A stretch of DNA of 60,612 bases from Gemmatimonadaceae bacterium (GTDB lineage Bacteria > Gemmatimonadota > Gemmatimonadetes > Gemmatimonadales > Gemmatimonadaceae): NCBI GenBank assembly GCA_019752115.1, contig JAIEMN010000077.1:1-60612 (forward strand). Direction: 5' to 3'. The stretch's first letter is position 1; every line of letters begins with the position of its first letter. Of this stretch, positions 1 through 60,612 are shown in pieces. The position numbers and the translations under genes were made by a program. Below the pieces are notes generated by a model. It was not told the DNA's origin, did not search any database, and worked only from the letters and a program-made list of their open reading frames with translations.

Positions 1-78
1 CTGACCGACTCGCTCCCGGCTCCGCGAGTGTTACCCATCATCCCGGTCCAAGCGTTACCGATCATCCCGGCTGAACAG
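1..78 (+). mobile_element. Right-end remnant of an IS481-like element
   Basis: Two copies of a 17-base motif, GTTACC(C/G)ATCATCCCGG, start at 30 and 54, 24 bases apart, and the second runs into GGCTGAACAG. The intact IS481-family elements further right end the same way: a GTTAACCATGTCCCCGG copy and a GTCACCTATCTTCCCGG copy 24 bases apart, then CTGTTCAG. This stretch is therefore read as the outer right end of a related but different element whose transposase lies before the window. No transposase codons can be assigned here. Confidence 0.6.
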
Positions 79-167
79 AGTCACCCCCGAGAGATCAGGG
101 GGCAGGACTCAGGCGGAAGCGCTCAGGACCGCGTGCCGTCCTGACCTCCTCCCCCTGACGTTCTTCA

Positions 168-183
168 CCCTGAGCTCTCAGGG
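168..183. repeat. Short perfect inverted repeat upstream of the first gene
   Basis: CCCTGAG-CT-CTCAGGG lies about 58 bases before the start of the ornithine-cyclodeaminase-like gene. It could be an operator or a weak hairpin. No promoter hexamers were recognised around it, so the role is open. Confidence 0.3.
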
Positions 184-241
184 GGTACTCAATTCTGACC
201 TCCGCCCTCCGAAAATCCCGCCCCGCTCGCAGATTGTCCGC

Positions 242-1246
242 ATGCCCACGCTCATCCTCTCCGCCCAGGACATCCGCGACCTCCTCCCCATCGACGCCTG
301 TATGCGCGTCATGCATCAGACCCTCGTGTCGCTCGCCGAGGGCGAGGCGGTGCAGCCGTTGCGCAGTATCCTGCGTTCGCCGGCCAACAATGGGGCGCTC
401 GGCGTCATGCCCGGGTGGCTGCCGGGGCTCGGGATGATGGGGCTCAAGGATGTCAGCGTCTTCAGCGGCAATCGCGCGGTGGGGCTCGAGAGTCACATCG
501 GCGTCGTGCTGCTGCACGAGACCACCCATGGGCGGCTGGTAGCCATTGCCGATGCGAGCGAGATCACGGCGATTCGCACCGCCGCGGTGAGTGGGGTGGC
601 CACGCAGGCGCTCGCCCGTGACGACGCCGGCGATCTCGCCATCCTGGGCTCGGGGACGCAGGCCGAGACGCATCTCGCGGCCATGCGCGTGGCACGCCCG
701 CTGCGGCGGGTCCGGGTGTGGAGCCGCTCCGCCGACAACGCGCGGACCTTCGCGGCCCGCATGACGGCGCGGCACAGTCTCACGGTGGAGGTCATGCCAT
801 CGGTGCGCACGTGTGTGGACGGCGCCGATCTCATCTGCACCACCACGGCGGCCAAGGAGCCGATCCTCGACGGCATCTGGATCGCCCCCGGGGCCCACAT
901 CAACGCCGTGGGGTCGAGCGTGGCCTTTGCGCGCGAGCTCGATACGGCGGCGGTGGTCGTGTCGCGACTCTTTGTCGATCGCAAGGAGAGTACGATCCAC
1001 GAAGCCGGTGACTACCTGTTTCCGCTCAAGGAGCGGGCGATCACCGAGGCACACATCGTGGGCGAAGTGGGGGACGTGCTGCGTGGGACGCTCACCGGTC
1101 GCACCAGTGCGGCCGACATCACCCTGTTCAAGAGTCTCGGGTTGGCGGTGGAGGATATCGCCGCCACGCACTACGTGTACGAACAGGCCCGGGCGCTCGG
1201 CCGCGGCGTGGCGGTGGAGATCGGTGGACAGCGCACGCATGACTGA
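242..1246 (+). CDS. Ornithine cyclodeaminase / mu-crystallin family protein
   Basis: A 334-residue cytoplasmic protein of the OCD/mu-crystallin family, NAD(P)-dependent enzymes that deaminate or reduce small amino acids or imines. The N-terminal half carries the family pattern (GLKDVSVF, then the ITAIRTAAVSGVAT region). The central Rossmann part has the LAILGSGTQAETH nucleotide-binding loop, followed by VRVWSRS and the late GEVGDVLRG segment. Length is typical for the family. The ATG start follows a region without a clear Shine-Dalgarno. The stop overlaps the next gene by 8 bases, so the two are translated together. Substrate cannot be read from sequence; true ornithine cyclodeaminase, an alanine-dehydrogenase-like enzyme and an ectoine-pathway EutC-like role are all possible. 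Confidence 0.88.
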   Translation: MPTLILSAQDIRDLLPIDACMRVMHQTLVSLAEGEAVQPLRSILRSPANNGALGVMPGWLPGLGMMGLKDVSVFSGNRAVGLESHIGVVLLHETTHGRLVAIADASEITAIRTAAVSGVATQALARDDAGDLAILGSGTQAETHLAAMRVARPLRRVRVWSRSADNARTFAARMTARHSLTVEVMPSVRTCVDGADLICTTTAAKEPILDGIWIAPGAHINAVGSSVAFARELDTAAVVVSRLFVDRKESTIHEAGDYLFPLKERAITEAHIVGEVGDVLRGTLTGRTSAADITLFKSLGLAVEDIAATHYVYEQARALGRGVAVEIGGQRTHD

Positions 1247-2198
1247 TCACGCGGAGACGCTCGATCTGGCGGCCATCGAAGCCGCCGCCGCGCGCCTGCG
1301 GGGCGTGGCCGTGCGCACGCCGCTGGTCCGCTTGCCGGTGGAGGACACGCCGGCCGAGATCTGGCTCAAGCTCGAAACGCTGCAACCGATCGGCGCCTTC
1401 AAGATTCGTGGCGCGGCGAACGCGATGGCGCTGGCGTCGGCCGACGAGCTGGCGCGTGGGGTCTACACCTGCAGCGCGGGGAACATGGCACAGGGCGTGG
1501 CGTGGATGGCCCGCGCGCGCGGGGTCCCCTGCACCGCCATCGTGCCCGATCACGCGCCGCAGGCCAAGATCGACGCGATCACGCGCCTCGGGGGCACCGT
1601 GATTCGCGTGCCGTTTGCCGAGTGGTGGCAGGTGATGATGACGCACTACTATGCGGGAATGGATGGGCTGTTCATTCACCCGGTGAGCGACCCGCGGGTC
1701 ATGGCCGGCAATGGGACGATTGGCCTCGAGATTCTCGAGGACCTGCCGGATGTAGACACCGTGGTCGTGCCCTATGGCGGCGGCGGGCTCGCCTGCGGCA
1801 TCGCGACCGCGCTGCGCGCGCGGCGTCCGCAGGCCCGTGTGCTCGCCAGCGAGGTGGAGACCTCGGCGGCCTTCAGTGCGGCGCTGGCGGCCGGTGCGCC
1901 CGCCAGCATCACGTACACCCCCACCTTCGTGGACGGGATCGGCAGTGCGCGCGTGCTGGACGAGATGTGGCCGCTGGCGCAGTCGCTCCTGGCGGGCTCG
2001 TGCGTGGTGTCGATCGACGACATCCGCGTGGCCATTCGGCAGCTCGCGACGCGCGTCCGCGTCATCGCCGAGGGCGCCGGGGCGTCGAGTGTCGCTGCGG
2101 CGTGCCGTGGGATGGCCGGTGGTGGCCGGGTGGTGTGTGTGGTGAGCGGCGGCAACATCAACGTGCAGGTGCTGTCCGAGATTCTCGCCGCGGCATGA
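1239..2198 (+). CDS. PLP-dependent threonine dehydratase-like enzyme
   Basis: A 319-residue fold-type II PLP enzyme (threonine/serine dehydratase group). The Schiff-base lysine lies in IGAFKIRGA near residue 50, the asparagine loop SAGNMAQG follows, and the glycine-rich phosphate loop PYGGGGLACG lies near residue 180. There is no C-terminal ACT regulatory domain, so this resembles catabolic or serine-racemase-type members rather than biosynthetic IlvA. The ATG overlaps the end of the OCD-like gene by 8 bases. A dehydratase paired with an OCD homologue recalls EutB/EutC of ectoine degradation, but none of the other ectoine genes is nearby, so the pathway is only a suggestion. Confidence 0.85.
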   Translation: MTDHAETLDLAAIEAAAARLRGVAVRTPLVRLPVEDTPAEIWLKLETLQPIGAFKIRGAANAMALASADELARGVYTCSAGNMAQGVAWMARARGVPCTAIVPDHAPQAKIDAITRLGGTVIRVPFAEWWQVMMTHYYAGMDGLFIHPVSDPRVMAGNGTIGLEILEDLPDVDTVVVPYGGGGLACGIATALRARRPQARVLASEVETSAAFSAALAAGAPASITYTPTFVDGIGSARVLDEMWPLAQSLLAGSCVVSIDDIRVAIRQLATRVRVIAEGAGASSVAAACRGMAGGGRVVCVVSGGNINVQVLSEILAAA

Positions 2199-2270
2199 AG
2201 CCGCGGCCATTCGTTGCCGCAGCACGCGAGTCTTCCGAAGGGACGAACCAGCGAGAGATTGCTTGGTATC

Positions 2271-3098
2271 GTGCCCTCCATCCTCGAGACCCTTCGCGTC
2301 AGGGAACGCGCCGGCACCGCCGGTGCCGACGCCCCTGTGGTCGTGCTCGCCAACGGCTTCTGCACGACGACCGCCTCGTGGGACGCCGTGGCGGCGACGA
2401 TCCCCGCCGCGTGGCGCGTCATTCGCTTCGATTACGCGGGCTCAGCGGGCACGCCCCCGGACGCGTGGATCCCCGGGCGACACACCACGCTTGCGGGACA
2501 CGCGGCGGATGTCGTCGCAATGCTGCGCGCGCTGGACGTGCGCGAGGTCGTGTTCGTCGGCCACTCCATGAGTGCGATGATCGGTGGCCTCGTCTGGAAG
2601 ACCGCACCGGATCTCGTCGCCCGGCTGGTGATGCTCGGCGCTTCGCCGCGCTACATCGACGATGTGGGCTACTGGGGCGGCTTCACGGCGTTGCAGATCG
2701 AGGCGCTGGTGGAAGCGGCGTCGATCGATCTCGAACGCTGGATCGCCGGCTTCGCGCCGATCGCCCTTGGCGAGCACGCCACGCGCGCCCATCTGGATCA
2801 CTTCATCGGCAACCTGCTCGAGATGCGTCCGGATATTGCGCTCGACATGGTGCGCCTCGTCTTTCAGCTCGACATGCGGGCGCTCATTCCGCAGATCACC
2901 TGTCCGGTGGACCTGCTGCAGAGCCATTTCGACGCGGCGGTGCCGCCCATCGTGGGTGTGTGGCTGCAGAAGCGGCTTCCCCAGGCCACACTCGACGTGC
3001 TCCCCGTGAACGGGCATGTGCCGCAGATGACGCACCCCGGAGTCGTCGCCGAGCGTCTGTCGGCCATTCTCGGGCGACAGCTCGCGGCGAAGCGCTGA
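2271..3098 (+). CDS. RsbQ-like alpha/beta hydrolase
   Basis: A 275-residue alpha/beta hydrolase resembling RsbQ/KAI2-type proteins: an early NGFCTTTASWDAV segment, IRFDYAGSAGT, the nucleophile elbow GHSMSAMIG, an acid in QSHFDAAVP and a histidine in NGHVPQMTHP. A GTG start is preferred because the protein then aligns with the N-terminus of RsbQ; an upstream TTG at 2214 would add 19 residues without homology. In Bacillus RsbQ partners a PAS phosphatase RsbP in stress signalling, but no such partner is adjacent here, so the role is unknown. It lies 72 bases after the dehydratase gene and abuts a convergent gene. Confidence 0.78.
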   Translation: MPSILETLRVRERAGTAGADAPVVVLANGFCTTTASWDAVAATIPAAWRVIRFDYAGSAGTPPDAWIPGRHTTLAGHAADVVAMLRALDVREVVFVGHSMSAMIGGLVWKTAPDLVARLVMLGASPRYIDDVGYWGGFTALQIEALVEAASIDLERWIAGFAPIALGEHATRAHLDHFIGNLLEMRPDIALDMVRLVFQLDMRALIPQITCPVDLLQSHFDAAVPPIVGVWLQKRLPQATLDVLPVNGHVPQMTHPGVVAERLSAILGRQLAAKR

Positions 3099-3383
3099 CT
3101 ACCGCGGGAACGCGGGCTTAGGCGTGCCGACGCGCGCCAGCACGTCCGGCGGAATGGCGTAGGTCTCGATGATGGGCGTGTGGTCGTTGAGGCCGCACGC
3201 TTCGCGGACGACGAAGTACCGCCATACCGCGTCGGCCGCGGCGTGAAGCATGTCGGTGTGCACCGCAGCGTTCTCGGCGGGGGCCGCCGCGTACGCCGCG
3301 AGCGCCTGTTCGACGTCGCGGCCCAGCTTGCCGAACATCGCGGCGCTGTCGGCGCGGAGGTAGGTGTCGGGGAGCGTGGACAC
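3099..3383 (-). CDS. Small DUF6665-like protein
   Basis: A 94-residue soluble protein with an amphipathic helical N-terminal half (residues about 10-50) and a conserved-looking tail: VWRYFVVREACGLND, then IIETYAIPPDVLARVG. This pattern recalls the DUF6665 family from memory; no function is known. It starts at GTG and ends directly against the convergent hydrolase gene. A 15-bp tandem repeat separates it from the HxlR regulator upstream. Confidence 0.55.
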   Translation of the reverse strand: MSTLPDTYLRADSAAMFGKLGRDVEQALAAYAAAPAENAAVHTDMLHAAADAVWRYFVVREACGLNDHTPIIETYAIPPDVLARVGTPKPAFPR

Positions 3384-3397
3384 GAGACGGGGGGGAG

Positions 3398-3457
3398 GGC
3401 GGGAAGACGTACGGCGGGAAGACGTACGGCGGGAAGACGTACGGCGGGAAGACGTAC
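3398..3457. repeat. Four tandem copies of a 15-bp unit
   Basis: GGCGGGAAGACGTAC is repeated four times without a mismatch, in the gap between the HxlR regulator's stop and the start of the DUF6665-like gene. The 15-base unit would stay in frame if translated, but it lies outside both genes as called. Perfect identity suggests recent slippage expansion, so copy number may vary between strains. Confidence 0.9.
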
Positions 3458-3464
3458 TGCGGCT

Positions 3465-3878
3465 TTAGGCGGTGGCTTCGCGTTTGGCGGCGGCGCGTTG
3501 GCGGCGGGCGTGGAGGGCGGCGAGGGTGGCGCCGTGACGCTCGACCCATTCGCAGAGGCCGGCCAGCGGCTCGTTGATGCTCTCGCCCATGGGGGTGAGC
3601 GAGTACTCCACGCGCGGCGGGACCACGGGGTACACCTTTCGCTCGACGAGGCCCGACAGTTCGAGCATGCGCAGCGTTTGCGTGAGCATCTTCTGCGAGA
3701 CACTGCCGAGGGCGTCCTTGAGCTCTCCGGTGCGCCGCGTGCCGCGCGAGAGCTCATGAATCACCGGGATCGTCCACTTGTCGGCGAGCAGCGTGATGAC
3801 GAGCGTGCTGCCGGGAAAGCGCAGAAAGAAATCGGTGGGCGAGGCCGCACTGGCAGCGCGCTTGACGGGGCGAGGCAT
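3465..3878 (-). CDS. HxlR-family winged-helix transcriptional regulator
   Basis: A 137-residue DNA-binding protein of the HxlR type. The core runs LLADKWTIPVIHELSRG, TRRTGELKDAL, SVSQKMLTQTLRMLE, GLVERKVYPVVPPRVEYSLT and GESINEPLAGLCEW, in the usual order. HxlR proteins often sense electrophiles or oxidants and repress a neighbouring detoxification operon. There is no obvious redox cysteine in this one. It is divergent from a DJ-1/hydrolase/oxidoreductase operon, with a 26-bp palindrome between them, so it is the likely regulator of that operon and of itself. Confidence 0.92.
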   Translation of the reverse strand: MPRPVKRAASAASPTDFFLRFPGSTLVITLLADKWTIPVIHELSRGTRRTGELKDALGSVSQKMLTQTLRMLELSGLVERKVYPVVPPRVEYSLTPMGESINEPLAGLCEWVERHGATLAALHARRQRAAAKREATA

Positions 3879-3894
3879 GAGAAGCCGAGTGGAT

Positions 3895-3920
3895 CCATAG
3901 GCACCAATTGGTACCTATGG
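3895..3920. promoter_or_regulatory. 26-bp palindromic operator between divergent genes
   Basis: A near-perfect palindrome with outer arms CCATAGG/CCTATGG and centre ACCAATTGGT; only one symmetric base pair breaks the symmetry. It lies 17 bases before the HxlR start and 86 bases before the DJ-1 start. A TACAAT -10-like hexamer for the plus-strand operon is at 3954-3959. Its position and symmetry fit the binding site of the dimeric HxlR regulator. Confidence 0.7.
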
Positions 3921-4006
3921 AAGTTTCAGGTGCGTTCTTGTTGCGGACTACCGTACAATGCTAGCGTGGCGGTCAACACACCAGACCACCCTGACCCGCC
4001 CGCGCC

Positions 4007-4777
4007 ATGAGTCTCCGCAACAGCAATCCGCTCCAAGCCACCCGTCGCAAACGCATCGCGCTCGTGTTGGCCAATCCCGCCGTCTCCACCACCACCGGGT
4101 GGCCGGTGGGCTTCTGGTGGAGTGAGCTCACTCATCCCTACTACGAGTTCACCGAACGGGGCTACGAGGTGGTCCTCTTCAGTCCGGCAGGCGGTGCCGT
4201 CGTGGCCGATGCCTACAGCGACCCGCGGGATCCGAGCGGCTATTCCGCCTCGGACCTGATCAGCATGGGGTTCATCCACACTCCGGCGCTGGCGGCCCTG
4301 ATCGAGACGACCACGCCCATCAGCGCCCTCGACATCGAGACCTTCGATGCCATCGTCGTGGCCGGTGGCCAGGCGCCGATGTTCACCTTTGCGAACACGC
4401 CGGCGCTGACCGACCTGTTCGTGCGCTTCTACGAACGCGGCAAGGTGGCCGCCGCGCTTTGCCACGGCACCGCGCTGTTGCGCGACGCCATGCTCGCCGA
4501 CGGCACGCCGCTCGTGCGCGGCAAGACGGTCACAGGCTTCGCGAACGTCGAAGAGGACTTCGCGGACGAGGCGGTGTGGGCGATGGGCGCCCTGCCCCGT
4601 GATCGGCATGTCATGCCCTGGCGGATCGAGGATGCGCTCAAGGCGCTCGGCGCGAACTACATCCAGGCCGGCCTCTGGCGCCCCTTTGCGGTGCGTGATG
4701 GCAATCTGGTGACCGGTCAACAGAATTTCTCAGGCGCCGAAACCGCGCGCGCCGTCATCGAGGCGCTCGGCGCCTAG
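4007..4777 (+). CDS. DJ-1/PfpI family protein, Hsp31/glyoxalase III-like
   Basis: A 256-residue type 1 glutamine-amidotransferase-fold protein. The nucleophile cysteine sits in the elbow AALCHGTALL (about residue 150), preceded by IVVAGGQAPMF; GFWWSELTHPYYEF near the N-terminus carries the usual acidic residue. Members act as glyoxalase III, deglycase-like or chaperone proteins against reactive aldehydes. It is the first gene of a plus-strand operon (12 bases to the hydrolase, 12 more to the oxidoreductase) facing an HxlR regulator, which suggests induction by electrophilic or oxidative stress. The exact reaction is inferred only from the family. Confidence 0.85.
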   Translation: MSLRNSNPLQATRRKRIALVLANPAVSTTTGWPVGFWWSELTHPYYEFTERGYEVVLFSPAGGAVVADAYSDPRDPSGYSASDLISMGFIHTPALAALIETTTPISALDIETFDAIVVAGGQAPMFTFANTPALTDLFVRFYERGKVAAALCHGTALLRDAMLADGTPLVRGKTVTGFANVEEDFADEAVWAMGALPRDRHVMPWRIEDALKALGANYIQAGLWRPFAVRDGNLVTGQQNFSGAETARAVIEALGA

Positions 4778-4788
4778 GAGTCTTCCGC

Positions 4789-5505
4789 ATGTCGACGTTC
4801 GTATTGGTGCATGGCGCGTGGCTCGATGCCACCTGTTGGACGCCGGTCGCGGCGCGGTTGCAGGCCGCTGGCCATACGGTGCGCACCCCGGATCTGCCCG
4901 GGCACGGTGCCGATTCCACGCCGCTCGCCGGCCAGACGCTCGAGGCGTACACGGCGCGCGTGCTGCGCGAGGTCGATGCCGCGGCGGAACCGGTCGTCCT
5001 CGTGGGGCACAGCATGGGCGGCATCGTGATCTCGTCAGTCGCCGAGCAGCGCCCGGAGCGCGTGCAGCGACTGGTGTATGTCGCCGCGTATCTGCTCGGT
5101 GCGGGCGAGACGATTCGCGATCAGCAGGATGCCGCCTCGCAGGTGCCCCCGGCAATGCGCCCCGCAGCCGACTGGTCCACGATTGGCATCGACCCGGTGC
5201 TCATGCCCGCGCTGTTCTTCCACGATGTCGCCGACACGGTCGCGGCGCCGTTGATCGCGGGGAGCCGCGCCGAGGCCACCGCCCCGTTCGGCACCCCGCT
5301 CACGGTGAGCGATGCGCGCTGGGGCCGGGTCCCGCGGAGCTACGTGACCACCACCCTCGACCGTGCCGTGACGCCGGCGCTGCAGGCGCAGTTCCTTGCG
5401 GCCCGGCCGTGCGCGCCGGTAATTGCGATGGAGACCGGGCACGCGCCCTTCGCCGCGCAGCCCGACACGCTGGCCGCGCATCTGCTGGCGCTGGCTGTCC
5501 TTTAA
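4789..5505 (+). CDS. Alpha/beta hydrolase, EstC-like
   Basis: A 238-residue single-domain alpha/beta hydrolase without signal peptide. It shows FVLVHGAW (oxyanion HG) at the start, LPGHGAD, the nucleophile elbow VGHSMGGIV near residue 75, and the catalytic histidine in METGHAPFAAQP. The size and the early HGAW motif match small plant-esterase-like/EstC carboxylesterases. It is the second gene of the HxlR-linked operon. Substrate unknown. Confidence 0.85.
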   Translation: MSTFVLVHGAWLDATCWTPVAARLQAAGHTVRTPDLPGHGADSTPLAGQTLEAYTARVLREVDAAAEPVVLVGHSMGGIVISSVAEQRPERVQRLVYVAAYLLGAGETIRDQQDAASQVPPAMRPAADWSTIGIDPVLMPALFFHDVADTVAAPLIAGSRAEATAPFGTPLTVSDARWGRVPRSYVTTTLDRAVTPALQAQFLAARPCAPVIAMETGHAPFAAQPDTLAAHLLALAVL

Positions 5506-5517
5506 TTCGGAGTGCGC

Positions 5518-6177
5518 ATGCAGATTGCGATTCTTGGCAGCGGTATGGTTGGCGGGACGCTCGGCCTGCGCTGGGCCGCCCTCGGCCATGCGGTGACCTT
5601 CGGCACGCGCGATCCCTCGCGCGGGACGGGTGCCATCAAGGGGCTCGATGCCTCGGCGCCACTGCCACCGCATGTGCGCGTCGCGTCCATCGATGATGCC
5701 GTGCGCGACGCCGATGTGGTGGTGCTGGCAACGCCGTGGAATGCCGTAGCGCCGCTGGTCACTACCCAGGCAGCGGCACTCGCCGGCAAGGTGCTGCTCG
5801 ACGCCACCAATCCGCTCGGACCAGGCTTCGCGCTCCAGCACGGGGCGCAGGGTGAGTCGGGTGCCGAGCAGGTGCAGGCGCTCGCTCCGCAGGCTCGGGT
5901 CGTGAAGATCTTCAATACCACCGGCTACGCGAACATGGCCGAGCCGCGGTATGCGGGCGAGGCGAGCGTGATGTTCTCCGCCGGCAATGACGCATCGGCC
6001 AAGGACGTCGCCGCCGAGTTGGCCACGTCGCTCGGATTTGAGTGCATCGATGCCGGCCCTCTCACGCGTGCACGCCAGTTGGAGCATCTGGCCGTGTTGT
6101 GGATTACCCTCGCCTACGGCGGTCCGGGTCAGCCTGGGCTGGGGCGTGATTTCGCGTTTCGGGTGGTCCGCCGCTAG
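5518..6177 (+). CDS. NADP-dependent F420-reductase-like oxidoreductase (COG2085 type)
   Basis: A 219-residue Rossmann protein: the N-terminal IAILGSGMVGGTLG nucleotide loop, then TFGTRDPS, DVVVLATPW, LLDATNPLG and VVKIFNTTGY, the usual order in the NADPH:F420-reductase-like family. The ATG is chosen over an upstream GTG because GGAG ends five bases before it. It is third in the HxlR-linked operon. A redox enzyme beside a DJ-1 protein fits detoxification of aldehydes or quinones, but the substrate is not visible, and use of F420 should not be assumed. Confidence 0.82.
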   Translation: MQIAILGSGMVGGTLGLRWAALGHAVTFGTRDPSRGTGAIKGLDASAPLPPHVRVASIDDAVRDADVVVLATPWNAVAPLVTTQAAALAGKVLLDATNPLGPGFALQHGAQGESGAEQVQALAPQARVVKIFNTTGYANMAEPRYAGEASVMFSAGNDASAKDVAAELATSLGFECIDAGPLTRARQLEHLAVLWITLAYGGPGQPGLGRDFAFRVVRR

Positions 6178-6193
6178 CGCGCGTGTTCGGTGT

Positions 6194-9100
6194 TCAGTGA
6201 CTTGCGTGCGCCGCTTCGGTCGGCACGCGCCAGCCACGCCCGCGCACCGCTACCAGCAACACGGGCACCACGAACAGCGTCACCGGCGTGGAGAGCGCCA
6301 GCCCGCCGATGACCGCGAGGGCGAGCGGCTTCTGCAGCTCACTGCCGGCGCCGATGCCAAGCGCGAGCGGCAGCAGCCCGAAGAGCGTGCAGAGCGTGGT
6401 CATGAGAATCGGGCGCAGCCGCACGCGCGCGGCGTCGCGAATGCCCGTCTCGAGGTCCACATCGGCCTCGTGCATGCGGTGCCGCGTGAAGTCGAGCAGA
6501 ATGATGCCGTTCTTCACAATGAGGCCGACCAGCAGAATGAGCCCCATGAAGCTCGACACATTGAGCGCCGTGCCGGTGGCGAGCAGCAGGAGGAGAGCGC
6601 CCACGAATGACAGTGGTGCAGCCAGCAGCACCACTAGCGGCTCGGCGAACGAGCGGAACTGGAGCAGCATCACGGCCATCACACTGAGCGCGGCGAGCGC
6701 CAGCACCAGCAGCAAGGCGCGAAATGCTTCCTGCTGACTCGCATATCGGCCGCCCACCTCCACGCGAATACCGGCGGGCGCGGGATGTGCCGCGAGAATC
6801 GCGCGCACCTCGCGCATCACATCACCCAGGGACCGGTTCTCGACACCCGCCGTAATGGCGACCAGCTGCTGCTGATTCTCACGCAGATACTCGCTGCGCA
6901 CATCGGCCGCATGAAAGGTCGCGAGGGCCGACAGCGGCGTCGCCTGTTTGGTGAGGGGCGACACCACCGGTAAGGCGGCCAACCGTTCGGCATCGAGCCG
7001 CACCGCGTCCGGCGCGCGCACTCGGACGGCAATCGCCCGATCGTCGAGCCGTACCTCGCCCGCCGCAACACCCAGCAGCGCGCTGCTCACCGCGGCGCCC
7101 ACATCGGTGGGGCTCAGCCCCAGCCGCGCCGCCTCGGGGCCGCGGACCGCCATGGCCAGTTCGGCAGCCGGTTCGGGGATCCCGCCGTAGTAGTCCTCGA
7201 GTCCCTCCACCTTCGCCACCAGCGGGCCGATCACCTTGGCGTAGCCCTCGAGCTTGGCGAGATCCGATCCGAAGAGTTTGATCTCCATGGGGCGCGAGGA
7301 CCCCGACAGGTCGTCGAGCACATCACTCAGAATCGGCACGAACTCGGTCCGCACGCGTGGCACGGCTGCCGCCACCTTGCCGCGTACCTCGTCGATGACT
7401 TCCTCGATGGAGCGGTCCCGTTCGGCGCGTCGCTTGAGGCGCACACTCATGTCGCCGCGATTCTGCTCGGTGGCAAAGAGCCCCAGTTCGGCGCCCGTCC
7501 GCCGCGACACGCTCTCCACTTCAGGCGTGCCGGCCAGAATCCGCTCCACGATATGGAGCTGACGATCGGTCTCGGTGAGCGCGGTCCCGCCGGGCGTCCA
7601 GTAATCCAGAATGAACGAGCCCTCGTCCATCTCCGGAAGAAATCCGGTGCCGACGCGCAGATACGCCACGGCACCGCCCGCGACAAGCAGGGCGGCCGCG
7701 CCGATCATGAGCCCGGGGCGATGCAGCAGGCGACCCAACAGATCGGCATACCGATCAGAGATCCGGTCAATGGCTCGCCCCAGGCGCGCCAGTATTCCGG
7801 GCGCCACCGTCGACGCCTGCTCCAGCTCCGCATCGCGTGCGGTCAGAAACTGCGCCGCCAGCAGGGGAATGATCGTCACCGCCAGCACCAGCGACACGAG
7901 CACGCAAATCGTGAGCGTGAGCGACAGCGCCGCAAAGAACTGGCCGGCGACTCCCTCCAGCAGCCCAAGCGGCAGAAACACGACTACCGTGGTGAGCGTG
8001 CTCGTGGTCACGGGCCACAAAATCTCGCCCAGCGCATCGCGGACGGCGGCGGTGCGGTTGCGGGTCATGTGCAGATGCCGCACCACGTTTTCAGTGATGA
8101 CTACCGAGTCGTCGATCACCAGGCCAATGGCAATGGCCATCGCACCGAGGGTCATCAGGTTGAACGTCTGCCCGGCGAGCCGCATGACGAACACACTCAC
8201 CGCGAGCGTGAGCGGAATGGAGGCCGCGCTGATGGCCGTGATGCGCAGATGGCGCAGGAAGAGCAGCAGGATGACGACCGCCAGGGCCGCGCCGATGAGC
8301 ATGGCGTCGCGCACGGAGGTCATGGCATCTACCACCAGCGAGGCCTGATCATACACGGGGGTGAGGTGCACCCCCGGCGGCAACGTGGGGGCAATGGCCT
8401 GCACGGCCAGCGCCACGCTGTCCCGTACGGCCACGGCGTTCCCGCCAATCTGACGCGTGACGTTGATGAGCGCGGCGGGTTTGCCGTCGCCCGCGACCAG
8501 TCGCACATGGTCTTCGGTACCCGGCACGACCGTGGCTACGTCGCGCACGCGGAGCGTTCCGCGGACGGCCACGTTCGCGATATCCTCCACCGAATGCGCT
8601 TCCTGCGCGGTGATCACGAGGTACTGCTTGTAGTCCCGCGCCACGCGTCCAATGGCGTCGACCTGAATCCCCGCCTTGATGGCCTGCGCCAACGCGTCAT
8701 ACGTCAGCCCCGCCGCCGCGAGCCGCGCCGGGTCGGCAATGACCTCGATCTCCCGGACATCGGTACCCTGCACGTCCACGCGCCCCACGCCCGGAATGCG
8801 CGACAGCACCGGCTTGATCTGATAGCGGGCGATGTCGTACAGCGTCGCGGCATCGCCGCCTTCAAGATTGTAGTTGAGGATCGGAAACAGGCTCGGCGTC
8901 AGCCGCTCGATCTCGATCTGCAGATCGGCAGGGAGATCGCCGCGAATCTGCTCGACTCGCGTCCGCACCAGCTGCAGCGCCGTCTCCATGTCGGTGCGTT
9001 CCGTGAACGTCACGTTGATCTCGCTGGCGCCGCGAATACTCCGACTCTTCACCCGCACCACACCGGGGACGATGCTGACCGCCTCCTCGATGGGGCGAGT

Positions 9101-9310
9101 GATGCCAAAGATCACCTGGCGCGCGCCGAGGCTCGATCCCTGGGCCACGATCGTGACGCGCGGAAAGGTGAGCTCGGGATAGATCGCGCTCGGCAGGCGT
9201 GTGGCCGCCCATACCCCGGCGAGGCTCAGCAGCGCCACGAGCAGGTAGATGAGCCGTCGCTGCGACGCGAGGACATCAAACAGCGAGAGGCGGCGAAGCG
9301 GGAGATTCAC
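6194..9310 (-). CDS. RND efflux transporter, inner-membrane permease
   Basis: A 1038-residue AcrB/CusA-type permease. It begins with the first transmembrane helix (LIYLLVALLSLAGVWAA) and the SAIYPELTFPRV periplasmic start. The first transmembrane bundle (about 330-530) contains GLVIDDSVVITENVVRHL with paired aspartates typical of proton-relay helix 4. A second periplasmic loop follows, then the last helices ending in ALSTPVTLFVVPVLL. Full family length. Its GTG start overlaps the adaptor's stop by 4 bases. With the adaptor and TolC-type protein it forms a complete tripartite pump. Drug versus metal substrate cannot be settled; the usual methionine or heavy-metal signatures were not spotted. 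Confidence 0.95.
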   Translation of the reverse strand: MNLPLRRLSLFDVLASQRRLIYLLVALLSLAGVWAATRLPSAIYPELTFPRVTIVAQGSSLGARQVIFGITRPIEEAVSIVPGVVRVKSRSIRGASEINVTFTERTDMETALQLVRTRVEQIRGDLPADLQIEIERLTPSLFPILNYNLEGGDAATLYDIARYQIKPVLSRIPGVGRVDVQGTDVREIEVIADPARLAAAGLTYDALAQAIKAGIQVDAIGRVARDYKQYLVITAQEAHSVEDIANVAVRGTLRVRDVATVVPGTEDHVRLVAGDGKPAALINVTRQIGGNAVAVRDSVALAVQAIAPTLPPGVHLTPVYDQASLVVDAMTSVRDAMLIGAALAVVILLLFLRHLRITAISAASIPLTLAVSVFVMRLAGQTFNLMTLGAMAIAIGLVIDDSVVITENVVRHLHMTRNRTAAVRDALGEILWPVTTSTLTTVVVFLPLGLLEGVAGQFFAALSLTLTICVLVSLVLAVTIIPLLAAQFLTARDAELEQASTVAPGILARLGRAIDRISDRYADLLGRLLHRPGLMIGAAALLVAGGAVAYLRVGTGFLPEMDEGSFILDYWTPGGTALTETDRQLHIVERILAGTPEVESVSRRTGAELGLFATEQNRGDMSVRLKRRAERDRSIEEVIDEVRGKVAAAVPRVRTEFVPILSDVLDDLSGSSRPMEIKLFGSDLAKLEGYAKVIGPLVAKVEGLEDYYGGIPEPAAELAMAVRGPEAARLGLSPTDVGAAVSSALLGVAAGEVRLDDRAIAVRVRAPDAVRLDAERLAALPVVSPLTKQATPLSALATFHAADVRSEYLRENQQQLVAITAGVENRSLGDVMREVRAILAAHPAPAGIRVEVGGRYASQQEAFRALLLVLALAALSVMAVMLLQFRSFAEPLVVLLAAPLSFVGALLLLLATGTALNVSSFMGLILLVGLIVKNGIILLDFTRHRMHEADVDLETGIRDAARVRLRPILMTTLCTLFGLLPLALGIGAGSELQKPLALAVIGGLALSTPVTLFVVPVLLVAVRGRGWRVPTEAAHASH

Positions 9311-10437
9311 TTCTTCACCGGCGCCACCCTGGCCCCGTCATCCATGCCGTACGCCCCGCCGGTCACCACCTGCATGCCAGCGGTAAGCCCCTCGCGAATC
9401 CACACACCGGTGGCTGATCGCCCGCCTACCTGCACATCGGTCGCGTGCGCCACCCCAGCGCTGTCCACCACAAAGACGCGATACCCTTCGCCGTTCGGCA
9501 CCAGCGCCTCGGTGGGCACCACCAGCGCGTTCGCGTGCGTTCCGAGCCCAACCCGCCCCACCAGCGTTTCGCCAAAGCGCAGCGGGCGCTGCCGCGTGCG
9601 GATCGCGACCCGGACGAACACCCCGCCGGCCGCGCTGTCCACCGCCGCCCCCACATCGGCCACGCGCCCGGTCGCGACCGCGGTGCCTTCCGGCGCGCCA
9701 GCGCTGCCGCCACTGAAGAGCGTCACGGCACCACCGGTGCGCACCCGCGCCACATCGCTGGGAGAGACGGTCAGCAGCACATCCTGCGCATTGGGGTCGG
9801 CCACTTCGACCAGCGGTTGACTGGGGTCGACGCTCCCGCCGAGCACCGCCAGCTGCCGCGTCACCACGCCCGCGAAGGGGGCGCGCAGGACCGCCAGTTC
9901 GCGGGCGCGCCGCGCGTTCACCGCGGCGGCCTGGGCGTTCGCGACGTCGGCCTGCGCGGCTTCCGCCTCCTTGCGCGGCAACACTCCCGCGTCCGCCAGG
10001 CGCTGCGCGCGCACCAGCGCCTTCTCGGCGACTTCAAGCGCCCGATCGGCTCCAACCTTCGCGGCTTCGAACGGCGCGACCTCGAACTCCACCAGCATCG
10101 CGCCCGCGGCCACCGACTGACCGACGATCGCGCCGACCCGCGCCACGCGCGTCGGCGCCGGTGCCGCGAGTTGGGCGACGCGCCCGGGATGCGCGACCAC
10201 CGCCCCCACCACGTCGAGCGTCTCATCGAAACTCGTCTGCTGTACCGGCACCACGGTCGCCGCGACGACGGCCTGCACTTTCGGTTCGTCGCCCGCCGGT
10301 TCGGCGCTCGGTGCAGCGGCCGCCGCCTTGGCGTCGGCCGTATCGGCGGTGGCCTGCGCCGGCTCGCGCGTGGTGCACGCTGCCAGCAGCAGCAGCGCAC
10401 TCCATCGGATCCGACAGGGGAATTGCGGGAGTGCCAT
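9307..10437 (-). CDS. RND periplasmic adaptor (membrane fusion protein), lipoprotein
   Basis: A 376-residue HlyD/AcrA-type adaptor. The N-terminus has a hydrophobic stretch ending in LLLAACTT, a lipobox, so it is probably anchored in the inner membrane. The order is a barrel-sandwich half (VVAHPGRVAQLAAPAPTRV), a helical hairpin rich in alanine (about 110-180), the second half (RAPFAGVVTRQLAVLGGSV), then the beta-barrel and proximal domains. The ATG overlaps the last base of the upstream TolC-type gene's stop (TGATG); a GTG one codon earlier is also possible. It links the permease to the outer-membrane channel. Confidence 0.92.
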   Translation of the reverse strand: MALPQFPCRIRWSALLLLAACTTREPAQATADTADAKAAAAAPSAEPAGDEPKVQAVVAATVVPVQQTSFDETLDVVGAVVAHPGRVAQLAAPAPTRVARVGAIVGQSVAAGAMLVEFEVAPFEAAKVGADRALEVAEKALVRAQRLADAGVLPRKEAEAAQADVANAQAAAVNARRARELAVLRAPFAGVVTRQLAVLGGSVDPSQPLVEVADPNAQDVLLTVSPSDVARVRTGGAVTLFSGGSAGAPEGTAVATGRVADVGAAVDSAAGGVFVRVAIRTRQRPLRFGETLVGRVGLGTHANALVVPTEALVPNGEGYRVFVVDSAGVAHATDVQVGGRSATGVWIREGLTAGMQVVTGGAYGMDDGARVAPVKK

Positions 10438-11666
10438 CACGGCCGAGCCGGTTCGCTGAAGGTGAGCAGGTGGACGAGTCCCGCGGCGATCTGCGCGGCC
10501 GCGACATCATCGAGATACTGGGCGCGGGCCTCGCGCGCCGCACGCTGCGCTTCGAGTACCGCCGGCAACGTGGCGGCGCCTTCCTGATAGGCGAGCAGCG
10601 ACAGCGCGGCGACGCGTTCCGCGTTCCCCTGCAACTGGCGGCTGCGGGCCACCCGCGCAGTGGCTACCGCGAGGGCGCGCGTCGCGCGCGCCACCGCGGC
10701 CGCGAGTTCACTCTCGGCGAGCCGCAGCGAGGCTTCGGCGCGGCGGCGCTGCGACTCCGCGAGCGCCACCGCCGCGCGATTGCGGTTGAAGAGTGGCAGC
10801 GGCAACGCCAGCCCGAAGCTGGGCAGCAGGCTCGAACCGGTCCCGTTCGGATCACGCGTCTCATAGCCCACCGAGAGCGAGGTCCCCGAAATCACACTGC
10901 GTTGCTGAAACGTCACCGCGAGTTGCGCCGCACGCAGATCTTCCTGCGCCGCCCGCATCAGCAGCGGCGTGCCTGATTCAGGCGTGAGCGCTGCCGGCGA
11001 GGGCGCCAACGTGTCGGTGAGGGCAATGGTCACCTCCGCCGCCGTCAGCCCCATGAGGGATTGCAGCGTCAGCAGCAGACTCGTCGCATCGAGTGAGTCG
11101 GCACTCGCGGCGCCGGCGAGCTGCCCCGCCACGACGGTGGCCAGCTGAACATCGAATTCGCTCGCATCACCGGCGTCGCGCCGAAGCCGTGCGAGTGTGA
11201 GCAGCGAGTCGGCGTCGCGCGCCGACTGCGCCGACAGCGCCTGCCGCGCGATGGCGACCTGCGCCCGCGTGTACATGGTGTCCACATCGTACGCCACCGC
11301 TTCGCGCTCGAACTGGAAGCGCTGGTCGGCTGCGACGAGTGCCGCCTGCGCGACGCCTACCCGCGCGCGGCGAATCCACGGCAGGTCCACCGGCACATCG
11401 AGCGTGTAGTGCTCACGCGGTGCGCTCCCGGTGTATTGGCCGCCCAACAGCGGATTCTCGAACTGCCGGGCGATAGCGAGCGTCGCGCCGGCCGCGCTCG
11501 AATCGGCACGCGCGATGCGCAGTCGCGCGCCGGCACCACGCGCGCTCGCAATGGCATCGGCGCGGGTGACCGGGCGAACGGTCTGCGCCTCGGCGCTCCG
11601 CCGGGGAACACCGAGGCTGACGAACGTGACCAGAAGGGCGAGTCTTCGCGTGCCGCGACTCGGCAA
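10437..11666 (-). CDS. TolC-family outer-membrane efflux protein
   Basis: A 409-residue OEP-type protein with a signal peptide ending near RRSAEAQ. Two long alanine-rich helical stretches alternate with beta segments (LLGGQYTGS, and SLSVGYETRDP followed by LALPLPLFNRNR), the duplicated TolC layout. The end of the second half has AYQEGAATLPAVLEAQR, typical of efflux OEPs. The start is a TTG that directly follows the stop of the YVTN protein gene, implying translational coupling. No lipobox is seen. Confidence 0.88.
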   Translation of the reverse strand: MPSRGTRRLALLVTFVSLGVPRRSAEAQTVRPVTRADAIASARGAGARLRIARADSSAAGATLAIARQFENPLLGGQYTGSAPREHYTLDVPVDLPWIRRARVGVAQAALVAADQRFQFEREAVAYDVDTMYTRAQVAIARQALSAQSARDADSLLTLARLRRDAGDASEFDVQLATVVAGQLAGAASADSLDATSLLLTLQSLMGLTAAEVTIALTDTLAPSPAALTPESGTPLLMRAAQEDLRAAQLAVTFQQRSVISGTSLSVGYETRDPNGTGSSLLPSFGLALPLPLFNRNRAAVALAESQRRRAEASLRLAESELAAAVARATRALAVATARVARSRQLQGNAERVAALSLLAYQEGAATLPAVLEAQRAAREARAQYLDDVAAAQIAAGLVHLLTFSEPARP

Positions 11667-12710
11667 CTACTTGGACTCCACCACGAGGACCCCGAACGAG
11701 CCGGGGACGACGGGGGCGCGCGCCGGGCGGCCGCCCGCGGGCGTCTCGGGCGCCGGCCCGTAGTCCACCGTGGCGAGATAGAGCCGGTGCGTCTTCGGAT
11801 CGAGCGCCATGGTGCGGGAGCCGCGCTTCGTGGCGACGGTCGCGACCGCGGTGTACCTGTCGGCACTCTCCTGGCGGACCACGCTCACCGTGCCATCGCC
11901 ACCGTTCGAGGCGAAGACGAGCTTGCGATCGGCGTCATAGGTCGCCGCATCGACGCCCGGGCCGATCGGCACCATCGCCACGACCTTGCCGGTGCTCGGA
12001 TCGCTCACGGCCATCTGCTTGTTGCCGCACACCGAGAACAACCGGTTGTTCGCGCGATCGAGCGCCAGCCCCGACGGCCCTTCACACCCCGGCAACCAGT
12101 AGCGCTTCACTTCCTTGAGCGTCTTCGTGTCGATCACGGCGATCTGGCCGGTATCGCTTTCGAGATTCACGAAGAGCAGCCCCTTGCCGTTCGTCTGCGC
12201 GAACTCGGGCTTCACGCCGAGCGGGATGGTCCCGTCGACCACGCCGGTTGCGGCATTGATGGCGGTGGCGTTGAGCCCGCGGCCATTGAAGGTGAAGATC
12301 CGCTTGCTCGCGGCGTCGTAGTGAATCGCATCCGGATTGGCCCCCGTCACCTTCACCGTGCTGATGACCGCGAGCGTCTTCAGGTCGAAGATCGTGACGG
12401 TGGTATCGCGACCGTTGCTGGTGAAGCCGCGGCCCAGTTCGGGCGCGATGGCCACGCCGTGAATGCCGTTGGTGTTGGCGAGCGTGCCGACCACCGTCTC
12501 CTTCGCGAGGTCCACCACGACCATCGTGTTGCCATGCGACTGATAGAGGCGGTCGCCATCGATAGTCGTGTAATCCCACCCGCCCTCGCCGCCGATGGCG
12601 ATCTTCCGCGAGAGCTGGTAGGTCGGGGCTTGGGCCGCGAGAGTCGCCAGAGGGAGGCCCGCCGCAGCGGGAACCGTGGCGGCCAGGAGGAACAGCAGGG
12701 AGCGACGCAT
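11667..12710 (-). CDS. Secreted YncE-like YVTN beta-propeller protein
   Basis: A 347-residue periplasmic or extracellular protein with a cleavable signal (ending LATLAAQA). It is built of repeating blades with the YVTN/YncE pattern: GNTMVVVDLAKETVVGTL, TTVTIFDLKTLAVISTV, GQIAVIDTKTLKEVKRY, KQMAVSDPSTGKVVAM. Such propellers bind proteins, quinones or metals; the function is generally unknown. It is the first gene of the efflux operon and its stop touches the TolC-type start, so it is made together with the pump. Confidence 0.88.
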   Translation of the reverse strand: MRRSLLFLLAATVPAAAGLPLATLAAQAPTYQLSRKIAIGGEGGWDYTTIDGDRLYQSHGNTMVVVDLAKETVVGTLANTNGIHGVAIAPELGRGFTSNGRDTTVTIFDLKTLAVISTVKVTGANPDAIHYDAASKRIFTFNGRGLNATAINAATGVVDGTIPLGVKPEFAQTNGKGLLFVNLESDTGQIAVIDTKTLKEVKRYWLPGCEGPSGLALDRANNRLFSVCGNKQMAVSDPSTGKVVAMVPIGPGVDAATYDADRKLVFASNGGDGTVSVVRQESADRYTAVATVATKRGSRTMALDPKTHRLYLATVDYGPAPETPAGGRPARAPVVPGSFGVLVVESK

Positions 12711-12729
12711 GAGTGGGCCCGGGGAGAGG

Positions 12730-12745
12730 TGGAACGGCTGTTCCA
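12730..12745. promoter_or_regulatory. Inverted repeat upstream of the efflux operon
   Basis: TGGAAC-GGCT-GTTCCA lies 20 bases before the ATG of the YVTN gene, where a repressor operator for the efflux operon would be expected. No regulator gene is adjacent, so the assignment rests on position and symmetry only. Confidence 0.35.
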
Positions 12746-12889
12746 GTATGCCCTCCCCTTCCTGAACCGCAGATGACGGCCGTGCGGTACCGCTTGCGCC
12801 CAGTCCATGCGATTGGCGGCATCGGCGAAGCAGTCGTCAATGGCGCGCAATTCGCGGACGCGCGGGAGGCGCATCGCCGCGGCTTGGGG

Positions 12890-13792
12890 TCAGGGTTTCT
12901 GGCGATAGACGCCCAGCCAGGTGCGCACGGCGGCGAGCAGCGGCGCGGATTGCAGCTGTACGCTCCCATGGGTCCCGCCCTCGATGGTGACGAGCACCAG
13001 CGCGGGATTCCAGCGCACAAACTTCTGGAAATCCGGGAGAAAGGGATCCTCGGTCCCGACCACCCCGAGCAGCGGCACGGTCGTGATCGCGCGGACCTGC
13101 GCCTCGGTGATGGGGTGCCGACTCGATCCGCGGCTCGACGCCGCCAGCGCCTTGCTGTCCATGAGTGGATCGGCAAAACAGGCCGCACGCATCACCTGAA
13201 AGAGCGAGTCGGAAAGGGGCGGCGACCCCGGTGGCGACAGGCGGTTGACCTGACTGCGCGAGCGGCAGTCGGTGTCGCGCTCCCGCGCTTCGAGCTCGTA
13301 CTGCTGCAGCAGCGCATCGGTCACGCTGATCCGCCCCGCCGCACCACCAAGGATCGCCGTGATGACGCGATCGGCGTGGCGGGTCAGCAGTTCGACGGTG
13401 ACATGGGCGCCGTAGGAATACCCAAGCACATGCGCACGCTTGATCCTGAGGTGATCGAGCAACGCGATGACATCCTCCGGCAACTGCTGATCATAGGCCG
13501 CCGGATCGTGCGGCTTGCCGCTCTTGCCGCGCCCGCGCAGATCGATCGCGATGACGCGGTAGTCGCGCGCGAGGTCGGCGAGCATCCCATTCTGCTCCCA
13601 CACGCGCCAGTTCTGGCTATCGCCATGGAGCAGCACGATGGGCGGCCCCTTCCCCGCGTCCACATAGTTGATGGGCACGACGGGACCGTTGAAGCGCTGC
13701 TCCACAAAGGGCTGCGCCTCACTCGGCCGGGCGCTCGCTGCCAGCAGCAGCGCGCTGGCGACGGCTCGCCAGCGTCTCGCCGTTGTTCTCAT
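12890..13792 (-). CDS. Secreted alpha/beta hydrolase
   Basis: A 300-residue hydrolase with a signal peptide (RTTARRWRAVASALLLAASA, cleavage near SEAQ). Motifs: IVLLHGDSQNW (oxyanion hole), AIDLRGRGKSGKP, nucleophile elbow LGYSYGAHV, acid in VGTEDPFLPD and histidine in IEGGTHGSV. Start chosen at the ATG that precedes the signal peptide and follows GGAGAATGG; an ORF extension of 14 codons lacks sense. It is probably periplasmic; substrate unknown. Confidence 0.82.
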   Translation of the reverse strand: MRTTARRWRAVASALLLAASARPSEAQPFVEQRFNGPVVPINYVDAGKGPPIVLLHGDSQNWRVWEQNGMLADLARDYRVIAIDLRGRGKSGKPHDPAAYDQQLPEDVIALLDHLRIKRAHVLGYSYGAHVTVELLTRHADRVITAILGGAAGRISVTDALLQQYELEARERDTDCRSRSQVNRLSPPGSPPLSDSLFQVMRAACFADPLMDSKALAASSRGSSRHPITEAQVRAITTVPLLGVVGTEDPFLPDFQKFVRWNPALVLVTIEGGTHGSVQLQSAPLLAAVRTWLGVYRQKP

Positions 13793-13901
13793 CCATTCTC
13801 CGCGCAGGGGTCGCCCAATTCTATCGCGCGACATCCTTTACGGCACGCGCCGATGAGGTGGGCGACTGCTCCCGCACGATCAGAACGGGATCAGCACGCG
13901 T

Positions 13902-15377
13902 TCAGAACGCGATCCGCACCGACGTGACCGGCCCAATCGACAGCTGCACTCGATCCTCCAGTCGACGCGACGCGCTCTGCATGATCCCGCGCAGCGGGCC
14001 GGCGTCCTTCACCGGCTTGATGATGTTGTCGGCGGCCAGGAGACCGAGCGCTCCGCCCAGACCCCCCATCAGCGCCGCGCCCTGCCCTTCCGCTTCGGCC
14101 AGCGCCGCCACGCCCCCACCCATCAGCGCACCGGCCAGTGCGCCGAGCTGCAACAGCGTGCCATCGGCCGCGGTGCGGTCGGCCGTGCGAACCATGCCGC
14201 GGTCGGCGGCCCACGCCCCCAGCAGCATGCCGGCCGTCCCCAGCGCGAAACGCGCCGGCGGCTTCGCACTCTCGCCCACGAACCCGGAGGTGGTCAGCCC
14301 GCCCAGGAGCGCACTCGTAAACACCGCCGTGACATCCCCCGCGGTGACGTTGTACGCCGCGCGGCGTGCATAGCGCGGCCCGAGCGCATAGCCGAGCACC
14401 TCGGCGCCGATCGCCGCACCGATGGTGACCTGCCCCGTCCCGCGAATGCGCGTATCGGTCGTGGTGTAACTGTTCGTGAACGTGCCGCCCGGCGTGACGG
14501 TGGTATAGGTCCGCAGTTCCTGCCGCCGCCGGAAGGCGTTGAGGCTCCCGCCGACCCCGAGGGTGGTGAGCGCGCCGAGATCGGCGAAGAGTCCGGCGCT
14601 CGCCGCTTCCCCGTCGGTCAGCCCCCGCGCCTGCTGAAAACCGGCCGCGGTGCCGATGAGTGCGCCGGCGAGAATCGGCGCGCCCCACTCCGGGCCACCG
14701 TTCGCGTTGTACATATTGGCGATGCCCAGGCCGGTGATCGCCCCACGAACGCCCCCATGCGCCGCCCGCGCCGCCTGCGCCCGCGTCACGGTTCGATGGC
14801 GCACGGTGTTCGCGGCCACGAAGAAGCTCGTGCCGGCTGCGAGGAAGTAGCCGCCAGCGGCGGCCGCGCCACTCGACTTGCTGAGCAAGGCGGCCGTGGC
14901 CGGACCATACGCGATCACCCCGAGCAACGTCTGATTGCGCACGAAGGCATTGCCGGCCGGCTGCGAGACCTCAAGGCTGCTGCTCACGCCAACGGGCCTG
15001 GTGCCCAACTTCCCCTGTGCGACGACGGCGACCTCCACGGCGCGCCGCAGCGCGGCGAAGTCACTGTCGGAGAGCGCGTAGCGATAGATCGCGCCGTCGG
15101 CGAGCCGCGCCACGAGCACGTACCCATCGCGACTGCTGAGAAAGAGCCGCGCCTCCTGATAAGCGCCGGTGACCGGCCACGTCGGTGGCACCAGGCCAAA
15201 TCGCGAGACCAGCGATGGCGTGAGGACGAGCAAACGGCCGGCCGAATCGAACGGCACGACGGTTTCGACAATGGGCGCCGCCTGTGCCGCCACCGGCGAC
15301 AGCGCGGGGGTGGCCGATGCACCAGCCACGACCAACGACAGCAGCAGCGCCACGCGGCGCGAACGATTCCGGATCAT
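13902..15377 (-). CDS. Secreted glycine/alanine-rich protein of unknown function
   Basis: A 491-residue protein with a signal peptide (IRNRSRRVALLLSLVVAG, then ATPALSPVAAQA). After a folded N-terminal part (about 30-130) it becomes a string of glycine-rich hydrophobic segments resembling glycine zippers (GALIGTAAGF, IGAAIGAEVLGYALG, GALAGALMGGGVAAL, GGLGGALGLLAADNI). These could insert in or line a membrane. No family was recognised. The ATG at the signal peptide is preferred over an upstream in-frame start. It is downstream of the kinase/membrane-protein pair on the same strand. Confidence 0.65.
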   Translation of the reverse strand: MIRNRSRRVALLLSLVVAGASATPALSPVAAQAAPIVETVVPFDSAGRLLVLTPSLVSRFGLVPPTWPVTGAYQEARLFLSSRDGYVLVARLADGAIYRYALSDSDFAALRRAVEVAVVAQGKLGTRPVGVSSSLEVSQPAGNAFVRNQTLLGVIAYGPATAALLSKSSGAAAAGGYFLAAGTSFFVAANTVRHRTVTRAQAARAAHGGVRGAITGLGIANMYNANGGPEWGAPILAGALIGTAAGFQQARGLTDGEAASAGLFADLGALTTLGVGGSLNAFRRRQELRTYTTVTPGGTFTNSYTTTDTRIRGTGQVTIGAAIGAEVLGYALGPRYARRAAYNVTAGDVTAVFTSALLGGLTTSGFVGESAKPPARFALGTAGMLLGAWAADRGMVRTADRTAADGTLLQLGALAGALMGGGVAALAEAEGQGAALMGGLGGALGLLAADNIIKPVKDAGPLRGIMQSASRRLEDRVQLSIGPVTSVRIAF

Positions 15378-15460
15378 TGTGTCCCCAATGCGAGTGAATC
15401 GGGCGGGATGCGCCTCGGGTCCACTCCATAGATACTCGGCGGGCGGAGCCGCAGCAACGG

Positions 15461-15847
15461 TCAGGGACGAGACGCCCGCCATCGGATCAGCTTCGTCAGC
15501 AGCATGGCGACGAGCACCGCGGCGGCCTGCGCCAGCGGCAGAAACAGGAAGATCAGCGACGCGGTAGAGGATCCGCGAACGATCGACGGCCGGTACGCCG
15601 CGATGGAGGTCACGAGCAGCAGCAGCGCGACCGCGAGGTCCACCAACGCTACGCGCGGCAGTTCTTCACGTACTTGGCGTAGGAAGAACAGATGTGGGCC
15701 GGCCACGAGCCCCACCGCGATGATGGCGAACGGTGAGAGATTGCCAGCCAACAACACCAGGGCGCCCGAACTGACGGCCCCGGCGACGAGCACCACGGGC
15801 GTGACGGTCCAGCGCGTCTCCGCCGATGCGGACGCGTGCACGGGCAT
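15461..15847 (-). CDS. Four-helix membrane protein coupled to the kinase
   Basis: A 128-residue integral membrane protein with four hydrophobic stretches (VTPVVLVAGAVSSGALVLL, FAIIAVGLVAGP, LVDLAVALLLLVTSIAA, FLFLPLAQAAAVLVAMLL). No family recognised. Its ATG shares one base with the kinase's TGA stop (TGATG), so it is translated with the kinase and may be its partner or target in the membrane. Confidence 0.7.
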   Translation of the reverse strand: MPVHASASAETRWTVTPVVLVAGAVSSGALVLLAGNLSPFAIIAVGLVAGPHLFFLRQVREELPRVALVDLAVALLLLVTSIAAYRPSIVRGSSTASLIFLFLPLAQAAAVLVAMLLTKLIRWRASRP

Positions 15848-17472
15848 CAGGACTCTCGTGGACGACGGGTTTCGAGTGCGTCCACGCGCGCGGTGAGTTG
15901 TGCGACGTCGGCCGCGAGTCGCTCGAGGGAGGGTGTGTTCGCCGTCGCGGTCGGCACGGGGCGCGTCGTGACGGCCACGGGCGCCGGCCGCGTCGGCGGC
16001 GCCAGGGTCGCCACGCTCGCCGAGGCGGATCCGCGCGGCGCCGACCAGCGAAAGACGGCGTGGCCGATCGGCCCCAGCCACGTGAACGCGAACAGGCGCT
16101 GCGGAAAGGATCGACGGAAGGGCGAGGTGAGCAGAATGGCCATGGCCATGGCGCTGGCCAGCAGCGAGGCAAAAAACGTCACGCCGGCGACGTTGCCCGT
16201 CAGCTTCACATTGCCGTTGGCATCGGCCTGAGACCGCAGCATGACGAACACACTCCCCTGCCAGAGCAGCATCGCCCAACTCAGGATGACGCGGAATCGA
16301 CGACGCTTCCTCAGCACCGGGTCCAGAGCCCGCCGCGCCCGCTCCTCGTCCTGCTCGGCGAGCGTCATCCCCAACAGCCGCTGCAACTCCGCTGCCGAGT
16401 AGCCCGCGCCGCGCAAGCGACGGATCTCACGCAGGGCATTCATGAAAATGACCCACGCGGTGGCCGCCACGACGAGGCCGATCGCGAGCACGTTGCCATT
16501 GCCGTTGCTCAGGATCATGGCCGTCCCCAGCGCCAGCATCGCCACCGCCGACAGCGCGCGCGTCGTGACCGACGACAGTTCGGTCGCGAGCAGTCGCACC
16601 GCGACCGGAATCTCGGCCGCCACCAGCTGCGTGGCGTCGAGCGCTTCCACCAATGCTTCGGCGGTCGCGTAGCGCGCCTCGGCCGACTTTTCGCAGCAGC
16701 GATCCACGACCGCCACCAGCGCCGGCGTCAGATCGGGGCGGAGCGGCCCGAGCGGTGGCACCGGCTCGGTGAGCTGCCGCACGAGAATGCGCTGCGTGCT
16801 GTCGCCACTCATGGCGGTGTCGCCGGTCAGCGCATACCACGCAACCAGCCCCAGCGAGTAGAGATCGGCGCGTCCATCGACATGATCGCCGGTCGCCTGC
16901 TCGGGGCTCATGTATTCCGGGGTGCCGACCACTTCGCCCACGCGCGTGAGCCCGGCCTTCGCGTCACTCACCGGCGTAATGGCGCGGGCGATGCCGAAGT
17001 CCATGACGAGCGCACGACCGGTCGCGCGCTCGATCATGATGTTGTCGGGCTTGATGTCGCGATGCACCACGCCTCGCCCGTGCGCATAGGCGAGCGCGTA
17101 GGCCACATCCTGCAGGAGGCGCACGACGGCGCGCTGCGACATCGGCCCCTCACGCGCGACCTTGGCGGCCAGCGATTCGCCTTCCACGAACCCCATCGCG
17201 AACGCCAACGCCTGTCCATGTTCCTCAACGGAGAACACCGGGACGATGTTGGGATGCGAAAAGCCGGCGGCCGTGCGTGTTTCACGCAGAAAGCGCTCGC
17301 GCAGTTCGGGGACCTCCGCCAGCGACGGCGGGAGCACCTTGAGCGCGACCGGCCGATCGAGGGAGCGGTCGCGCGCGAGGTATACCGTCCCCATGCCGCC
17401 GCGCCCGAGTTCACGCTCGAGGCGGTAGCGGTGTCCGAGGGTCTGCGTCAGGGCGGCGAGGTCGTCAGCCAT
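15847..17472 (-). CDS. Eukaryotic-type Ser/Thr protein kinase with C-terminal membrane domain
   Basis: A 541-residue Hanks-type kinase. The kinase domain (about 17-280) has the glycine loop LGRGGMGTVYLA, VALKVL lysine, HRDIKPDN catalytic loop, DFGIAR and the GTPEYMSPEQ activation segment. After it come two pairs of hydrophobic helices (about 305-355 and 400-455), separated by a charged loop and a GYSAAELQRLLGM segment, then a low-complexity Pro/Thr/Ala stretch and a short coiled coil (LERLAADVAQLTARVDALE). There is no PASTA sensor. It is probably a membrane-bound signalling kinase. A TATAAT box lies 6 bases before the ATG, suggesting leaderless translation. Confidence 0.93.
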   Translation of the reverse strand: MADDLAALTQTLGHRYRLERELGRGGMGTVYLARDRSLDRPVALKVLPPSLAEVPELRERFLRETRTAAGFSHPNIVPVFSVEEHGQALAFAMGFVEGESLAAKVAREGPMSQRAVVRLLQDVAYALAYAHGRGVVHRDIKPDNIMIERATGRALVMDFGIARAITPVSDAKAGLTRVGEVVGTPEYMSPEQATGDHVDGRADLYSLGLVAWYALTGDTAMSGDSTQRILVRQLTEPVPPLGPLRPDLTPALVAVVDRCCEKSAEARYATAEALVEALDATQLVAAEIPVAVRLLATELSSVTTRALSAVAMLALGTAMILSNGNGNVLAIGLVVAATAWVIFMNALREIRRLRGAGYSAAELQRLLGMTLAEQDEERARRALDPVLRKRRRFRVILSWAMLLWQGSVFVMLRSQADANGNVKLTGNVAGVTFFASLLASAMAMAILLTSPFRRSFPQRLFAFTWLGPIGHAVFRWSAPRGSASASVATLAPPTRPAPVAVTTRPVPTATANTPSLERLAADVAQLTARVDALETRRPRES

Positions 17473-17478
17473 TCGGCA

Positions 17479-17484
17479 ATTATA
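17479..17484 (-). promoter_or_regulatory. -10 box giving a leaderless kinase mRNA
   Basis: A perfect TATAAT on the minus strand is followed by six bases and then the kinase ATG, so transcription would start at or next to the start codon. No convincing -35 was found. The box lies in the 27-base gap after the upstream hydrolase gene, so the kinase can be expressed separately. Confidence 0.55.
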
Positions 17485-17499
17485 GCACGCGGCGGGCCG

Positions 17500-18537
17500 T
17501 CATTTCCGCGCATCCACCTCACGGGCGAACGCGCGGACATCCCGCACGTTCGCCTCGGTGGCATCCCACGAGGTGATGTGCGACGCCCCGGCGTAGCGCA
17601 CGAAACGGGCGCCCGGAATCATCTTCGCGTGGCGCTCGACGGTCTTTGGGCCCACCTCATCGAACTCGCCGGTCGTCACGAGCACCGGCACCTTGATAGT
17701 CGGGAGCACCGCTGTCTGGTCGTAGTTCTTGAGCGTGCCGGTCACCACGAATTCATAGGCGCCCTGCATGTAGACGTACTGCGGCTGGCCGTACATCGAC
17801 ATCGTGGAATCGAGGTCCACCTTGTTGGGCGTGCGGAACACGAAGCGCGCATAGAACTCATCGGACGCCGCCGTGAACCCGGGCGCCTTGTCGTTCCCAT
17901 CGCGCTTCCACTGCGCCACCGCACGCTGCGCGGAATCGGAGAGCGTCTTCGTCCACGCCTCGGTCTCCTGCGCGTAGGCCTTCCAGTCAAAGACACTGCC
18001 ACCGAACACGATGCCGGCGACATGCTCCGGGTGCGCCTTGTAGTACTCAAGCGCGAGCACCGTGCCCCACGAATGTCCGTTGAGGATCCATTGCTCGACG
18101 TGCAACGCGCGCCGTAGCGAATCGAGCTCCTCCACGAAGCGCGGAATCACCATCAGCGTCGTGTCGGTGAGCCGGTCGGACTTCCCCGCGCCCAGCTGAT
18201 CGTAGCGAATGATGGGCCGATCGTCGCCCAGCGCTTCGAACGGCTTGAGATAGAAGCTGCCGGCCCCCGGTCCGCCGTGGATGAGCACCATGGGGAGCCC
18301 CTTCCCCTGCCCGGACTGCTTGTACCAGATGCGCCCGCCGCGCACCGGGAGCATCGCCTCGCCCGGGCCGAGCGCCGGCGTGGCGGCGGCTGCTGATGCA
18401 GCGGCTGGCGCGGGCTCGGCTGCCGCGGAGTCGGTGCGTGCCCGCTCGGTGGAGGCGCAGGCCGCCGCCGTCACCGCGAGGAACGGAAGGAGCAGGCCGC
18501 GGGTCGGCGCGAAGAGCGACGATGCAAGGCGAGACAT
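17500..18537 (-). CDS. S33-family alpha/beta hydrolase lipoprotein (proline iminopeptidase-like)
   Basis: A 345-residue hydrolase with a signal peptide and lipobox (FLAVTAAACAS), an Ala/Pro-rich linker, then the fold: VLIHGGPGAGSFYLKP (the HGGPG motif of prolyl iminopeptidases), IRYDQLGAGKSD, elbow LNGHSWGTVLAL, acid in TTGEFDEVGP, histidine in AGASHITSW. It probably cleaves N-terminal residues from short peptides outside the cytoplasm. Start taken at the ATG before the signal peptide. It follows the S9 peptidase by 61 bases, so the two may cooperate in peptide degradation. Confidence 0.88.
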   Translation of the reverse strand: MSRLASSLFAPTRGLLLPFLAVTAAACASTERARTDSAAAEPAPAAASAAAATPALGPGEAMLPVRGGRIWYKQSGQGKGLPMVLIHGGPGAGSFYLKPFEALGDDRPIIRYDQLGAGKSDRLTDTTLMVIPRFVEELDSLRRALHVEQWILNGHSWGTVLALEYYKAHPEHVAGIVFGGSVFDWKAYAQETEAWTKTLSDSAQRAVAQWKRDGNDKAPGFTAASDEFYARFVFRTPNKVDLDSTMSMYGQPQYVYMQGAYEFVVTGTLKNYDQTAVLPTIKVPVLVTTGEFDEVGPKTVERHAKMIPGARFVRYAGASHITSWDATEANVRDVRAFAREVDARK

Positions 18538-18598
18538 GGAGAGCAATGGAAGAAAGAGAGAGGGCGCAGGCGGCGCAGACGGGCGTCTACCGCTCGCC

Positions 18599-20596
18599 TC
18601 AGAACTTGGGGTCGGCCTCACCCCAGATGTACTTGCCGAACCACGCGAGGTTGTGCTCCATCAGCGCTCGGCTCGACTTGGGGCGCGACGGCCCATGGCC
18701 GATGCCCTCGAAACCGCGATACACGATCAGCGTGCTCGGCACGCCCACATCCTGCAGGCCGCGATAGAGCTCGAAGGCGTTCGGCAGCGGCACGCGCTGA
18801 TCGGTCGCCCCGTGCTGAATCAGCGTGGGCGTCTTGGCGCCCTTGATGTACGTCATCGGCGACGTCTTGGCGTAAATCGCCGGATCATCCCACGGCGTGG
18901 CCTTGAGGTACTGGCGGGTGAACGGCGTGATGTCGGTGTTGACGTAGTACGTCATCCAGTCGCTGATCCCGGCGCCGGCGCTGATCGCTTTGAAGCGGGC
19001 GGCATCGTGCGTGGTGAGGAACATCGAGATGTAGCCGCCCTGGCTCCACCCCATCGCGCCTACGCGCGCCGAATCGGCCAGGCCGGTCTGGATGAGATGA
19101 TCGACCCCCGACAGCACATCCCACGCATCGCCGACGCCCAGGTTGCGCACGTTGAGCGACCGGAACTTCTCACCGTAGCCGGCGCTGCCGCGATAGTTCG
19201 GCTCGAGCACCAGCGCGCCCTTCGCCGTCCACAGATCGATCGGATAGGTCGTGGCGCTGCTGTAGGGAACCGGGCGCGACGTGCCGGTCGGGCCACCGTG
19301 AATGACCACGAGCAGCGGATACCGCTTGCCGGGCACGAAGCCGACCGGCTTGTGCAGCACTCCTTCGATCACCGCGCCATCCTTGCTCTTCCACGAGATC
19401 ACCTCGAGGGCGCCCGTACGCCACCCGGCCGTGACGGCGCCCACATCCGACAGCTTGACCGGCTTCATGGTCGCGAGCGGCGCGGCATACACCTCCGGGA
19501 ACGTGACGGGGTCGCTTGCCACGAACGCCGCCATGCTCGCGTCGCTGCTCAGGGTGAACGCCGATCCGGCCCACGCGTCGGTCACGGCGAACCGTGTGGT
19601 CTTTCGCGTCTGGGGGTCGAGCCCGAAGAGATAGCTCGACGTTTTAGCCGACGCCGAGAAGTAGATCGTGGAGCCGACCCACTTGATCAGCCCCGGATTC
19701 TCGTCGAACGCGGCGCTGAGATCGGTGATGGCGCCACCCGTCGCCGGCACGACGGCCACGTGGGCATTCGTGAAGAAGTACGACGGGCTCGCCAGCTGAC
19801 TTTCGAACGCGATACGTGATCCGTCGGGCGACCAGATGGGGTTCGCATCCGGCCCGGCCTGCGTGACCAGCGGGCGGACGGTGCCCGTCGCCACCTCAAC
19901 AACCGAGATGTCCGCCGACCCGCCGTTGGCGTTCGCGCCATTGATGCGATGATCGAAGGCGATCTGCTTGCCATCCGGCGACCAGCTGAAGCGGCCCACG
20001 GTGTACGCGCCACCCGTGATGCGGCGCCGCGCGTGCGTCGCGACGTCGAGCACCCAGAGATGCGTCATCCGGTAGCCGGCATCGATCACATCGAACTCGC
20101 CGAGCCGCGCCTCGCGCGCCTTGTCGTCGTCGCTGCGCGCATCGGCGTAGAGCACGGCGAGACTCTTGCCATCGGGCGCCCACGCAAACGCCCCCGGGCT
20201 GTCCTCACCCGTGGTGAGCTGCTCGGCTTCCCCGCCCCGCACATCCACCACATACAGCTGTCGGCGGTCCGTGCGATCGCTGGCGAACGCCAGGCGCTGT
20301 CCATCCGGCGCCCACGTGGGGTTCGTGCTCGACTTCCGCCCCCGCGTGAGCTGCCGCGCAGCGCCGGTGCGCACATCCGCCAGCCAGATGCTCGTGTCGT
20401 AGCTGTTCTGCTCCCAGTTCGTCTCGCGCACGGTGTACGCGACCCACTTGCCGTCGGGCGAGATCTCGGGAGAGCCGACGCGCTTGAGCGAGATGATCGC
20501 GTCGATGGTGGGGGTGGTGCTCTGCGCGGCGACCGGGGAGACGATCGGCGTCAGCAGACCAATCGACAGCAGGGTCAGGCGAGGTGTGATGCGCAT
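18599..20596 (-). CDS. Secreted S9-family prolyl oligopeptidase/acylaminoacyl-peptidase
   Basis: A 665-residue peptidase with a signal peptide (LLSIGLLTPIVSPVAAQ). The N-terminal beta-propeller (about 30-390) has repeated TolB/WD-like blades (SPDGKWVAYTV, APDGQRLAFASD, SPDGKQIAFDH, SPDGSRIAFES). The C-terminal alpha/beta hydrolase has VIHGGPTG, GSAGYGEKF, the nucleophile elbow GWSQGGYIS and the histidine in RGFEGIGHGPS. Length and order match DPP-IV/acylaminoacyl-type S9 enzymes. Start is the ATG at the signal peptide. Confidence 0.92.
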   Translation of the reverse strand: MRITPRLTLLSIGLLTPIVSPVAAQSTTPTIDAIISLKRVGSPEISPDGKWVAYTVRETNWEQNSYDTSIWLADVRTGAARQLTRGRKSSTNPTWAPDGQRLAFASDRTDRRQLYVVDVRGGEAEQLTTGEDSPGAFAWAPDGKSLAVLYADARSDDDKAREARLGEFDVIDAGYRMTHLWVLDVATHARRRITGGAYTVGRFSWSPDGKQIAFDHRINGANANGGSADISVVEVATGTVRPLVTQAGPDANPIWSPDGSRIAFESQLASPSYFFTNAHVAVVPATGGAITDLSAAFDENPGLIKWVGSTIYFSASAKTSSYLFGLDPQTRKTTRFAVTDAWAGSAFTLSSDASMAAFVASDPVTFPEVYAAPLATMKPVKLSDVGAVTAGWRTGALEVISWKSKDGAVIEGVLHKPVGFVPGKRYPLLVVIHGGPTGTSRPVPYSSATTYPIDLWTAKGALVLEPNYRGSAGYGEKFRSLNVRNLGVGDAWDVLSGVDHLIQTGLADSARVGAMGWSQGGYISMFLTTHDAARFKAISAGAGISDWMTYYVNTDITPFTRQYLKATPWDDPAIYAKTSPMTYIKGAKTPTLIQHGATDQRVPLPNAFELYRGLQDVGVPSTLIVYRGFEGIGHGPSRPKSSRALMEHNLAWFGKYIWGEADPKF

Positions 20597-20630
20597 GCAG
20601 GTGCTCAGTCGAAACGGGAAGTGAGGCGGG

Positions 20631-21503
20631 TTACTTCGCGTAGAGGAAGCGAAGGCCGCGACTGATCGTCGCCGGAATGACCGGATCATGTCGCTCGCCG
20701 GCGAAGCGGACCGTCTGCAGCGTCAGTCCCTCGTACTGATGTGCACGCAGCTGTTCCGCGAACGCTTCCGTGTCGGGGCCCAGACGCGTCTCCAGCTCAC
20801 CCGCGGCCAGGAACACCTTCGCGGGCAGTGCACGATGCCGGGACGCGAACACGGACTCCGCCGCGAACATGGCCCGATTGTCCCACCACAGCGACGGACT
20901 CCCGGCGAGCACGCGGGAGAAGAAGCCCTCGCCCTGCAGCAGCGCGTACACGCCGAAGAGACCGCCGAGCGAGTGCCCGAAGAATCCGCGTCCGTCGGGA
21001 CTGCCGTTGAACTCGCGCTCGATGTAGGGCGCCAGATCTGCCTTGATGAAGCGGAGAAACGCCGGGCCGCCGCCGAACCCTGCTGGCGGTGCCGCGCCTG
21101 AGGCTTTGGCCGACGCCGTCTCGGTGCGCAGGCGCGCCGAATCCACTGTGGGCGTCAAGTCCAGCCCGCGCGGCCCCAAGATCTCGGCGATCGTCCGATT
21201 CGGCGTGTCGTAGCCAATACCCACAACAATGAGCGTCGGGATGTCGCCATCTTCAGCGGCCAGCCGCGCCGCTTCCACCACGGTGAAGAACTCCGCATTG
21301 GCATCCACCGCGTACAACACGGGATACGGCCCCTGCTCCCGACGATAGCCTTCGGGGAGAGCCACCCAGATCCGGTACGGCCGTCGCGTTTCACTCGATG
21401 CCATCCGCAACGAGACGGAGTACGGAAGCGAGACCGGCTCGGTGTGTGGGTGCGGCGTGCAGGCGAGGAGCGCGATCGCCGCGCTGAGCATCATCCGCCT
21501 CAT
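20631..21503 (-). CDS. Esterase D/enterochelin-esterase-like lipoprotein hydrolase
   Basis: A 290-residue hydrolase of the Esterase D (IroE/Fes-like) group. A short signal ends in a lipobox (AIALLACTP). Motifs: RPYRIWVALPEGY, PVLYAVDANAEFF, LIVVGIGYD, elbow FFGHSLGGLFGVYAL, SPSLWWDN, and a late histidine in FAGERHDPVIP. Members cut ester bonds in siderophores or small esters. It is last in the five-gene cytochrome/quinoprotein operon, with a 4-base overlap with the cytochrome c gene, and it precedes the S9 peptidase. Confidence 0.85.
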   Translation of the reverse strand: MRRMMLSAAIALLACTPHPHTEPVSLPYSVSLRMASSETRRPYRIWVALPEGYRREQGPYPVLYAVDANAEFFTVVEAARLAAEDGDIPTLIVVGIGYDTPNRTIAEILGPRGLDLTPTVDSARLRTETASAKASGAAPPAGFGGGPAFLRFIKADLAPYIEREFNGSPDGRGFFGHSLGGLFGVYALLQGEGFFSRVLAGSPSLWWDNRAMFAAESVFASRHRALPAKVFLAAGELETRLGPDTEAFAEQLRAHQYEGLTLQTVRFAGERHDPVIPATISRGLRFLYAK

Positions 21504-21964
21504 GGAGCGTCCGTAGCCGGCTTCGGCACCACAAACCGCACCCCATGCAACGCCCCGTTCTCGTGCGTCAGCTCCGCACTCCCCGCCGGAAAGCCGTTGT
21601 ACTTGAGCACGAACGCAATCACATCGGTGACCATCGCCTTGCTGTACACGCCCGGCGTGTCTGTGGGCATGGCGGTCTGAATGCGCTCATGCAGCGCATC
21701 GAGCAGTTGCCCGTTCCAGGCGCTCGTGAACGCGCTGCCGGTGAGCGCCGGCGCGGCATCGGCACCGGTGAGCTCCGCCGCGTGGCAGCGGGCGCACTCC
21801 TTGGCGTAGGCCTGCTGCCCGCGCTCGGCCTGCGCCGTGGTGTAGACGCTGTCCCAGACGGTGCGCTCCTGGGGCAATGTGCCGCCACCGGCGGTGCGAA
21901 ACGCCGCGGCCACCGGCAGCAGCAGCGCGGCGCCGGCGATCCATCGGGACACGCGACGACTCAC
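21500..21964 (-). CDS. Periplasmic c-type cytochrome
   Basis: A 154-residue protein with a signal peptide, a single haem site CARCH near residue 58, and a likely distal methionine ligand in IQTAMPTDTPG. The size suits a class I monohaem cytochrome. The GTG start overlaps the quinoprotein stop by 4 bases, so it is the natural electron acceptor of that dehydrogenase. Confidence 0.9.
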   Translation of the reverse strand: MSRRVSRWIAGAALLLPVAAAFRTAGGGTLPQERTVWDSVYTTAQAERGQQAYAKECARCHAAELTGADAAPALTGSAFTSAWNGQLLDALHERIQTAMPTDTPGVYSKAMVTDVIAFVLKYNGFPAGSAELTHENGALHGVRFVVPKPATDAP

Positions 21965-23952
21965 CGGCGCGCGACCGGCAGGCGATACGCGATGTACTCC
22001 CCCGAGTACGGGCCACCGCTCACCGCCACCACGAGGTACTGCTTGCCGTCCACGACATAGGTCATCGGCGAGCCACTCTGCGGCGCGGGCATCGCCACGG
22101 CGCCGAGCTCCTTGCCCGTGGCCTTGTCGTACGCGCGCAGCATCGCGGCGCGCCCGCGCGGCGCCACGTTGGTCACTTCGGGATCGCCGGCAATCACCAG
22201 CGTCTTGGTGACGAGCGTCCCCACACTCCCCGACTGGCCGGTGCGCGGAATGGTGAGCCCCTTGAGCGCGTCGTGCGTGCGGATGGCGTCGGGCGTTTCG
22301 CCGTGCGGCACCTGCCAGGCGATGTCACCTGTCTTGAGATCGATCGCGGTAATGGTGCCATAGGGCGGCTTGAGCAGCGGCAGCCCCTGCACCGTGAGCC
22401 CGCCCCGCGGCGCGCCGGGCGCAAAGCCGCGCACCCACTTCATGTCCGACTGCCCCGGCTGTGGCGCTACGAGGCCGAGCGGGCTCGGCGAGTTGTTCGA
22501 CGCCGAGAGGTACACCATCTGCGTCTCCGGATCGTAGGAGCCGCCGGGCCAGTTGCTCCCGCCATTCGTGGGCCCGTTCGACAGCGTGGCCAACGGCCCC
22601 TCCGCCTTGCTCACCACCGGCGGCGTGAAGATCGGCCCGAGCTTGTACTTCGCGGCAACCTGACGGCCCGCATCCTTGAGCGCCGGCGTGAAGTCGATGA
22701 GGTCATCCAGCGTGACGCCGTTGCGCGCGTATGCCGCCGGCTTGGTGGGGAACGGCTGCGTGGGCGCGTACCACTCGCCCGGTACATCGCCCTTCTCCAC
22801 CGGCTTCTCTTCGAACGGCCACACCGGCACGCCGGTCACGCGGTCGAACACATACAAAATCCCCTGCTTGGTCGGCAGGGCGACGGCTTTGATCGGCTTC
22901 CCGCCCACGGTGATATCGGCAAGGATCGGTGACGCCGCGAGATCGAAGTCCCAGATGGGATGATGCACGATCTGGTAGTGCCACTTCTTCTTGCCGGTCT
23001 TGAGATCCAGACAGACCAGACTTTCGCCGTACAGGTTGTCGCCGGGACGATGGCCACCGTAGTAGTCACCGGTGGGGCTTTCGATGGGGAGATAGACCAA
23101 GCCGAGTTCTTCGTCGGCGGCGACCTGCGTCCAGACGCCCGTGTTGCCGGCATCAGCCGCCGAGTTGTTGAGCCAGCTGTCGTATCCCGGCTCGCCCTTC
23201 CGCGGCACGGTGTGGAAGCTCCAGAGCCGCTTGCCGGTGCGCACATCGAAGCCGCGGATGTCGCCCTTGTTGTTGCGGAAGCTCTTAGGCGTGCCGCCTT
23301 CGCGGAACGCGGCGCCAATGATCACCACATCGCGCGCCACCACGGGCGCTCCCTGATAGCCGATCTCGCCGGTGGTGAGATCGGGGAGAATGGGGTCGTC
23401 CATCTCCTTCTTGAGATCAACCACGCCGTTCACGCCGAAGCTCTTCACCAGCGCACCCGTCTTGGCATCGAGCGCGATGAGGCGATAGCCCGGCGTGGTG
23501 TACAGGATGCGCGCGTCCTTGCCGTCGCTCCAGTAGGCGAGTCCGCGCCCCGAAAGCGGACGCGGCGCCGCGGCCCCGCGCTCGGCTTCGTTCTCGCTGT
23601 GCATCCACAGCAGCTCACCCGTCGCCGCATCGAGCGCGACGACCGCGCGGCGCGTGCCACCGGTGGTGTACAGCACACCGCCCACCATGAGCGGCGTGCC
23701 TTCGAGCTTGAACTCCGGCCGCGGCCCCAGCGCATCGGTCTTGAAGCGCCACGCCACTTCGAGCGTGTTGAAGTTGGCGCCGGTGATCTGATCGAAGGGC
23801 GCGTAGCGCGACCCCTTCGTATCGCCACTGTAGCTGGGCCACTCCCCCTTGGCGGTGGACATGGGCGCGCGCTGCGCGAAGGCAGCTGGCGCCGCGAGCG
23901 CCAGGAGTACGGCGGCCGCGCGCAGGCGCGGCGTGGTGACCAACGACATCAT
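21961..23952 (-). CDS. PQQ-dependent beta-propeller dehydrogenase
   Basis: A 663-residue periplasmic quinoprotein with a signal peptide (LLALAAPAAFAQ). Repeating tryptophan-docking blades are visible: EWPSYSGDTKGSRYAP, ALDAATGELLWMH, FDVRTGKRLWSFH, CLDLKTGKKKWHYQ, AIDLKTGDIAWQVPHG, and a C-terminal PMTYVVDGKQYLVVAVSGG. This is the membrane glucose/alcohol dehydrogenase-type propeller without N-terminal helices, so it is probably soluble and passes electrons to the cytochrome encoded next. The sugar or alcohol substrate cannot be assigned. No PQQ biosynthesis gene is in the window. Confidence 0.9.
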   Translation of the reverse strand: MMSLVTTPRLRAAAVLLALAAPAAFAQRAPMSTAKGEWPSYSGDTKGSRYAPFDQITGANFNTLEVAWRFKTDALGPRPEFKLEGTPLMVGGVLYTTGGTRRAVVALDAATGELLWMHSENEAERGAAAPRPLSGRGLAYWSDGKDARILYTTPGYRLIALDAKTGALVKSFGVNGVVDLKKEMDDPILPDLTTGEIGYQGAPVVARDVVIIGAAFREGGTPKSFRNNKGDIRGFDVRTGKRLWSFHTVPRKGEPGYDSWLNNSAADAGNTGVWTQVAADEELGLVYLPIESPTGDYYGGHRPGDNLYGESLVCLDLKTGKKKWHYQIVHHPIWDFDLAASPILADITVGGKPIKAVALPTKQGILYVFDRVTGVPVWPFEEKPVEKGDVPGEWYAPTQPFPTKPAAYARNGVTLDDLIDFTPALKDAGRQVAAKYKLGPIFTPPVVSKAEGPLATLSNGPTNGGSNWPGGSYDPETQMVYLSASNNSPSPLGLVAPQPGQSDMKWVRGFAPGAPRGGLTVQGLPLLKPPYGTITAIDLKTGDIAWQVPHGETPDAIRTHDALKGLTIPRTGQSGSVGTLVTKTLVIAGDPEVTNVAPRGRAAMLRAYDKATGKELGAVAMPAPQSGSPMTYVVDGKQYLVVAVSGGPYSGEYIAYRLPVARR

Positions 23953-25325
23953 GGACGACTGGGGCTCGGCGTGGCAGCGGCCTTCTTGGCGTTCTTCGCC
24001 GCGCGGGCGGCGACGAGTTTGTCGAATTCATCCTGTTCGAGATACGTCACATCGATCCAGTTGTGCGCCATCTCGTCCACCGTGCGATCCCCCCAGCCCA
24101 CCCACTGCGCCGGATCGGGATTGTTGGGGTTCGCCGCCGTGTTGTCGTGCCACGCGGTGAAGATGAGCGTCGTGCCCTTGGGGAGCAGCGGCGCCGCTTC
24201 GCTGGCGTAGATGTAGTTGATGTGCCAGTTCCACTGGAAGTTGCTGACCTGGCTGATCACTTCCGTCTTGCCATCGGGATACACCGCCTCGAGCGCCATC
24301 GCCTTGCCGCGCATGTGCATGTGCGGCTGGAAATTCTCGAGGCGCCCGGGCGCCGGCATCACATAGTAGTTCTGCGTGATCGTCTTCTCGTTGGGCGGGA
24401 TGTCGAGATCGCGACCACGCGAGAGGTCGAACATGCGCAGCACCGTGCGATGCTGCGGCACGAAGCCCTTCGGGTAGAAGTAGATCGCCATCTCCACCTG
24501 GCTGTCGGCGATCTCCTCACCGATCGCATGGTAGTGCACTTCCCAGCGGATCTTGGAGCCGGGGAGCATCAACTTGCCGGCATCGGCCGGGAAGATCTGC
24601 CCCGTCTTGCCCACCGCCCACTCCATGAACAGGCCGGCATTGCTCTGATGCTCGTGCGCCGTACTCGCGAGCCCCGTCACGCCCTGTTCCGGCTGGAGCA
24701 GATAGGCGAGCACGTGATGCACGATCTTGCGGTCGTGGTCGCGGACCGGCTTGATCTCAATCGCGCGCACCCAGCGCTGCTCGGTGAGGCCCGTCTCCAC
24801 TTCGGGACGGAACCACTTGTCCTGCGTCCGCGCGGCCAGCGTGTACGGCTTGCTCTTGATGATCAGATCGGGCTTGCCGAGCTTCTCGGCGAGCTGCCAG
24901 CGATTGGGATCGGGGAAGGTGCGCGCGGCCGGCAGGTCCGCCGGATTGCCGAGCGGCGCTCCGGCATCGGCCCAGCGGCTGATGGTGCTCACCTCGGCGT
25001 CGGTGAGGCTCCGATCGTTCGCGAACTGCTGAATGCCCACCGTACGATCGATATGCCAGGGGGGCATCAGGCGCTGTTCGACCTTGGCCTTGATGCGACG
25101 CGAGTACTTCTTGGCGTCATCGTAGGTCAGCAGCGACATCGGCGCGATGGAACCCGGCTGATGGCACTCCTGACAGCGCGCCTGAAAGATCGGGGCGACG
25201 TCTTTCGCATAGGTCGGCACGTTGGCACCGGCCGCGGTGCCAGCACTCGCGACCGTCTGCGCGCTCAGCGCGCGCGCCGCGAGGGTGATCAACAGCCCCG
25301 CCGGAATTCCTCGACGCATGCTCAT
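23949..25325 (-). CDS. Cytochrome c fused to a copper type II monooxygenase-like domain
   Basis: A 458-residue secreted protein. After the signal comes a haem site CQECH (about residue 48) in a planctomycete-type cytochrome domain (VAPIFQARCQECHQPG, LMPPWHI, ISRWADAGAP). The C-terminal half has the histidine pattern of the PHM/dopamine-beta-monooxygenase fold: KIVHHVLAY, HEHQSN, WEVHYHAIG and FQPHMHMRG, copper-site type motifs. Such two-domain proteins are annotated in environmental genomes without known substrate. The start is the ATG that overlaps the upstream stop by 4 bases. It shares an operon with the quinoprotein and cytochrome, suggesting a periplasmic redox chain. Confidence 0.8.
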   Translation of the reverse strand: MSMRRGIPAGLLITLAARALSAQTVASAGTAAGANVPTYAKDVAPIFQARCQECHQPGSIAPMSLLTYDDAKKYSRRIKAKVEQRLMPPWHIDRTVGIQQFANDRSLTDAEVSTISRWADAGAPLGNPADLPAARTFPDPNRWQLAEKLGKPDLIIKSKPYTLAARTQDKWFRPEVETGLTEQRWVRAIEIKPVRDHDRKIVHHVLAYLLQPEQGVTGLASTAHEHQSNAGLFMEWAVGKTGQIFPADAGKLMLPGSKIRWEVHYHAIGEEIADSQVEMAIYFYPKGFVPQHRTVLRMFDLSRGRDLDIPPNEKTITQNYYVMPAPGRLENFQPHMHMRGKAMALEAVYPDGKTEVISQVSNFQWNWHINYIYASEAAPLLPKGTTLIFTAWHDNTAANPNNPDPAQWVGWGDRTVDEMAHNWIDVTYLEQDEFDKLVAARAAKNAKKAAATPSPSRP

Positions 25326-26146
25326 GGCGTAACCCTCACGGTGACAAAGGCGTTGGTCCAGCAGCATTGCGAGTGACCGGCCGTGCTGGCGGCGGCATCA
25401 CCCGCGCGCACGCGCACGAGGTACGTGCCGGGCGCCGAGAAGGTGGCGGTGGTGGTGCCGGTCCCGCCGGTGGGCGTGAGGCGGCTGGTCGGCGTGGAGA
25501 ACGTCACGGTGCCGGGTCCCTGGTGCTTGTACCAGCTCAGGTCCACCGGCGTCTTCGTGGCGCCATCGTCGGTGGCCAGGATCGTGAGCGCAGTGGGCAC
25601 CCCGACTTTCGCGTCGACCGGCCCGCCCTTCACGCCGCCGGGGCCCCGCCCCTCCGGCGTGCTCGCACTCCAGCGCAGCGCGGGCGGGGTGTTGTTGGCG
25701 CTCGCCTCCCCTTCGATGGCGTCGATCTGCCAGTCGGGGTTGAGGCTTCCGGGAATGGCCGTCTTCTGACCGCGCGAGATGAGCGTCCAGGTGACCTTGG
25801 CCTTGGGGTCGAAGTTCGCCGGGACCACGACCGTGAACACGCCCCAGTTGCGCCGCGGGGCGAAGTGCGTGGGCTGCCCCTGATTGGGCTCCCCGGGCGA
25901 CACGAAGTTGCTGTCGCCCACCGCGATCTCGACGCGCTCCTTGTCGTTGCGATTGAAATAGCCGAACGACAGCGAATACGTGCCGTCGGCATTCCGGTAC
26001 CAGCCTTCAAAGACGGGCGTCACGGACTGCCCGCTCGGCGCGAGCGGCGCGAGCGAGCGTTGCGCGCTCGCGGGCGCGCTACCAAGCACAAGGCACAGAC
26101 CGCCGACGAGGGTCGACGGGGACCACGGGTAACGCGGACGGGGCAC
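25322..26146 (-). CDS. Secreted protein with Ig-like C-terminal part
   Basis: A 274-residue secreted protein. The start is a GTG preceded five bases upstream by GGAG and followed by a signal peptide (STLVGGLCLVLGSAPASAQ). The N-terminal half has a conserved-looking stretch VFEGWYRNADGTYSLSFGYFNRN and NWGVFTVVVP. The C-terminal part (about 170-270) resembles an Ig/PKD-like domain (TALTILATDDGA, TATFSAPGTYLVRVRAGD). A late CC pair may bind metal or form disulfides. It is first in the cytochrome/quinoprotein operon. Function unknown. Confidence 0.7.
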   Translation of the reverse strand: MPRPRYPWSPSTLVGGLCLVLGSAPASAQRSLAPLAPSGQSVTPVFEGWYRNADGTYSLSFGYFNRNDKERVEIAVGDSNFVSPGEPNQGQPTHFAPRRNWGVFTVVVPANFDPKAKVTWTLISRGQKTAIPGSLNPDWQIDAIEGEASANNTPPALRWSASTPEGRGPGGVKGGPVDAKVGVPTALTILATDDGATKTPVDLSWYKHQGPGTVTFSTPTSRLTPTGGTGTTTATFSAPGTYLVRVRAGDAAASTAGHSQCCWTNAFVTVRVTP

Positions 26147-26211
26147 GCGGACTCCGGGAGGGTGGGAGATGGGGAGAAGTTCCGCCCCAACCCGGGGGCC
26201 CGCAAGACGAA

Positions 26212-26415
26212 TCAGCGTCCCGGCAGGCTTTCGTCCAGATCGAAGAATTCCACCCGTTTGCACCGCGGGCAGCGATACACGTCGAGGGGAAACACGCCTT
26301 CGGTCACGTCAGCCCACTCGCCCAGCAGGAGGTGCCATCCGCCGGAGGTGCCACCGACTCGGATGGGGACCTGGCCGAGGGAGTCCATGGGGGTGCGGCA
26401 GGCAGCGCAATTCAT
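26212..26415 (-). CDS. Small zinc-ribbon protein
   Basis: A 67-residue protein with two CxxC knuckles: NCAACRTPM at the N-terminus and YRCPRCKRVEFFD near the C-terminus, 46 residues apart, so a single zinc ribbon. The middle has IRVGGTSGGWHLLLGEW. Similar short proteins occur widely with unknown function. Start is the ATG before NCAAC. Confidence 0.65.
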   Translation of the reverse strand: MNCAACRTPMDSLGQVPIRVGGTSGGWHLLLGEWADVTEGVFPLDVYRCPRCKRVEFFDLDESLPGR

Positions 26416-26449
26416 GTGGGCATTCCCGTGCGAAGCGTGAAGAGACGGC

Positions 26450-26884
26450 TCATCGGCGCGCCGACGGCACGCCCAGGATACGGCGTGCCCGCCATGCGCC
26501 ACGCGCGACGCCGGCGGCCATGACCGCCATGACGAGCGCCAGTGCGCGATGCAGCGGCTCCGGCGACGATCTCCAGCCAACGACGACCCCGGCGATGACG
26601 AGCGCGCAGCCGAGCACGATCCCGACCCGCTGGATGCGGAGCAATCGCGGGAGCGGCCCGTAGGCGTAGCCCGCGTTGGTGCCTTCGCTCCAGTGACGCG
26701 GCAACCACACGGGCAGCCCGAGCATGGCAAAACCCGCCAGCATACCGGCCGCATTGAGTAGCTGATCGAGGGCGCCACGGGCCAGCCATGCCTCGACTGC
26801 CGCGGCCGCGTAGATACCGCACGCCACGAGCAGCCCCCACTTCTGGATCATGCGATCCGACTCATGCAGTACCGGTTCTGCCAT
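26450..26884 (-). CDS. Small integral membrane protein
   Basis: A 144-residue protein with about four hydrophobic helices (WGLLVACGIYAAAAVEAWL, LLNAAGMLAGFAMLGLPVWL, VGIVLGCALVIAGVVVGW, ALALVMAVMAAGVARGAW). No family recognised. It is upstream of the zinc-ribbon gene on the same strand with a 34-base gap, so the two may be cotranscribed. Confidence 0.6.
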   Translation of the reverse strand: MAEPVLHESDRMIQKWGLLVACGIYAAAAVEAWLARGALDQLLNAAGMLAGFAMLGLPVWLPRHWSEGTNAGYAYGPLPRLLRIQRVGIVLGCALVIAGVVVGWRSSPEPLHRALALVMAVMAAGVARGAWRARRILGVPSARR

Positions 26885-27060
26885 TATTGCCTCGCCAGGT
26901 CAAGGAGCGTTCCCGTGGAGCTTGCAGCGCGGCGCTGCGCTTGGCTAGCGGGTGGGGGGAACTGCCGCGAAGGGGCACGAAGGGGACCGCGAAGGGCACG
27001 AAGCACCACCCGCGTGGAGGAACGGTGGCGATCGGTCGCGCTCCGCACCAACGTTGCAGC

Positions 27061-28395
27061 ATGACGACGACCACACCCTCGGAGCCCGATCGCTCGGCAC
27101 GCCACACGCCCCGCCTTGCCCGGCATGCGGCGGTCTGGGCCGCGCTGTACGTCGCGTGGCTGTTGGCGACGCGCGACTTCCATCCGACGTGGGCGGTGGC
27201 GCTGAGTGCGACCGCCGTGCTCGTGGGGGCGTCGGCCGTGGCGGTGTACGGGACCACATGGGGGGCAACGCGAACGCGCCAACGCGGTCTCCTCGCCAGC
27301 GTCGCGCTGATCGTCGGGATGCTGGTGGCCGCCGACCTGCTCTGCGTATCGCTCATTCAGGCGCTCTACGACGGGCTCTGGCATCCGGATCCGCGGCGGT
27401 TCGGCTTCTGGTTCAACATGGCCTCCGACGGCGCGATCATCACGCTGCACGTGCTGCTCGCGGCAGCGCTCCGGCGGCTCACCCGTCGCCACACGGCCAC
27501 GCTCTCCTGTCTGACGCTGTTCGGTGGCACGCCCCTCGCCACGCCGGCGCTGTCGCACGCACAGCCCTTCCTGCGCCCGGCCGATGTGAACGCGCTGCCG
27601 AGCAAGGCACCGGACGCCGTCATTGCCTACGGCACCGACTCGCTCCAGTTTGGCGAACTCCGCCTGCCCTCGGGCACGGGTCCCTTTGCGGTGGCCATCG
27701 TGATTCACGGCGGCTGCTGGGTGCACGACTACGCGGCGGCGAAGAACGCGGCGGCGTTGAGCGACGCGTTGCGCGATGCGGGCGTGGCGACATGGAACGT
27801 GGAGTACCGCCGGCGCGACAACCCCGGCGGCGGCTGGCCCGGCACCATCACGGACGTCGGCGCGGCGGCCGACTCACTGCGCGCGATCGCGCGCCGGTAC
27901 CCGCTCGATCTTACGCACGTCGTTGCCGTCGGCCATTCGGCCGGGGGCCAACTCGCGCTCTGGCTCGCGGCCCGCAAACAGCTGCCGGCCTCGTCGGCGC
28001 TGCACGCCCCGGCCCCGCTCCCGCTCACCGGCGTCGTCGCGCTGGGCGGTCCGGGCGATCTCGTGGACTTCAACCGCTATGGCGACGCCGCCTGCGGTGA
28101 GGGCACCATCCCCAAGCTGCTCGGCGGGACCGCCGAGCAGGTGCCCGATCGCTGGCGCGACGCGTCGCCGGTGAACTGGCTGCCCCTCGGCGTGCCACAG
28201 GTGATGCTCGCCGGCGAGTCCGACCGCATCATGCCACGCGCGAATCTCGAGGCGTATGCGGCCAAAGCGCGCGCGGCGGGTGATCGGGTGGACGTGGTCG
28301 TAGTGCCCAAGGCGGCGCACCACGAGGTGATGTCACCGCAGGCCGTGACCTGGCCGGCGGTGCGCGAGGCGGTGTTGCGGCTCGTCGGGCGGTAG
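27061..28395 (+). CDS. BD-FAE/lipase-type alpha/beta hydrolase with N-terminal membrane domain
   Basis: A 444-residue fusion. Residues about 20-140 form four hydrophobic helices (AVWAALYVAWLLAT, AVALSATAVLVGASAVAVYG, LLASVALIVGMLVAADLL, IITLHVLLAAALRRL). A loop then leads to an alpha/beta hydrolase (about 190-440) with VIHGGCWVHDY (HGG oxyanion), WNVEYRRRDNPGGGWPG, elbow VGHSAGGQLALWLA, acid in LAGESDRIMP and a late histidine in PKAAHHEVMSP. The hydrolase is of the BD-FAE/carboxylesterase type, here tethered to the membrane. Only one ATG fits the start. Confidence 0.85.
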   Translation: MTTTTPSEPDRSARHTPRLARHAAVWAALYVAWLLATRDFHPTWAVALSATAVLVGASAVAVYGTTWGATRTRQRGLLASVALIVGMLVAADLLCVSLIQALYDGLWHPDPRRFGFWFNMASDGAIITLHVLLAAALRRLTRRHTATLSCLTLFGGTPLATPALSHAQPFLRPADVNALPSKAPDAVIAYGTDSLQFGELRLPSGTGPFAVAIVIHGGCWVHDYAAAKNAAALSDALRDAGVATWNVEYRRRDNPGGGWPGTITDVGAAADSLRAIARRYPLDLTHVVAVGHSAGGQLALWLAARKQLPASSALHAPAPLPLTGVVALGGPGDLVDFNRYGDAACGEGTIPKLLGGTAEQVPDRWRDASPVNWLPLGVPQVMLAGESDRIMPRANLEAYAAKARAAGDRVDVVVVPKAAHHEVMSPQAVTWPAVREAVLRLVGR

Positions 28396-28431
28396 CGGCT
28401 CGAGCCGAGTGGACGTCAACACCAAGCAGTA

Positions 28432-29517
28432 TCACCGCGACGGCGGCGACACAGCCCGGTCGAAATAATCCACAATTGCGCGCGCCGTGCGCCCGATGCG
28501 GTCTTCGGCTTCGCCCATGGGCCCCGTGACGCCGTTCGTGAAGAACGAGAGCACAAGGGTGCCCTTGGGCGTGTACACGAGGCCGACATCATTGGCGATC
28601 ACCTGGCTGTCTCCGGTCTTGTGGCCCACCGGCACACTCAGGAAGTGGGGAATGCGGCGCGCTCCCAGCTGCTGCCGTAGCAGGAGCACCTTCATGCGCT
28701 CGCTACTCGACGCCGAGGCGAGCGTTCCCCGCTCAATCCCTTCGAGCAGGCGCCCCGTCTCGCGCGGCGTCATGGCCCCAAGCCAGTAGGCCCGGTCGGC
28801 AATGGTGATCTCATTGCGCAACGCCCGCAGCCGCTTCCGCGCGTCGGGGTCCCGCATCATGGCCACCCAGGCGGCGCGCTCCCCCACGAACAGCGAGGCA
28901 TACTGGGCAAAGAGCGGGTTGTCGGTCTCGGCGTACTCCAGCCCCGTCGTTTCCTCGGCCGTGAGGTTGGCGAACATCGGATGGAAGGCCGCGAGCACGC
29001 GACGGCGATAGCGGTAGCCCGGGCCGATCACCTCTGTATTTGTAAAGCCCGACGCCTTGAGCCAGGTATTCAGGCTGTCCACCCCACCCACAAGCGACAC
29101 CAGCATGTCGGTGGCGGTGTTGTCGCTCGTGATGATCATCTCGAGCAGGAGATCGTGCACGGTGGGCTGCAGCCCCGGCGTGTGAAACTGAAAGACGCCC
29201 GAACCCGGCCGGATGTCGGCACGCCGGATCTCCTTGCGCGCGTCGAGATCGAGCGTGCCCTGATCGGCCAACTGAAACGCCCGGACCATGACGGCGAGCT
29301 TGATGACGCTCGCGCTATTGAACGCCTGATCGGCGTTCACCATGGCCTCCTCGCCGGTGCGCAGATTCTTCACGTAGACGCCGGCTCGCGCGGGGTACGT
29401 GGCGAGGTCGCGTTCGAGCAGCCGGGTCAGCTCACTGGCGGGTGCCTGCGCGACGCTGCGGGCGGCGGTGGTCAGCAGCAGGGCAAACGCGGCGAGGAAT
29501 CGATGCGGAAGCGTCAC
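28432..29517 (-). CDS. Class A beta-lactamase-like serine hydrolase
   Basis: A 361-residue periplasmic protein with signal peptide (AAFALLLTTAARSVAQ). It has the three penicillin-binding motifs: SxxK as NSASVIKLAVM (about residue 79), SDN as IITSDNTATDM, and KTG as VGHKTGDSQV. The omega-loop glutamate of true class A enzymes (ExxLN) is not clear here, and the protein is about 70 residues longer than typical class A enzymes. It could be a beta-lactamase or a D,D-peptidase-like hydrolase; resistance should not be assumed. Confidence 0.8.
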   Translation of the reverse strand: MTLPHRFLAAFALLLTTAARSVAQAPASELTRLLERDLATYPARAGVYVKNLRTGEEAMVNADQAFNSASVIKLAVMVRAFQLADQGTLDLDARKEIRRADIRPGSGVFQFHTPGLQPTVHDLLLEMIITSDNTATDMLVSLVGGVDSLNTWLKASGFTNTEVIGPGYRYRRRVLAAFHPMFANLTAEETTGLEYAETDNPLFAQYASLFVGERAAWVAMMRDPDARKRLRALRNEITIADRAYWLGAMTPRETGRLLEGIERGTLASASSSERMKVLLLRQQLGARRIPHFLSVPVGHKTGDSQVIANDVGLVYTPKGTLVLSFFTNGVTGPMGEAEDRIGRTARAIVDYFDRAVSPPSR

Positions 29518-29632
29518 GAGGAGTCGGTGGGCGAGGAGGACGGATCGAGCCCCACACCGTGGGGCATGCGCCGCAATGTGTGGCCGGTGACGCGCGTCCG
29601 CGAGGCGCGGCAACCCAGGCTCGGTCGCGGCG

Positions 29633-30199
29633 CTACGGCCTGCCCGTCGCGGGGTGGTCCACGCCCGTGCGATCGTCCGTTGACGGCCGAGGGATCGGGT
29701 GATGATCCAGACTCAACACCCGCGCGAGCCGCCACACGCCGTCATCCAGGCGCCACACATGAACGAACCGCGTGAGGGTGCTGGTGCTGGCGCCGCGTTC
29801 ATCAAAGCGGTGAACGCCCATCTGTACGGCGCCGACGCCCTTGATCGGATAGACGCGCAGGCTGCCGGGGATCAGGGTCCGCGTGACACCGTGGCCTCGC
29901 GGACAGGAGGCCGTGAGCCGTCGCGTATCCTCGCGTACCTGCTCGCCCACCGCGAGCCCCGTCTGATCGTGATAGAACTCCACGTCGTCGGTGAAGATCG
30001 CGTTGGCTTTCTTCGCATCGCACGAAACAAACGACGCGTCGAACAGCACGCTGTCCATGCGGGCGAGCGCGTCGAACATCGGGCCCGCGGTGAGCCCGTT
30101 CGCGGTATCCGCCACCGTTTGGGCGGCGCCCGCGGTGGGGCGCAGGAGCAGACTCAGCCCCATGAGCAGGCCGGAGAGCAGCGGACGCGTCAGGCGCAT
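29633..30199 (-). CDS. Secreted DUF4440/NTF2-like protein
   Basis: A 188-residue protein with signal peptide (LLMGLSLLLRPTAGAAQ) and a DUF4440 SnoaL-like fold: ARMDSVLFDASFVSCD, FTDDVEFYHDQTG, VGVHRFDERG and FVHVWRLDDGVWRLARVLSLDH. Members are small cone-shaped barrels of mixed or unknown function. No catalytic assignment is possible. Confidence 0.82.
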   Translation of the reverse strand: MRLTRPLLSGLLMGLSLLLRPTAGAAQTVADTANGLTAGPMFDALARMDSVLFDASFVSCDAKKANAIFTDDVEFYHDQTGLAVGEQVREDTRRLTASCPRGHGVTRTLIPGSLRVYPIKGVGAVQMGVHRFDERGASTSTLTRFVHVWRLDDGVWRLARVLSLDHHPIPRPSTDDRTGVDHPATGRP

Positions 30200-30328
30200 G
30201 GTATGGAGGCGATATGAAGGCGATATGAAGGCGACGACATGGACGAGACGACCATCCCATGCGCGTACTACCGGGCGACGTCGCCCGAGAGTTTCACGGC
30301 GCCCGGACGCGCCCTCGCTCGCCTCGGC

Positions 30329-31012
30329 TCAGAATCGCTCCGTCGAAGCCGGAAGCGCCCACGTGGAACCGGTCAGGCCAAAGCGCGCGAACAGCGCACG
30401 CGCCTCCTCGGTCGTCCACTTCGTCCACGCCGGGTCGAGATGGCGTCCATACCACGCCTGCGCGAACGCCCACACCGTGGAGAGCGGCTGGACATCGCCG
30501 CGCGGGATGCCATGCCGCGTGCACCAGCGATCGACAGCGTCGGGCGTCTCGAACACGAGCATGGTACTGCAGGTGTAGGTGACGTTGTCCCACGCCTGCA
30601 TCATGGGAATCGGGAAGTGCACGTAATGGTCGGGCGGAATCACCGCGCCCTGCTCGATCCGCAGCGTGACCGGGGCGGCCTCGCCGCCCAGCCGCGTGCT
30701 GATCGTGGCGTCGGCCCCCAGCAACGCGACAATCCCCAGTGAACACCAGGCACAGTTGCCCCACCACCCCTTGCCGCCGCTCTCCACCCAGAAGAGGGTG
30801 GGCGCGGCGGAGAACGGGTGCATCGCCCAGATCTCCCCACTCATGGGATGCAGCACCACGCCGTGGTAGTCGGCGAGCGCCCGCAGCGCATCGGCGACGA
30901 TCGCCGCATCGAGCGCGAACTGCTGGCTGAGCTCCGCAATGGAGGGCGCCCGGCCGTGCTCGATGAAGTGTCGACCGATCGCGGCGTGCAGGGGGCCATG
31001 AGTCAGGGTCAT
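30329..31012 (-). CDS. MerB-like (alkylmercury lyase family) protein
   Basis: A 227-residue protein resembling organomercurial lyase. A winged-helix-like N-terminal part (IEHGRAPSIAELSQQFAL) is followed by the catalytic half with GGKGWWGNCAWCSLGIVALLG, then TYTCSTMLVFETPDAVDRW. Cys87 and Cys148 sit where MerB has Cys96 and Cys159, with nearly the same separation (61 versus 63 residues). The position of MerB Asp99 holds Cys90. No merR, merA or merT is near. It may be an organomercurial lyase variant or a family member with a different substrate. It diverges from the PAS gene. Confidence 0.7.
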   Translation of the reverse strand: MTLTHGPLHAAIGRHFIEHGRAPSIAELSQQFALDAAIVADALRALADYHGVVLHPMSGEIWAMHPFSAAPTLFWVESGGKGWWGNCAWCSLGIVALLGADATISTRLGGEAAPVTLRIEQGAVIPPDHYVHFPIPMMQAWDNVTYTCSTMLVFETPDAVDRWCTRHGIPRGDVQPLSTVWAFAQAWYGRHLDPAWTKWTTEEARALFARFGLTGSTWALPASTERF

Positions 31013-31160
31013 GCGCGTGACATCCACCTCAGGGGGTTCGCACTCCATTCGCGTCCGGGCAACCGGCGCGTATACTTGCTCTATCCACGTCGAACGGCTG
31101 ATCCCGGGTTGGCTCCGGTCACTGGACGATAGCATAACGTACTGCGCAGTGAGGTATCGC

Positions 31161-31808
31161 ATGCGCCTGTCGCATGAAGCGGCCCTGCAGGAGCTCGACC
31201 GCAACCGGCAACAGCTCCTGCTCCTCCAGAATATCCTGGAGAGCCCGCACGGCGTGATCTTCTTCTCGCTGGACCGTGCGTACCGCTATACCTCGTTCGC
31301 CCGGGCGCACGCGCAGACGATGCAGCACATCTGGGGCGCGACCATCGACATCGGGACGTGCATGTTGGACGTCATCCGTGACGACGCCGACCGGCAGAAA
31401 GCGAAGACGAACTTCGACGCCGCACTGGCCGGCGAGAACCTACTCCTGGAAGAGGAGTACGGCGACGCGGAATTACAACGCACGTACTGGGAGAACCGCT
31501 ACTCTCCGCTGTACGACGGCACGGGGCACATCACCGGCCTGACCGTGTTCGTCACCGACATCACGGAGCGACGTCAGGCGGCCGAACGACTGGCGCAGAC
31601 ACAGGAGGAGCTGCGGGCGAGCCTGGAGACGCAGCTCAAGCAACTCCGGGGCATCATCCCAATCTGCAGCTACTGCAAGAAGATTCGCGCCGACGATCAC
31701 AGCTGGGAGCGCCTCGAGGAATACATCTCGGCGCACTCCGACGCGCTGTTCAGTCACGGGATCTGCCCGACGTGCGTGGAGAACCTGGACGAGCTGCTGG
31801 AAGAGTGA
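31161..31808 (+). CDS. PAS-domain protein with C-terminal CxxC module
   Basis: A 215-residue soluble signalling protein. A coiled N-terminus (LQELDRNRQQLLLLQ) leads into a PAS domain (about 25-140: GVIFFSLDRAYRYTSFARAH, then WENRYSPLYDGTGHITGLTV). A helix (RRQAAERLAQTQEELRA) and a Cys-rich end follow: IIPICSYCKKIRADDHSWERLEEYI and HGICPTC. That tail is common after PAS domains and before GGDEF or kinase modules, but here the protein stops, so no output domain is present. GAGG precedes the ATG by six bases. Confidence 0.85.
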   Translation: MRLSHEAALQELDRNRQQLLLLQNILESPHGVIFFSLDRAYRYTSFARAHAQTMQHIWGATIDIGTCMLDVIRDDADRQKAKTNFDAALAGENLLLEEEYGDAELQRTYWENRYSPLYDGTGHITGLTVFVTDITERRQAAERLAQTQEELRASLETQLKQLRGIIPICSYCKKIRADDHSWERLEEYISAHSDALFSHGICPTCVENLDELLEE

Positions 31809-32871
31809 CGCGCCCGTGATGCTGCGCGATCACCGCCGGTGAAAGCCGGAGAAATCGCGCCGCATTGTTGTACAGGATGTCGCGCTTCTGCTGCACGCTC
31901 AGAAACGGGGCGGCCTCGATCGAGCGCACCCCCGCATCAATGAGGCCGGGCCACACCATCTGGTCCGAGCCAAACATGATCCGGTCGCCGTAGCCGGCCT
32001 CGACCAACTCCCGCAGAAAACGATAGAACGCCGGCCGCGCCTCGACGTTGACGGCCATACTGAGTTCTACGTAGACCTGCGGATGCGTGAACAGCAACGC
32101 CTGCAGATCCTCACGCAGCGGATAGCCCGCGTGCATGACGTAGAGTCGCAGCTTGGGGTGCCGCACGAGCACCTCTTCCAGTGTCAGTGCGCTCTGGAGG
32201 CGGGCCCGAAACGCCGGGGAGCCGGTGTACGGCTCCGCCGGGCCGCCACCCCCCACGTGAATCCCGACCGGAATGTCGCGAGCCTCGGCGAAGGCCCAGT
32301 ACGGCTCGAGACGTGGATCATCGGGTGCGATCCCCGCGTACTGGTTCATCACCTCGGCCAGCACCGTGAACGCGCCAGCGTCGTAGAGCGCGCGCACCGT
32401 GTCGATCGGCAGGAGCCGCGGCGTGACGCCCTCAGCGGTCGCCGCACGGGCCGCACCGGTCGCGGCGTCGAAACGGAGATCGAGCCCGGCGATGAACCGC
32501 CCGGGCGCGGCGCGCTGCCACGCCGCTACAAGCTCCGGTGTGCCGCCCAGCACGCCGATGACGTTGAAGCGGGTCATGCTGGCGAGCGTCGCGCGCAGGA
32601 GCGCGGAATCCGTGGCCGGGGATACGATAGGCGAGGCGCAGGGCGCGGGCGCCGTGGTATCGCTGCCGAACGGCGCGCGTGGATCCCATCGCGGCATCCG
32701 CGTGACCGGCGCGCAAAGCGGCAGCCCCGTCGCGCCATAGTGGGCCGCCTCACGCGCATGCATGTGCATGTCGAGCACCGGCAGCCGACGCTGCGCAGCG
32801 ATGGAGCGGCTGCTGGCGCCGAACGCCAGCCCAAGGGCCATGAAGTAGCGACCAAACGCCCGTCTCTGCAT
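31750..32871 (-). CDS. Secreted amidohydrolase-family metal-dependent hydrolase
   Basis: A 373-residue protein with a signal containing RR (QRRAFGRYFMALGLAFG). The amidohydrolase-2 barrel shows LDMHMHARE (first metal HxH), VGIHVGGGGP, YVMHAGYPLRED, and FGSDQMVWP with the late catalytic aspartate. The ATG with GAGG five bases before it is preferred; an ATG 11 codons upstream is possible. The last 59 bases overlap the convergent PAS gene. Substrate unknown; related proteins are annotated as decarboxylase- or lactonase-like. Confidence 0.82.
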   Translation of the reverse strand: MQRRAFGRYFMALGLAFGASSRSIAAQRRLPVLDMHMHAREAAHYGATGLPLCAPVTRMPRWDPRAPFGSDTTAPAPCASPIVSPATDSALLRATLASMTRFNVIGVLGGTPELVAAWQRAAPGRFIAGLDLRFDAATGAARAATAEGVTPRLLPIDTVRALYDAGAFTVLAEVMNQYAGIAPDDPRLEPYWAFAEARDIPVGIHVGGGGPAEPYTGSPAFRARLQSALTLEEVLVRHPKLRLYVMHAGYPLREDLQALLFTHPQVYVELSMAVNVEARPAFYRFLRELVEAGYGDRIMFGSDQMVWPGLIDAGVRSIEAAPFLSVQQKRDILYNNAARFLRLSPAVIAQHHGRVTLPAARPGSPRTSGRSRD

Positions 32872-32985
32872 ATGGATCCTCAGTGGTGCTACGAAGGGTT
32901 GCATCGGCGGTCCCTGCAACGCCTTGTGAAAGCAAGGCCGACACCGGAAGATACGCATGGAGCACCTCCCCCATCTCGAGGCCCC

Positions 32986-33693
32986 ATGGAACGACTGCTG
33001 CAGCGGAACGTCGGGTTCTTCTTTCTCGTGGTGCTCGGCTTCACCGTGCTTGGCTTCTTTCCAAGCTATTTCAGTCGATTTCCAGCGTTTACGGGGTACG
33101 ACTGGGCCTTCCATGTGCACGCCGCGATCGGGCTGACCTGGATTGGCATGCTGATCGCGCAAGCCTTTCTGATTCGCGCCAAGCGGTTCCGCACGCATCG
33201 CGCGCTGGGGAAGGCGTCGTACGTGGTGATGCCCCTGCTCCTGGCGTCGTTCTTTCTGATGGCGCGTGCGCAGTACCACAAGAATCTGCTCGTCCATCAT
33301 CTCAGCGAGACGGATGCGCTGGCGGTGCTCAGTCGCACCGGTCTCCCGGATGTGGTCTACATCGGGATCCTGTATGCGCTGGGCATCGCGTACCGTCGCC
33401 GGCCGGACTGGCACATGCGGTTCTTCACCGGCATTGGCCTGATCATGCTGGGGCCTGGGCTCGGGCGATTCGCCTTGGCGAATCTGCCGCCGCAGATCGC
33501 GGGGGCGGTGCTGGGGCTGACGTTCCTTGTGCTGCCTCTGGTGTGGCTGGTGTTCGACCTGCGCCAGAAGAAATCGCCCATTCCCCTCCTGACGTATCTC
33601 GGCATGGCCTTGTGCGCCGCCACGATGCAGGGCCAGGGCCAGTCGGCCTGGTGGCAAGCCGTGGCGGGCTTCGTGGCGGCGAAAGCGTTCTGA
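32986..33693 (+). CDS. Multi-helix membrane protein, unknown function
   Basis: A 235-residue integral membrane protein with about seven hydrophobic helices. Recognisable stretches are FHVHAAIGLTWIGMLIAQ, FRTHRALGKASYVVMPLLL and DWHMRFFTGIGLIMLGPG, with histidines near helix ends that could ligate haem. It resembles in layout a second membrane protein encoded about 3.5 kb to the right (SLHIVTSVAWLLLLLGQ, FRRHRVIGTSIFVAGPI). No named family was recognised with confidence. Confidence 0.65.
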   Translation: MERLLQRNVGFFFLVVLGFTVLGFFPSYFSRFPAFTGYDWAFHVHAAIGLTWIGMLIAQAFLIRAKRFRTHRALGKASYVVMPLLLASFFLMARAQYHKNLLVHHLSETDALAVLSRTGLPDVVYIGILYALGIAYRRRPDWHMRFFTGIGLIMLGPGLGRFALANLPPQIAGAVLGLTFLVLPLVWLVFDLRQKKSPIPLLTYLGMALCAATMQGQGQSAWWQAVAGFVAAKAF

Positions 33694-33747
33694 GAGAGCC
33701 GGTCACGCGCCGCCACGCGCCCCCGCACGAAGCGGTGGACGCAGCTC

Positions 33748-34863
33748 CTACCGATCCGCCGTCACCAGCTTCAGCACCGCACCCATCACGGCGTTCGCCT
33801 GCCGGAACTCCCCCTGGTCCGTGATGGCGATCGCGATCGTCACCCCGGCGTCCGGGAAGACCATCGCGGTCGTTCCCCAGAAGCCGCTGTGGCCACGCCC
33901 GGTGAGGCCGCCCGCGGTGGAGCCGAAGAGGCCCATGCCGTACCCGTTCATCTCCGGGCTTCGCGGGCGATTCATGGTCTCGAGGGTCTCGCGCTTGTCG
34001 AACACCTCGCCGCCCAGCAGCGCCGTGAGGTAATGCGCGAGATCGGCCATCGGCGCCACGATGCCGCCGCCACCGAAGAGGTCAAAGGACGGGTCGACAC
34101 CATACGCGTCGAGCCCGCCGAGATACTGGTGCGCGCGGTCCGGTTCCCCGCGCGGGGCCGGCTCCAGCCGCTCCCACCAGGTGTGCTTGAGCCCAAGCTT
34201 GTCGAAGCGTACGAGCGACCGCACCGCGGGCCCGAGGGGCTTTCCGGTATACCGCTCCACGATCATCCCGAGGAGCACGTAGCCGTCGTCGGAATAGCGG
34301 AACTGCGCCCCCGGCGGCCCCACCGGCGCCAGGCTGTCCACGAGCCACTGCAGCTGCTCGCGCGGCGTCCAGTGATGCTGTGGATCGGTGCGTAGCATGG
34401 TCAGGAAGCTGCGCACGGACGGGTGCTCACTGAATCCCGCCCGGTGGTTCAGCACCTGCTCGATGGTGATGACGTCGGTCGCATAGCCATCGCCGCGGAG
34501 GAGCGAGTCGATGGCCGGCGGCAGATGTTTGGCCAGCGGATCGCTCAGCGCGAGCTTCCCCATCTCCACGAGCCGCAGCACCGCGGCGGCGGTGTAGGTC
34601 TTGGTGTTGCTCGCCAGGCGCACCGGTTGATCAGGAGAAAGTTTGATCTTGCGCGCCGTATCTGAGAGTCCCGCGGCCACACTCCAGCGCTTGCCCGTAG
34701 CCGGCTGTTCCACCGCGATGATGAGCCCCGGCATGCGCGGCCGCGCGGCGACGACGCTGTCGGCGAGCCGCTGCAAGCGGGTCTGCACGGAATCCGCCGC
34801 GGCGCGGGCGGGCGAGGGCGAGGCTACGGCGAACAGCGACGCCAGCAGAAGGCAATGGAGCAT
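33748..34863 (-). CDS. Class C beta-lactamase-family serine hydrolase
   Basis: A 371-residue secreted serine hydrolase with signal (HCLLLASLFAVASPSPARA). SxxK is LASNTKTYTAAA, the tyrosine motif is FRYSDDGYVLLG, and the third motif HxG is GRGHSGFWG. These place it in the beta-lactamase/D-aminopeptidase/esterase EstB family; real antibiotic hydrolysis is uncertain. The ATG at the signal peptide is used; the 88-codon upstream extension lacks sense. Confidence 0.85.
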   Translation of the reverse strand: MLHCLLLASLFAVASPSPARAAADSVQTRLQRLADSVVAARPRMPGLIIAVEQPATGKRWSVAAGLSDTARKIKLSPDQPVRLASNTKTYTAAAVLRLVEMGKLALSDPLAKHLPPAIDSLLRGDGYATDVITIEQVLNHRAGFSEHPSVRSFLTMLRTDPQHHWTPREQLQWLVDSLAPVGPPGAQFRYSDDGYVLLGMIVERYTGKPLGPAVRSLVRFDKLGLKHTWWERLEPAPRGEPDRAHQYLGGLDAYGVDPSFDLFGGGGIVAPMADLAHYLTALLGGEVFDKRETLETMNRPRSPEMNGYGMGLFGSTAGGLTGRGHSGFWGTTAMVFPDAGVTIAIAITDQGEFRQANAVMGAVLKLVTADR

Positions 34864-35121
34864 CGGGAGTACGATCGGTTGCGCGTGGAGAATCGCCCGA
34901 AGGTGGGGGGCTTGCGGCGGAGGCGAGATGGGATCGAAATCTGCATACCTACGCTCGCGGTGGCGACCCGCGCTGCCCACCGCCCCGGAGCTGGTATCCG
35001 CTTCGCGCGACGCCGAACGCCTCTGCTTGCCGGGCGCGGTGATCAAGCGCATACTGCTCTCGCCGTCGCTCCGCTCTTCGCGACCCGTGCAATGGAATTC
35101 TTGCCATGTGGAGGTAGCCCG

Positions 35122-36471
35122 ATGCACACGCTTCGGTCCGCAATGTTGGCGTTGCTCCTGATGGGGTGCAGCGCAAAAGCACCCGTGTCCGCCCCCACGC
35201 CCACGCCCACGCCCACGCCGCAGCTCACGGCCGTGCTGTCGGCCGAGCGCGTCGGCGGTGGCCTCCCGCTCGCAACCGATACCTCGGCACGAGCGCGAGC
35301 GATTCGTGAGTCCCAGCGGGTGGCGATGGACGCGTCGGCGCGCGTCCGCACGTTGCGCGTGACGCCGGCTCGCATCACGCTGGCCGTTGGCGAAGCCGTC
35401 CCGTTCAACCGCATACAGGTCACGGCACTGGATTCCGCGGGCCGTCCGGTGGCTGGCTTTGTCCCCAGCTTCAGTCTGCAGGACAACGCGATGGCGACGT
35501 TGCGCGGTGGAGTGATCACGGCACTCGAGCCCGGGATCACCAGCCTGCGGATCGCTCCGGTGAACTTCGCCGCACCGCCGGCGGGACCCACCGCCCGGTC
35601 CGCGGTCGCCGCGTCCGTCATCCTCGACATCTCGGCGCCCTCACTCCGCACCACGATCACCCGCCCCCCGGTTGGCATCGACTCGATGGTCCCCACGGAA
35701 CTGGTGCGCCACCTCCTCGGCGGCGCCAGGCTCGCGGTTGGACAGCCGATCTCGGTACTCGACTCGAACGTGCTCCGTGGCGGGTACGTGCACGGATCCC
35801 GGTATGGTCAGGGTACGGAGACCTCGATCGTGTCCTTTCCGTGGACGCGGCTCGCCACGCTGGACACCCTCCGTCGGCGCTTCGACGTCGCCGGTTGGGC
35901 GACACCACCCGCGCCTCCCGTTGTCTCGCGACCGGGCTTTCAGAGCAGTGGGTTCACCGGGTCAGCCACGCCCAACCCGATGTACTGTCGCAACCGGGAC
36001 CTGCTCATGGTGAGCGTCACCGAGGCTCGCGGAACGGAAACCGTCGTCTCGCTCACGCATCAACCGGGACCGCGCCCCATCTGCGATCCGGACGCGATGC
36101 GCGCGCCCACGGACCGCAGCGGCAGTGCCGCGATGAACCTGATCCCCGCCCTTGCTCCCATGCCCGGCGCGAATACCACCGGCGGCGGATCCGGGGGAGG
36201 CATTGATGAGGCGTATGCCGATGCCCGCATCATGACCGATCTTCCGGTCACCGACATCGCCGAGCACTATCGCCGCCAGCTGCTGGCGGCGGGATGGACG
36301 GACGCCGAACGCACGAAGACGGCGAGCGTGGCGGTGACCACCTTCACGCTTCGTGATTCAACCGCTCGGCGATGGAGCGGCGTACTGACGGTGATCGGGA
36401 ATCCCCCGTCGAACCGCGTGAGTGTGCGCCTGGCCCTGCAACTGGTGCCGGACGCCCAGCGCAGACACTGA
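35122..36471 (+). CDS. Lipoprotein of unknown function with bacterial Ig-like segment
   Basis: A 449-residue lipoprotein: lipobox LLLMGCSA, then a Pro-Thr run encoded by four CCCACG repeats (35194-35217). Residues about 75-155 look like a BIG2-type Ig domain (RVTPARITLAVGEAVPFNRI, VTALDSAGRPVAGFVPSFS). The C-terminal part contains VTDIAEHYRRQLLAAGWTD followed by a beta-rich end, resembling small surface-protein modules. GGAGG stands seven bases before the ATG. No specific function can be assigned. Confidence 0.7.
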   Translation: MHTLRSAMLALLLMGCSAKAPVSAPTPTPTPTPQLTAVLSAERVGGGLPLATDTSARARAIRESQRVAMDASARVRTLRVTPARITLAVGEAVPFNRIQVTALDSAGRPVAGFVPSFSLQDNAMATLRGGVITALEPGITSLRIAPVNFAAPPAGPTARSAVAASVILDISAPSLRTTITRPPVGIDSMVPTELVRHLLGGARLAVGQPISVLDSNVLRGGYVHGSRYGQGTETSIVSFPWTRLATLDTLRRRFDVAGWATPPAPPVVSRPGFQSSGFTGSATPNPMYCRNRDLLMVSVTEARGTETVVSLTHQPGPRPICDPDAMRAPTDRSGSAAMNLIPALAPMPGANTTGGGSGGGIDEAYADARIMTDLPVTDIAEHYRRQLLAAGWTDAERTKTASVAVTTFTLRDSTARRWSGVLTVIGNPPSNRVSVRLALQLVPDAQRRH

Positions 36472-36519
36472 GCACCGGCGGCGCGAGCGACGGAACGGCG
36501 TGCGCGGCACGATTTGCAC

Positions 36520-37341
36520 TCACGCACTCTCGGCGGCGGACATCAGCTCGCGATTAGGCCGCCGTGGTTGACTCACCCGCCACGCCAGCGCGAGCAGCGC
36601 TCCAAAGACGGTGAATCCCAGCACGAAACCTGTCGCACGCCCCGGGGAGGCGACCAGGGCGGTCATGGCCTTCGTCTGATCGGCCTGGGCCACCAGGAAT
36701 TGGACGTAGCCGTCGGCCAGAAAGAACACACTGGTGAGGAGCCACGGCCACCCGGTTCGCCAACGCCTCAGGAAGAACAGCAGGCCGACGACGGCGCCCA
36801 CGATCGCGCTCATCTGTCCCGCCTCCGCAAATCGGGGTGGCGTTCCCGGTCCCTCGGCCCGAAACCCCGGGACGTAGCTGATCAGGGTGAAGAACAACGC
36901 GATCGCCATGAACATCAAGGCGGTGCTGAGCAGCAGTGCCCCGTGCACCTGACGATTCCGCCGCAGCACGAAGGCGAGCAGCATGAGCAGCGCGACTTCC
37001 AGGGTGAACGCGACATTCTGCACCACGAGTGTGTCGGCGCGTCCGACGATCGCGTCCTTGGCGGCTGAATGCACGGTCAGGAGCGACACGCTGGCCACGA
37101 CGATCGGTCCCGCCACGAAGATCGACGTGCCGATGACCCGATGCCGGCGAAAGTTCCGCTGACGCAGCAAGACGAGTTGACCGAGCAACAGCAGAAGCCA
37201 GGCCACACTGGTCACGATGTGCAGGGACTGGTACGGGTCTGGCCACGACTGATCGCCGGTCAACAGGCTGGAGAACCCGACTAGGCTAAGCGCGATAACC
37301 AGTACGACAAAGGCGATCTCCAGCGCATACGTCTGCCTCAT
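36520..37341 (-). CDS. Multi-helix membrane protein, unknown function
   Basis: A 273-residue protein with about eight hydrophobic helices (ALEIAFVVLVIALSLVGF, SLHIVTSVAWLLLLLGQLVL, ALMFMAIALFFTLISYVPGF, and a last helix with LGFTVFGALLALAWRV). Histidines and FRRHRVIG next to helix 3 parallel the smaller membrane protein encoded at 32986-33693. Start is the ATG before RQTYALE. No family name can be given. Confidence 0.62.
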   Translation of the reverse strand: MRQTYALEIAFVVLVIALSLVGFSSLLTGDQSWPDPYQSLHIVTSVAWLLLLLGQLVLLRQRNFRRHRVIGTSIFVAGPIVVASVSLLTVHSAAKDAIVGRADTLVVQNVAFTLEVALLMLLAFVLRRNRQVHGALLLSTALMFMAIALFFTLISYVPGFRAEGPGTPPRFAEAGQMSAIVGAVVGLLFFLRRWRTGWPWLLTSVFFLADGYVQFLVAQADQTKAMTALVASPGRATGFVLGFTVFGALLALAWRVSQPRRPNRELMSAAESA

Positions 37342-37527
37342 GCGCCCCTCTCCATGCTCGGCGTGCGCCACACCAACAGCGGCGCCCGCGCGCCGACCGA
37401 GTCGGCGACGGGACGCGCGGACGTCCGAATATGGCATCGATTCCGCCCCGTTGCCGCTGCAGTGCATCCAATGGCCGCACCGGTGGCGCCTGGATCGAAC
37501 GCCGCCGCGACTCGTGATATGCGGGGA

Positions 37528-38070
37528 TTACCAGCCCGTGCGAATCCCCGTGTCCATCGCGTGACTGAACACGCGGACGGTCCGCCCGACCGCCGAGAAC
37601 GAGGCGATCTCCGCCCAGCGAGGGCCGCGGCCTCGCACGTCGAGTTGCCCCCATCCGAGCGATAGCAGATAGAGCTCGCCATGCGCCATGTCGAAGGGGA
37701 GAATCCGTCGGTCGTCACCTGACGCATTCCCGGGAATGCGATAGAGATGCAGCCCGTGTTCACGATGGAAGGCCACCGCCACGGTCGGCTGCGCGGACGT
37801 CGTAGTCAGCTCAACCTTCCACTTCGGATTGGTGTACCCGGCGGGGAGCAGCGGCTGCGCGACCCACCCGGCGATCGCCCGCAGCGCGATCAGCGAAGCC
37901 GCGCTCAATACGAACGCGCGTGCCATGAGACGCGCGCCGAATGCGCGCCGCGCCGGCAGCAGCGGCTCGGCGTGTGGCGCCAGAGGCTGGCGCGCGCCGG
38001 GAAACGCGGAGGGCGAACGCGTTGGCCGAGCGTCAACGCGATGCAGGAAGGGATCGGAGGTGGCGGTCAT
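37528..38070 (-). CDS. Uncharacterised protein with one membrane segment
   Basis: A 180-residue protein with an Arg/Pro-rich N-terminal tail, one hydrophobic segment (FVLSAASLIALRAIAGWVAQPLL; about 50-70) and an outside domain with KWKVELTTTSAQ, HREHGLHLYRIPG and MAHGELYLLSLGWGQLDVRG. It is therefore probably a single-pass or secreted protein. No family was recognised. The ATG before TATSDPF is chosen; a longer form adds 22 residues. Confidence 0.5.
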   Translation of the reverse strand: MTATSDPFLHRVDARPTRSPSAFPGARQPLAPHAEPLLPARRAFGARLMARAFVLSAASLIALRAIAGWVAQPLLPAGYTNPKWKVELTTTSAQPTVAVAFHREHGLHLYRIPGNASGDDRRILPFDMAHGELYLLSLGWGQLDVRGRGPRWAEIASFSAVGRTVRVFSHAMDTGIRTGW

Positions 38071-38148
38071 GGAGATCTTCAAATTGGAGAATGCATCAAG
38101 CGGCCATCGGCAGGACGCTCCCATCCTCATGGCCAATCTGCGCTCGCG

Positions 38149-39738
38149 TTACGCGTCCAGCGCGGGGTGACGCGCCGGCCGTGCGAGCGCACGTTCGCAG
38201 GCGTACGCGATCCGCAACTGGACCGCCTCGGTGTAGCGCTCGCCCGCAAATTGCACGCCCGTGGGCAGGCCATCGGCGTCGAAACCCGTGGGGAGACACA
38301 CGCTCGGCGTGCCGGCCAGGTTCATCGGCGCCGCCAGCGAGTCGATGGCGCGCAGCGGCGGCGAGTAGGAGCCGATGTAGGTGGCCAGCACCGCCGCTAA
38401 CGTGTCGGTACCACCATAGAACACCTCGGGCTGAATGGATGCCCCGAAGCGCCCACCGGGCGCCAGCACCGTATCGACGCTGCGCAGCGCGCGGCGGAAG
38501 GCGCGGCTGAACTCAGCGCGCTCGCGCTGGGCCTTCTCATAGTCAGCCTGACTGACCTTCTGGCCGGCGTCGAGAAAGTCGCGGAAGTACGCGCCGTACT
38601 GCTCGCGCGTTGCCGGATACAGACGGGCGTGGATCCGGACCGCTTCATACTGCATGATCGGCCACAGCTGCGCCGAGATCCCCGCCATGTCGGGCAGCTG
38701 CATCGGGACGATCGTCGCCCCCAAGTCGCGCAGGAGGTCGCGCACCTGCCCTGCCGCCGTGATCTGCGCGGGCTCAATGCCGGACAACAGATACGTCTCG
38801 TCGATACCCACCCGAACCCCCTTCAGTGACGGCGCGCCCCGCAGCGCAGCCACACTCGTGCTCGCGCGCGCCCCACGGGTCGTCGCGTCGAGCGGATCGG
38901 CTCCGGCGATGGCGTCGAAGATGTGCGCCACGTCGAGCACGCAACGGGCCATCGGCCCCACGTGATCCAATGAGTGCGACAGGCCCCATACCCCATGTCG
39001 GCTCACCTGTCCGAAGGTCGGCTTGAGGCCAACGATTCCATTCTGACAGGACGGCCAGCGGATCGACCCGCCGGTATCCGTCCCGATGCTGCCGAAGCAG
39101 AGCCCCGCTGCGACGGCGACGCCCGAGCCACTCGAGGAACCACCCGGCCAGCGGTCGGCGACCCAGGGATTGATCGGGACCGGATAGGTTCGGGCATAGC
39201 CCGTCATGGCCCCTTCACACAGGTTCGCCTTGCCGACGATGACCGCGCCCGTGCGCCGCAACCGGGCCACCACGGTCGCGTCCACGGTGGGCACGCGGTT
39301 CGCAAACTGCGCCAGCCCCGCCGTCGTTCGGACGCCCTTGGTATCACACAAGTCCTTCACGCTGATCGGAATGCCCTGCAGCGCGCTCCGTATGCGTCCG
39401 GCGCGAAACTCAGCATCCGCCCGTCGCGCTTCGGCCATCGCCGACTCGGGCATCAGGGTGAGATACGCGTGCAAGCGACCATCGAGCCGCTCGATACGGC
39501 TCAGCTGTTGCTCCAACAGCTGCACGGCGGTGAGCTCGCCTCGCCGCAACGCCTGCGCCACGTCATCCAGCGTACGGTAGAGGAGCCCGTCGTCCGCATC
39601 CGCAGCACCGCGAGGCAGCGCCGCGGCGCTCGTCGGCACCCATGGCAACGTGGCGCACGCGAGCAAGGCGGCGAGGGCCTCCCGTCGATCCATCGCGCCT
39701 GCCGCCCCTGCTACCGCTGACCGCTTCGATGCATCCAT
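38149..39738 (-). CDS. Amidase signature family enzyme, exported
   Basis: A 529-residue amidase. The Ser-cisSer-Lys triad is visible: lysine in GIPISVKDLCDT, the glycine/serine-rich WPGGSSSGSGVAVAAG, and the nucleophile serine in GTDTGGSIRWPS. An N-terminal DRREALAALLACATLPW stretch suggests export, possibly by Tat. Start could be the first ATG or another 15 codons later at that stretch. It hydrolyses an unknown amide; similar enzymes are annotated as aspartyl/glutamyl-amidotransferase A-like or peptide amidase. Confidence 0.9.
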   Translation of the reverse strand: MDASKRSAVAGAAGAMDRREALAALLACATLPWVPTSAAALPRGAADADDGLLYRTLDDVAQALRRGELTAVQLLEQQLSRIERLDGRLHAYLTLMPESAMAEARRADAEFRAGRIRSALQGIPISVKDLCDTKGVRTTAGLAQFANRVPTVDATVVARLRRTGAVIVGKANLCEGAMTGYARTYPVPINPWVADRWPGGSSSGSGVAVAAGLCFGSIGTDTGGSIRWPSCQNGIVGLKPTFGQVSRHGVWGLSHSLDHVGPMARCVLDVAHIFDAIAGADPLDATTRGARASTSVAALRGAPSLKGVRVGIDETYLLSGIEPAQITAAGQVRDLLRDLGATIVPMQLPDMAGISAQLWPIMQYEAVRIHARLYPATREQYGAYFRDFLDAGQKVSQADYEKAQRERAEFSRAFRRALRSVDTVLAPGGRFGASIQPEVFYGGTDTLAAVLATYIGSYSPPLRAIDSLAAPMNLAGTPSVCLPTGFDADGLPTGVQFAGERYTEAVQLRIAYACERALARPARHPALDA

Positions 39739-39785
39739 GCGACCGCACTCTCCAGGAAGGTGGGAAGACACACAGCGTTGCCGAA

Positions 39786-40165
39786 CTACGCCAGGCTATC
39801 GATGCGATGCAGCGACGGACGCCGCCGCCGCCACGTGAAGAGCCCCGCCATCACCGCGCACGCGAGGAGTCCGAGACCGTACAGATTGGCGAGTCCAAGC
39901 AGCCACGTGGGAGGCGTTCGCTTCGCGGATGTGGACTCGGGCACGGTGCACTGGCTGGAATGGATTCGCCATCGCACTCACCGAGTATGCAGACCGGTCG
40001 CCCGCGGCGCGAGCGGACGCGAGACATGGCTCGGGCAACCCGCCGAACGACACGCCCGACGGCAGCACGTGCGCGGTAAACGCCGCGTACAAGCCTGCCG
40101 TCTTCGACGAGACTGTCAGCGGTCGCCCCGACGTCGGTCCGTAGTTCCGCCTTGACCGTCGGCAA
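39786..40165 (-). pseudogene. Third gene of the ABC operon, broken by two apparent frameshifts
   Basis: Coding-like codon use (G/C in third positions) moves through three frames in one 380-base stretch. It begins with ATG and AELRTDVGATADSLVEDG, shifts to TAGLYAAFTAHVLPSGVSFGG and RSAYSVSAMANPFQPVH, then shifts again to TVPESTSAKRTPPTW, a membrane helix (LYGLGLLACAVMAGLF) and RRRRPSLHRIDSLA with a stop. The likely original product was a protein of about 125 residues with one C-terminal helix, encoded 6 bases after the ATPase gene. Sequencing error is the alternative. No family was recognised. Confidence 0.6.
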
Positions 40166-40171
40166 CCGGAG

Positions 40172-40945
40172 TCATTCGTCCTCTCCCCAAACGCGTCCAG
40201 GAACCGCCAGCGCGCTGTTGGCCCGCAGCAGTTCGATCGTTCGCTGTTCGAACGCCTGCGGATTCCTGGCGGCGGACCGAAGGAGCTCCTCGTCCAACGC
40301 CATGGCGACCTTGCCATCCGCGAGCACCAGCCCGGTATCGCACGCGCTCGCGAGTGTGCCAAGATCATGCAGCGCCGTCATCAGCGTGAGGCCGCCATCA
40401 ACCATCACGCGCAGGGCGTGTCGTAGATCAAAACTGGCGACCGGATCGAGCCAATTGAATGGCTCGTCCAGTACCACGAACGCCGGGTCCCCCACAAAGG
40501 CGAGCATGATCGCAATGCGCTGCCGCGTCCCGGCCGAGCAGTCACCGATCCAGCGGTCAAGTAGGGCATCCAGTCCGAGGGCGGTACGCAGCGGAGCCAT
40601 GCGCGGGGAGAAGTGGTCCACGCTTCCGCCGATCAGCTCCAGCAGCTCGCGCACCCGCAAGGCATCGGGTAGCGTGTCAGTCGGAGGCGCGAAACCGAAT
40701 CGTGTTGCGCGTGCGGCTCGATCCATGCTCAGTTCATCGCCGTCAATGCGGCAGGACCCACCGGCAAATGGCAACCGGCCGGCGACGGCGCGCAGCAGGG
40801 TAGACTTGCCCGATCCGTTCGCCCCAATCAAGCCGAACCACGATCCCCGGCTCACGGCGAAACTGATGCCGTGAATGACCCGCACCCCGGAGCGCTCCAC
40901 GGATACGGCATCAAGGTGAACGATCGGCGTCACGCGAGCATCCAC
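40172..40945 (-). CDS. ABC transporter ATP-binding protein
   Basis: A 257-residue ATPase subunit. Walker A is GANGSGKSTLL, the signature is a divergent CSAGTRQRIAIM, Walker B is VVLDEPFNWLD, and the H-loop lies in LMTALHDLGTL. The segment before Walker A (VHLDAVSVERSGVRVIHG) is typical of export-type or heterodimer ATPases. Its start overlaps the permease gene by 16 bases. Export of a small or hydrophobic compound is possible; substrate unknown. Confidence 0.92.
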   Translation of the reverse strand: MDARVTPIVHLDAVSVERSGVRVIHGISFAVSRGSWFGLIGANGSGKSTLLRAVAGRLPFAGGSCRIDGDELSMDRAARATRFGFAPPTDTLPDALRVRELLELIGGSVDHFSPRMAPLRTALGLDALLDRWIGDCSAGTRQRIAIMLAFVGDPAFVVLDEPFNWLDPVASFDLRHALRVMVDGGLTLMTALHDLGTLASACDTGLVLADGKVAMALDEELLRSAARNPQAFEQRTIELLRANSALAVPGRVWGEDE

Positions 40946-41919
40946 GTCGTTGTCGCTGACCGCCGCAGCAACAGCCAGAGCATGGCGATCGCGACGAGGG
41001 GCGTCATGATGGGCAGAGAGAATGCGACCAATATCAGCAGCGCGACCAGGATCGAGACAAGCACATCAGCGGAGCGCTTGCCGTGAAGGCGATAGGCCAA
41101 GATGCGCATGGTCATGAGCAGCAAGGCCGCGATCGCGATCGCCGCGACAATGCCGGCCGCCATCACATCCACGGCCAGTGCGCACATGAGCGGAGCCAGT
41201 GCCACAAACAGCAGCGCGCCCCGCGCGTGTCGTGCAATGATCTGCCATGGACTCTGTCCCGCGATCGTCAAAAAGCGAACGAGTCCATGCTCAACGACGG
41301 TCAGCGCCAGGACCATGATGGCCGCCTGAAGGCCAGCAATGGCCCTGATGGCGATGGTGCCCACAACGCCTGCCAGAAGCCAGAGTGACAACGACAACGT
41401 TGCCGCACTGACCATTCCGGCTCGCGGATGCTGCACCCATGATCTGATCATCCGCCGGTATCGCAGCGCTTGCACGGCTCGTTCGGAGGGGCCGAAACCG
41501 AGTATCCCACCACCGACCAGGGCACCGGCCGCGTAGGCCGGCAGGCTCACGAGCATGAGGGAGGGACGGGCGACGAGCGTGACGACGGCCAGCACGAGCA
41601 ACCCGACCGCGTGCCCAGCGATCAGGTAGCGTTGGCGCGTCGGCGCGCGCAACGCATCGGCGGCCAAGGCACCGTCACAGGCATGGAAAGCCAGGCGCAC
41701 CGCGATCACTCGTCCCGCCGTGAGGCCGACTGCACCTCCGACGGCCAAAGCGGCCCACGACGCTTCGGTCCATGGGCGATGCGCGAGTGAGGTGCGCAGT
41801 CCGGCGACAAGCATGAGCAGGCCGATCACTGCGATCAGCTTGTCCTGCCACGGCGCCAATGTGGCGCGAATACTATTGACCACGATCCGGCGGTCATACG
41901 CGAACAGGCGGTCGCTCAT
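40930..41919 (-). CDS. ABC transporter membrane protein
   Basis: A 329-residue membrane protein with about eight to ten hydrophobic helices (LIAVIGLLMLVAGL, LIAGHAVGLLVLAVVTLVA, LAGVVGTIAIRAIAGLQAAIMVLAL, and near the end VSILVALLILVAFSLPIMTPLVA). It is upstream of and overlaps the ATPase gene, so it is the likely permease. The first transcribed gene of the operon; about 140 bases separate it from the cassette array boundary. Confidence 0.75.
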   Translation of the reverse strand: MSDRLFAYDRRIVVNSIRATLAPWQDKLIAVIGLLMLVAGLRTSLAHRPWTEASWAALAVGGAVGLTAGRVIAVRLAFHACDGALAADALRAPTRQRYLIAGHAVGLLVLAVVTLVARPSLMLVSLPAYAAGALVGGGILGFGPSERAVQALRYRRMIRSWVQHPRAGMVSAATLSLSLWLLAGVVGTIAIRAIAGLQAAIMVLALTVVEHGLVRFLTIAGQSPWQIIARHARGALLFVALAPLMCALAVDVMAAGIVAAIAIAALLLMTMRILAYRLHGKRSADVLVSILVALLILVAFSLPIMTPLVAIAMLWLLLRRSATTTWMLA

Positions 41920-42102
41920 AGCCTCGGTTGATCTGCTGAAATGGCGATCGGTCGGAGCGCGTCACACCACCGCGTGCCCGACCGCATTCGTCGCGACTCG
42001 CAACTGGCGAGGTGAAAATGGGCAACAGTGCAGCGCGGCGGAGTTCCTGATCTGCGAGAGTTAGGCGTGGACCAACTGATCAAACGGTTCAGACGGGCGG
42101 TC
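41920..42102. other. Junction between chromosome and the cassette array
   Basis: Non-coding. On the minus strand GCCTAAC (42059-42065 region) is a perfect recombination-box sequence (RYYYAAC), 37 bases from the first full site, as if a gene-less cassette ended here. No matching second arm was found to its left, so this may be a truncated last site. The rest would hold the ABC operon promoter, which I could not define. Confidence 0.4.
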
Positions 42103-42210
42103 AGCGAACGCCAAGCTCTGCCGCGGAGCCTCATAACGATGCGACAGGTGAGCGCAGCGAACTAGTCGCTCACCTTGATCAGCCCCGTCGGCAGCAGCGA
42201 CCCGTTAGCT
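42103..42210 (-). repeat. attC-like recombination site A
   Basis: An imperfect palindrome: outer boxes AGCGAAC and GTTAGCT, then arms AAGCTCTGCCGCGGAGCC and GCCCCGTCGGCAGCAGCG, which pair with two unpaired bases on the right arm. The centre is a perfect hairpin GGTGAGCG/CGCTCACC. The unpaired bases on this arm match the layout of integron attC sites only if the site is read on the minus strand. An IS481-family element begins 5 bases after its end. Confidence 0.8.
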
Positions 42211-42215
42211 CGCGT

Positions 42216-43509
42216 GGGTACAGTACAGGGACATGGTTCACACTTGTCCGGGGACATGGTTAACACTTTCCGAATCCCTTTTCGGAGTGATGACGATGCC
42301 TTGGCTGGAGACCAATCCCATGTTCGAGCGACATCACTTCGCGCAGGACCTCGCCAGCGGCCTGTGGACCATGACGGAACTGTGCGCCCGGTACGGGATC
42401 AGTCGCAACACCGGGTACAAATGGCGCGAGCGCTTCCTGGCCGCTGGCGTGGCGGGACTGAGTGAACACAGCCGTGCCCCGCTGAGCTCGCCCAGCGAGA
42501 CGTCGGCCGACACCGTCGCGCTGATCCTCGCGGAGCACGCCCGATATGGATGGGGTGCTCGAAAGATCTTGAAGCGACTGCAGACCAAGGACCCGACCGC
42601 CGAGTGGCCGGCACGGAGCACGATCTTCGACATCTTGGCGAGAAACGGGTGTGTTCGACGCCGCCGCTCGCGCACGCATTGGAAGCACCCGGGTGCCGCG
42701 CCGTTGCAGACGTCGGCGCCCAATCAAGTGTGGACCATCGACTTCAAAGGACAGTTTCGGACCCGTGATGGCATCTATTGCTATCCGTTGACCATCGTCG
42801 ATCACTTCAGTCGCTATGTGCTGTGTTGCCAGAGCTTTCCGGACGTGAAAGCGGACGGCGTGCGCCGCCAGCTGCGACAGCTCTTCCGTCGATTTGGACT
42901 CCCGGATGCAATCCGCAGTGACAACGGGGCACCGTTCGCTTCGAATGGCATTCACGGATTGAATCGCCTCAACGCGTGGTGGCTGCAACTCGGGATCGTG
43001 CATCAACGGATAACGCCAGCAAGTCCGCAAGAGAACGGCGCCCATGAACGCATGCATCGAGTACTGAAGGCGCAAGCCGCGAAGCCCGCGGCCGCGAATG
43101 CCAATCTGCAACAGCGGGTGTTCAATGCGTTCGTGCAGACGTACAACGAGATCAGGCCGCATGAAGCCCTCAACGACGAGACGCCGGCCTCGCGCTGGCA
43201 TCCCTCGACCCGCCCCTTTCCCAGGCGCGTCACCCCGCCCACATATCCCGGCCACTTCGAAGTACGGCGCGTCAGCAGCGCCGGCACCTTCCGCTTGCAC
43301 AACGGCCAACAGTTCCTCAGTCAGGCGCTCAACGACGAAATGATCGGCCTGGAAGAGATCGACGATGGCATTTGGAACGTGCTCTACTACCAAACCCTGC
43401 TCGGTCGATTCGACGAGCGCACACGCACCATTACCGGCGCGCCGTCACTCAAGAAAGACTGTTAACCATGTCCCCGGACAAAGTGTCACCTATCTTCCCG
43501 GCTGTTCAG
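42216..43509 (+). mobile_element. IS481-family insertion sequence, copy 1
   Basis: A 1294-base segment that recurs with no difference noticed at 57750-59043. Inner inverted repeats of 21 perfect bases lie at 42245-42265 and 43460-43480, and each end carries a second, less exact repeat 23-24 bases further out. The ends are set by where the two copies stop matching. No target duplication is visible. It lies between cassette site A and the higA antitoxin gene, and its last bases supply that gene's stop codon. Confidence 0.9.
42296..43465 (+). CDS. IS481-family transposase, copy 1
   Basis: A 389-residue DDE transposase. The N-terminal helix-turn-helix (WTMTELCARYGISRNTGYKW) and a second helical part (RYGWGARKILKRL) precede the rve integrase core. 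There the first Asp is in QVWTIDFKGQF, the second in IRSDNGAPF, and the Glu in SPQENGAHERMHR. The ATG eight bases after GGAG is chosen over one two codons earlier. The stop codon lies inside the right inverted repeat. Complete and apparently intact. Confidence 0.93.
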   Translation: MPWLETNPMFERHHFAQDLASGLWTMTELCARYGISRNTGYKWRERFLAAGVAGLSEHSRAPLSSPSETSADTVALILAEHARYGWGARKILKRLQTKDPTAEWPARSTIFDILARNGCVRRRRSRTHWKHPGAAPLQTSAPNQVWTIDFKGQFRTRDGIYCYPLTIVDHFSRYVLCCQSFPDVKADGVRRQLRQLFRRFGLPDAIRSDNGAPFASNGIHGLNRLNAWWLQLGIVHQRITPASPQENGAHERMHRVLKAQAAKPAAANANLQQRVFNAFVQTYNEIRPHEALNDETPASRWHPSTRPFPRRVTPPTYPGHFEVRRVSSAGTFRLHNGQQFLSQALNDEMIGLEEIDDGIWNVLYYQTLLGRFDERTRTITGAPSLKKDC

Positions 43510-43805
43510 TGCTGCAGTGGCTGCACTTCCTCTTCGAGACGCGCGCCAAGCAGGTCCCGTTGCGTCTCGAGATCGAAGCGCGCCTGTAGGTTGAGCCAGA
43601 ACCGATCGCTCGTTCCGAAGTAGCGCGCCAAGCGCAGGGCCGTGTCCGCCGTGATGCCACGCTTCCCGAGCACGATCTCATTGATGCGTCGCGCCGGCAC
43701 ACTCATGTCTTGGGCGAGCCGGTACTGCGAGAGCCCGAACGCTTCCAGAAAGTCGGCCTGGAGGATCTCGCCCGGGTGAATCGGCGCCAGCTTCTTTGTG
43801 GCCAT
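43506..43805 (-). CDS. higA: HigA-family antitoxin
   Basis: A 99-residue helix-turn-helix antitoxin of the HigA/VapI type: HPGEILQADFLEAFGLSQYRLAQ, then VPARRINEIVLGKRGITADTALRLARYF and RFWLNLQARFDLE. It neutralises the HigB RNase encoded 8 bases upstream and represses the operon through the palindrome before higB. The TGA stop is made of IS481 bases, so the tail may have been altered by insertion, though length is normal. Confidence 0.9.
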   Translation of the reverse strand: MATKKLAPIHPGEILQADFLEAFGLSQYRLAQDMSVPARRINEIVLGKRGITADTALRLARYFGTSDRFWLNLQARFDLETQRDLLGARLEEEVQPLQH

Positions 43806-43813
43806 GGCTCCTC

Positions 43814-44095
43814 CTAGTGGTAGTCCACGATCGCGACGTCCAGCGCGTTCCCGCTCTCCCAGCGAAAGCAAAGGCGCCACTGATCGTTAATACGAATGCT
43901 GTGCTGACCCGCCCGATCGGCTCGGAGCTTCTCCAGCCGATTTCCGGGTGGCACGCGCAGATCCTCCAGCCGTTCCGCCGCGTCGAGGAGCACGAGTTTG
44001 CGCAGCATGAGCCGGTGCAGCTCGGGCGGTAGACTACGGGGCCGCCCACGCCGGAAGAGGCGCTCCGTAGCCGGGTCGGCGAACGAGGTGATCAC
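43814..44095 (-). CDS. higB: HigB/RelE-family toxin
   Basis: A 93-residue ribosome-dependent mRNase of the HigB type: TERLFRRGR at the N-terminus, LLRKLVLLDAAERLEDLRVPPGN-like helix region and the end SIRINDQWRLCFRWESG, ALDVAIVDYH. Toxin-first gene order is the usual higBA arrangement. It starts at GTG, six bases after a -10 box, so it is probably translated from a leaderless mRNA. It is carried as cassette cargo, where toxin-antitoxin pairs commonly stabilise arrays. Confidence 0.9.
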   Translation of the reverse strand: MITSFADPATERLFRRGRPRSLPPELHRLMLRKLVLLDAAERLEDLRVPPGNRLEKLRADRAGQHSIRINDQWRLCFRWESGNALDVAIVDYH

Positions 44096-44101
44096 GGGAG
44101 A

Positions 44102-44130
44102 ATGTTAACGCATTCCGTTAATATCGGCAA
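44102..44130 (-). promoter_or_regulatory. higBA promoter and operator
   Basis: On the minus strand TTGCCG (44125-44130) and TAACAT (44102-44107) are 17 bases apart; the -10 box ends six bases before the higB GTG. The palindrome TTAACG-N5-CGTTAA (44105-44121) covers the spacer and part of the -10, the expected place for autoregulation by HigA. Confidence 0.7.
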
Positions 44131-44143
44131 GCGTTACTAACCG

Positions 44144-44160
44144 AGCGAACGCCCGCTTAG
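44144..44160 (-). repeat. Possible collapsed attC site between two cassette genes
   Basis: AGCGAACGCC, identical to the left outer box of site A, is followed at once by CGCTTAGG, similar to the right outer box CCGTTAGG. The 90 internal bases of a full site are missing. The stop codon of the 162-residue membrane protein lies in it, as stop codons do in other sites here. The match is short, so chance is possible. Confidence 0.4.
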
Positions 44161-44645
44161 GTGGCGCGGTGGATAACAGGCCGGGTCAGTGCGGCGAGCA
44201 GCAGGATCCCGGCGGCCAGACCGAGCACCCAGATGGCGCGATCCCACGCATACCAGGTCGCCGCCTGCGCCTGCAGTGCCGGGTCTACGACGTCGCGATA
44301 GCCCCCGGCGACCAGCCGGTCGAACATCGGTTCGACGAAGGTGCCCGCCGCCACACCGGCGAGGAGAAACAGCGCAAAGGCGCCGCCGAGGAGTGTTCGA
44401 CGGTCCGTCCGCCAATTGGCGATGAGGGCGAGCAGAAACAGTCCGCCGGTGAGCGCCGGAACCACGTCCCAAAAGGCGCTGCTGTCGTAGTGGTAAGGCC
44501 CTTCCAGGATGGCAAAGGAGCGCGGGGGCGCGGATTGGAGGACCCGCGCGATCATCGAGACCGCGAACAACTGTGCGCCGACCTGCACCAGGCAACTCAC
44601 GATCAGCGCCATCAACGTGAGGTTCGCGAGCAACCGACGTGTCAT
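44157..44645 (-). CDS. DUF1772/anthrone-oxygenase-like membrane protein
   Basis: A 162-residue protein with four hydrophobic helices (LLANLTLMALIVSCLVQVGAQ, VPALTGGLFLLALIAN, GGAFALFLLAGVAAGTF, IWVLGLAAGILLLAALT) and a loop with YHYDSSAFWDVVP. The size and layout recall DUF1772 proteins, but this is not certain. It is cassette cargo on the minus strand, upstream of higBA, reading toward site A. Confidence 0.55.
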   Translation of the reverse strand: MTRRLLANLTLMALIVSCLVQVGAQLFAVSMIARVLQSAPPRSFAILEGPYHYDSSAFWDVVPALTGGLFLLALIANWRTDRRTLLGGAFALFLLAGVAAGTFVEPMFDRLVAGGYRDVVDPALQAQAATWYAWDRAIWVLGLAAGILLLAALTRPVIHRAT

Positions 44646-44698
44646 GGCGACGCATCCTCGGTGGACGGAGTGGACGGAATCAATCGCTGGTGGGTGTC

Positions 44699-44807
44699 AC
44701 CGCACGCCAGGTGCTGTCGCGGAGCCTCAGAACAATGCGGCCGGCGAGCGCCGCGAGCCAGTCGCCATTCGTGATGCACCCCGTCGGCGGCAGCGCGCGA
44801 CGTCGCG
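44699..44807 (-). repeat. attC-like recombination site B (divergent)
   Basis: Left arm CGCACGCCAGGTGCTGTCGC and GGAGCCTCAGAACAATGCGG match site A with several changes. The centre hairpin is formed by GGCGAGCG and CGCCA; the right arm is ACCCCGTCGGCGGCAGCG. The outer boxes are degraded, so recombination activity may be weak. Confidence 0.7.
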
Positions 44808-44862
44808 CACCACAAGCAATCGGTGAGGCACGGGACGGCCGTGCGACACCGGTCGGGCCCCA

Positions 44863-45225
44863 TCAACGGCGGTTGCGACCTCCTCCCCTGCGGCGACGGC
44901 GTGGCGTCACCCGGACAAACGGGGGATCCGGATCAGGAGGTGCTGGCGGCGGTGTGTTGGCGCGCCATACCTGGCGCGCGACGACCACGAGAGCGGCCAC
45001 CGCAACTCCGACGAGGCCCTGCAGCCAGAGCGCCCAACCGCTGCCGAGGATCGCGCCGAACAGCGCGAGCAAGACCGTGCCGAGCAGGTAGCTGATCCCC
45101 CCGCCAACTACCTCATCCACCTGCTCGAACTCGGCCTCAGATGCCTCCGTCATGGCCACGAGATTTCGTCCGAGGCGGCGCGCGGCGGCGCGGCGCATTT
45201 CATTAGCGTTCGGTTTGTGTGGCAT
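44863..45225 (-). CDS. Cassette-borne membrane protein, unknown function
   Basis: A 120-residue protein: a charged N-terminal region (ANEMRRAAARRLGRNLVAM), two hydrophobic helices (ISYLLGTVLLALFGAILGSG and LQGLVGVAVAALVVVARQVW) and a Pro/Arg-rich tail ending RRRRRGGGRNRR. No family recognised. It lies between site B and the nucleotidyltransferase cassette gene, reading toward site B. Confidence 0.55.
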   Translation of the reverse strand: MPHKPNANEMRRAAARRLGRNLVAMTEASEAEFEQVDEVVGGGISYLLGTVLLALFGAILGSGWALWLQGLVGVAVAALVVVARQVWRANTPPPAPPDPDPPFVRVTPRRRRRGGGRNRR

Positions 45226-45248
45226 GACCGAAGGGGGCAATGGTTCCG

Positions 45249-45266
45249 GCGAACGCGCCGTTATCC
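45249..45266 (-). repeat. Second possible collapsed attC site
   Basis: GGCGAACGC and GCCGTTATCC adjoin, resembling the two outer boxes of the full sites with the interior removed. The TAA stop of the nucleotidyltransferase lies within the right box, as in site G. It is too short to be certain. Confidence 0.4.
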
Positions 45267-46082
45267 GGTCGTGCGCGGACGGCCGGCCAAGAGGTCCTCG
45301 AGCGCGTGGAGCCACGACGCCACCTCTGAGGTGGCCGCGGGGAGCGACTGGAAGTGCACCTCGGCGTCCTTGAGTCCGGCCATGCGGAGCATGCGCTTCT
45401 CATTCAACGCCCACTGCCCGCGCGCGCACAGACGCGCATGCGCTTCCTCGACCACGGCCTTCGCGGCTTGTCCAACCGCGCCAACCACGTTCCCCCGGGC
45501 CGCGTGCATGCGCGCGTACTCGAGACTGAAGTCGCGCGCGAACCGCCATCGCGGCAGGGCCCCGGCGACGAGCGCCGGTGGCATCGCGCCGACAACCGGG
45601 AGCTCGCCCGCGAGGACTCGGCCGGCAGCGAGTTCCGCCATGAGCACGTAGGTGGGAAGCCCAGCGAGATAGCCGAGGATCGCGTCAAGCTCATACACGC
45701 CGCGGTGCGCCTCCGCGGTCCAGTGCTCGACCACGGTGAGGTCACGGAGCATCACGTCCACCGCGAGGCCATCGACGGTGAGCCACGCGCCCCCGTTCAT
45801 CAGGCGGCCCCACGAGCCGGGCGGGTGCACGTCGCCGAACGCGGCGAGCGGTGTGAGATCGAGGGCGCCGCGATAGTAGACGGTCAGGTCCCAATCGCTG
45901 GCCGCATCGACCGCCGCCGGTGAGCTCCGGGAGCCAGCGAGGACCACCGCCTGCGCCCCCGCCGCCGCCGCCAATGCGCGTGCGACCCGGGCAACGCCGT
46001 CCGGCAGACCACTGCAATCGATCGCGAGCGACACGGAAGGGGGAGACGGAAGAGGAGAGGAAATCGAGAAGGACGCGATCAC
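45261..46082 (-). CDS. Nucleotidyltransferase-fold protein
   Basis: A 273-residue protein with the pol-beta-type nucleotidyltransferase signature: LAGSRSSPAAVDAASDWDLTVYY (near residue 50-70), whose GS and DxD residues form the metal site, and a third acidic strand in GLAVDVMLRD. The C-terminal part is helical (RWRFARDFSLEYARMH, QAAKAVVEEAHARLCARG), like KNTase or minimal antitoxin-type transferases. It could modify a small molecule or act in a toxin pair; no drug is implied. The GTG start is uncertain; a later GTG removes 16 residues. Confidence 0.75.
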   Translation of the reverse strand: MIASFSISSPLPSPPSVSLAIDCSGLPDGVARVARALAAAAGAQAVVLAGSRSSPAAVDAASDWDLTVYYRGALDLTPLAAFGDVHPPGSWGRLMNGGAWLTVDGLAVDVMLRDLTVVEHWTAEAHRGVYELDAILGYLAGLPTYVLMAELAAGRVLAGELPVVGAMPPALVAGALPRWRFARDFSLEYARMHAARGNVVGAVGQAAKAVVEEAHARLCARGQWALNEKRMLRMAGLKDAEVHFQSLPAATSEVASWLHALEDLLAGRPRTTG

Positions 46083-46092
46083 GGTGTGGAAC

Positions 46093-46153
46093 CGCAGAAC
46101 GCCACGTGCTGCCGCGCGCGCCCGCCCAACACCGCGGCGCCTGCCGGCGCGCT
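46093..46153 (-). repeat. Short degenerate attC-like site
   Basis: CAGAACGCCACGTGCTGCCGCG matches the left arm of the full sites (GCGAACGCC..CTGCCGCG), and GCGCCTGCCGGCGCGCTC could be the right arm, giving a site of only about 61 bases. It separates the nucleotidyltransferase and the 142-residue membrane protein genes. Weak evidence. Confidence 0.35.
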
Positions 46154-46581
46154 CATCGCAGCGACCGCCACAGCAGCCAGGGAACGCCGAGGAGCGCGCC
46201 GTACACCGCGATCAGGAACACCGCACCGGTGCTCCACGGCGCCACCTCGCTCCACGCGTGTCGAAACGAGAAGCCATATGCGAGCACCGCGCCCAGGTAG
46301 AACCCGGCGACGACCGCGGCGCCGAACGTCCGACCGCGACGCGGCGCGAGGCGCACTGAACCCAGCGGCGCCGCGGCCGTCCGTTGCCACTGAGGCACGA
46401 GCGCGGCCAGCAGTGCCGCCAACAGGAACGTCTGCCCCCATGCGGTCGCGATCAGGGAGCCGCTGGTGCCGCCGATCAGTAGCCAGAACGACCAGGCTGC
46501 CTCTATCAGGAGCACCGCCACACCGAAGCGTAAACGCCCGGGAAGTCGAGCGTCGCGTTGCGCCACGGGAACATCCGTCAT
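46153..46581 (-). CDS. Cassette-borne four-helix membrane protein
   Basis: A 142-residue protein with hydrophobic helices LRFGVAVLLIEAAWSFWLLIG, AWGQTFLLAALLAALVPQW, TFGAAVVAGFYLGAVLAYGF and GAVFLIAVYGALLGVPWLL. GGAG precedes the ATG. It is the first gene reading away from site C. No family recognised. Confidence 0.55.
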   Translation of the reverse strand: MTDVPVAQRDARLPGRLRFGVAVLLIEAAWSFWLLIGGTSGSLIATAWGQTFLLAALLAALVPQWQRTAAAPLGSVRLAPRRGRTFGAAVVAGFYLGAVLAYGFSFRHAWSEVAPWSTGAVFLIAVYGALLGVPWLLWRSLR

Positions 46582-46600
46582 TACGCACTCCGATTGAATT

Positions 46601-46708
46601 GCCTACCGCCAACTTCGGCCGCGGGGTCTCACAACAATGCAGCGGTTCCGCGCAGCGGGCCAGCCTCCCCCACGTGTCAGCCCCGTTGGTAGACGCGACC
46701 CGCACGAC
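46601..46708 (-). repeat. attC-like recombination site C
   Basis: Left box and arm GCCTACCGCCAACTTCGGCC, GCGGGGTCTCACAACAATGC; centre hairpin CCGCGCAGCGGG; right arm AGCCCCGTTGGTAGACGCGA. Same length as the other sites (108 bases). It is the last site before the block without sites. Confidence 0.75.
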
Positions 46709-46752
46709 GCGACCGTTGCCTCAACACAGCCCCCCGCGCCAAGGCGCGCGCG

Positions 46753-47922
46753 TTACGGCCGGTTCTCATACCAGGTGAGTCGCGCCTGCTCGAGGCACAC
46801 CACGTCGGCGCGCCGGTCGGCGTTCAGGTCCGCCACAGCGCAACCTGCGGCCGCCATGCGACTGTCGTCGAGCGTCATGCGCGTCCACGTGTCAGCCTTG
46901 GCATTCGTGAGGCGGTAGAGATAGGCACTCTTGCGCCCCTGCCGCTCGCCGGCCACGAGTTCGTCGGTGCCATCGCCGTCGAAGTCGCCGAGCACCAGCG
47001 TGTGGCCGTCAACGAGCGTGGAGTCGATGACGTGGCGCGTCCAGGCGCCGTTGGCCTCGCGATAGACCACCACCTGGTTCCCGTGCCACGGCTCGATGGT
47101 CGCGAGGAACCGCGCGCGCCCGGCGCGACCAACCACAATCTCGCTCGCCCCGCTCTTGGGCCACGCGCTCGGGTCGCCCGGAACGAGCCGTTCGCGTACC
47201 CACCTGCCCTGCTCGCGGTGGAAGCGGTGTACCCCTTCGAAACCCGCGCTCAGCACCGACTCGTACGACTCGCCCGGCCATCGCGCCACCAGCATGCCGT
47301 GAATGACGCCGTGAAGCTCCTCGGTGATCACCTCGCGCGTCCACGCGCCGGGTCGGTACGCCAGCACCGGCACCGTGCCGCGATAGTCCGGCGCGACCGA
47401 CTGGGCGCCAATGAGCGGAACGTTCACGAGCACCGGTTGTGCGTCGCCATCGACCTGCACGAAGCGGAGGCGGTGCGACGTCGGCACGCGGTCAATCTCG
47501 CGTCGGCTCCAGGGGCCCGCCGGATCGCCCACGTGCGTGAGCAGCGTGAGCGATCCCGCGCTCTCCGCGTAGCGGGTCGAGAAGCCGTGCGCGAGCGCGA
47601 TCTCGGGGATGCCGTCGCCGTCGAGGTCGGCGACCGCCGCGTTGATGGGATCTTCGCCACGGGCGACGATGACGTGCCGCTGCCAGCGGGGGCTCTCGTA
47701 CCACGCGAGCTCCTCGCTCAGGGCGAGGAGATCGGGGCGCCCGTCGTGGTTGATGTCGGCGACGACCACCTGGTAGCCGTCGACCACGGACGAGTCCACC
47801 GGGTGGGCGGTGAAGCGAATCGGGACGGGGCCGACGCTGGCCCCCGGGCGCGCCGGGACGTCGCTCGCGGCGGCCGCGCCCATGGTGCAGACCGCAGCGC
47901 TGATCAGGAAGCGTGTTCGCAT
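46753..47922 (-). CDS. Secreted FG-GAP/VCBS-repeat beta-propeller protein
   Basis: A 389-residue secreted protein (signal TRFLISAAVCTMGAAAAS). FG-GAP/VCBS-type calcium loops recur: VVADINHDGRPDLLAL, AVADLDGDGIPEIALA, LGDFDGDGTDELVAG, AVADLNADRRADVVCL, alternating with WYE/WTR blade motifs. Such propellers are often cell-surface binding proteins. The stop codon lies 45 bases from site C, so it might be cassette cargo, but it is unusually large for that and no site lies on its other side. Confidence 0.85.
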   Translation of the reverse strand: MRTRFLISAAVCTMGAAAASDVPARPGASVGPVPIRFTAHPVDSSVVDGYQVVVADINHDGRPDLLALSEELAWYESPRWQRHVIVARGEDPINAAVADLDGDGIPEIALAHGFSTRYAESAGSLTLLTHVGDPAGPWSRREIDRVPTSHRLRFVQVDGDAQPVLVNVPLIGAQSVAPDYRGTVPVLAYRPGAWTREVITEELHGVIHGMLVARWPGESYESVLSAGFEGVHRFHREQGRWVRERLVPGDPSAWPKSGASEIVVGRAGRARFLATIEPWHGNQVVVYREANGAWTRHVIDSTLVDGHTLVLGDFDGDGTDELVAGERQGRKSAYLYRLTNAKADTWTRMTLDDSRMAAAGCAVADLNADRRADVVCLEQARLTWYENRP

Positions 47923-48017
47923 CACGTCGAATTGAGCATTGGCGGACAGCGGTGCAAGAGCGACCGCGGTGGTGGCGGCGCCGCTGCGCGTCGCCCCGAC
48001 CCTATACGCCGAATCAC

Positions 48018-49817
48018 CTAGGCCCCACGCAACAGCTGCACGAACTGGTCGAGGTGGCGAAGGACGATCTCCGGGCGTTCGAGGTCGAAGTGCCCCGCCC
48101 CCGGCTCGATCGTGAGGGAGCCGGGCTGGTAGCTCGCGCCGAACGGCGAACCCGTGCCCGTCGGTTGCAGCTGCCGGACGAGCCCGCGGTACGTGGCGTT
48201 GTCCTCGAAGACGCACCGGATCCGGCTCCCACGCTCGGCGAGGGCGCGGTACCAGCGGACGAACGGGACGAGCGCCCCCTCCTCGGCGAACGGCGAGGCG
48301 ATGCCGTGCGCGAAGTTGCGCAGGATCGCCGGATCCGCGCGGAACCGCCGCACGAGGCGCACGAGGTATTCGTTCACATCGAGCCAGTCCTGCAGCTGCT
48401 CCTGTCGGCCGGTGACGCGCAGCAGGAAGGGGAGGAGCCCATCCTCCCGCGCGTTTCCCAACTGCGCGAGGACGCTGCTCAGGAAGGCCGTCTCGGTCGC
48501 GAGATTCCCGCCGATCGCAAGCACGCCGTCGATCCGCGCGGCCACGCGTTCGCGCGGCGCCGCGGCGAGCCGCATCACGAGGTCGGCGCCGGTGGAAAAG
48601 CCCACGACGACGATGCGCGTCGCGCCGCTCGTCGTCGCAACCGACTCCAGCAACGCCCCCAGCAGGACGAGGTGGTCGTCAATCGGGAGCGCGATGCGGT
48701 AGCGACGATCCGGATCGAAGCCGAAGAGCTCCGGGCTGATGGCGCGGAACGGCGTCTGCTGCAGGACATCCACCCCGTCGGTCGCGTCGATCCCCCAGCG
48801 CGGCAGGTAGCAGATGAGGGTGTCGGAGATCCTCCCGTTGTCGAGATAGCGGATCGCATCACCCGGCATGCGCGGATCGAATCCATCCGTCATGCGAACG
48901 AGGACCTCCTCGTCGAGGCGGAACGCCCGCATCATCGGAACCGGGGCGCCTTCGCGCCACGAGTCGCCCGTCCCCTTCGCCAAGAAGGTGTCGAGCTGGC
49001 GCAGGAGCTCGGTCGCGTCCTGCCAGCGATCGGCGGGTCTCTTCTCAAGACAGCGCGCGAGCATCGCGGCGACCGACTCCGGGACACTCGGGCGTACGGC
49101 GTGCACGGGCTCGATCGCGTGCGTGAAGTGCGCCGCCACCTGTTGCTGGGGCGACAGCGCGGCGAACGGGTGGGCCCCGGCGAGCATCTCGTACCAGAGC
49201 ATACCCAGCGCGTACAGATCGGTTCGATGATCGACGCGGGGATCACCGGCGGCCTGTTCGGGCGACATGTACGCAGTAGTCCCGACGGCCATGCCGGTCG
49301 ACGTCAGGCGCGTCTCGTCCGGCGATGGCGCTGAGGGGCGCGCAATCCCGAAGTCGGCAAGCAGCGGTTCGTCGCCCGCGAGCAGCACATTCTCGGGCTT
49401 GAGGTCGCGATGCACGACGCCGTGCGCGTGCGCATACGTGAGGGCGCGCAGGAGGCCACGCACGATCCGCAGGGCATCCGCGATCGGGAGTTCTCCCTCC
49501 CGTTGCATGCGGGCGCGCAGCGACTCGCCGGGCACGTACGGCATCACGTAGTACAGCATCCCGTCTGCCTCCCCGGAGTCGAGGACGGCGACGATGTTCG
49601 GGTGGGCGAGCGGCGCGGCGATGGCGATCTCGCGCTGAAAGCGCTCGCGGCCGAGAGCGAGTGCGACGTCCGGACGCAGCACCTTGATCGCGACCGCGCG
49701 CTGGTGTCGCACGTCCTGCGCGAGATACACGGTCGCCATTCCCCCGGCGCCGAGTTCGCGCTCGAGGCGGAACGTCCCGGCGAGGGCGTTGGTGAGGCGA
49801 CTCAGCCATTCCTGCAT
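48018..49817 (-). CDS. Ser/Thr protein kinase fused to an alpha/beta-hydrolase-like domain
   Basis: A 599-residue two-domain protein with no membrane helix. Residues 18-280 are a complete Hanks kinase: LGAGGMATVYLAQ, VAIKVL (Lys45), VVHRDLKPEN, DFGIARP (155-160), GTTAYMSPEQA. From about 320 the chain becomes an alpha/beta fold: IVVVGFSTGADLVM with the nucleophile-type Ser408, VLAIGGNLA, and a late GAGHFDLERPE with His near 576. Possible acids are in RCVFEDNATYR. Kinase-hydrolase fusions are rare in my knowledge. The hydrolase may be an effector or target of the kinase. It diverges from a second kinase gene. Confidence 0.85.
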   Translation of the reverse strand: MQEWLSRLTNALAGTFRLERELGAGGMATVYLAQDVRHQRAVAIKVLRPDVALALGRERFQREIAIAAPLAHPNIVAVLDSGEADGMLYYVMPYVPGESLRARMQREGELPIADALRIVRGLLRALTYAHAHGVVHRDLKPENVLLAGDEPLLADFGIARPSAPSPDETRLTSTGMAVGTTAYMSPEQAAGDPRVDHRTDLYALGMLWYEMLAGAHPFAALSPQQQVAAHFTHAIEPVHAVRPSVPESVAAMLARCLEKRPADRWQDATELLRQLDTFLAKGTGDSWREGAPVPMMRAFRLDEEVLVRMTDGFDPRMPGDAIRYLDNGRISDTLICYLPRWGIDATDGVDVLQQTPFRAISPELFGFDPDRRYRIALPIDDHLVLLGALLESVATTSGATRIVVVGFSTGADLVMRLAAAPRERVAARIDGVLAIGGNLATETAFLSSVLAQLGNAREDGLLPFLLRVTGRQEQLQDWLDVNEYLVRLVRRFRADPAILRNFAHGIASPFAEEGALVPFVRWYRALAERGSRIRCVFEDNATYRGLVRQLQPTGTGSPFGASYQPGSLTIEPGAGHFDLERPEIVLRHLDQFVQLLRGA

Positions 49818-50044
49818 GCGGGACGTTGGTCCCGTCGCTCACCGCGTGTCAAGCCGTTGGGTTCGCGAACCTGTCCCGCGAGCCCGTTCGTTACCCCGTC
49901 GCGTCTCTACCGCGGTTCAACGCGCCGTCCATCGACGTGAGTTCAGCCGTATGAGACAGCGGCATGACGCCGGCTGCTGCTGCGGGTGGTGGCGGCGCCC
50001 GGCGACCCTGTCCGAGTCCCTCGCCGTGCCGTATCGTTCACGCC

Positions 50045-51466
50045 GTGAGCACCCCGCCTGCCGACCTCGTCCGCGCGATCGCGGACCGCTACACCATTCT
50101 CCGCGAGATCGGGGTCGGCGGGATGGCCACCGTGTTCCTGGCCGAGGACCGCAAGCACCACCGCAACGTCGCGCTCAAGGTGCTCAAGCCGGAGCTGGCC
50201 GCGGCCCTCGGTGCGGATCGCTTTCCACGCGAGATCCGCACGGTCGCCCAGTTCAACCACCCGCACATCCTCTCGCTGTACGACTCGGGCGAGGTGCACG
50301 GGTTCCTGTTCTACGTCATGCCCTTCGTGGAGGGGGAGTCGCTGCGGGACCGGCTCGATCGCGACGGCCAGCTGCCGATCGGGGACGTCATCCGCATCAT
50401 GCACGAAGTGGCCGACGCGCTCGCGTACTCGCACGCGCGCGGCGTGATCCACCGGGACATCAAGCCCGCCAACGTGCTGCTGTCCGGGCGCCACGCGATT
50501 GTCACCGATTTCGGGGTCGCCAAGGCCGTCACCGCGTCCGGGACGGACGCGGCCACCACCACGGGCATGGCGGTGGGCACGCCGCAGTACATGGCCCCCG
50601 AACAGGCCATGGGCGAAGCGGACGTGGACGCGCGCGCCGACATCTACGCGCTCGGGCTGCTGGCCTACGAGATGCTCGCCGGTCGCCCCACGTTCGAGGC
50701 CCCCACGGCGCAGGCCATGCTCGCCGCGCACGTCATGGAGACGCCGGCGGACATCCGCACGGTGCGCCCCGGCACGCCGGCCATCCTCGGTGACGCCGTC
50801 ATGCGCTGCCTGGCCAAGCACCGCACCGATCGCTGGGCCAGCGCCGAGGCGTTGCTGGCGAGACTCGAAGAAATTCCCAATGCGCCGAGTGGGGGCATGA
50901 CCCCGGCGCAGACCGCGCCGCACAAGGCGACGGTGGCACGGCCCGCGGGGGCGCGCAGACCGTGGCTGGCGGTCGCCGCGGCGGTGCTGGTGCTTGGTGG
51001 TGCCGCCGGTGCGTTGCTGCTGAATCGATCCAACGGGAGTGCCGGTTCCGCCCCGCGCATCGCAAAACTGGGCGTGATGCCCATCGAAGACATCTCCGGG
51101 AAGGACTCCGTGTTCGTCGCCGCGATGCACGACGCGCTCACCAGCGCGCTCACGCGCGCCAACGTGACGGGGGTGGCATCCCGCTCGGCGATGATGCGCT
51201 ACAACAAGAGCAGTAAGAGCACCGAGGAAATCGCCAAGGAACTGGCGCTCGGCGGCATCGTCGAGACGACAGTGTTTCGTGCGGGAGACGTCATGCGCAT
51301 CAACGTGCAGCTCAGTGACCCGGTGAGCACGCGCGTGCTCTGGTCGGACAGCTACGAACGCAACGTCAGCAACGTGCTTGCGGCGCAGAGCGAAGTCGTG
51401 GCCCTGGTGGCCAGCGGCATCGGCAGTGCCCTGAGTGGAACACCGGCATCGGGAGAACGGAAATGA
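50045..51466 (+). CDS. Ser/Thr protein kinase with periplasmic TolB/FlgO-like tail
   Basis: A 473-residue membrane kinase. Kinase domain (about 15-275): IGVGGMATVFLAEDRK, VALKVLKP, VIHRDIKPAN, DFGVAKAV, GTPQYMAPEQ. A single helix follows (PWLAVAAAVLVLGGAAGALLL, about 310-330). The outside domain has MPIEDISGKDSVFVAAMHDAL, ALGGIVETTVFRAGDVMRI and LWSDSYERNVSNVLAAQSEV, the layout found in TolB_N/adenylate-cyclase-type sensors. The GTG is chosen because the upstream extension is low-complexity. The stop overlaps the next gene by 4 bases. Confidence 0.92.
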   Translation: MSTPPADLVRAIADRYTILREIGVGGMATVFLAEDRKHHRNVALKVLKPELAAALGADRFPREIRTVAQFNHPHILSLYDSGEVHGFLFYVMPFVEGESLRDRLDRDGQLPIGDVIRIMHEVADALAYSHARGVIHRDIKPANVLLSGRHAIVTDFGVAKAVTASGTDAATTTGMAVGTPQYMAPEQAMGEADVDARADIYALGLLAYEMLAGRPTFEAPTAQAMLAAHVMETPADIRTVRPGTPAILGDAVMRCLAKHRTDRWASAEALLARLEEIPNAPSGGMTPAQTAPHKATVARPAGARRPWLAVAAAVLVLGGAAGALLLNRSNGSAGSAPRIAKLGVMPIEDISGKDSVFVAAMHDALTSALTRANVTGVASRSAMMRYNKSSKSTEEIAKELALGGIVETTVFRAGDVMRINVQLSDPVSTRVLWSDSYERNVSNVLAAQSEVVALVASGIGSALSGTPASGERK

Positions 51467-53436
51467 AGCGCTGGGCCCTCACCTCATTGCTCGGGCTGGC
51501 CGTCGCGGTGACCGCGTGCACCAAGAGCGAGACCGCATCCTCCGCCGCAACGCCCGTTGTGGTGGCGCTCTCGCCCGACAGCGCCCGACATGCGTATCCC
51601 GCATTCTCGCCGGATGGCCGCCAGGTCGCCTACTGGGCGCCGGCGGGCGACTCCACGACGGACCAGATGCTCTGGGTCGCCAATGCCGACCTGAGCAATC
51701 CGAAGTCGCTCGGCATTCGCGGCGGCGCCAATTCGCCCGTCTGGAGCCCCGATGGTTCGCGGATCGCGGCGGCATCGAACCAGTTCAGTGCCATGGACGT
51801 GGTCGCCGTCACGCTCGCCACCAGCCAGTTGGATCGCCTGACCCGTGATGCGGGAATCGAGTTACCGATCGGGTGGACTCACGACGGGCGGGCGCTGGCC
51901 TTCCTGCGGTCATCTGCCGATGGATCGTTACGCACCGACCTGCTCTCGATCGCCGACGGGACGACGCGCCCGCTGCTGCCCGGTGAGCAGCGGCCGTACA
52001 ATGCCATACCGTCCCCGGTGGGGCCGCAGATCCTGGTCAGTATCGGAGACGGCTCGAAGTACACGCTGTGGGTCATGGACAGTCTCGGTGCCACGCCTCG
52101 GCAGCTCACCACCGAGGGGTTCGAGTTGGCGGTGACAGCACCGTGGTCGCCCGATGGCAAATCCGTGTTGTACGAGTCGCGGCGCACCGGGACGGCGGAC
52201 CTGTGGATCGCTCCGATCGACGGTGCCGCACCGCGCCAGCTCACGCACAACGTGCGCAACGACTTCGGTGGCGCGTGGTCACCCGATGGGGCGTGGGTGG
52301 CGTTCCTCTCCGATCGTGGGCGACAAACCGACGTGTGGGTGGTGGCCGCCGCCGGCGGTGAAGAGCACCGCGTCACCAACAGCCGGGACGAGGAGACGAA
52401 CTCCCTCGTGTGGCGCCCCGGTTCGTTACGGGTGGCGTTCAACGTCGCGAGCGAGCGGAACGGCCTCTGGGCAATGGATGTCGCCACGGGTGGCGAACAC
52501 CGACTCACGCCCGACTCAGTGCGGCTCAGTGATTTCTGGGTCGCCCCCGATGGGAAAACGGCGTCCGTCATCGTCAACCGCGGCGGTGGATCGCGTGAGC
52601 TTGGGGTCCTTCCGGTCACCGGTGGCGCCATCCGCACGCTCGTGTCCGGTGAGTACGACATCTCCCGTCCGCTCTTCTCCTCCGACGGGCAGTCGCTCGT
52701 CTACACGTCGGATCGTGGCGGAAGTCGGGACGTCTGGATCGTGGACGTGGGGGGCGGCGCTCCGCGCCAGCTTACGAATTGGCCCGGTGCTGAAGACGCG
52801 TCGATCTGGAGTGCCGACGGCACCGAGGTGCTCTTCAAGGCCGACCGCGACAGTCGCCTGGGGGATCTCTGGCGGGTGCCGCGCGCTGGCGGTACCCCGG
52901 TCCGGGTGACCAATGACGGCGCGATCATCGATCTGTTCGCGCGCGCCGGCTATCCGGGCCAGTATGCCATGCTGCTCAACCCGAAGGGCGGGCAGTTCGG
53001 AGTCGTGGGTGTCCGGGATGACGGCACCCTGCAGGAGATCTGGAGCCGCTCCAATACCTTCAGCTATCGACCGCTGTCGGCAGATTCCATGCTCGCGATG
53101 GTGGAGCAGCCTGGAGGAACCCACCGGGGCATGCTGCTGTCGACGACCGGCGGCGGTGGGCGCATGCTTCTCCCTGCCAATGCCGACCTCGGGTGGCCGA
53201 CCATGGACGCGAAGCAGGTCACGTTTCGACTCCCCGACCAGGGCGCCAACGATCTCTACCTGCTCACGATCGCCGACGGATCGATTCGCCGGCTCACGCA
53301 CACACCTGAAAACGAACTCGGTGGCGAGTTCACGCCGGACGGCAAGACGGTCGTCTATCTGCGATATCAGACCACGCAGCGCATTGTCACGACGGACCTC
53401 GCGGCGCTGCTGAAGGGAGCCGCCGCGTCGCGATAG
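51463..53436 (+). CDS. TolB-like WD40/PD40 beta-propeller lipoprotein
   Basis: A 657-residue lipoprotein (lipobox GLAVAVTACTK) made almost wholly of PD40 blades: FSPDGRQVAYWAP, WSPDGSRIAAAS, WSPDGKSVLYESR, WSPDGAWVAFLSD, WSADGTEVLFKAD, FTPDGKTVVYLRY. The fold is that of TolB without its N-terminal domain. It overlaps the kinase stop by 4 bases, so it may be the extracytoplasmic partner of that kinase. Some related proteins carry a peptidase domain; this one does not. Confidence 0.88.
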   Translation: MKRWALTSLLGLAVAVTACTKSETASSAATPVVVALSPDSARHAYPAFSPDGRQVAYWAPAGDSTTDQMLWVANADLSNPKSLGIRGGANSPVWSPDGSRIAAASNQFSAMDVVAVTLATSQLDRLTRDAGIELPIGWTHDGRALAFLRSSADGSLRTDLLSIADGTTRPLLPGEQRPYNAIPSPVGPQILVSIGDGSKYTLWVMDSLGATPRQLTTEGFELAVTAPWSPDGKSVLYESRRTGTADLWIAPIDGAAPRQLTHNVRNDFGGAWSPDGAWVAFLSDRGRQTDVWVVAAAGGEEHRVTNSRDEETNSLVWRPGSLRVAFNVASERNGLWAMDVATGGEHRLTPDSVRLSDFWVAPDGKTASVIVNRGGGSRELGVLPVTGGAIRTLVSGEYDISRPLFSSDGQSLVYTSDRGGSRDVWIVDVGGGAPRQLTNWPGAEDASIWSADGTEVLFKADRDSRLGDLWRVPRAGGTPVRVTNDGAIIDLFARAGYPGQYAMLLNPKGGQFGVVGVRDDGTLQEIWSRSNTFSYRPLSADSMLAMVEQPGGTHRGMLLSTTGGGGRMLLPANADLGWPTMDAKQVTFRLPDQGANDLYLLTIADGSIRRLTHTPENELGGEFTPDGKTVVYLRYQTTQRIVTTDLAALLKGAAASR

Positions 53437-53472
53437 CTGGACTTGGCCGGCGTTGCGGCACAGCTTCGAGCC

Positions 53473-54282
53473 ATGAATTCTTTCGCGCAGTTCTTTGCGA
53501 CCATGTCGTCGGGGCAGAAGCTCGGCTGGGCGTTCGCCTGCCTGACAATCTTCTGGGCGCTCGAGGGCGCCGTCCCGCTCGTGCGCTTCCCGTACTCGAA
53601 GTGGAAGCACGCCCGCGTCAATTTGTTCTTCCTGACCACGTCCATGCTGATCAATGGGCTGTTCACGGCCGCGATGGCCGGCGCGTACGTGTGGTCGGAC
53701 GCGCACGGCTTCGGGTTGCTCCACCTGGTGGCGTGGCCCATGTGGGTGGAACTCGTGATCGCGGTGCTGGCGCTCGATTTCGTGGCGCAGTGGTTCGCCC
53801 ACTACCTGCTGCACCACGTGAAGTGGATGTGGCGGCTTCACCTCGTCCACCACAGCGATACGCACGTCGATGCCACCACGGGCACTCGGCACCACCCGCT
53901 CGACTACGTCATTCGGGAGCTGTTTTCCGCCGCCACCGTGCTGGTGTTTGGCATCCCGTTGGCGTTCTACGTCTTCTATCGCGTGGTGACGATCTTCTTC
54001 ACGTATCTGACGCACGCCAACATCAACGTGCCGGCGTGGATCGATCGCCCCCTGAGCTGGGTCTTCGTGACCCCCAACATGCACAAGTTCCATCACCACA
54101 TGGAACTGCCCTGGACGGACACCAACTTCGGCAACGTGTTCTCGTTCTGGGACCGCCTCCTCGGCACCATGGTCAATGGCGACCCGCGAGCCGTGCGCTA
54201 CGGTGTGGACACGCTCGAAGGCTCCCCCGATGAAAGCATCGTATACCAGCTGAAGGTGCCGATGCACGGGCGCCGGATGTGA
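53473..54282 (+). CDS. Sterol desaturase/fatty acid hydroxylase family protein
   Basis: A 269-residue membrane di-iron hydroxylase. The histidine clusters are in order: HYLLHH, HLVHHSD, TGTRHHPLDY, and HKFHHHMELPWTDTNFGN, with helices between. These residues bind the two irons used for O2-dependent lipid C-H hydroxylation or desaturation. The ATG before NSFAQFF is used rather than an upstream TTG. Substrate unknown (fatty acid, sterol-like or carotenoid lipid). Confidence 0.92.
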   Translation: MNSFAQFFATMSSGQKLGWAFACLTIFWALEGAVPLVRFPYSKWKHARVNLFFLTTSMLINGLFTAAMAGAYVWSDAHGFGLLHLVAWPMWVELVIAVLALDFVAQWFAHYLLHHVKWMWRLHLVHHSDTHVDATTGTRHHPLDYVIRELFSAATVLVFGIPLAFYVFYRVVTIFFTYLTHANINVPAWIDRPLSWVFVTPNMHKFHHHMELPWTDTNFGNVFSFWDRLLGTMVNGDPRAVRYGVDTLEGSPDESIVYQLKVPMHGRRM

Positions 54283-54367
54283 CGCCGGTGCCGGGGACGG
54301 CCGCCAACGCCCCGCCGCCCTATCGAAATACCTGTCCCGGACGCGCCCGCTCAAGGAGATGAGACCC

Positions 54368-55348
54368 GTGAAGCCACTGGTGCTTGCTGCCGCTCTGGTG
54401 ATCGCCGGTGGCTCCCCCGTCGATCCGTCACCACACCAGATGCGCCTCATAACCGTTGCGCCGTCGGTGCAGCTCGAGGTGCTGGACTGGGGCGGTACCG
54501 GCCCTACGCTCGTGTTTCTGTCGGGGTTGGGCAACAGTGCCCACATCTTTGACGATTTCGCTCTGCGCTTCCGCGATCGCTTTCACGTCGTGGCCGTCAC
54601 GCGGCGCGGCTTCGGCCGGTCGACGAACACGACGGGTGGCTACGATGCCGCGACACGCGCTCGCGATATCGTCACGGTGCTCGACAGCCTTGGCGCACGC
54701 CGTGCCGTGTTGGCGGGGCATTCGATCGCCGGAGATGAACTGAGCACGCTTGCGGCAACGGCACCGGAGCGACTGCACGCGCTGATCTACCTGGATGCCT
54801 ATGACTACGGCCCGGCGCGCGTGAAGGAGCTCGCGAGCATGCCGTCGCAAGAGGCACTGACGCCACAGCCGTCCGCCGCGGACTCCGCCTCGCCCGCGGC
54901 GTTCGCCCGGTACATGACACGACTGAAGAACATCGGTGGCCCCGTGCCGGTTGGCGAACTATCCACGCTGATGCGCTTTCGGGCCGACGGTCGGCTCGAG
55001 GGTGAGGTCGCGACCGACGCCGTAGGCAAGGTCATTCTTGGGACGGCCGTCATCGATTTCACCAAGGTGCGCGTGCCCGTACTGGGCATCTTCAACGTGT
55101 TGCCACCCGATCGGCCGGAGGTACTGATCGACGGGTACTGGTCGCTGCCCCCCACACTGCGCGCGCTCGCCGACTCCACCTATCGCATCGGCTATCGGGT
55201 GACCACCACGGGGCGCGAGCGATTCCGCACCGGAATTCCCGGTGCCACGATCGTCGCGTTGACCAACGCCACGCACTACGTCTTCCTGAGCGCGGGCGAT
55301 CGCGTCGAGCAGGAGATGCGCGCGTTCCTCGCTCGGGTACAGCCGTAG
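54368..55348 (+). CDS. Secreted alpha/beta hydrolase
   Basis: A 326-residue hydrolase with signal (VLAAALVIAGGSP). Motifs: LVFLSGLGNSAHIFDD, VVAVTRRGFGRST, elbow LAGHSIAGDELST, and a late histidine in NATHYVFLS. AAGGAG is nine bases before the GTG used here; an ATG directly after that sequence is too close. It follows the hydroxylase by 85 bases on the same strand. Confidence 0.82.
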   Translation: MKPLVLAAALVIAGGSPVDPSPHQMRLITVAPSVQLEVLDWGGTGPTLVFLSGLGNSAHIFDDFALRFRDRFHVVAVTRRGFGRSTNTTGGYDAATRARDIVTVLDSLGARRAVLAGHSIAGDELSTLAATAPERLHALIYLDAYDYGPARVKELASMPSQEALTPQPSAADSASPAAFARYMTRLKNIGGPVPVGELSTLMRFRADGRLEGEVATDAVGKVILGTAVIDFTKVRVPVLGIFNVLPPDRPEVLIDGYWSLPPTLRALADSTYRIGYRVTTTGRERFRTGIPGATIVALTNATHYVFLSAGDRVEQEMRAFLARVQP

Positions 55349-55397
55349 CGCGCAGACGGGCCGGACGACGCGGTGTGTGGCGCCCCGAAGTGGTCGC

Positions 55398-55994
55398 CTA
55401 CCTGTGCAGGCGCTCTCCGAGCACCGCGCGCAAGCGGGATCGCGTATAGCGCTGCAAGAGAATCGGATAGACGTTCACCAGCACGTTTCCCACACTCAAG
55501 TACAACGCCCAGCCGAACCATCCCACCTTGAGGGCGTACGCGGCAGATACGGCTCCCAAGGCCAACAGGACCAGATGTCCTCGCTCGCTTTGCTCCGTAC
55601 GCACGAGGAACGCTTCCGCGGAGCGCCGCCCCCGGATGACTCGGAAGTGTGGATTGGCGCGACGCTCCCACCGATTGGCGAAATCGCCATTCGGCGCAAA
55701 GCGCCGAAAGAGCAGAACCCCGAGCCGGCGGTAGATCCGCCCGGTGCGTTCAAACTCGCGCAGTTCGAAGTAGCCGCGTGGCAGCAGCCACCACATCGCG
55801 ATGCACGCGGCGACGAGTACCGAGAACCACGCGTCCGGGAGTAGATCGCCGGCGGGATACGCGAATGGCCGCAGTGGCCCCCAGATGTAGAGCCAAAACA
55901 TCAGGAGCGGACCAAGCCAGCCGCCAGCCATGCTGGAGAACGGCACAAGGTTCAGGCCGTTGGTCGGCCGATCGTGGCGCCTTCCCTGAGGCAT
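55398..55994 (-). CDS. CrtO-like (glycosyl-diaponeurosporenoate acyltransferase family) membrane protein, copy 1
   Basis: A 198-residue membrane protein. N-terminal helices (WLGPLLMFWLYIWGPL, WFSVLVAACIAMWWLLP) are followed by YFELREFERTGRIYRRLGV and a pair typical of CrtO: TEQSERGHLVLLALGAV and a last helix ending SVGNVLVNVYPILLQRYTRSRL. In Staphylococcus CrtO esterifies the carotenoid glycoside in staphyloxanthin synthesis. No carotenoid gene is nearby, so the acyl acceptor is unknown. It is closely related to the cassette gene at 59062-59643. Its last residues differ from that copy, and no attC follows its stop. Confidence 0.72.
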   Translation of the reverse strand: MPQGRRHDRPTNGLNLVPFSSMAGGWLGPLLMFWLYIWGPLRPFAYPAGDLLPDAWFSVLVAACIAMWWLLPRGYFELREFERTGRIYRRLGVLLFRRFAPNGDFANRWERRANPHFRVIRGRRSAEAFLVRTEQSERGHLVLLALGAVSAAYALKVGWFGWALYLSVGNVLVNVYPILLQRYTRSRLRAVLGERLHR

Positions 55995-56019
55995 GTGTCC
56001 TCACTGGAGACTGATCGTG

Positions 56020-56127
56020 GGCTCACGCAAAGATCTTCCGCGGGGCCCGATAACAATGCGACAGATGAACGCCGTGAGCCAGTCGCCCTCCTGGATTCGC
56101 CTCGTCGGCCGCAGCGATCCATTCGGC
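56020..56127 (-). repeat. attC-like recombination site D
   Basis: Left arm GGCTCACGCAAAGATCTTCC and GCGGGGCCCGATAACAATGC; right arm CGCCTCGTCGGCCGCAGCGA, then TCCATTCGGC. 108 bases, centre degenerate. It lies between CrtO-like copy 1 and the two-gene cassette to the right. Confidence 0.75.
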
Positions 56128-56161
56128 TGAGTCCGGCTCGGTTCACGCCACCGACGGCCGA

Positions 56162-56626
56162 TCACGGTGGACACGCGTCTGGCTCGAGCAAGTCCCCTTC
56201 GGCGACTCGATAGACGAGACACAGGACGCGCGATTCGCGTCCTGTGACTGCGCCGCTTCCGCGTATGAGCAGCGCCGTACCATCCGTGGTCCACGCGTAC
56301 CGATGCGAGATTCCAGACCATGGATCCGCCTCGCGAATCGTGATGACCGGGATGGAATCACGTTGCGCGACGCGAATTACGACCACCCGCCGCTCGTGTT
56401 CGCCCGTGGAATCGCTCCGAGCGAACAGCTGGCCGTCGGGCGAGCGGGCGATACCGAATGAGACGAACGCAGAATCCGGTGGCGCGGACGACAGATAGGT
56501 CAGTGCCGCGGCGTCCATGCGCGGCGTGAGATCGCGGCGCCCGGCGCACGCGAGTACGGCAAGCGCGGCGAGCAGGACCCCTCCGCGCGGGGTCGCACAT
56601 TGCGACAGACGTGGACTCGATCTCAC
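56162..56626 (-). CDS. Cassette-borne lipoprotein, unknown function
   Basis: A 154-residue lipoprotein (lipobox LAALAVLACAG). The body has one or two TolB-like strands (ARSPDGQLFARSD, RYAWTTDGTALLIRG). The start is a GTG with AAGGAG upstream. It is the second gene of a two-gene cassette, 30 bases after the NTF2-like gene. No function can be assigned. Confidence 0.6.
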   Translation of the reverse strand: MRSSPRLSQCATPRGGVLLAALAVLACAGRRDLTPRMDAAALTYLSSAPPDSAFVSFGIARSPDGQLFARSDSTGEHERRVVVIRVAQRDSIPVITIREADPWSGISHRYAWTTDGTALLIRGSGAVTGRESRVLCLVYRVAEGDLLEPDACPP

Positions 56627-56656
56627 GGCATTCTCCTTCGAATCGCTGTCCCACCG

Positions 56657-57097
56657 TCAAGCTGCCGGGGGGGCACCCGCATCGGGGACGGCGGCCACGT
56701 GCCCCCCGACGACCCGCCACGGTCTGTCGTGTTCGCGCGCCCACACGCGCGTATAGCGAAAGCGACCGCGCACCGTCGAGCCCGCGACTTCCACCGCCAG
56801 TCGTGTGGAGAGGGCGCAAATCGCGACGTTCGGCCCGACGCGTCGAATGCGAAGTTCTTCTGGATCGTGGCCGAGGAACCGCACCTGCCCTGACGCATGC
56901 GCGGCGAGATCCTGGGCCTTCGTCCCGACGACGCCATCGGGCCCGGTGAACAACAGATCGTCCGCCAGCAGCGCATCCAAGCCACTAACATCAGCGGCCA
57001 GCTGGGCACGTCGCAGCGCGGCTTCGAGCGCGACGATTTCGGGGTCGGCAGGGCCTAGGAGCACCGCATCGAGCGAGACGTCAGGAGCAGGGAACAT
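56657..57097 (-). CDS. Cassette-borne DUF4440/NTF2-like protein
   Basis: A 146-residue soluble SnoaL/NTF2-fold protein: LEAALRRAQLAADVSGLDALLADDLLFTG, DLAAHASGQVRFLG, FRYTRVWAREHDRPWRVVGGHV. This is the DUF4440 pattern with the terminal WRVVGGH strand. Members range from ketosteroid-isomerase-like enzymes to binding proteins. The ATG before FPAPDVS is used. Confidence 0.8.
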   Translation of the reverse strand: MFPAPDVSLDAVLLGPADPEIVALEAALRRAQLAADVSGLDALLADDLLFTGPDGVVGTKAQDLAAHASGQVRFLGHDPEELRIRRVGPNVAICALSTRLAVEVAGSTVRGRFRYTRVWAREHDRPWRVVGGHVAAVPDAGAPPAA

Positions 57098-57152
57098 GAC
57101 TATCACCGAGGAATACCGAACGCCGCAGGAATGCCTGCGCCGCGCAGCTGCC

Positions 57153-57260
57153 ACCGAACGCAAAGCTCCGCCGCAGGGCCTCATAACAATGCGACAGTCG
57201 AGCGTCGCGAGCCAGTCGCTCTCCACAAACAGCCCCGTCGGCAGCAGCGACCCGTTCGGT
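57153..57260 (-). repeat. attC-like recombination site E
   Basis: Outer boxes ACCGAAC and GTTCGGT are exact complements. Arms are GCAAAGCTCCGCCGCAGGGC and AGCCCCGTCGGCAGCAGCGA; centre CGAGCGTCGCGAG. 108 bases. It ends 7 bases from the stop of the zinc-ribbon membrane protein. Confidence 0.8.
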
Positions 57261-57267
57261 GCCGTAG

Positions 57268-57543
57268 CTACTCGCCGCGCGAGAGAGGCTGCCTCAGCTG
57301 AACGGCCACCATGAGTCCAGCCAGATAGATGAGCACGAGTGTTGCCGTTAGCCGATCGGGTTGAGGCCGCTCGAGCAGCAGGTGCGGGCCGAACAAACCG
57401 ATACAGATCAGCAACGCCATCCACGACCCTAGCACTCGCTTTCCGCAGTGCCGACACTTCTTGCTCTTGACCGGCCCGAGAGAAAATCGCTGCCACAGCG
57501 TTAACGCCTGCTCGCCACAGTGCGGACAGATGCCTGAACTCAT
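57268..57543 (-). CDS. Cassette-borne zinc-ribbon membrane protein
   Basis: A 91-residue protein with two CxxC pairs (ICPHCGEQ and KCRHCGKR) forming a zinc ribbon, then two hydrophobic helices (SWMALLICIGLFGPHLLL, LTATLVLIYLAGLMVAV). AAAGGA precedes the ATG. Function unknown; typical small cassette cargo, with the stop codon beside site E. Confidence 0.7.
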   Translation of the reverse strand: MSSGICPHCGEQALTLWQRFSLGPVKSKKCRHCGKRVLGSWMALLICIGLFGPHLLLERPQPDRLTATLVLIYLAGLMVAVQLRQPLSRGE

Positions 57544-57634
57544 ATTCCTTTCATTGTAGGTCCAACAAGGTTACCCGTTCTTCGCATCCTTGCACAGCAG
57601 CCGGACAAGGAGCCTCAGCAATTATCAGCGCCGC

Positions 57635-57742
57635 ACCGAACGCCAAGTTCGGCTGCGGTGCCTCCTAACAGTGCGACAGGCGAACGCAGTGAGACGGTCG
57701 CGCTCCTCAATCAGCCCCGTCGGCAGCAGCGACCCGTTAGGC
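57635..57742 (-). repeat. attC-like recombination site F
   Basis: Outer boxes ACCGAAC and GTTAGGC; read on the minus strand the entry box is GCCTAAC, a perfect RYYYAAC. Arms GCCAAGTTCGGCTGCGGTGC and AGCCCCGTCGGCAGCAGCGA. 108 bases. The second IS481-family copy begins 7 bases beyond its end. Confidence 0.82.
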
Positions 57743-57749
57743 ATGGACA

Positions 57750-59043
57750 GGGTACAGTACAGGGACATGGTTCACACTTGTCCGGGGACATGGTTAACAC
57801 TTTCCGAATCCCTTTTCGGAGTGATGACGATGCCTTGGCTGGAGACCAATCCCATGTTCGAGCGACATCACTTCGCGCAGGACCTCGCCAGCGGCCTGTG
57901 GACCATGACGGAACTGTGCGCCCGGTACGGGATCAGTCGCAACACCGGGTACAAATGGCGCGAGCGCTTCCTGGCCGCTGGCGTGGCGGGACTGAGTGAA
58001 CACAGCCGTGCCCCGCTGAGCTCGCCCAGCGAGACGTCGGCCGACACCGTCGCGCTGATCCTCGCGGAGCACGCCCGATATGGATGGGGTGCTCGAAAGA
58101 TCTTGAAGCGACTGCAGACCAAGGACCCGACCGCCGAGTGGCCGGCACGGAGCACGATCTTCGACATCTTGGCGAGAAACGGGTGTGTTCGACGCCGCCG
58201 CTCGCGCACGCATTGGAAGCACCCGGGTGCCGCGCCGTTGCAGACGTCGGCGCCCAATCAAGTGTGGACCATCGACTTCAAAGGACAGTTTCGGACCCGT
58301 GATGGCATCTATTGCTATCCGTTGACCATCGTCGATCACTTCAGTCGCTATGTGCTGTGTTGCCAGAGCTTTCCGGACGTGAAAGCGGACGGCGTGCGCC
58401 GCCAGCTGCGACAGCTCTTCCGTCGATTTGGACTCCCGGATGCAATCCGCAGTGACAACGGGGCACCGTTCGCTTCGAATGGCATTCACGGATTGAATCG
58501 CCTCAACGCGTGGTGGCTGCAACTCGGGATCGTGCATCAACGGATAACGCCAGCAAGTCCGCAAGAGAACGGCGCCCATGAACGCATGCATCGAGTACTG
58601 AAGGCGCAAGCCGCGAAGCCCGCGGCCGCGAATGCCAATCTGCAACAGCGGGTGTTCAATGCGTTCGTGCAGACGTACAACGAGATCAGGCCGCATGAAG
58701 CCCTCAACGACGAGACGCCGGCCTCGCGCTGGCATCCCTCGACCCGCCCCTTTCCCAGGCGCGTCACCCCGCCCACATATCCCGGCCACTTCGAAGTACG
58801 GCGCGTCAGCAGCGCCGGCACCTTCCGCTTGCACAACGGCCAACAGTTCCTCAGTCAGGCGCTCAACGACGAAATGATCGGCCTGGAAGAGATCGACGAT
58901 GGCATTTGGAACGTGCTCTACTACCAAACCCTGCTCGGTCGATTCGACGAGCGCACACGCACCATTACCGGCGCGCCGTCACTCAAGAAAGACTGTTAAC
59001 CATGTCCCCGGACAAAGTGTCACCTATCTTCCCGGCTGTTCAG
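57750..59043 (+). mobile_element. IS481-family insertion sequence, copy 2
   Basis: Same 1294 bases as copy 1, same orientation relative to its cassette site, and the transposase ORFs give the same protein. It sits between site F and the stop codon of CrtO-like copy 2, which is 18 bases away. Its target site differs from that of copy 1 outside the attC-like repeat, so it looks like an independent insertion. Confidence 0.9.
57830..58999 (+). CDS. IS481-family transposase, copy 2
   Basis: Identical 389-residue protein to copy 1: N-terminal helix-turn-helix, rve core with Asp in QVWTIDFKGQF and IRSDNGAPF, and Glu in SPQENGAHERMHR. GGAG is eight bases before the ATG. Identity of the two copies suggests recent movement or gene conversion. 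Confidence 0.93.
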   Translation: MPWLETNPMFERHHFAQDLASGLWTMTELCARYGISRNTGYKWRERFLAAGVAGLSEHSRAPLSSPSETSADTVALILAEHARYGWGARKILKRLQTKDPTAEWPARSTIFDILARNGCVRRRRSRTHWKHPGAAPLQTSAPNQVWTIDFKGQFRTRDGIYCYPLTIVDHFSRYVLCCQSFPDVKADGVRRQLRQLFRRFGLPDAIRSDNGAPFASNGIHGLNRLNAWWLQLGIVHQRITPASPQENGAHERMHRVLKAQAAKPAAANANLQQRVFNAFVQTYNEIRPHEALNDETPASRWHPSTRPFPRRVTPPTYPGHFEVRRVSSAGTFRLHNGQQFLSQALNDEMIGLEEIDDGIWNVLYYQTLLGRFDERTRTITGAPSLKKDC

Positions 59044-59061
59044 ACGTCGCCTATACCGCTG

Positions 59062-59643
59062 TTATCGGAGCACCGCACGCAAGCGACTTCGCGTATATCG
59101 CTGCAAAAGAATGGGATAGACGTTCACCAGCACGTTTCCAACACTCAGATACACCGCCCACCCAAACCACCCGACCTTGACGGCGTAAGCGGCCGAGACG
59201 GCTCCCAGGGCCAGGAGGACCAGATGTCCTCGCTCGCTTTGCTCCGTACGCACAAGGAACTCCGCCGCCGAGCGGCGCCCCCGGATGACTCGGAAGTGTG
59301 GATTGGCGCGGCGCTCCCACTGATTCGCGAAATCGCCATGCGGAGCGAATCGCCGGAAGATCGGAACCCCCAGCCGGCGGTAGATCTGCCCGGTGCGTTC
59401 AAACTCACGCAGCTCGAAGTAGCCGCGCGGTAGCAGCCACCACAGCGCAATGCACGCCGCAACGATCACACCGAACCACGCGTCGGGGAGCAGATCGCCG
59501 GCCGGATACGCGTACGGCCGTAACGGCCCCCAGACGTAGAGCCAAAACAGCAGGAGCGGACCAAGCCACCCGCCAGCCATGCTGGAGAAGGGCACCCAAT
59601 TGAGGCCGTTGGTCGGCGGATCTTGGCGACTTACCTGAGGCAT
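59062..59643 (-). CDS. CrtO-like membrane protein, copy 2
   Basis: A 193-residue homologue of the protein encoded at 55398-55994, nearly colinear with scattered substitutions. It has two N-terminal helices (WLGPLLLFWLYVWGPL, FGVIVAACIALWWLLP), YFELREFERTGQIYRRLGV, TEQSERGHLVLLALGAV and SVGNVLVNVYPILLQRYTRSRL. It ends in AVLR where copy 1 continues. A GGGAG Shine-Dalgarno is five bases before the ATG. It forms a one-gene cassette that starts just after site G; its own site F has been separated from it by the IS. Confidence 0.72.
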   Translation of the reverse strand: MPQVSRQDPPTNGLNWVPFSSMAGGWLGPLLLFWLYVWGPLRPYAYPAGDLLPDAWFGVIVAACIALWWLLPRGYFELREFERTGQIYRRLGVPIFRRFAPHGDFANQWERRANPHFRVIRGRRSAAEFLVRTEQSERGHLVLLALGAVSAAYAVKVGWFGWAVYLSVGNVLVNVYPILLQRYTRSRLRAVLR

Positions 59644-59668
59644 GCGTTCTCCCACGAGACTGGTGGTG

Positions 59669-59776
59669 GCCTAACGCAAAGCTCTGCCGCGGGGCCTCCT
59701 AACAATGTGGCAGGCCCGCGCAGCGGGCCAGCCACCAACAGTGAGCAGCCCCGTCGGCAGCAGCGACCCGTTATGT
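59669..59776 (-). repeat. attC-like recombination site G
   Basis: The best formed site. Left box GCCTAAC (perfect), arm GCAAAGCTCTGCCGCGGGGC, a perfect central hairpin GGCCCGC-GCA-GCGGGCC flanked by TGGC/GCCA, and arm AGCCCCGTCGGCAGCAGCGA with box GTTATGT. The TAA stop of brnA lies inside the last box, the usual position for a cassette gene's stop codon. Confidence 0.88.
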
Positions 59777-60091
59777 CGCTCGCTTGGACTTTCGTGGACG
59801 CTCGCGCTGCGCCATCTCGTCGACGTAACTCCGGAGCACCGCATTGATCCGGGACTGATAGCGCGGCCCGGCCTTTCGGAAGAACGCGACCACGTCCGTA
59901 TCGAGCCGGATCGAGATGGCCTCTTTAGTTACCGGCGTGACGACACGCGCGCCCTGCCAGAAATCCTCAGGCAGATTGCGCAACTCCGGCGGCGAGGTCG
60001 CCTCGATCTCCGCATCGGTCATGCGCCGCAGGCGCGCGAGATCAGCGCGACCCTTCGTCGGGTGTTTGGATAGCTTTGAGGCTTTCGGCAT
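59771..60091 (-). CDS. brnA: BrnA-family antitoxin
   Basis: A 106-residue ribbon-helix-helix antitoxin: RRMTDAEIEATSPPE, LPEDFWQGARVV, then TKEAISIRLDTDVVAFFRKAGPRYQSRIN and LRSYVDEM, the BrnA pattern. It overlaps brnT by 50 bases. It neutralises BrnT and represses the pair through the palindrome upstream of brnT. The stop codon lies in site G. Confidence 0.92.
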   Translation of the reverse strand: MPKASKLSKHPTKGRADLARLRRMTDAEIEATSPPELRNLPEDFWQGARVVTPVTKEAISIRLDTDVVAFFRKAGPRYQSRINAVLRSYVDEMAQRERPRKSKRAT

Positions 60092-60359
60092 AGCGACGGC
60101 GCTCCTTTCGATGGCTCACACGGGCAGAAATCAGACGCCGAACGAGGTGCCCATCCGCATCGATGCGATCGGTGAACACAACCGTGAGCGGAATGCCCTC
60201 CGCGAGACCGAGGGCAATGACGCGCCGTTCCCCGTAGTCCCGGCGGAGATCATCGTACTCGACGTACGTCCCCTCGAAAATCTGGCAGGCGAACGCGAAG
60301 TCAAAGCCGCGCTGTTGCCAGTTGCGAGCGCTCTTGGCGGGATCCCACTCGAACGTCAT
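60042..60359 (-). CDS. brnT: BrnT-family toxin (ribonuclease)
   Basis: A 105-residue RelE-fold toxin: FEWDPAKSARNWQQRGFDFA, YGERRVIALGLAEGIPLTVVFTD, RLISARVSHRKERRRY, matching BrnT. The ATG is chosen because it lies six bases after a -10 box; a TTG two codons earlier would overlap that box. With BrnA it makes a two-gene cassette between sites G and H. Confidence 0.92.
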   Translation of the reverse strand: MTFEWDPAKSARNWQQRGFDFAFACQIFEGTYVEYDDLRRDYGERRVIALGLAEGIPLTVVFTDRIDADGHLVRRLISARVSHRKERRRYAESLKAIQTPDEGSR

Positions 60360-60364
60360 TGCCA

Positions 60365-60393
60365 AACCTACACTTGTATATACACCTGGTCAA
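60365..60393 (-). promoter_or_regulatory. brnTA promoter and operator
   Basis: On the minus strand TTGACC (60388-60393) and TAGGTT (60365-60370) are 17 bases apart, and the -10 box ends about five bases before the brnT ATG, so the mRNA is probably leaderless. A perfect palindrome TGTATATACA (60375-60384) lies in the spacer and is the likely BrnA site. Confidence 0.7.
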
Positions 60394-60409
60394 GATGGTG
60401 GTTCCACCG

Positions 60410-60516
60410 ATATAACGCCAAGTTCTGCCGCGGGGACTCATAAGAATGCGACAGGTGGGCGCAACGAGCCAGTCACCATCTGCCCCAGCCCCGTCGGCAG
60501 CAGCGATTCGTTATGC
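60410..60516 (-). repeat. attC-like recombination site H
   Basis: Boxes ATATAAC and GTTATGC; arms GCCAAGTTCTGCCGCGGGGA and AGCCCCGTCGGCAGCAGCGA; centre GGTGGGCG..CGAGCCAGTCACC. It is the right-most site in the window, so at least one more cassette lay beyond it. Confidence 0.8.
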
Positions 60517-60533
60517 CGCCCGGCTTTGGACGG

Positions 60534-60612
60534 TGTGAAGCGCCCCGGGTTTGATGGAGGCTCCCCGCTTTGAGAGATTGGGAGCATGGCACGAGACAAA
60601 GGGATTGGTCGG
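60534..60612 (+). mobile_element. Left end of a probable IS3-family element with the first codons of its ORF
   Basis: TGTGAAGCGCCCCGGGTTTG followed by GGAGGCTCC resembles the terminal repeat of many IS3-family elements. GGGAGC then precedes an ATG at 60586, which opens a reading frame (ARDKGIG...) running off the window. Family assignment is from the end sequence only and is tentative. It begins 17 bases after site H. Confidence 0.5.

Follow-up and report, generated by a model that had tools for sequence, protein, structure and literature searches.

A conserved gene pair of Gemmatimonadaceae and other bacteria, encoding a cytochrome c-fused protein with a PHM/DBH-like copper fold and an Ig-like partner, as a candidate periplasmic dicopper monooxygenase

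A tightly packed cluster of five genes in a Gemmatimonadaceae bacterium raises the question as to whether its products form a single redox pathway, or whether only some of them belong together. The window, i.e. the whole stretch of DNA that was analysed, comprises 60,612 nucleotides, and the cluster consists of five open reading frames within it, all on the minus strand and spanning positions 20631-26146:

25322-26146, minus strand: gene 1, exported Ig/PKD-like partner protein of approximately 274 amino acids with a vicinal Cys pair in QCCW (Pfam, alignment, linkage, structure model)
23949-25325, minus strand: gene 2, signal peptide (judged by eye), mono-haem cytochrome c domain, PHM/DBH-like double jelly-roll and C-terminal helix
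21961-23952, minus strand: gene 3, exported PQQ-type propeller dehydrogenase (PF01011, Gcd alignment)
21500-21964, minus strand: gene 4, mono-haem cytochrome c, companion of gene 3 (Pfam, neighbourhood)
20631-21503, minus strand: gene 5, putative esterase (PF00756) with a lipoprotein-type signal judged by eye

The sequence-only reading of this locus had described five genes with 4-base overlaps, and indeed all four junctions overlap by exactly four bases (ATGA or GTGA). In the case of gene 2, this overlap requires an internal ATG at 25325, and a longer reading frame begins at 25367; the residue numbers used below are those of P0002, the first codon of which is at 25367. The start of gene 1 is a putative GTG at 26146. 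A promoter scan was uninformative, with no sigma-70-type site versus 1.0 expected and six terminator-like sites versus 4.1 expected.

Comparison across genomes reveals that the unit kept together by evolution is the pair formed by genes 1 and 2, not the five genes. In 20 chosen genomes, 18 of which contained matches, all 65 partner genes (relatives of gene 1) adjoin a copper gene (a relative of gene 2), and a partner accompanies 65 of the 67 core copper genes; none of the ten remote homologues of the copper gene found in the 20 genomes has one. The fetched stretches are divided in the same manner, with the pair present at 43 of 44 core loci versus none of 13 remote homologues. The pair also occurs in 76 of the 80 best named contigs, whose hosts include Gemmatimonadota, Acidobacteriota, Pseudohongiella and others. 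The two genes are found in either order: a partner is present in 117 of the 123 rows of a quick tree, in which the order of the pair changed at least three times on strongly supported branches. Since the pair is conserved across phyla, genes 1 and 2 are more than chance reading frames. No copy of gene 2 was found on plasmids at an E value of 1e-5, and none of 35 pattern matches to gene 1 on viral contigs was confirmed.

The double jelly-roll of gene 2, located at approximately residues 163-445, is that of the PHM/DBH type II copper monooxygenases. In fold comparison, the best match is DBH (4zel; Z 20.4 over 264 residues), followed by PHM (5wja; Z 19.3 over 242 residues, 2.6 Å), and the next-best fold after these, the PNGase F family, reaches only Z 9.0; Foldseek returned E values of 2.1e-12 (4zel) and 5.7e-12 (3mll). 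A profile built on gene 2 found no PHM or DBH chain among its 7 matches at E ≤ 10, and the link to these enzymes therefore rests on the fold comparison. Gene 2 is PHM/DBH-like by fold and by site, and lies outside the Pfam families PF01082 and PF03712: its score against Cu2_monooxygen (PF01082) is 19.6 bits, below the cut-off of 30, and at E ≤ 0.01 the two profiles match 2 and 1 of the 29 A1 members, respectively. The positions that carry the proposed copper and haem chemistry are as follows:

24714-24719, minus strand: codons of H217-H218, putative CuH ligands (invariant, 57/57 and 81/81)
24534-24536, minus strand: codon of H278, putative third CuH ligand (invariant, 57/57 and 81/81)
24315-24323, minus strand: codons 349-351 (H-M-H), H349 and H351 being putative CuM ligands (both His invariant, 57/57 and 81/81)
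24069-24071, minus strand: codon of M433, putative CuM ligand (invariant, 57/57 and 81/81)
25161-25175, minus strand: codons 65-69, CxxCH haem-attachment motif, C65xxCH69 (56/57 and 80/81)

Hence, three His at CuH and a His-x-His plus Met at CuM, six putative ligand positions in all, are invariant in both alignments; their equivalence to the PHM ligands was assigned by motif order and fold range, without a printed structural alignment, and with a PHM residue numbering that is in part presumed. The sequence-only reading, which saw a PHM-like copper fold joined to a cytochrome domain and made its case depend on the conservation of the copper ligands, is upheld by the fold match and by these ligands. 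The exceptions to the CxxCH motif, one row per alignment, are alignment gaps. A distal Met (M101) is conserved in 81 of 81 rows and would be suited as axial haem ligand, and all 29 A1 members combine the CxxCH motif with such a Met. Haem profiles in Pfam match gene 2 only below their cut-offs.

Known from textbooks as enzymes of animals, PHM and DBH depend on ascorbate. Gene 2 shares with PHM the double jelly-roll and the ligand order HH, H, HxH, M, but it is only some 16-17% identical to it and has, in addition, a fused c-type haem and a constant Ig-like partner. PHM has disulfides, and these are missing in 20 of the 29 A1 members, P0002 included, in which the two haem cysteines are the only Cys past residue 30; a further 7 of 29 have four. 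As in DBH, an extra N-terminal domain precedes the copper core; this domain is DOMON in DBH, whereas in the bacterial gene 2 it is a covalent c-type haem domain. A looser parallel is offered by the LPMOs, which contain one copper and have another fold. In the Cbp2D/CjX183 system, a small c-type cytochrome domain is reported to replace ascorbate as the reductant of a bacterial copper monooxygenase (an LPMO), the cytochrome and the LPMO being separate proteins rather than fused as in gene 2 (PMC8981238). Among the matches listed, no paper on a bacterial cytochrome-fused PHM was found in the open-licence literature.

The partner protein offers fewer clues. Its PKD match barely exceeds the Pfam cut-off (24.4 versus 23.5 bits), and its structure model (pLDDT 85.7) retrieved only generic Ig/PapD-like matches, the best at E 1e-5 and with TMq of at most 0.31 among the 50 matches listed; since the model has no specific structural relative, no function follows from the structure. 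Pfam barely detects either gene of the pair, and the annotation to be expected is therefore hypothetical protein or plain cytochrome c. The title of the sequence-only reading omits gene 1, although no other gene accompanies gene 2 as constantly, and its text had counted gene 1 in the operon and assigned it no role. The export signals of genes 1 and 2 were judged by eye.

The vicinal Cys-Cys of gene 1 is kept in 76 of 78 relatives, and such conservation in an exported partner is compatible with a role in copper handling or sensing, whereby the jelly-roll would bind copper without catalysis and gene 1 would be a copper chaperone. That remote homologues of gene 2 carry redoxin or TPR domains also suits this view, as it shows that the scaffold is reused. 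The full ligand set is, however, retained in 81 of 81 rows along with the haem motif, and the numerous partner genes per genome (9 in G221, 12 in G223 and 10 in G233, with pieces merged) are easier to reconcile with a diversification of substrates than with copper storage, making this explanation improbable.

We instead favour, with a probability of about one half, the reading that the pair encodes a periplasmic dicopper monooxygenase of two proteins, which receives its electrons from its own c-type haem and has a dedicated Ig-like subunit. Gene 2 would be a dicopper monooxygenase built like PHM and DBH, but reduced by its N-terminal haem, not by free ascorbate. A periplasmic donor would reduce the fused haem; in this lineage the donor may be the cytochrome of gene 4, which the quinoprotein of gene 3 would supply with electrons, and elsewhere other cytochromes would serve. 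Electrons would then move from the haem to CuH, and from there to the O2 at CuM, resulting in hydroxylation of a C-H bond. Gene 1 would dock on gene 2 as a dedicated subunit, completing substrate binding or copper loading, and its Cys-Cys may form a vicinal disulfide or bind Cu(I); this role is drawn from linkage only. At loci that include the quinoprotein, this enzyme may further oxidise the hydroxylated product and feed electrons back.

A haem can accept electrons as well as donate them. The flow might accordingly run in reverse, the copper domain oxidising a substrate as a dehydrogenase or oxidase, with no O2 insertion, and the fused haem exporting electrons to the respiratory chain. The fusion fits export equally well, and the quinoprotein and cytochrome c sometimes found nearby are themselves an electron-exporting system. 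A pair of copper sites, one with HHH and one with HHM ligands, is nevertheless the mark of PHM/DBH oxygenases, and no member of this fold with such ligands is known to act as a dehydrogenase; reverse flow is thus regarded as unlikely.

The predicted PQQ propeller of gene 3 and mono-haem cytochrome of gene 4 were both substantiated. Gene 3 scores 608 bits against PF01011 and is 32% identical over the propeller to E. coli Gcd, with its D335 aligned to Gcd D466, the catalytic Asp, and its K362 aligned to Gcd K493. It is related to the membrane glucose/quinate dehydrogenases but lacks the membrane part, and it has P132 where Gcd has H262. Against NCBIfam TIGR03074 it reaches 379.7 bits versus a cut-off of 832.65, and covers profile positions 146-782 only. 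Gene 4 is above the Pfam cut-off for both Cytochrom_C and Cytochrome_CBB3. No pqqC was found in the organism's own genome (97% complete). Since the 14 named control genomes likewise gave no match, a search of 150 genomes of the phylum serves as the positive control, with 17 over the cut-off; gene 3 would therefore need imported PQQ or work without it.

Quinoprotein and cytochrome c constitute an optional second module, and genes 3 and 4 are missing from most loci that have the pair. With a threshold of >300 bits, a quinoprotein lies near the copper gene at 11 of 44 core loci, window included (14 with weak matches), and one of at least 40% identity occurs in 7 of the 80 best named contigs. A nine-member quinoprotein clade is wholly linked to the pair, although most of its rows had been collected at loci of the copper gene; when relatives were searched for irrespective of linkage, four of five genomes with a quinoprotein relative of at least 70% identity have it adjoining the pair. 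In G133, a 77% identical quinoprotein occurs with its cytochrome and without the copper pair. Among 12 hand-chosen quinoprotein-like stretches (46-77% identical), the pair adjoins a single one (L233, 54%), which speaks against general coupling.

Gene 5 was called as an exported esterase, a call in line with its Pfam match and signal. Its linkage to the pair is seen in the window only: no relative was found in the 56 other fetched stretches or in the 80 best named contigs, and the best match in 29 other genomes of the same genus is 37% identical. As part of our best explanation as a whole, and at even odds, gene 5 is a bystander. Co-occurrence of all five genes was considered and rejected. The sequence-only reading had joined the five proteins in one pathway, with oxidation followed by ester hydrolysis, and the four 4-base overlaps do suggest a single transcript and translational coupling in this genome. 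Against this stand the esterase's lack of linkage elsewhere, its distant same-genus relative and the optional nature of quinoprotein and cytochrome, all of which render a common pathway very improbable; for an esterified substrate, no evidence was found.

Might the neighbourhood of the pair point to a substrate instead? Gene 2 was called in 95 of 123 loci, to which the counts are restricted; these are raw counts, and a single representative gave each family its name. Apart from the pair itself, quinoprotein (17) and creatininase-family proteins (12) are the most frequent neighbours, followed among amide-related families by M24 peptidase (8), amidase (7) and amidohydrolase (7), and in G218 a creatininase sits between both core genes. 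These neighbours would suit an N-dealkylating chemistry, in which a PHM-like hydroxylation of the carbon beside an amide nitrogen is finished by nearby amide hydrolases. However, creatininases are numerous in any case (2 to 14 matches per genome in 20 genomes), and a scan of nine window genes named none of the four families; we give this proposal little credence, and the survey of 95 loci points to no substrate.

Beyond this locus, we tentatively suggest that the pair may represent a class of periplasmic dicopper monooxygenases that consist of two components and are widespread among soil and marine bacteria. The PHM/DBH-type core would be reduced by its own c-type haem and would require an Ig-like Cys-Cys subunit, and some genomes would have expanded the class to many copies. 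In Gemmatimonadaceae, and in a few other groups, a quinoprotein might be coupled to the enzyme, oxidising the alcohol that it forms and handing the electrons back, as a soluble counterpart of the methane monooxygenase/methanol dehydrogenase loop. The PHM/DBH copper fold is familiar chiefly from enzymes that make hormones in animals. A large branch in bacteria that combines this copper site with a haem of its own and a constant partner would provide an ascorbate-free bacterial system in which to study electron transfer between the two coppers. Such a branch may also be responsible for as yet unexplained oxidations in the periplasm of common soil phyla.

The operon comprises five minus-strand genes, and, as the sequence-only reading had described, each of the four junctions (4/4) is an exact 4-base overlap. 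An S9 peptidase gene follows 34 bases downstream of gene 5 on the same strand, so the transcript possibly covers more than five genes and may extend past gene 5. The operon and its surroundings in the window are:

17500-18354, alpha/beta hydrolase gene, next after the S9 peptidase gene
18599-20596 (-), S9 prolyl oligopeptidase-type gene
20631-21503 (-), gene 5, esterase
21500-21964 (-), gene 4, cytochrome c
21961-23952 (-), gene 3, PQQ propeller (P0003)
23949-25325 (-), gene 2, cytochrome and copper fold (P0002)
25322-26146 (-), gene 1, exported Ig/PKD-like partner
28432-29517 (-), beta-lactamase enzyme family gene (PF13354, 173 bits), near the operon

In the gene 2 product, an export signal (recognised by eye) and a c-type haem domain accompany a domain barely seen by Pfam, whose Cu2_monooxygen profile scored 19.6 bits, below its cut-off of 30. 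A structure model built from 29 aligned relatives (pLDDT 83.0) was most similar to human dopamine beta-hydroxylase (Z 20.4), then to rat peptidylglycine alpha-hydroxylating monooxygenase (PHM; Z 19.3, 242 residues, 2.6 Å), against a Z of 9.0 for the next-ranking fold, bearing out the suggested fusion of a cytochrome to a PHM-like copper fold. In the PHM match (5wja), model residues 165-444 correspond to chain residues 61-327, and H217, H218, H278, H349, H351 and M433 occur in the same order as the six PHM copper ligands. Structure entry titles name the PHM mutants H107A and H172A (copper site CuH absent), H108A and M314I, and the remaining two ligands are H242 and H244. The putative copper ligands of the fused protein are indeed conserved, all six positions being invariant in 57/57 members of one set and 81/81 of another; the haem motif and Met101 are conserved also. 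Past residue 30, P0002 has two cysteines only, both inside the haem motif, and 20 of the 29 aligned members, P0002 counted, have only these two, while seven have four. The fold and the copper site are already known kinds.

Stretches of ~9-20 kb around 56 relatives were surveyed together with the window, giving 44 core loci (the window, L049-L090 and L104) and 13 remote homologues (L091-L103, including the own-genome paralogue on contig C6). A gene 1 relative adjoins gene 2 in 43 of the 44 core loci, the exception being L078, in contrast to 0/13 of the remote stretches. When 20 whole genomes were searched with both profiles and the matches paired by position, all 65 gene 1 matches lay at most 1.2 kb from a same-strand gene 2 match; the partner was missing beside two of the 67 core gene 2 matches (at least 320 bits) and beside all 10 remote ones (150-320 bits). 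Both partnerless core matches belong to genome G233, where, in one exception, a single gene 1 sits between two gene 2 copies. Among the best 80 loci of a named-genome scan, the pair was found in 76 and missing in L130, L136, L169 (whose contig stops 186 bases after the gene) and L181. Their titles, which may be wrong for single assemblies, include Gemmatimonadota, Acidobacteria, Pseudohongiella/Pseudomonadales and Acidimicrobiia, among others. Among the matches listed, the named assemblies whose gene 2 relatives come nearest are Gemmatimonadaceae, and the genome itself appears to be Gemmatimonadota. A quick tree combining the two locus sets has 123 gene 2 rows and several long branches. On it, gene 1 lies upstream of gene 2 in 69 rows and downstream of it in 48, and in 6 it was not found; its order changes five times by parsimony, three of these forced by strongly supported branches. 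Such adjacency, outlasting rearrangement across phyla, is good evidence that genes 1 and 2 function jointly. Of the wider five-gene combination proposed earlier, this pair is the conserved part; genes 3 and 4 are optional, and in the loci surveyed gene 5 was seen linked here only.

The pair shows lineage-specific expansion: with pieces merged by position, 12 match rows in genome G221 correspond to 9 separate partner genes, 18 in G223 to 12 and 14 in G233 to 10. A creatininase-family gene lies beside the pair on the same strand in L085 (G218:C4), L056, L057, L068, L129, L132-L135 and L150; in G218 it sits between the two core genes. Remote haem-copper homologues include the own-genome copy (G000:C6:81858-83156, L094) and one fused to an AhpC/redoxin domain (L091, 5851-8040), both with no Ig gene nearby, and TPR-fused copies near a core pair (L145, 13691-16522; L157, 10552-12630).

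The gene 1 model is confident and rich in beta-sandwich, with a PKD-type profile matching 13 of 26 members; structure comparison found no structural relatives specific to it. A vicinal Cys-Cys occurs in 26/26 aligned members, in 40/43 of a wider set and in 76 of 78 named-contig sequences, the other two being gapped there. In 25 of the 26 aligned members no other cysteine lies past residue 30; however, the named-contig sequences have two cysteines in 34 cases and three in 40, so "only two" is not general. This motif may be a vicinal disulfide, a Cu(I) site or a redox switch.

Relatives of the gene 5 esterase were found neither in the 56 other stretches (E 1e-4) nor in the 80 named contigs (E 1e-6), and the best same-genus match outside its own genome, among 29 others, is 37% identical. 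Gene 5 is probably a recent arrival or a relict.

Gene 3 encodes a glucose/quinate-type propeller dehydrogenase without the membrane part; profile matches and its likeness to E. coli Gcd (32% identical; D466 and K493 kept, H262 not) support the PQQ propeller first suspected. It is an optional neighbour of the pair: relatives above 300 bits occur in 11 of the 44 core loci, window included (14 with weak matches), and at 40% identity or more in 7 of the 80 named contigs, with four more at 23-30%. Five separate P0003-like places in the 5.17 Mb own genome predict ~0.015 per 16 kb, so the linkage exceeds chance, though the loci are related. A tree was made of 43 gene 3 rows, some of them collected at linked loci. 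In it, all members of the nine-row clade that includes the window (100/100) and of a second clade of five are linked to the pair; the "linked" label (within the fetched stretch, up to ~8 kb) changes 8 times, against 14.5 in shuffles, with 1 of 500 as low. Relatives of at least 70% identity occur in five of 298 phylum genomes, four beside the pair (the window, G098, G064 and G014), while G133 (G133:C11, L230) carries a 77% identical quinoprotein with its cytochrome c but without the copper-oxygenase pair. Among 12 further stretches chosen for fetching, G133 included, the pair occurs in L233 only. A profile search found no pqqC in the own genome or in seven other same-genus genomes listed as matchless, yet placed it above cut-off in 17 of 150 phylum genomes, so PQQ would need import.

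Among the matches listed, the open-licence literature yielded no bacterial haem fusion to a PHM-type fold with a constant Ig partner. PHM uses ascorbate, and in our preferred reading the gene 2 product would be a periplasmic monooxygenase whose fused haem stands in for it. In this mechanism we infer the direction of electron flow, the substrate and what gene 1 does. An electron loop closed through gene 3 would be an attractive addition, although its distribution marks it as optional. According to PMC8981238, a bacterial LPMO receives its electrons from a c-type cytochrome domain, and by this analogy it is plausible that the fused haem is wired to the copper domain.
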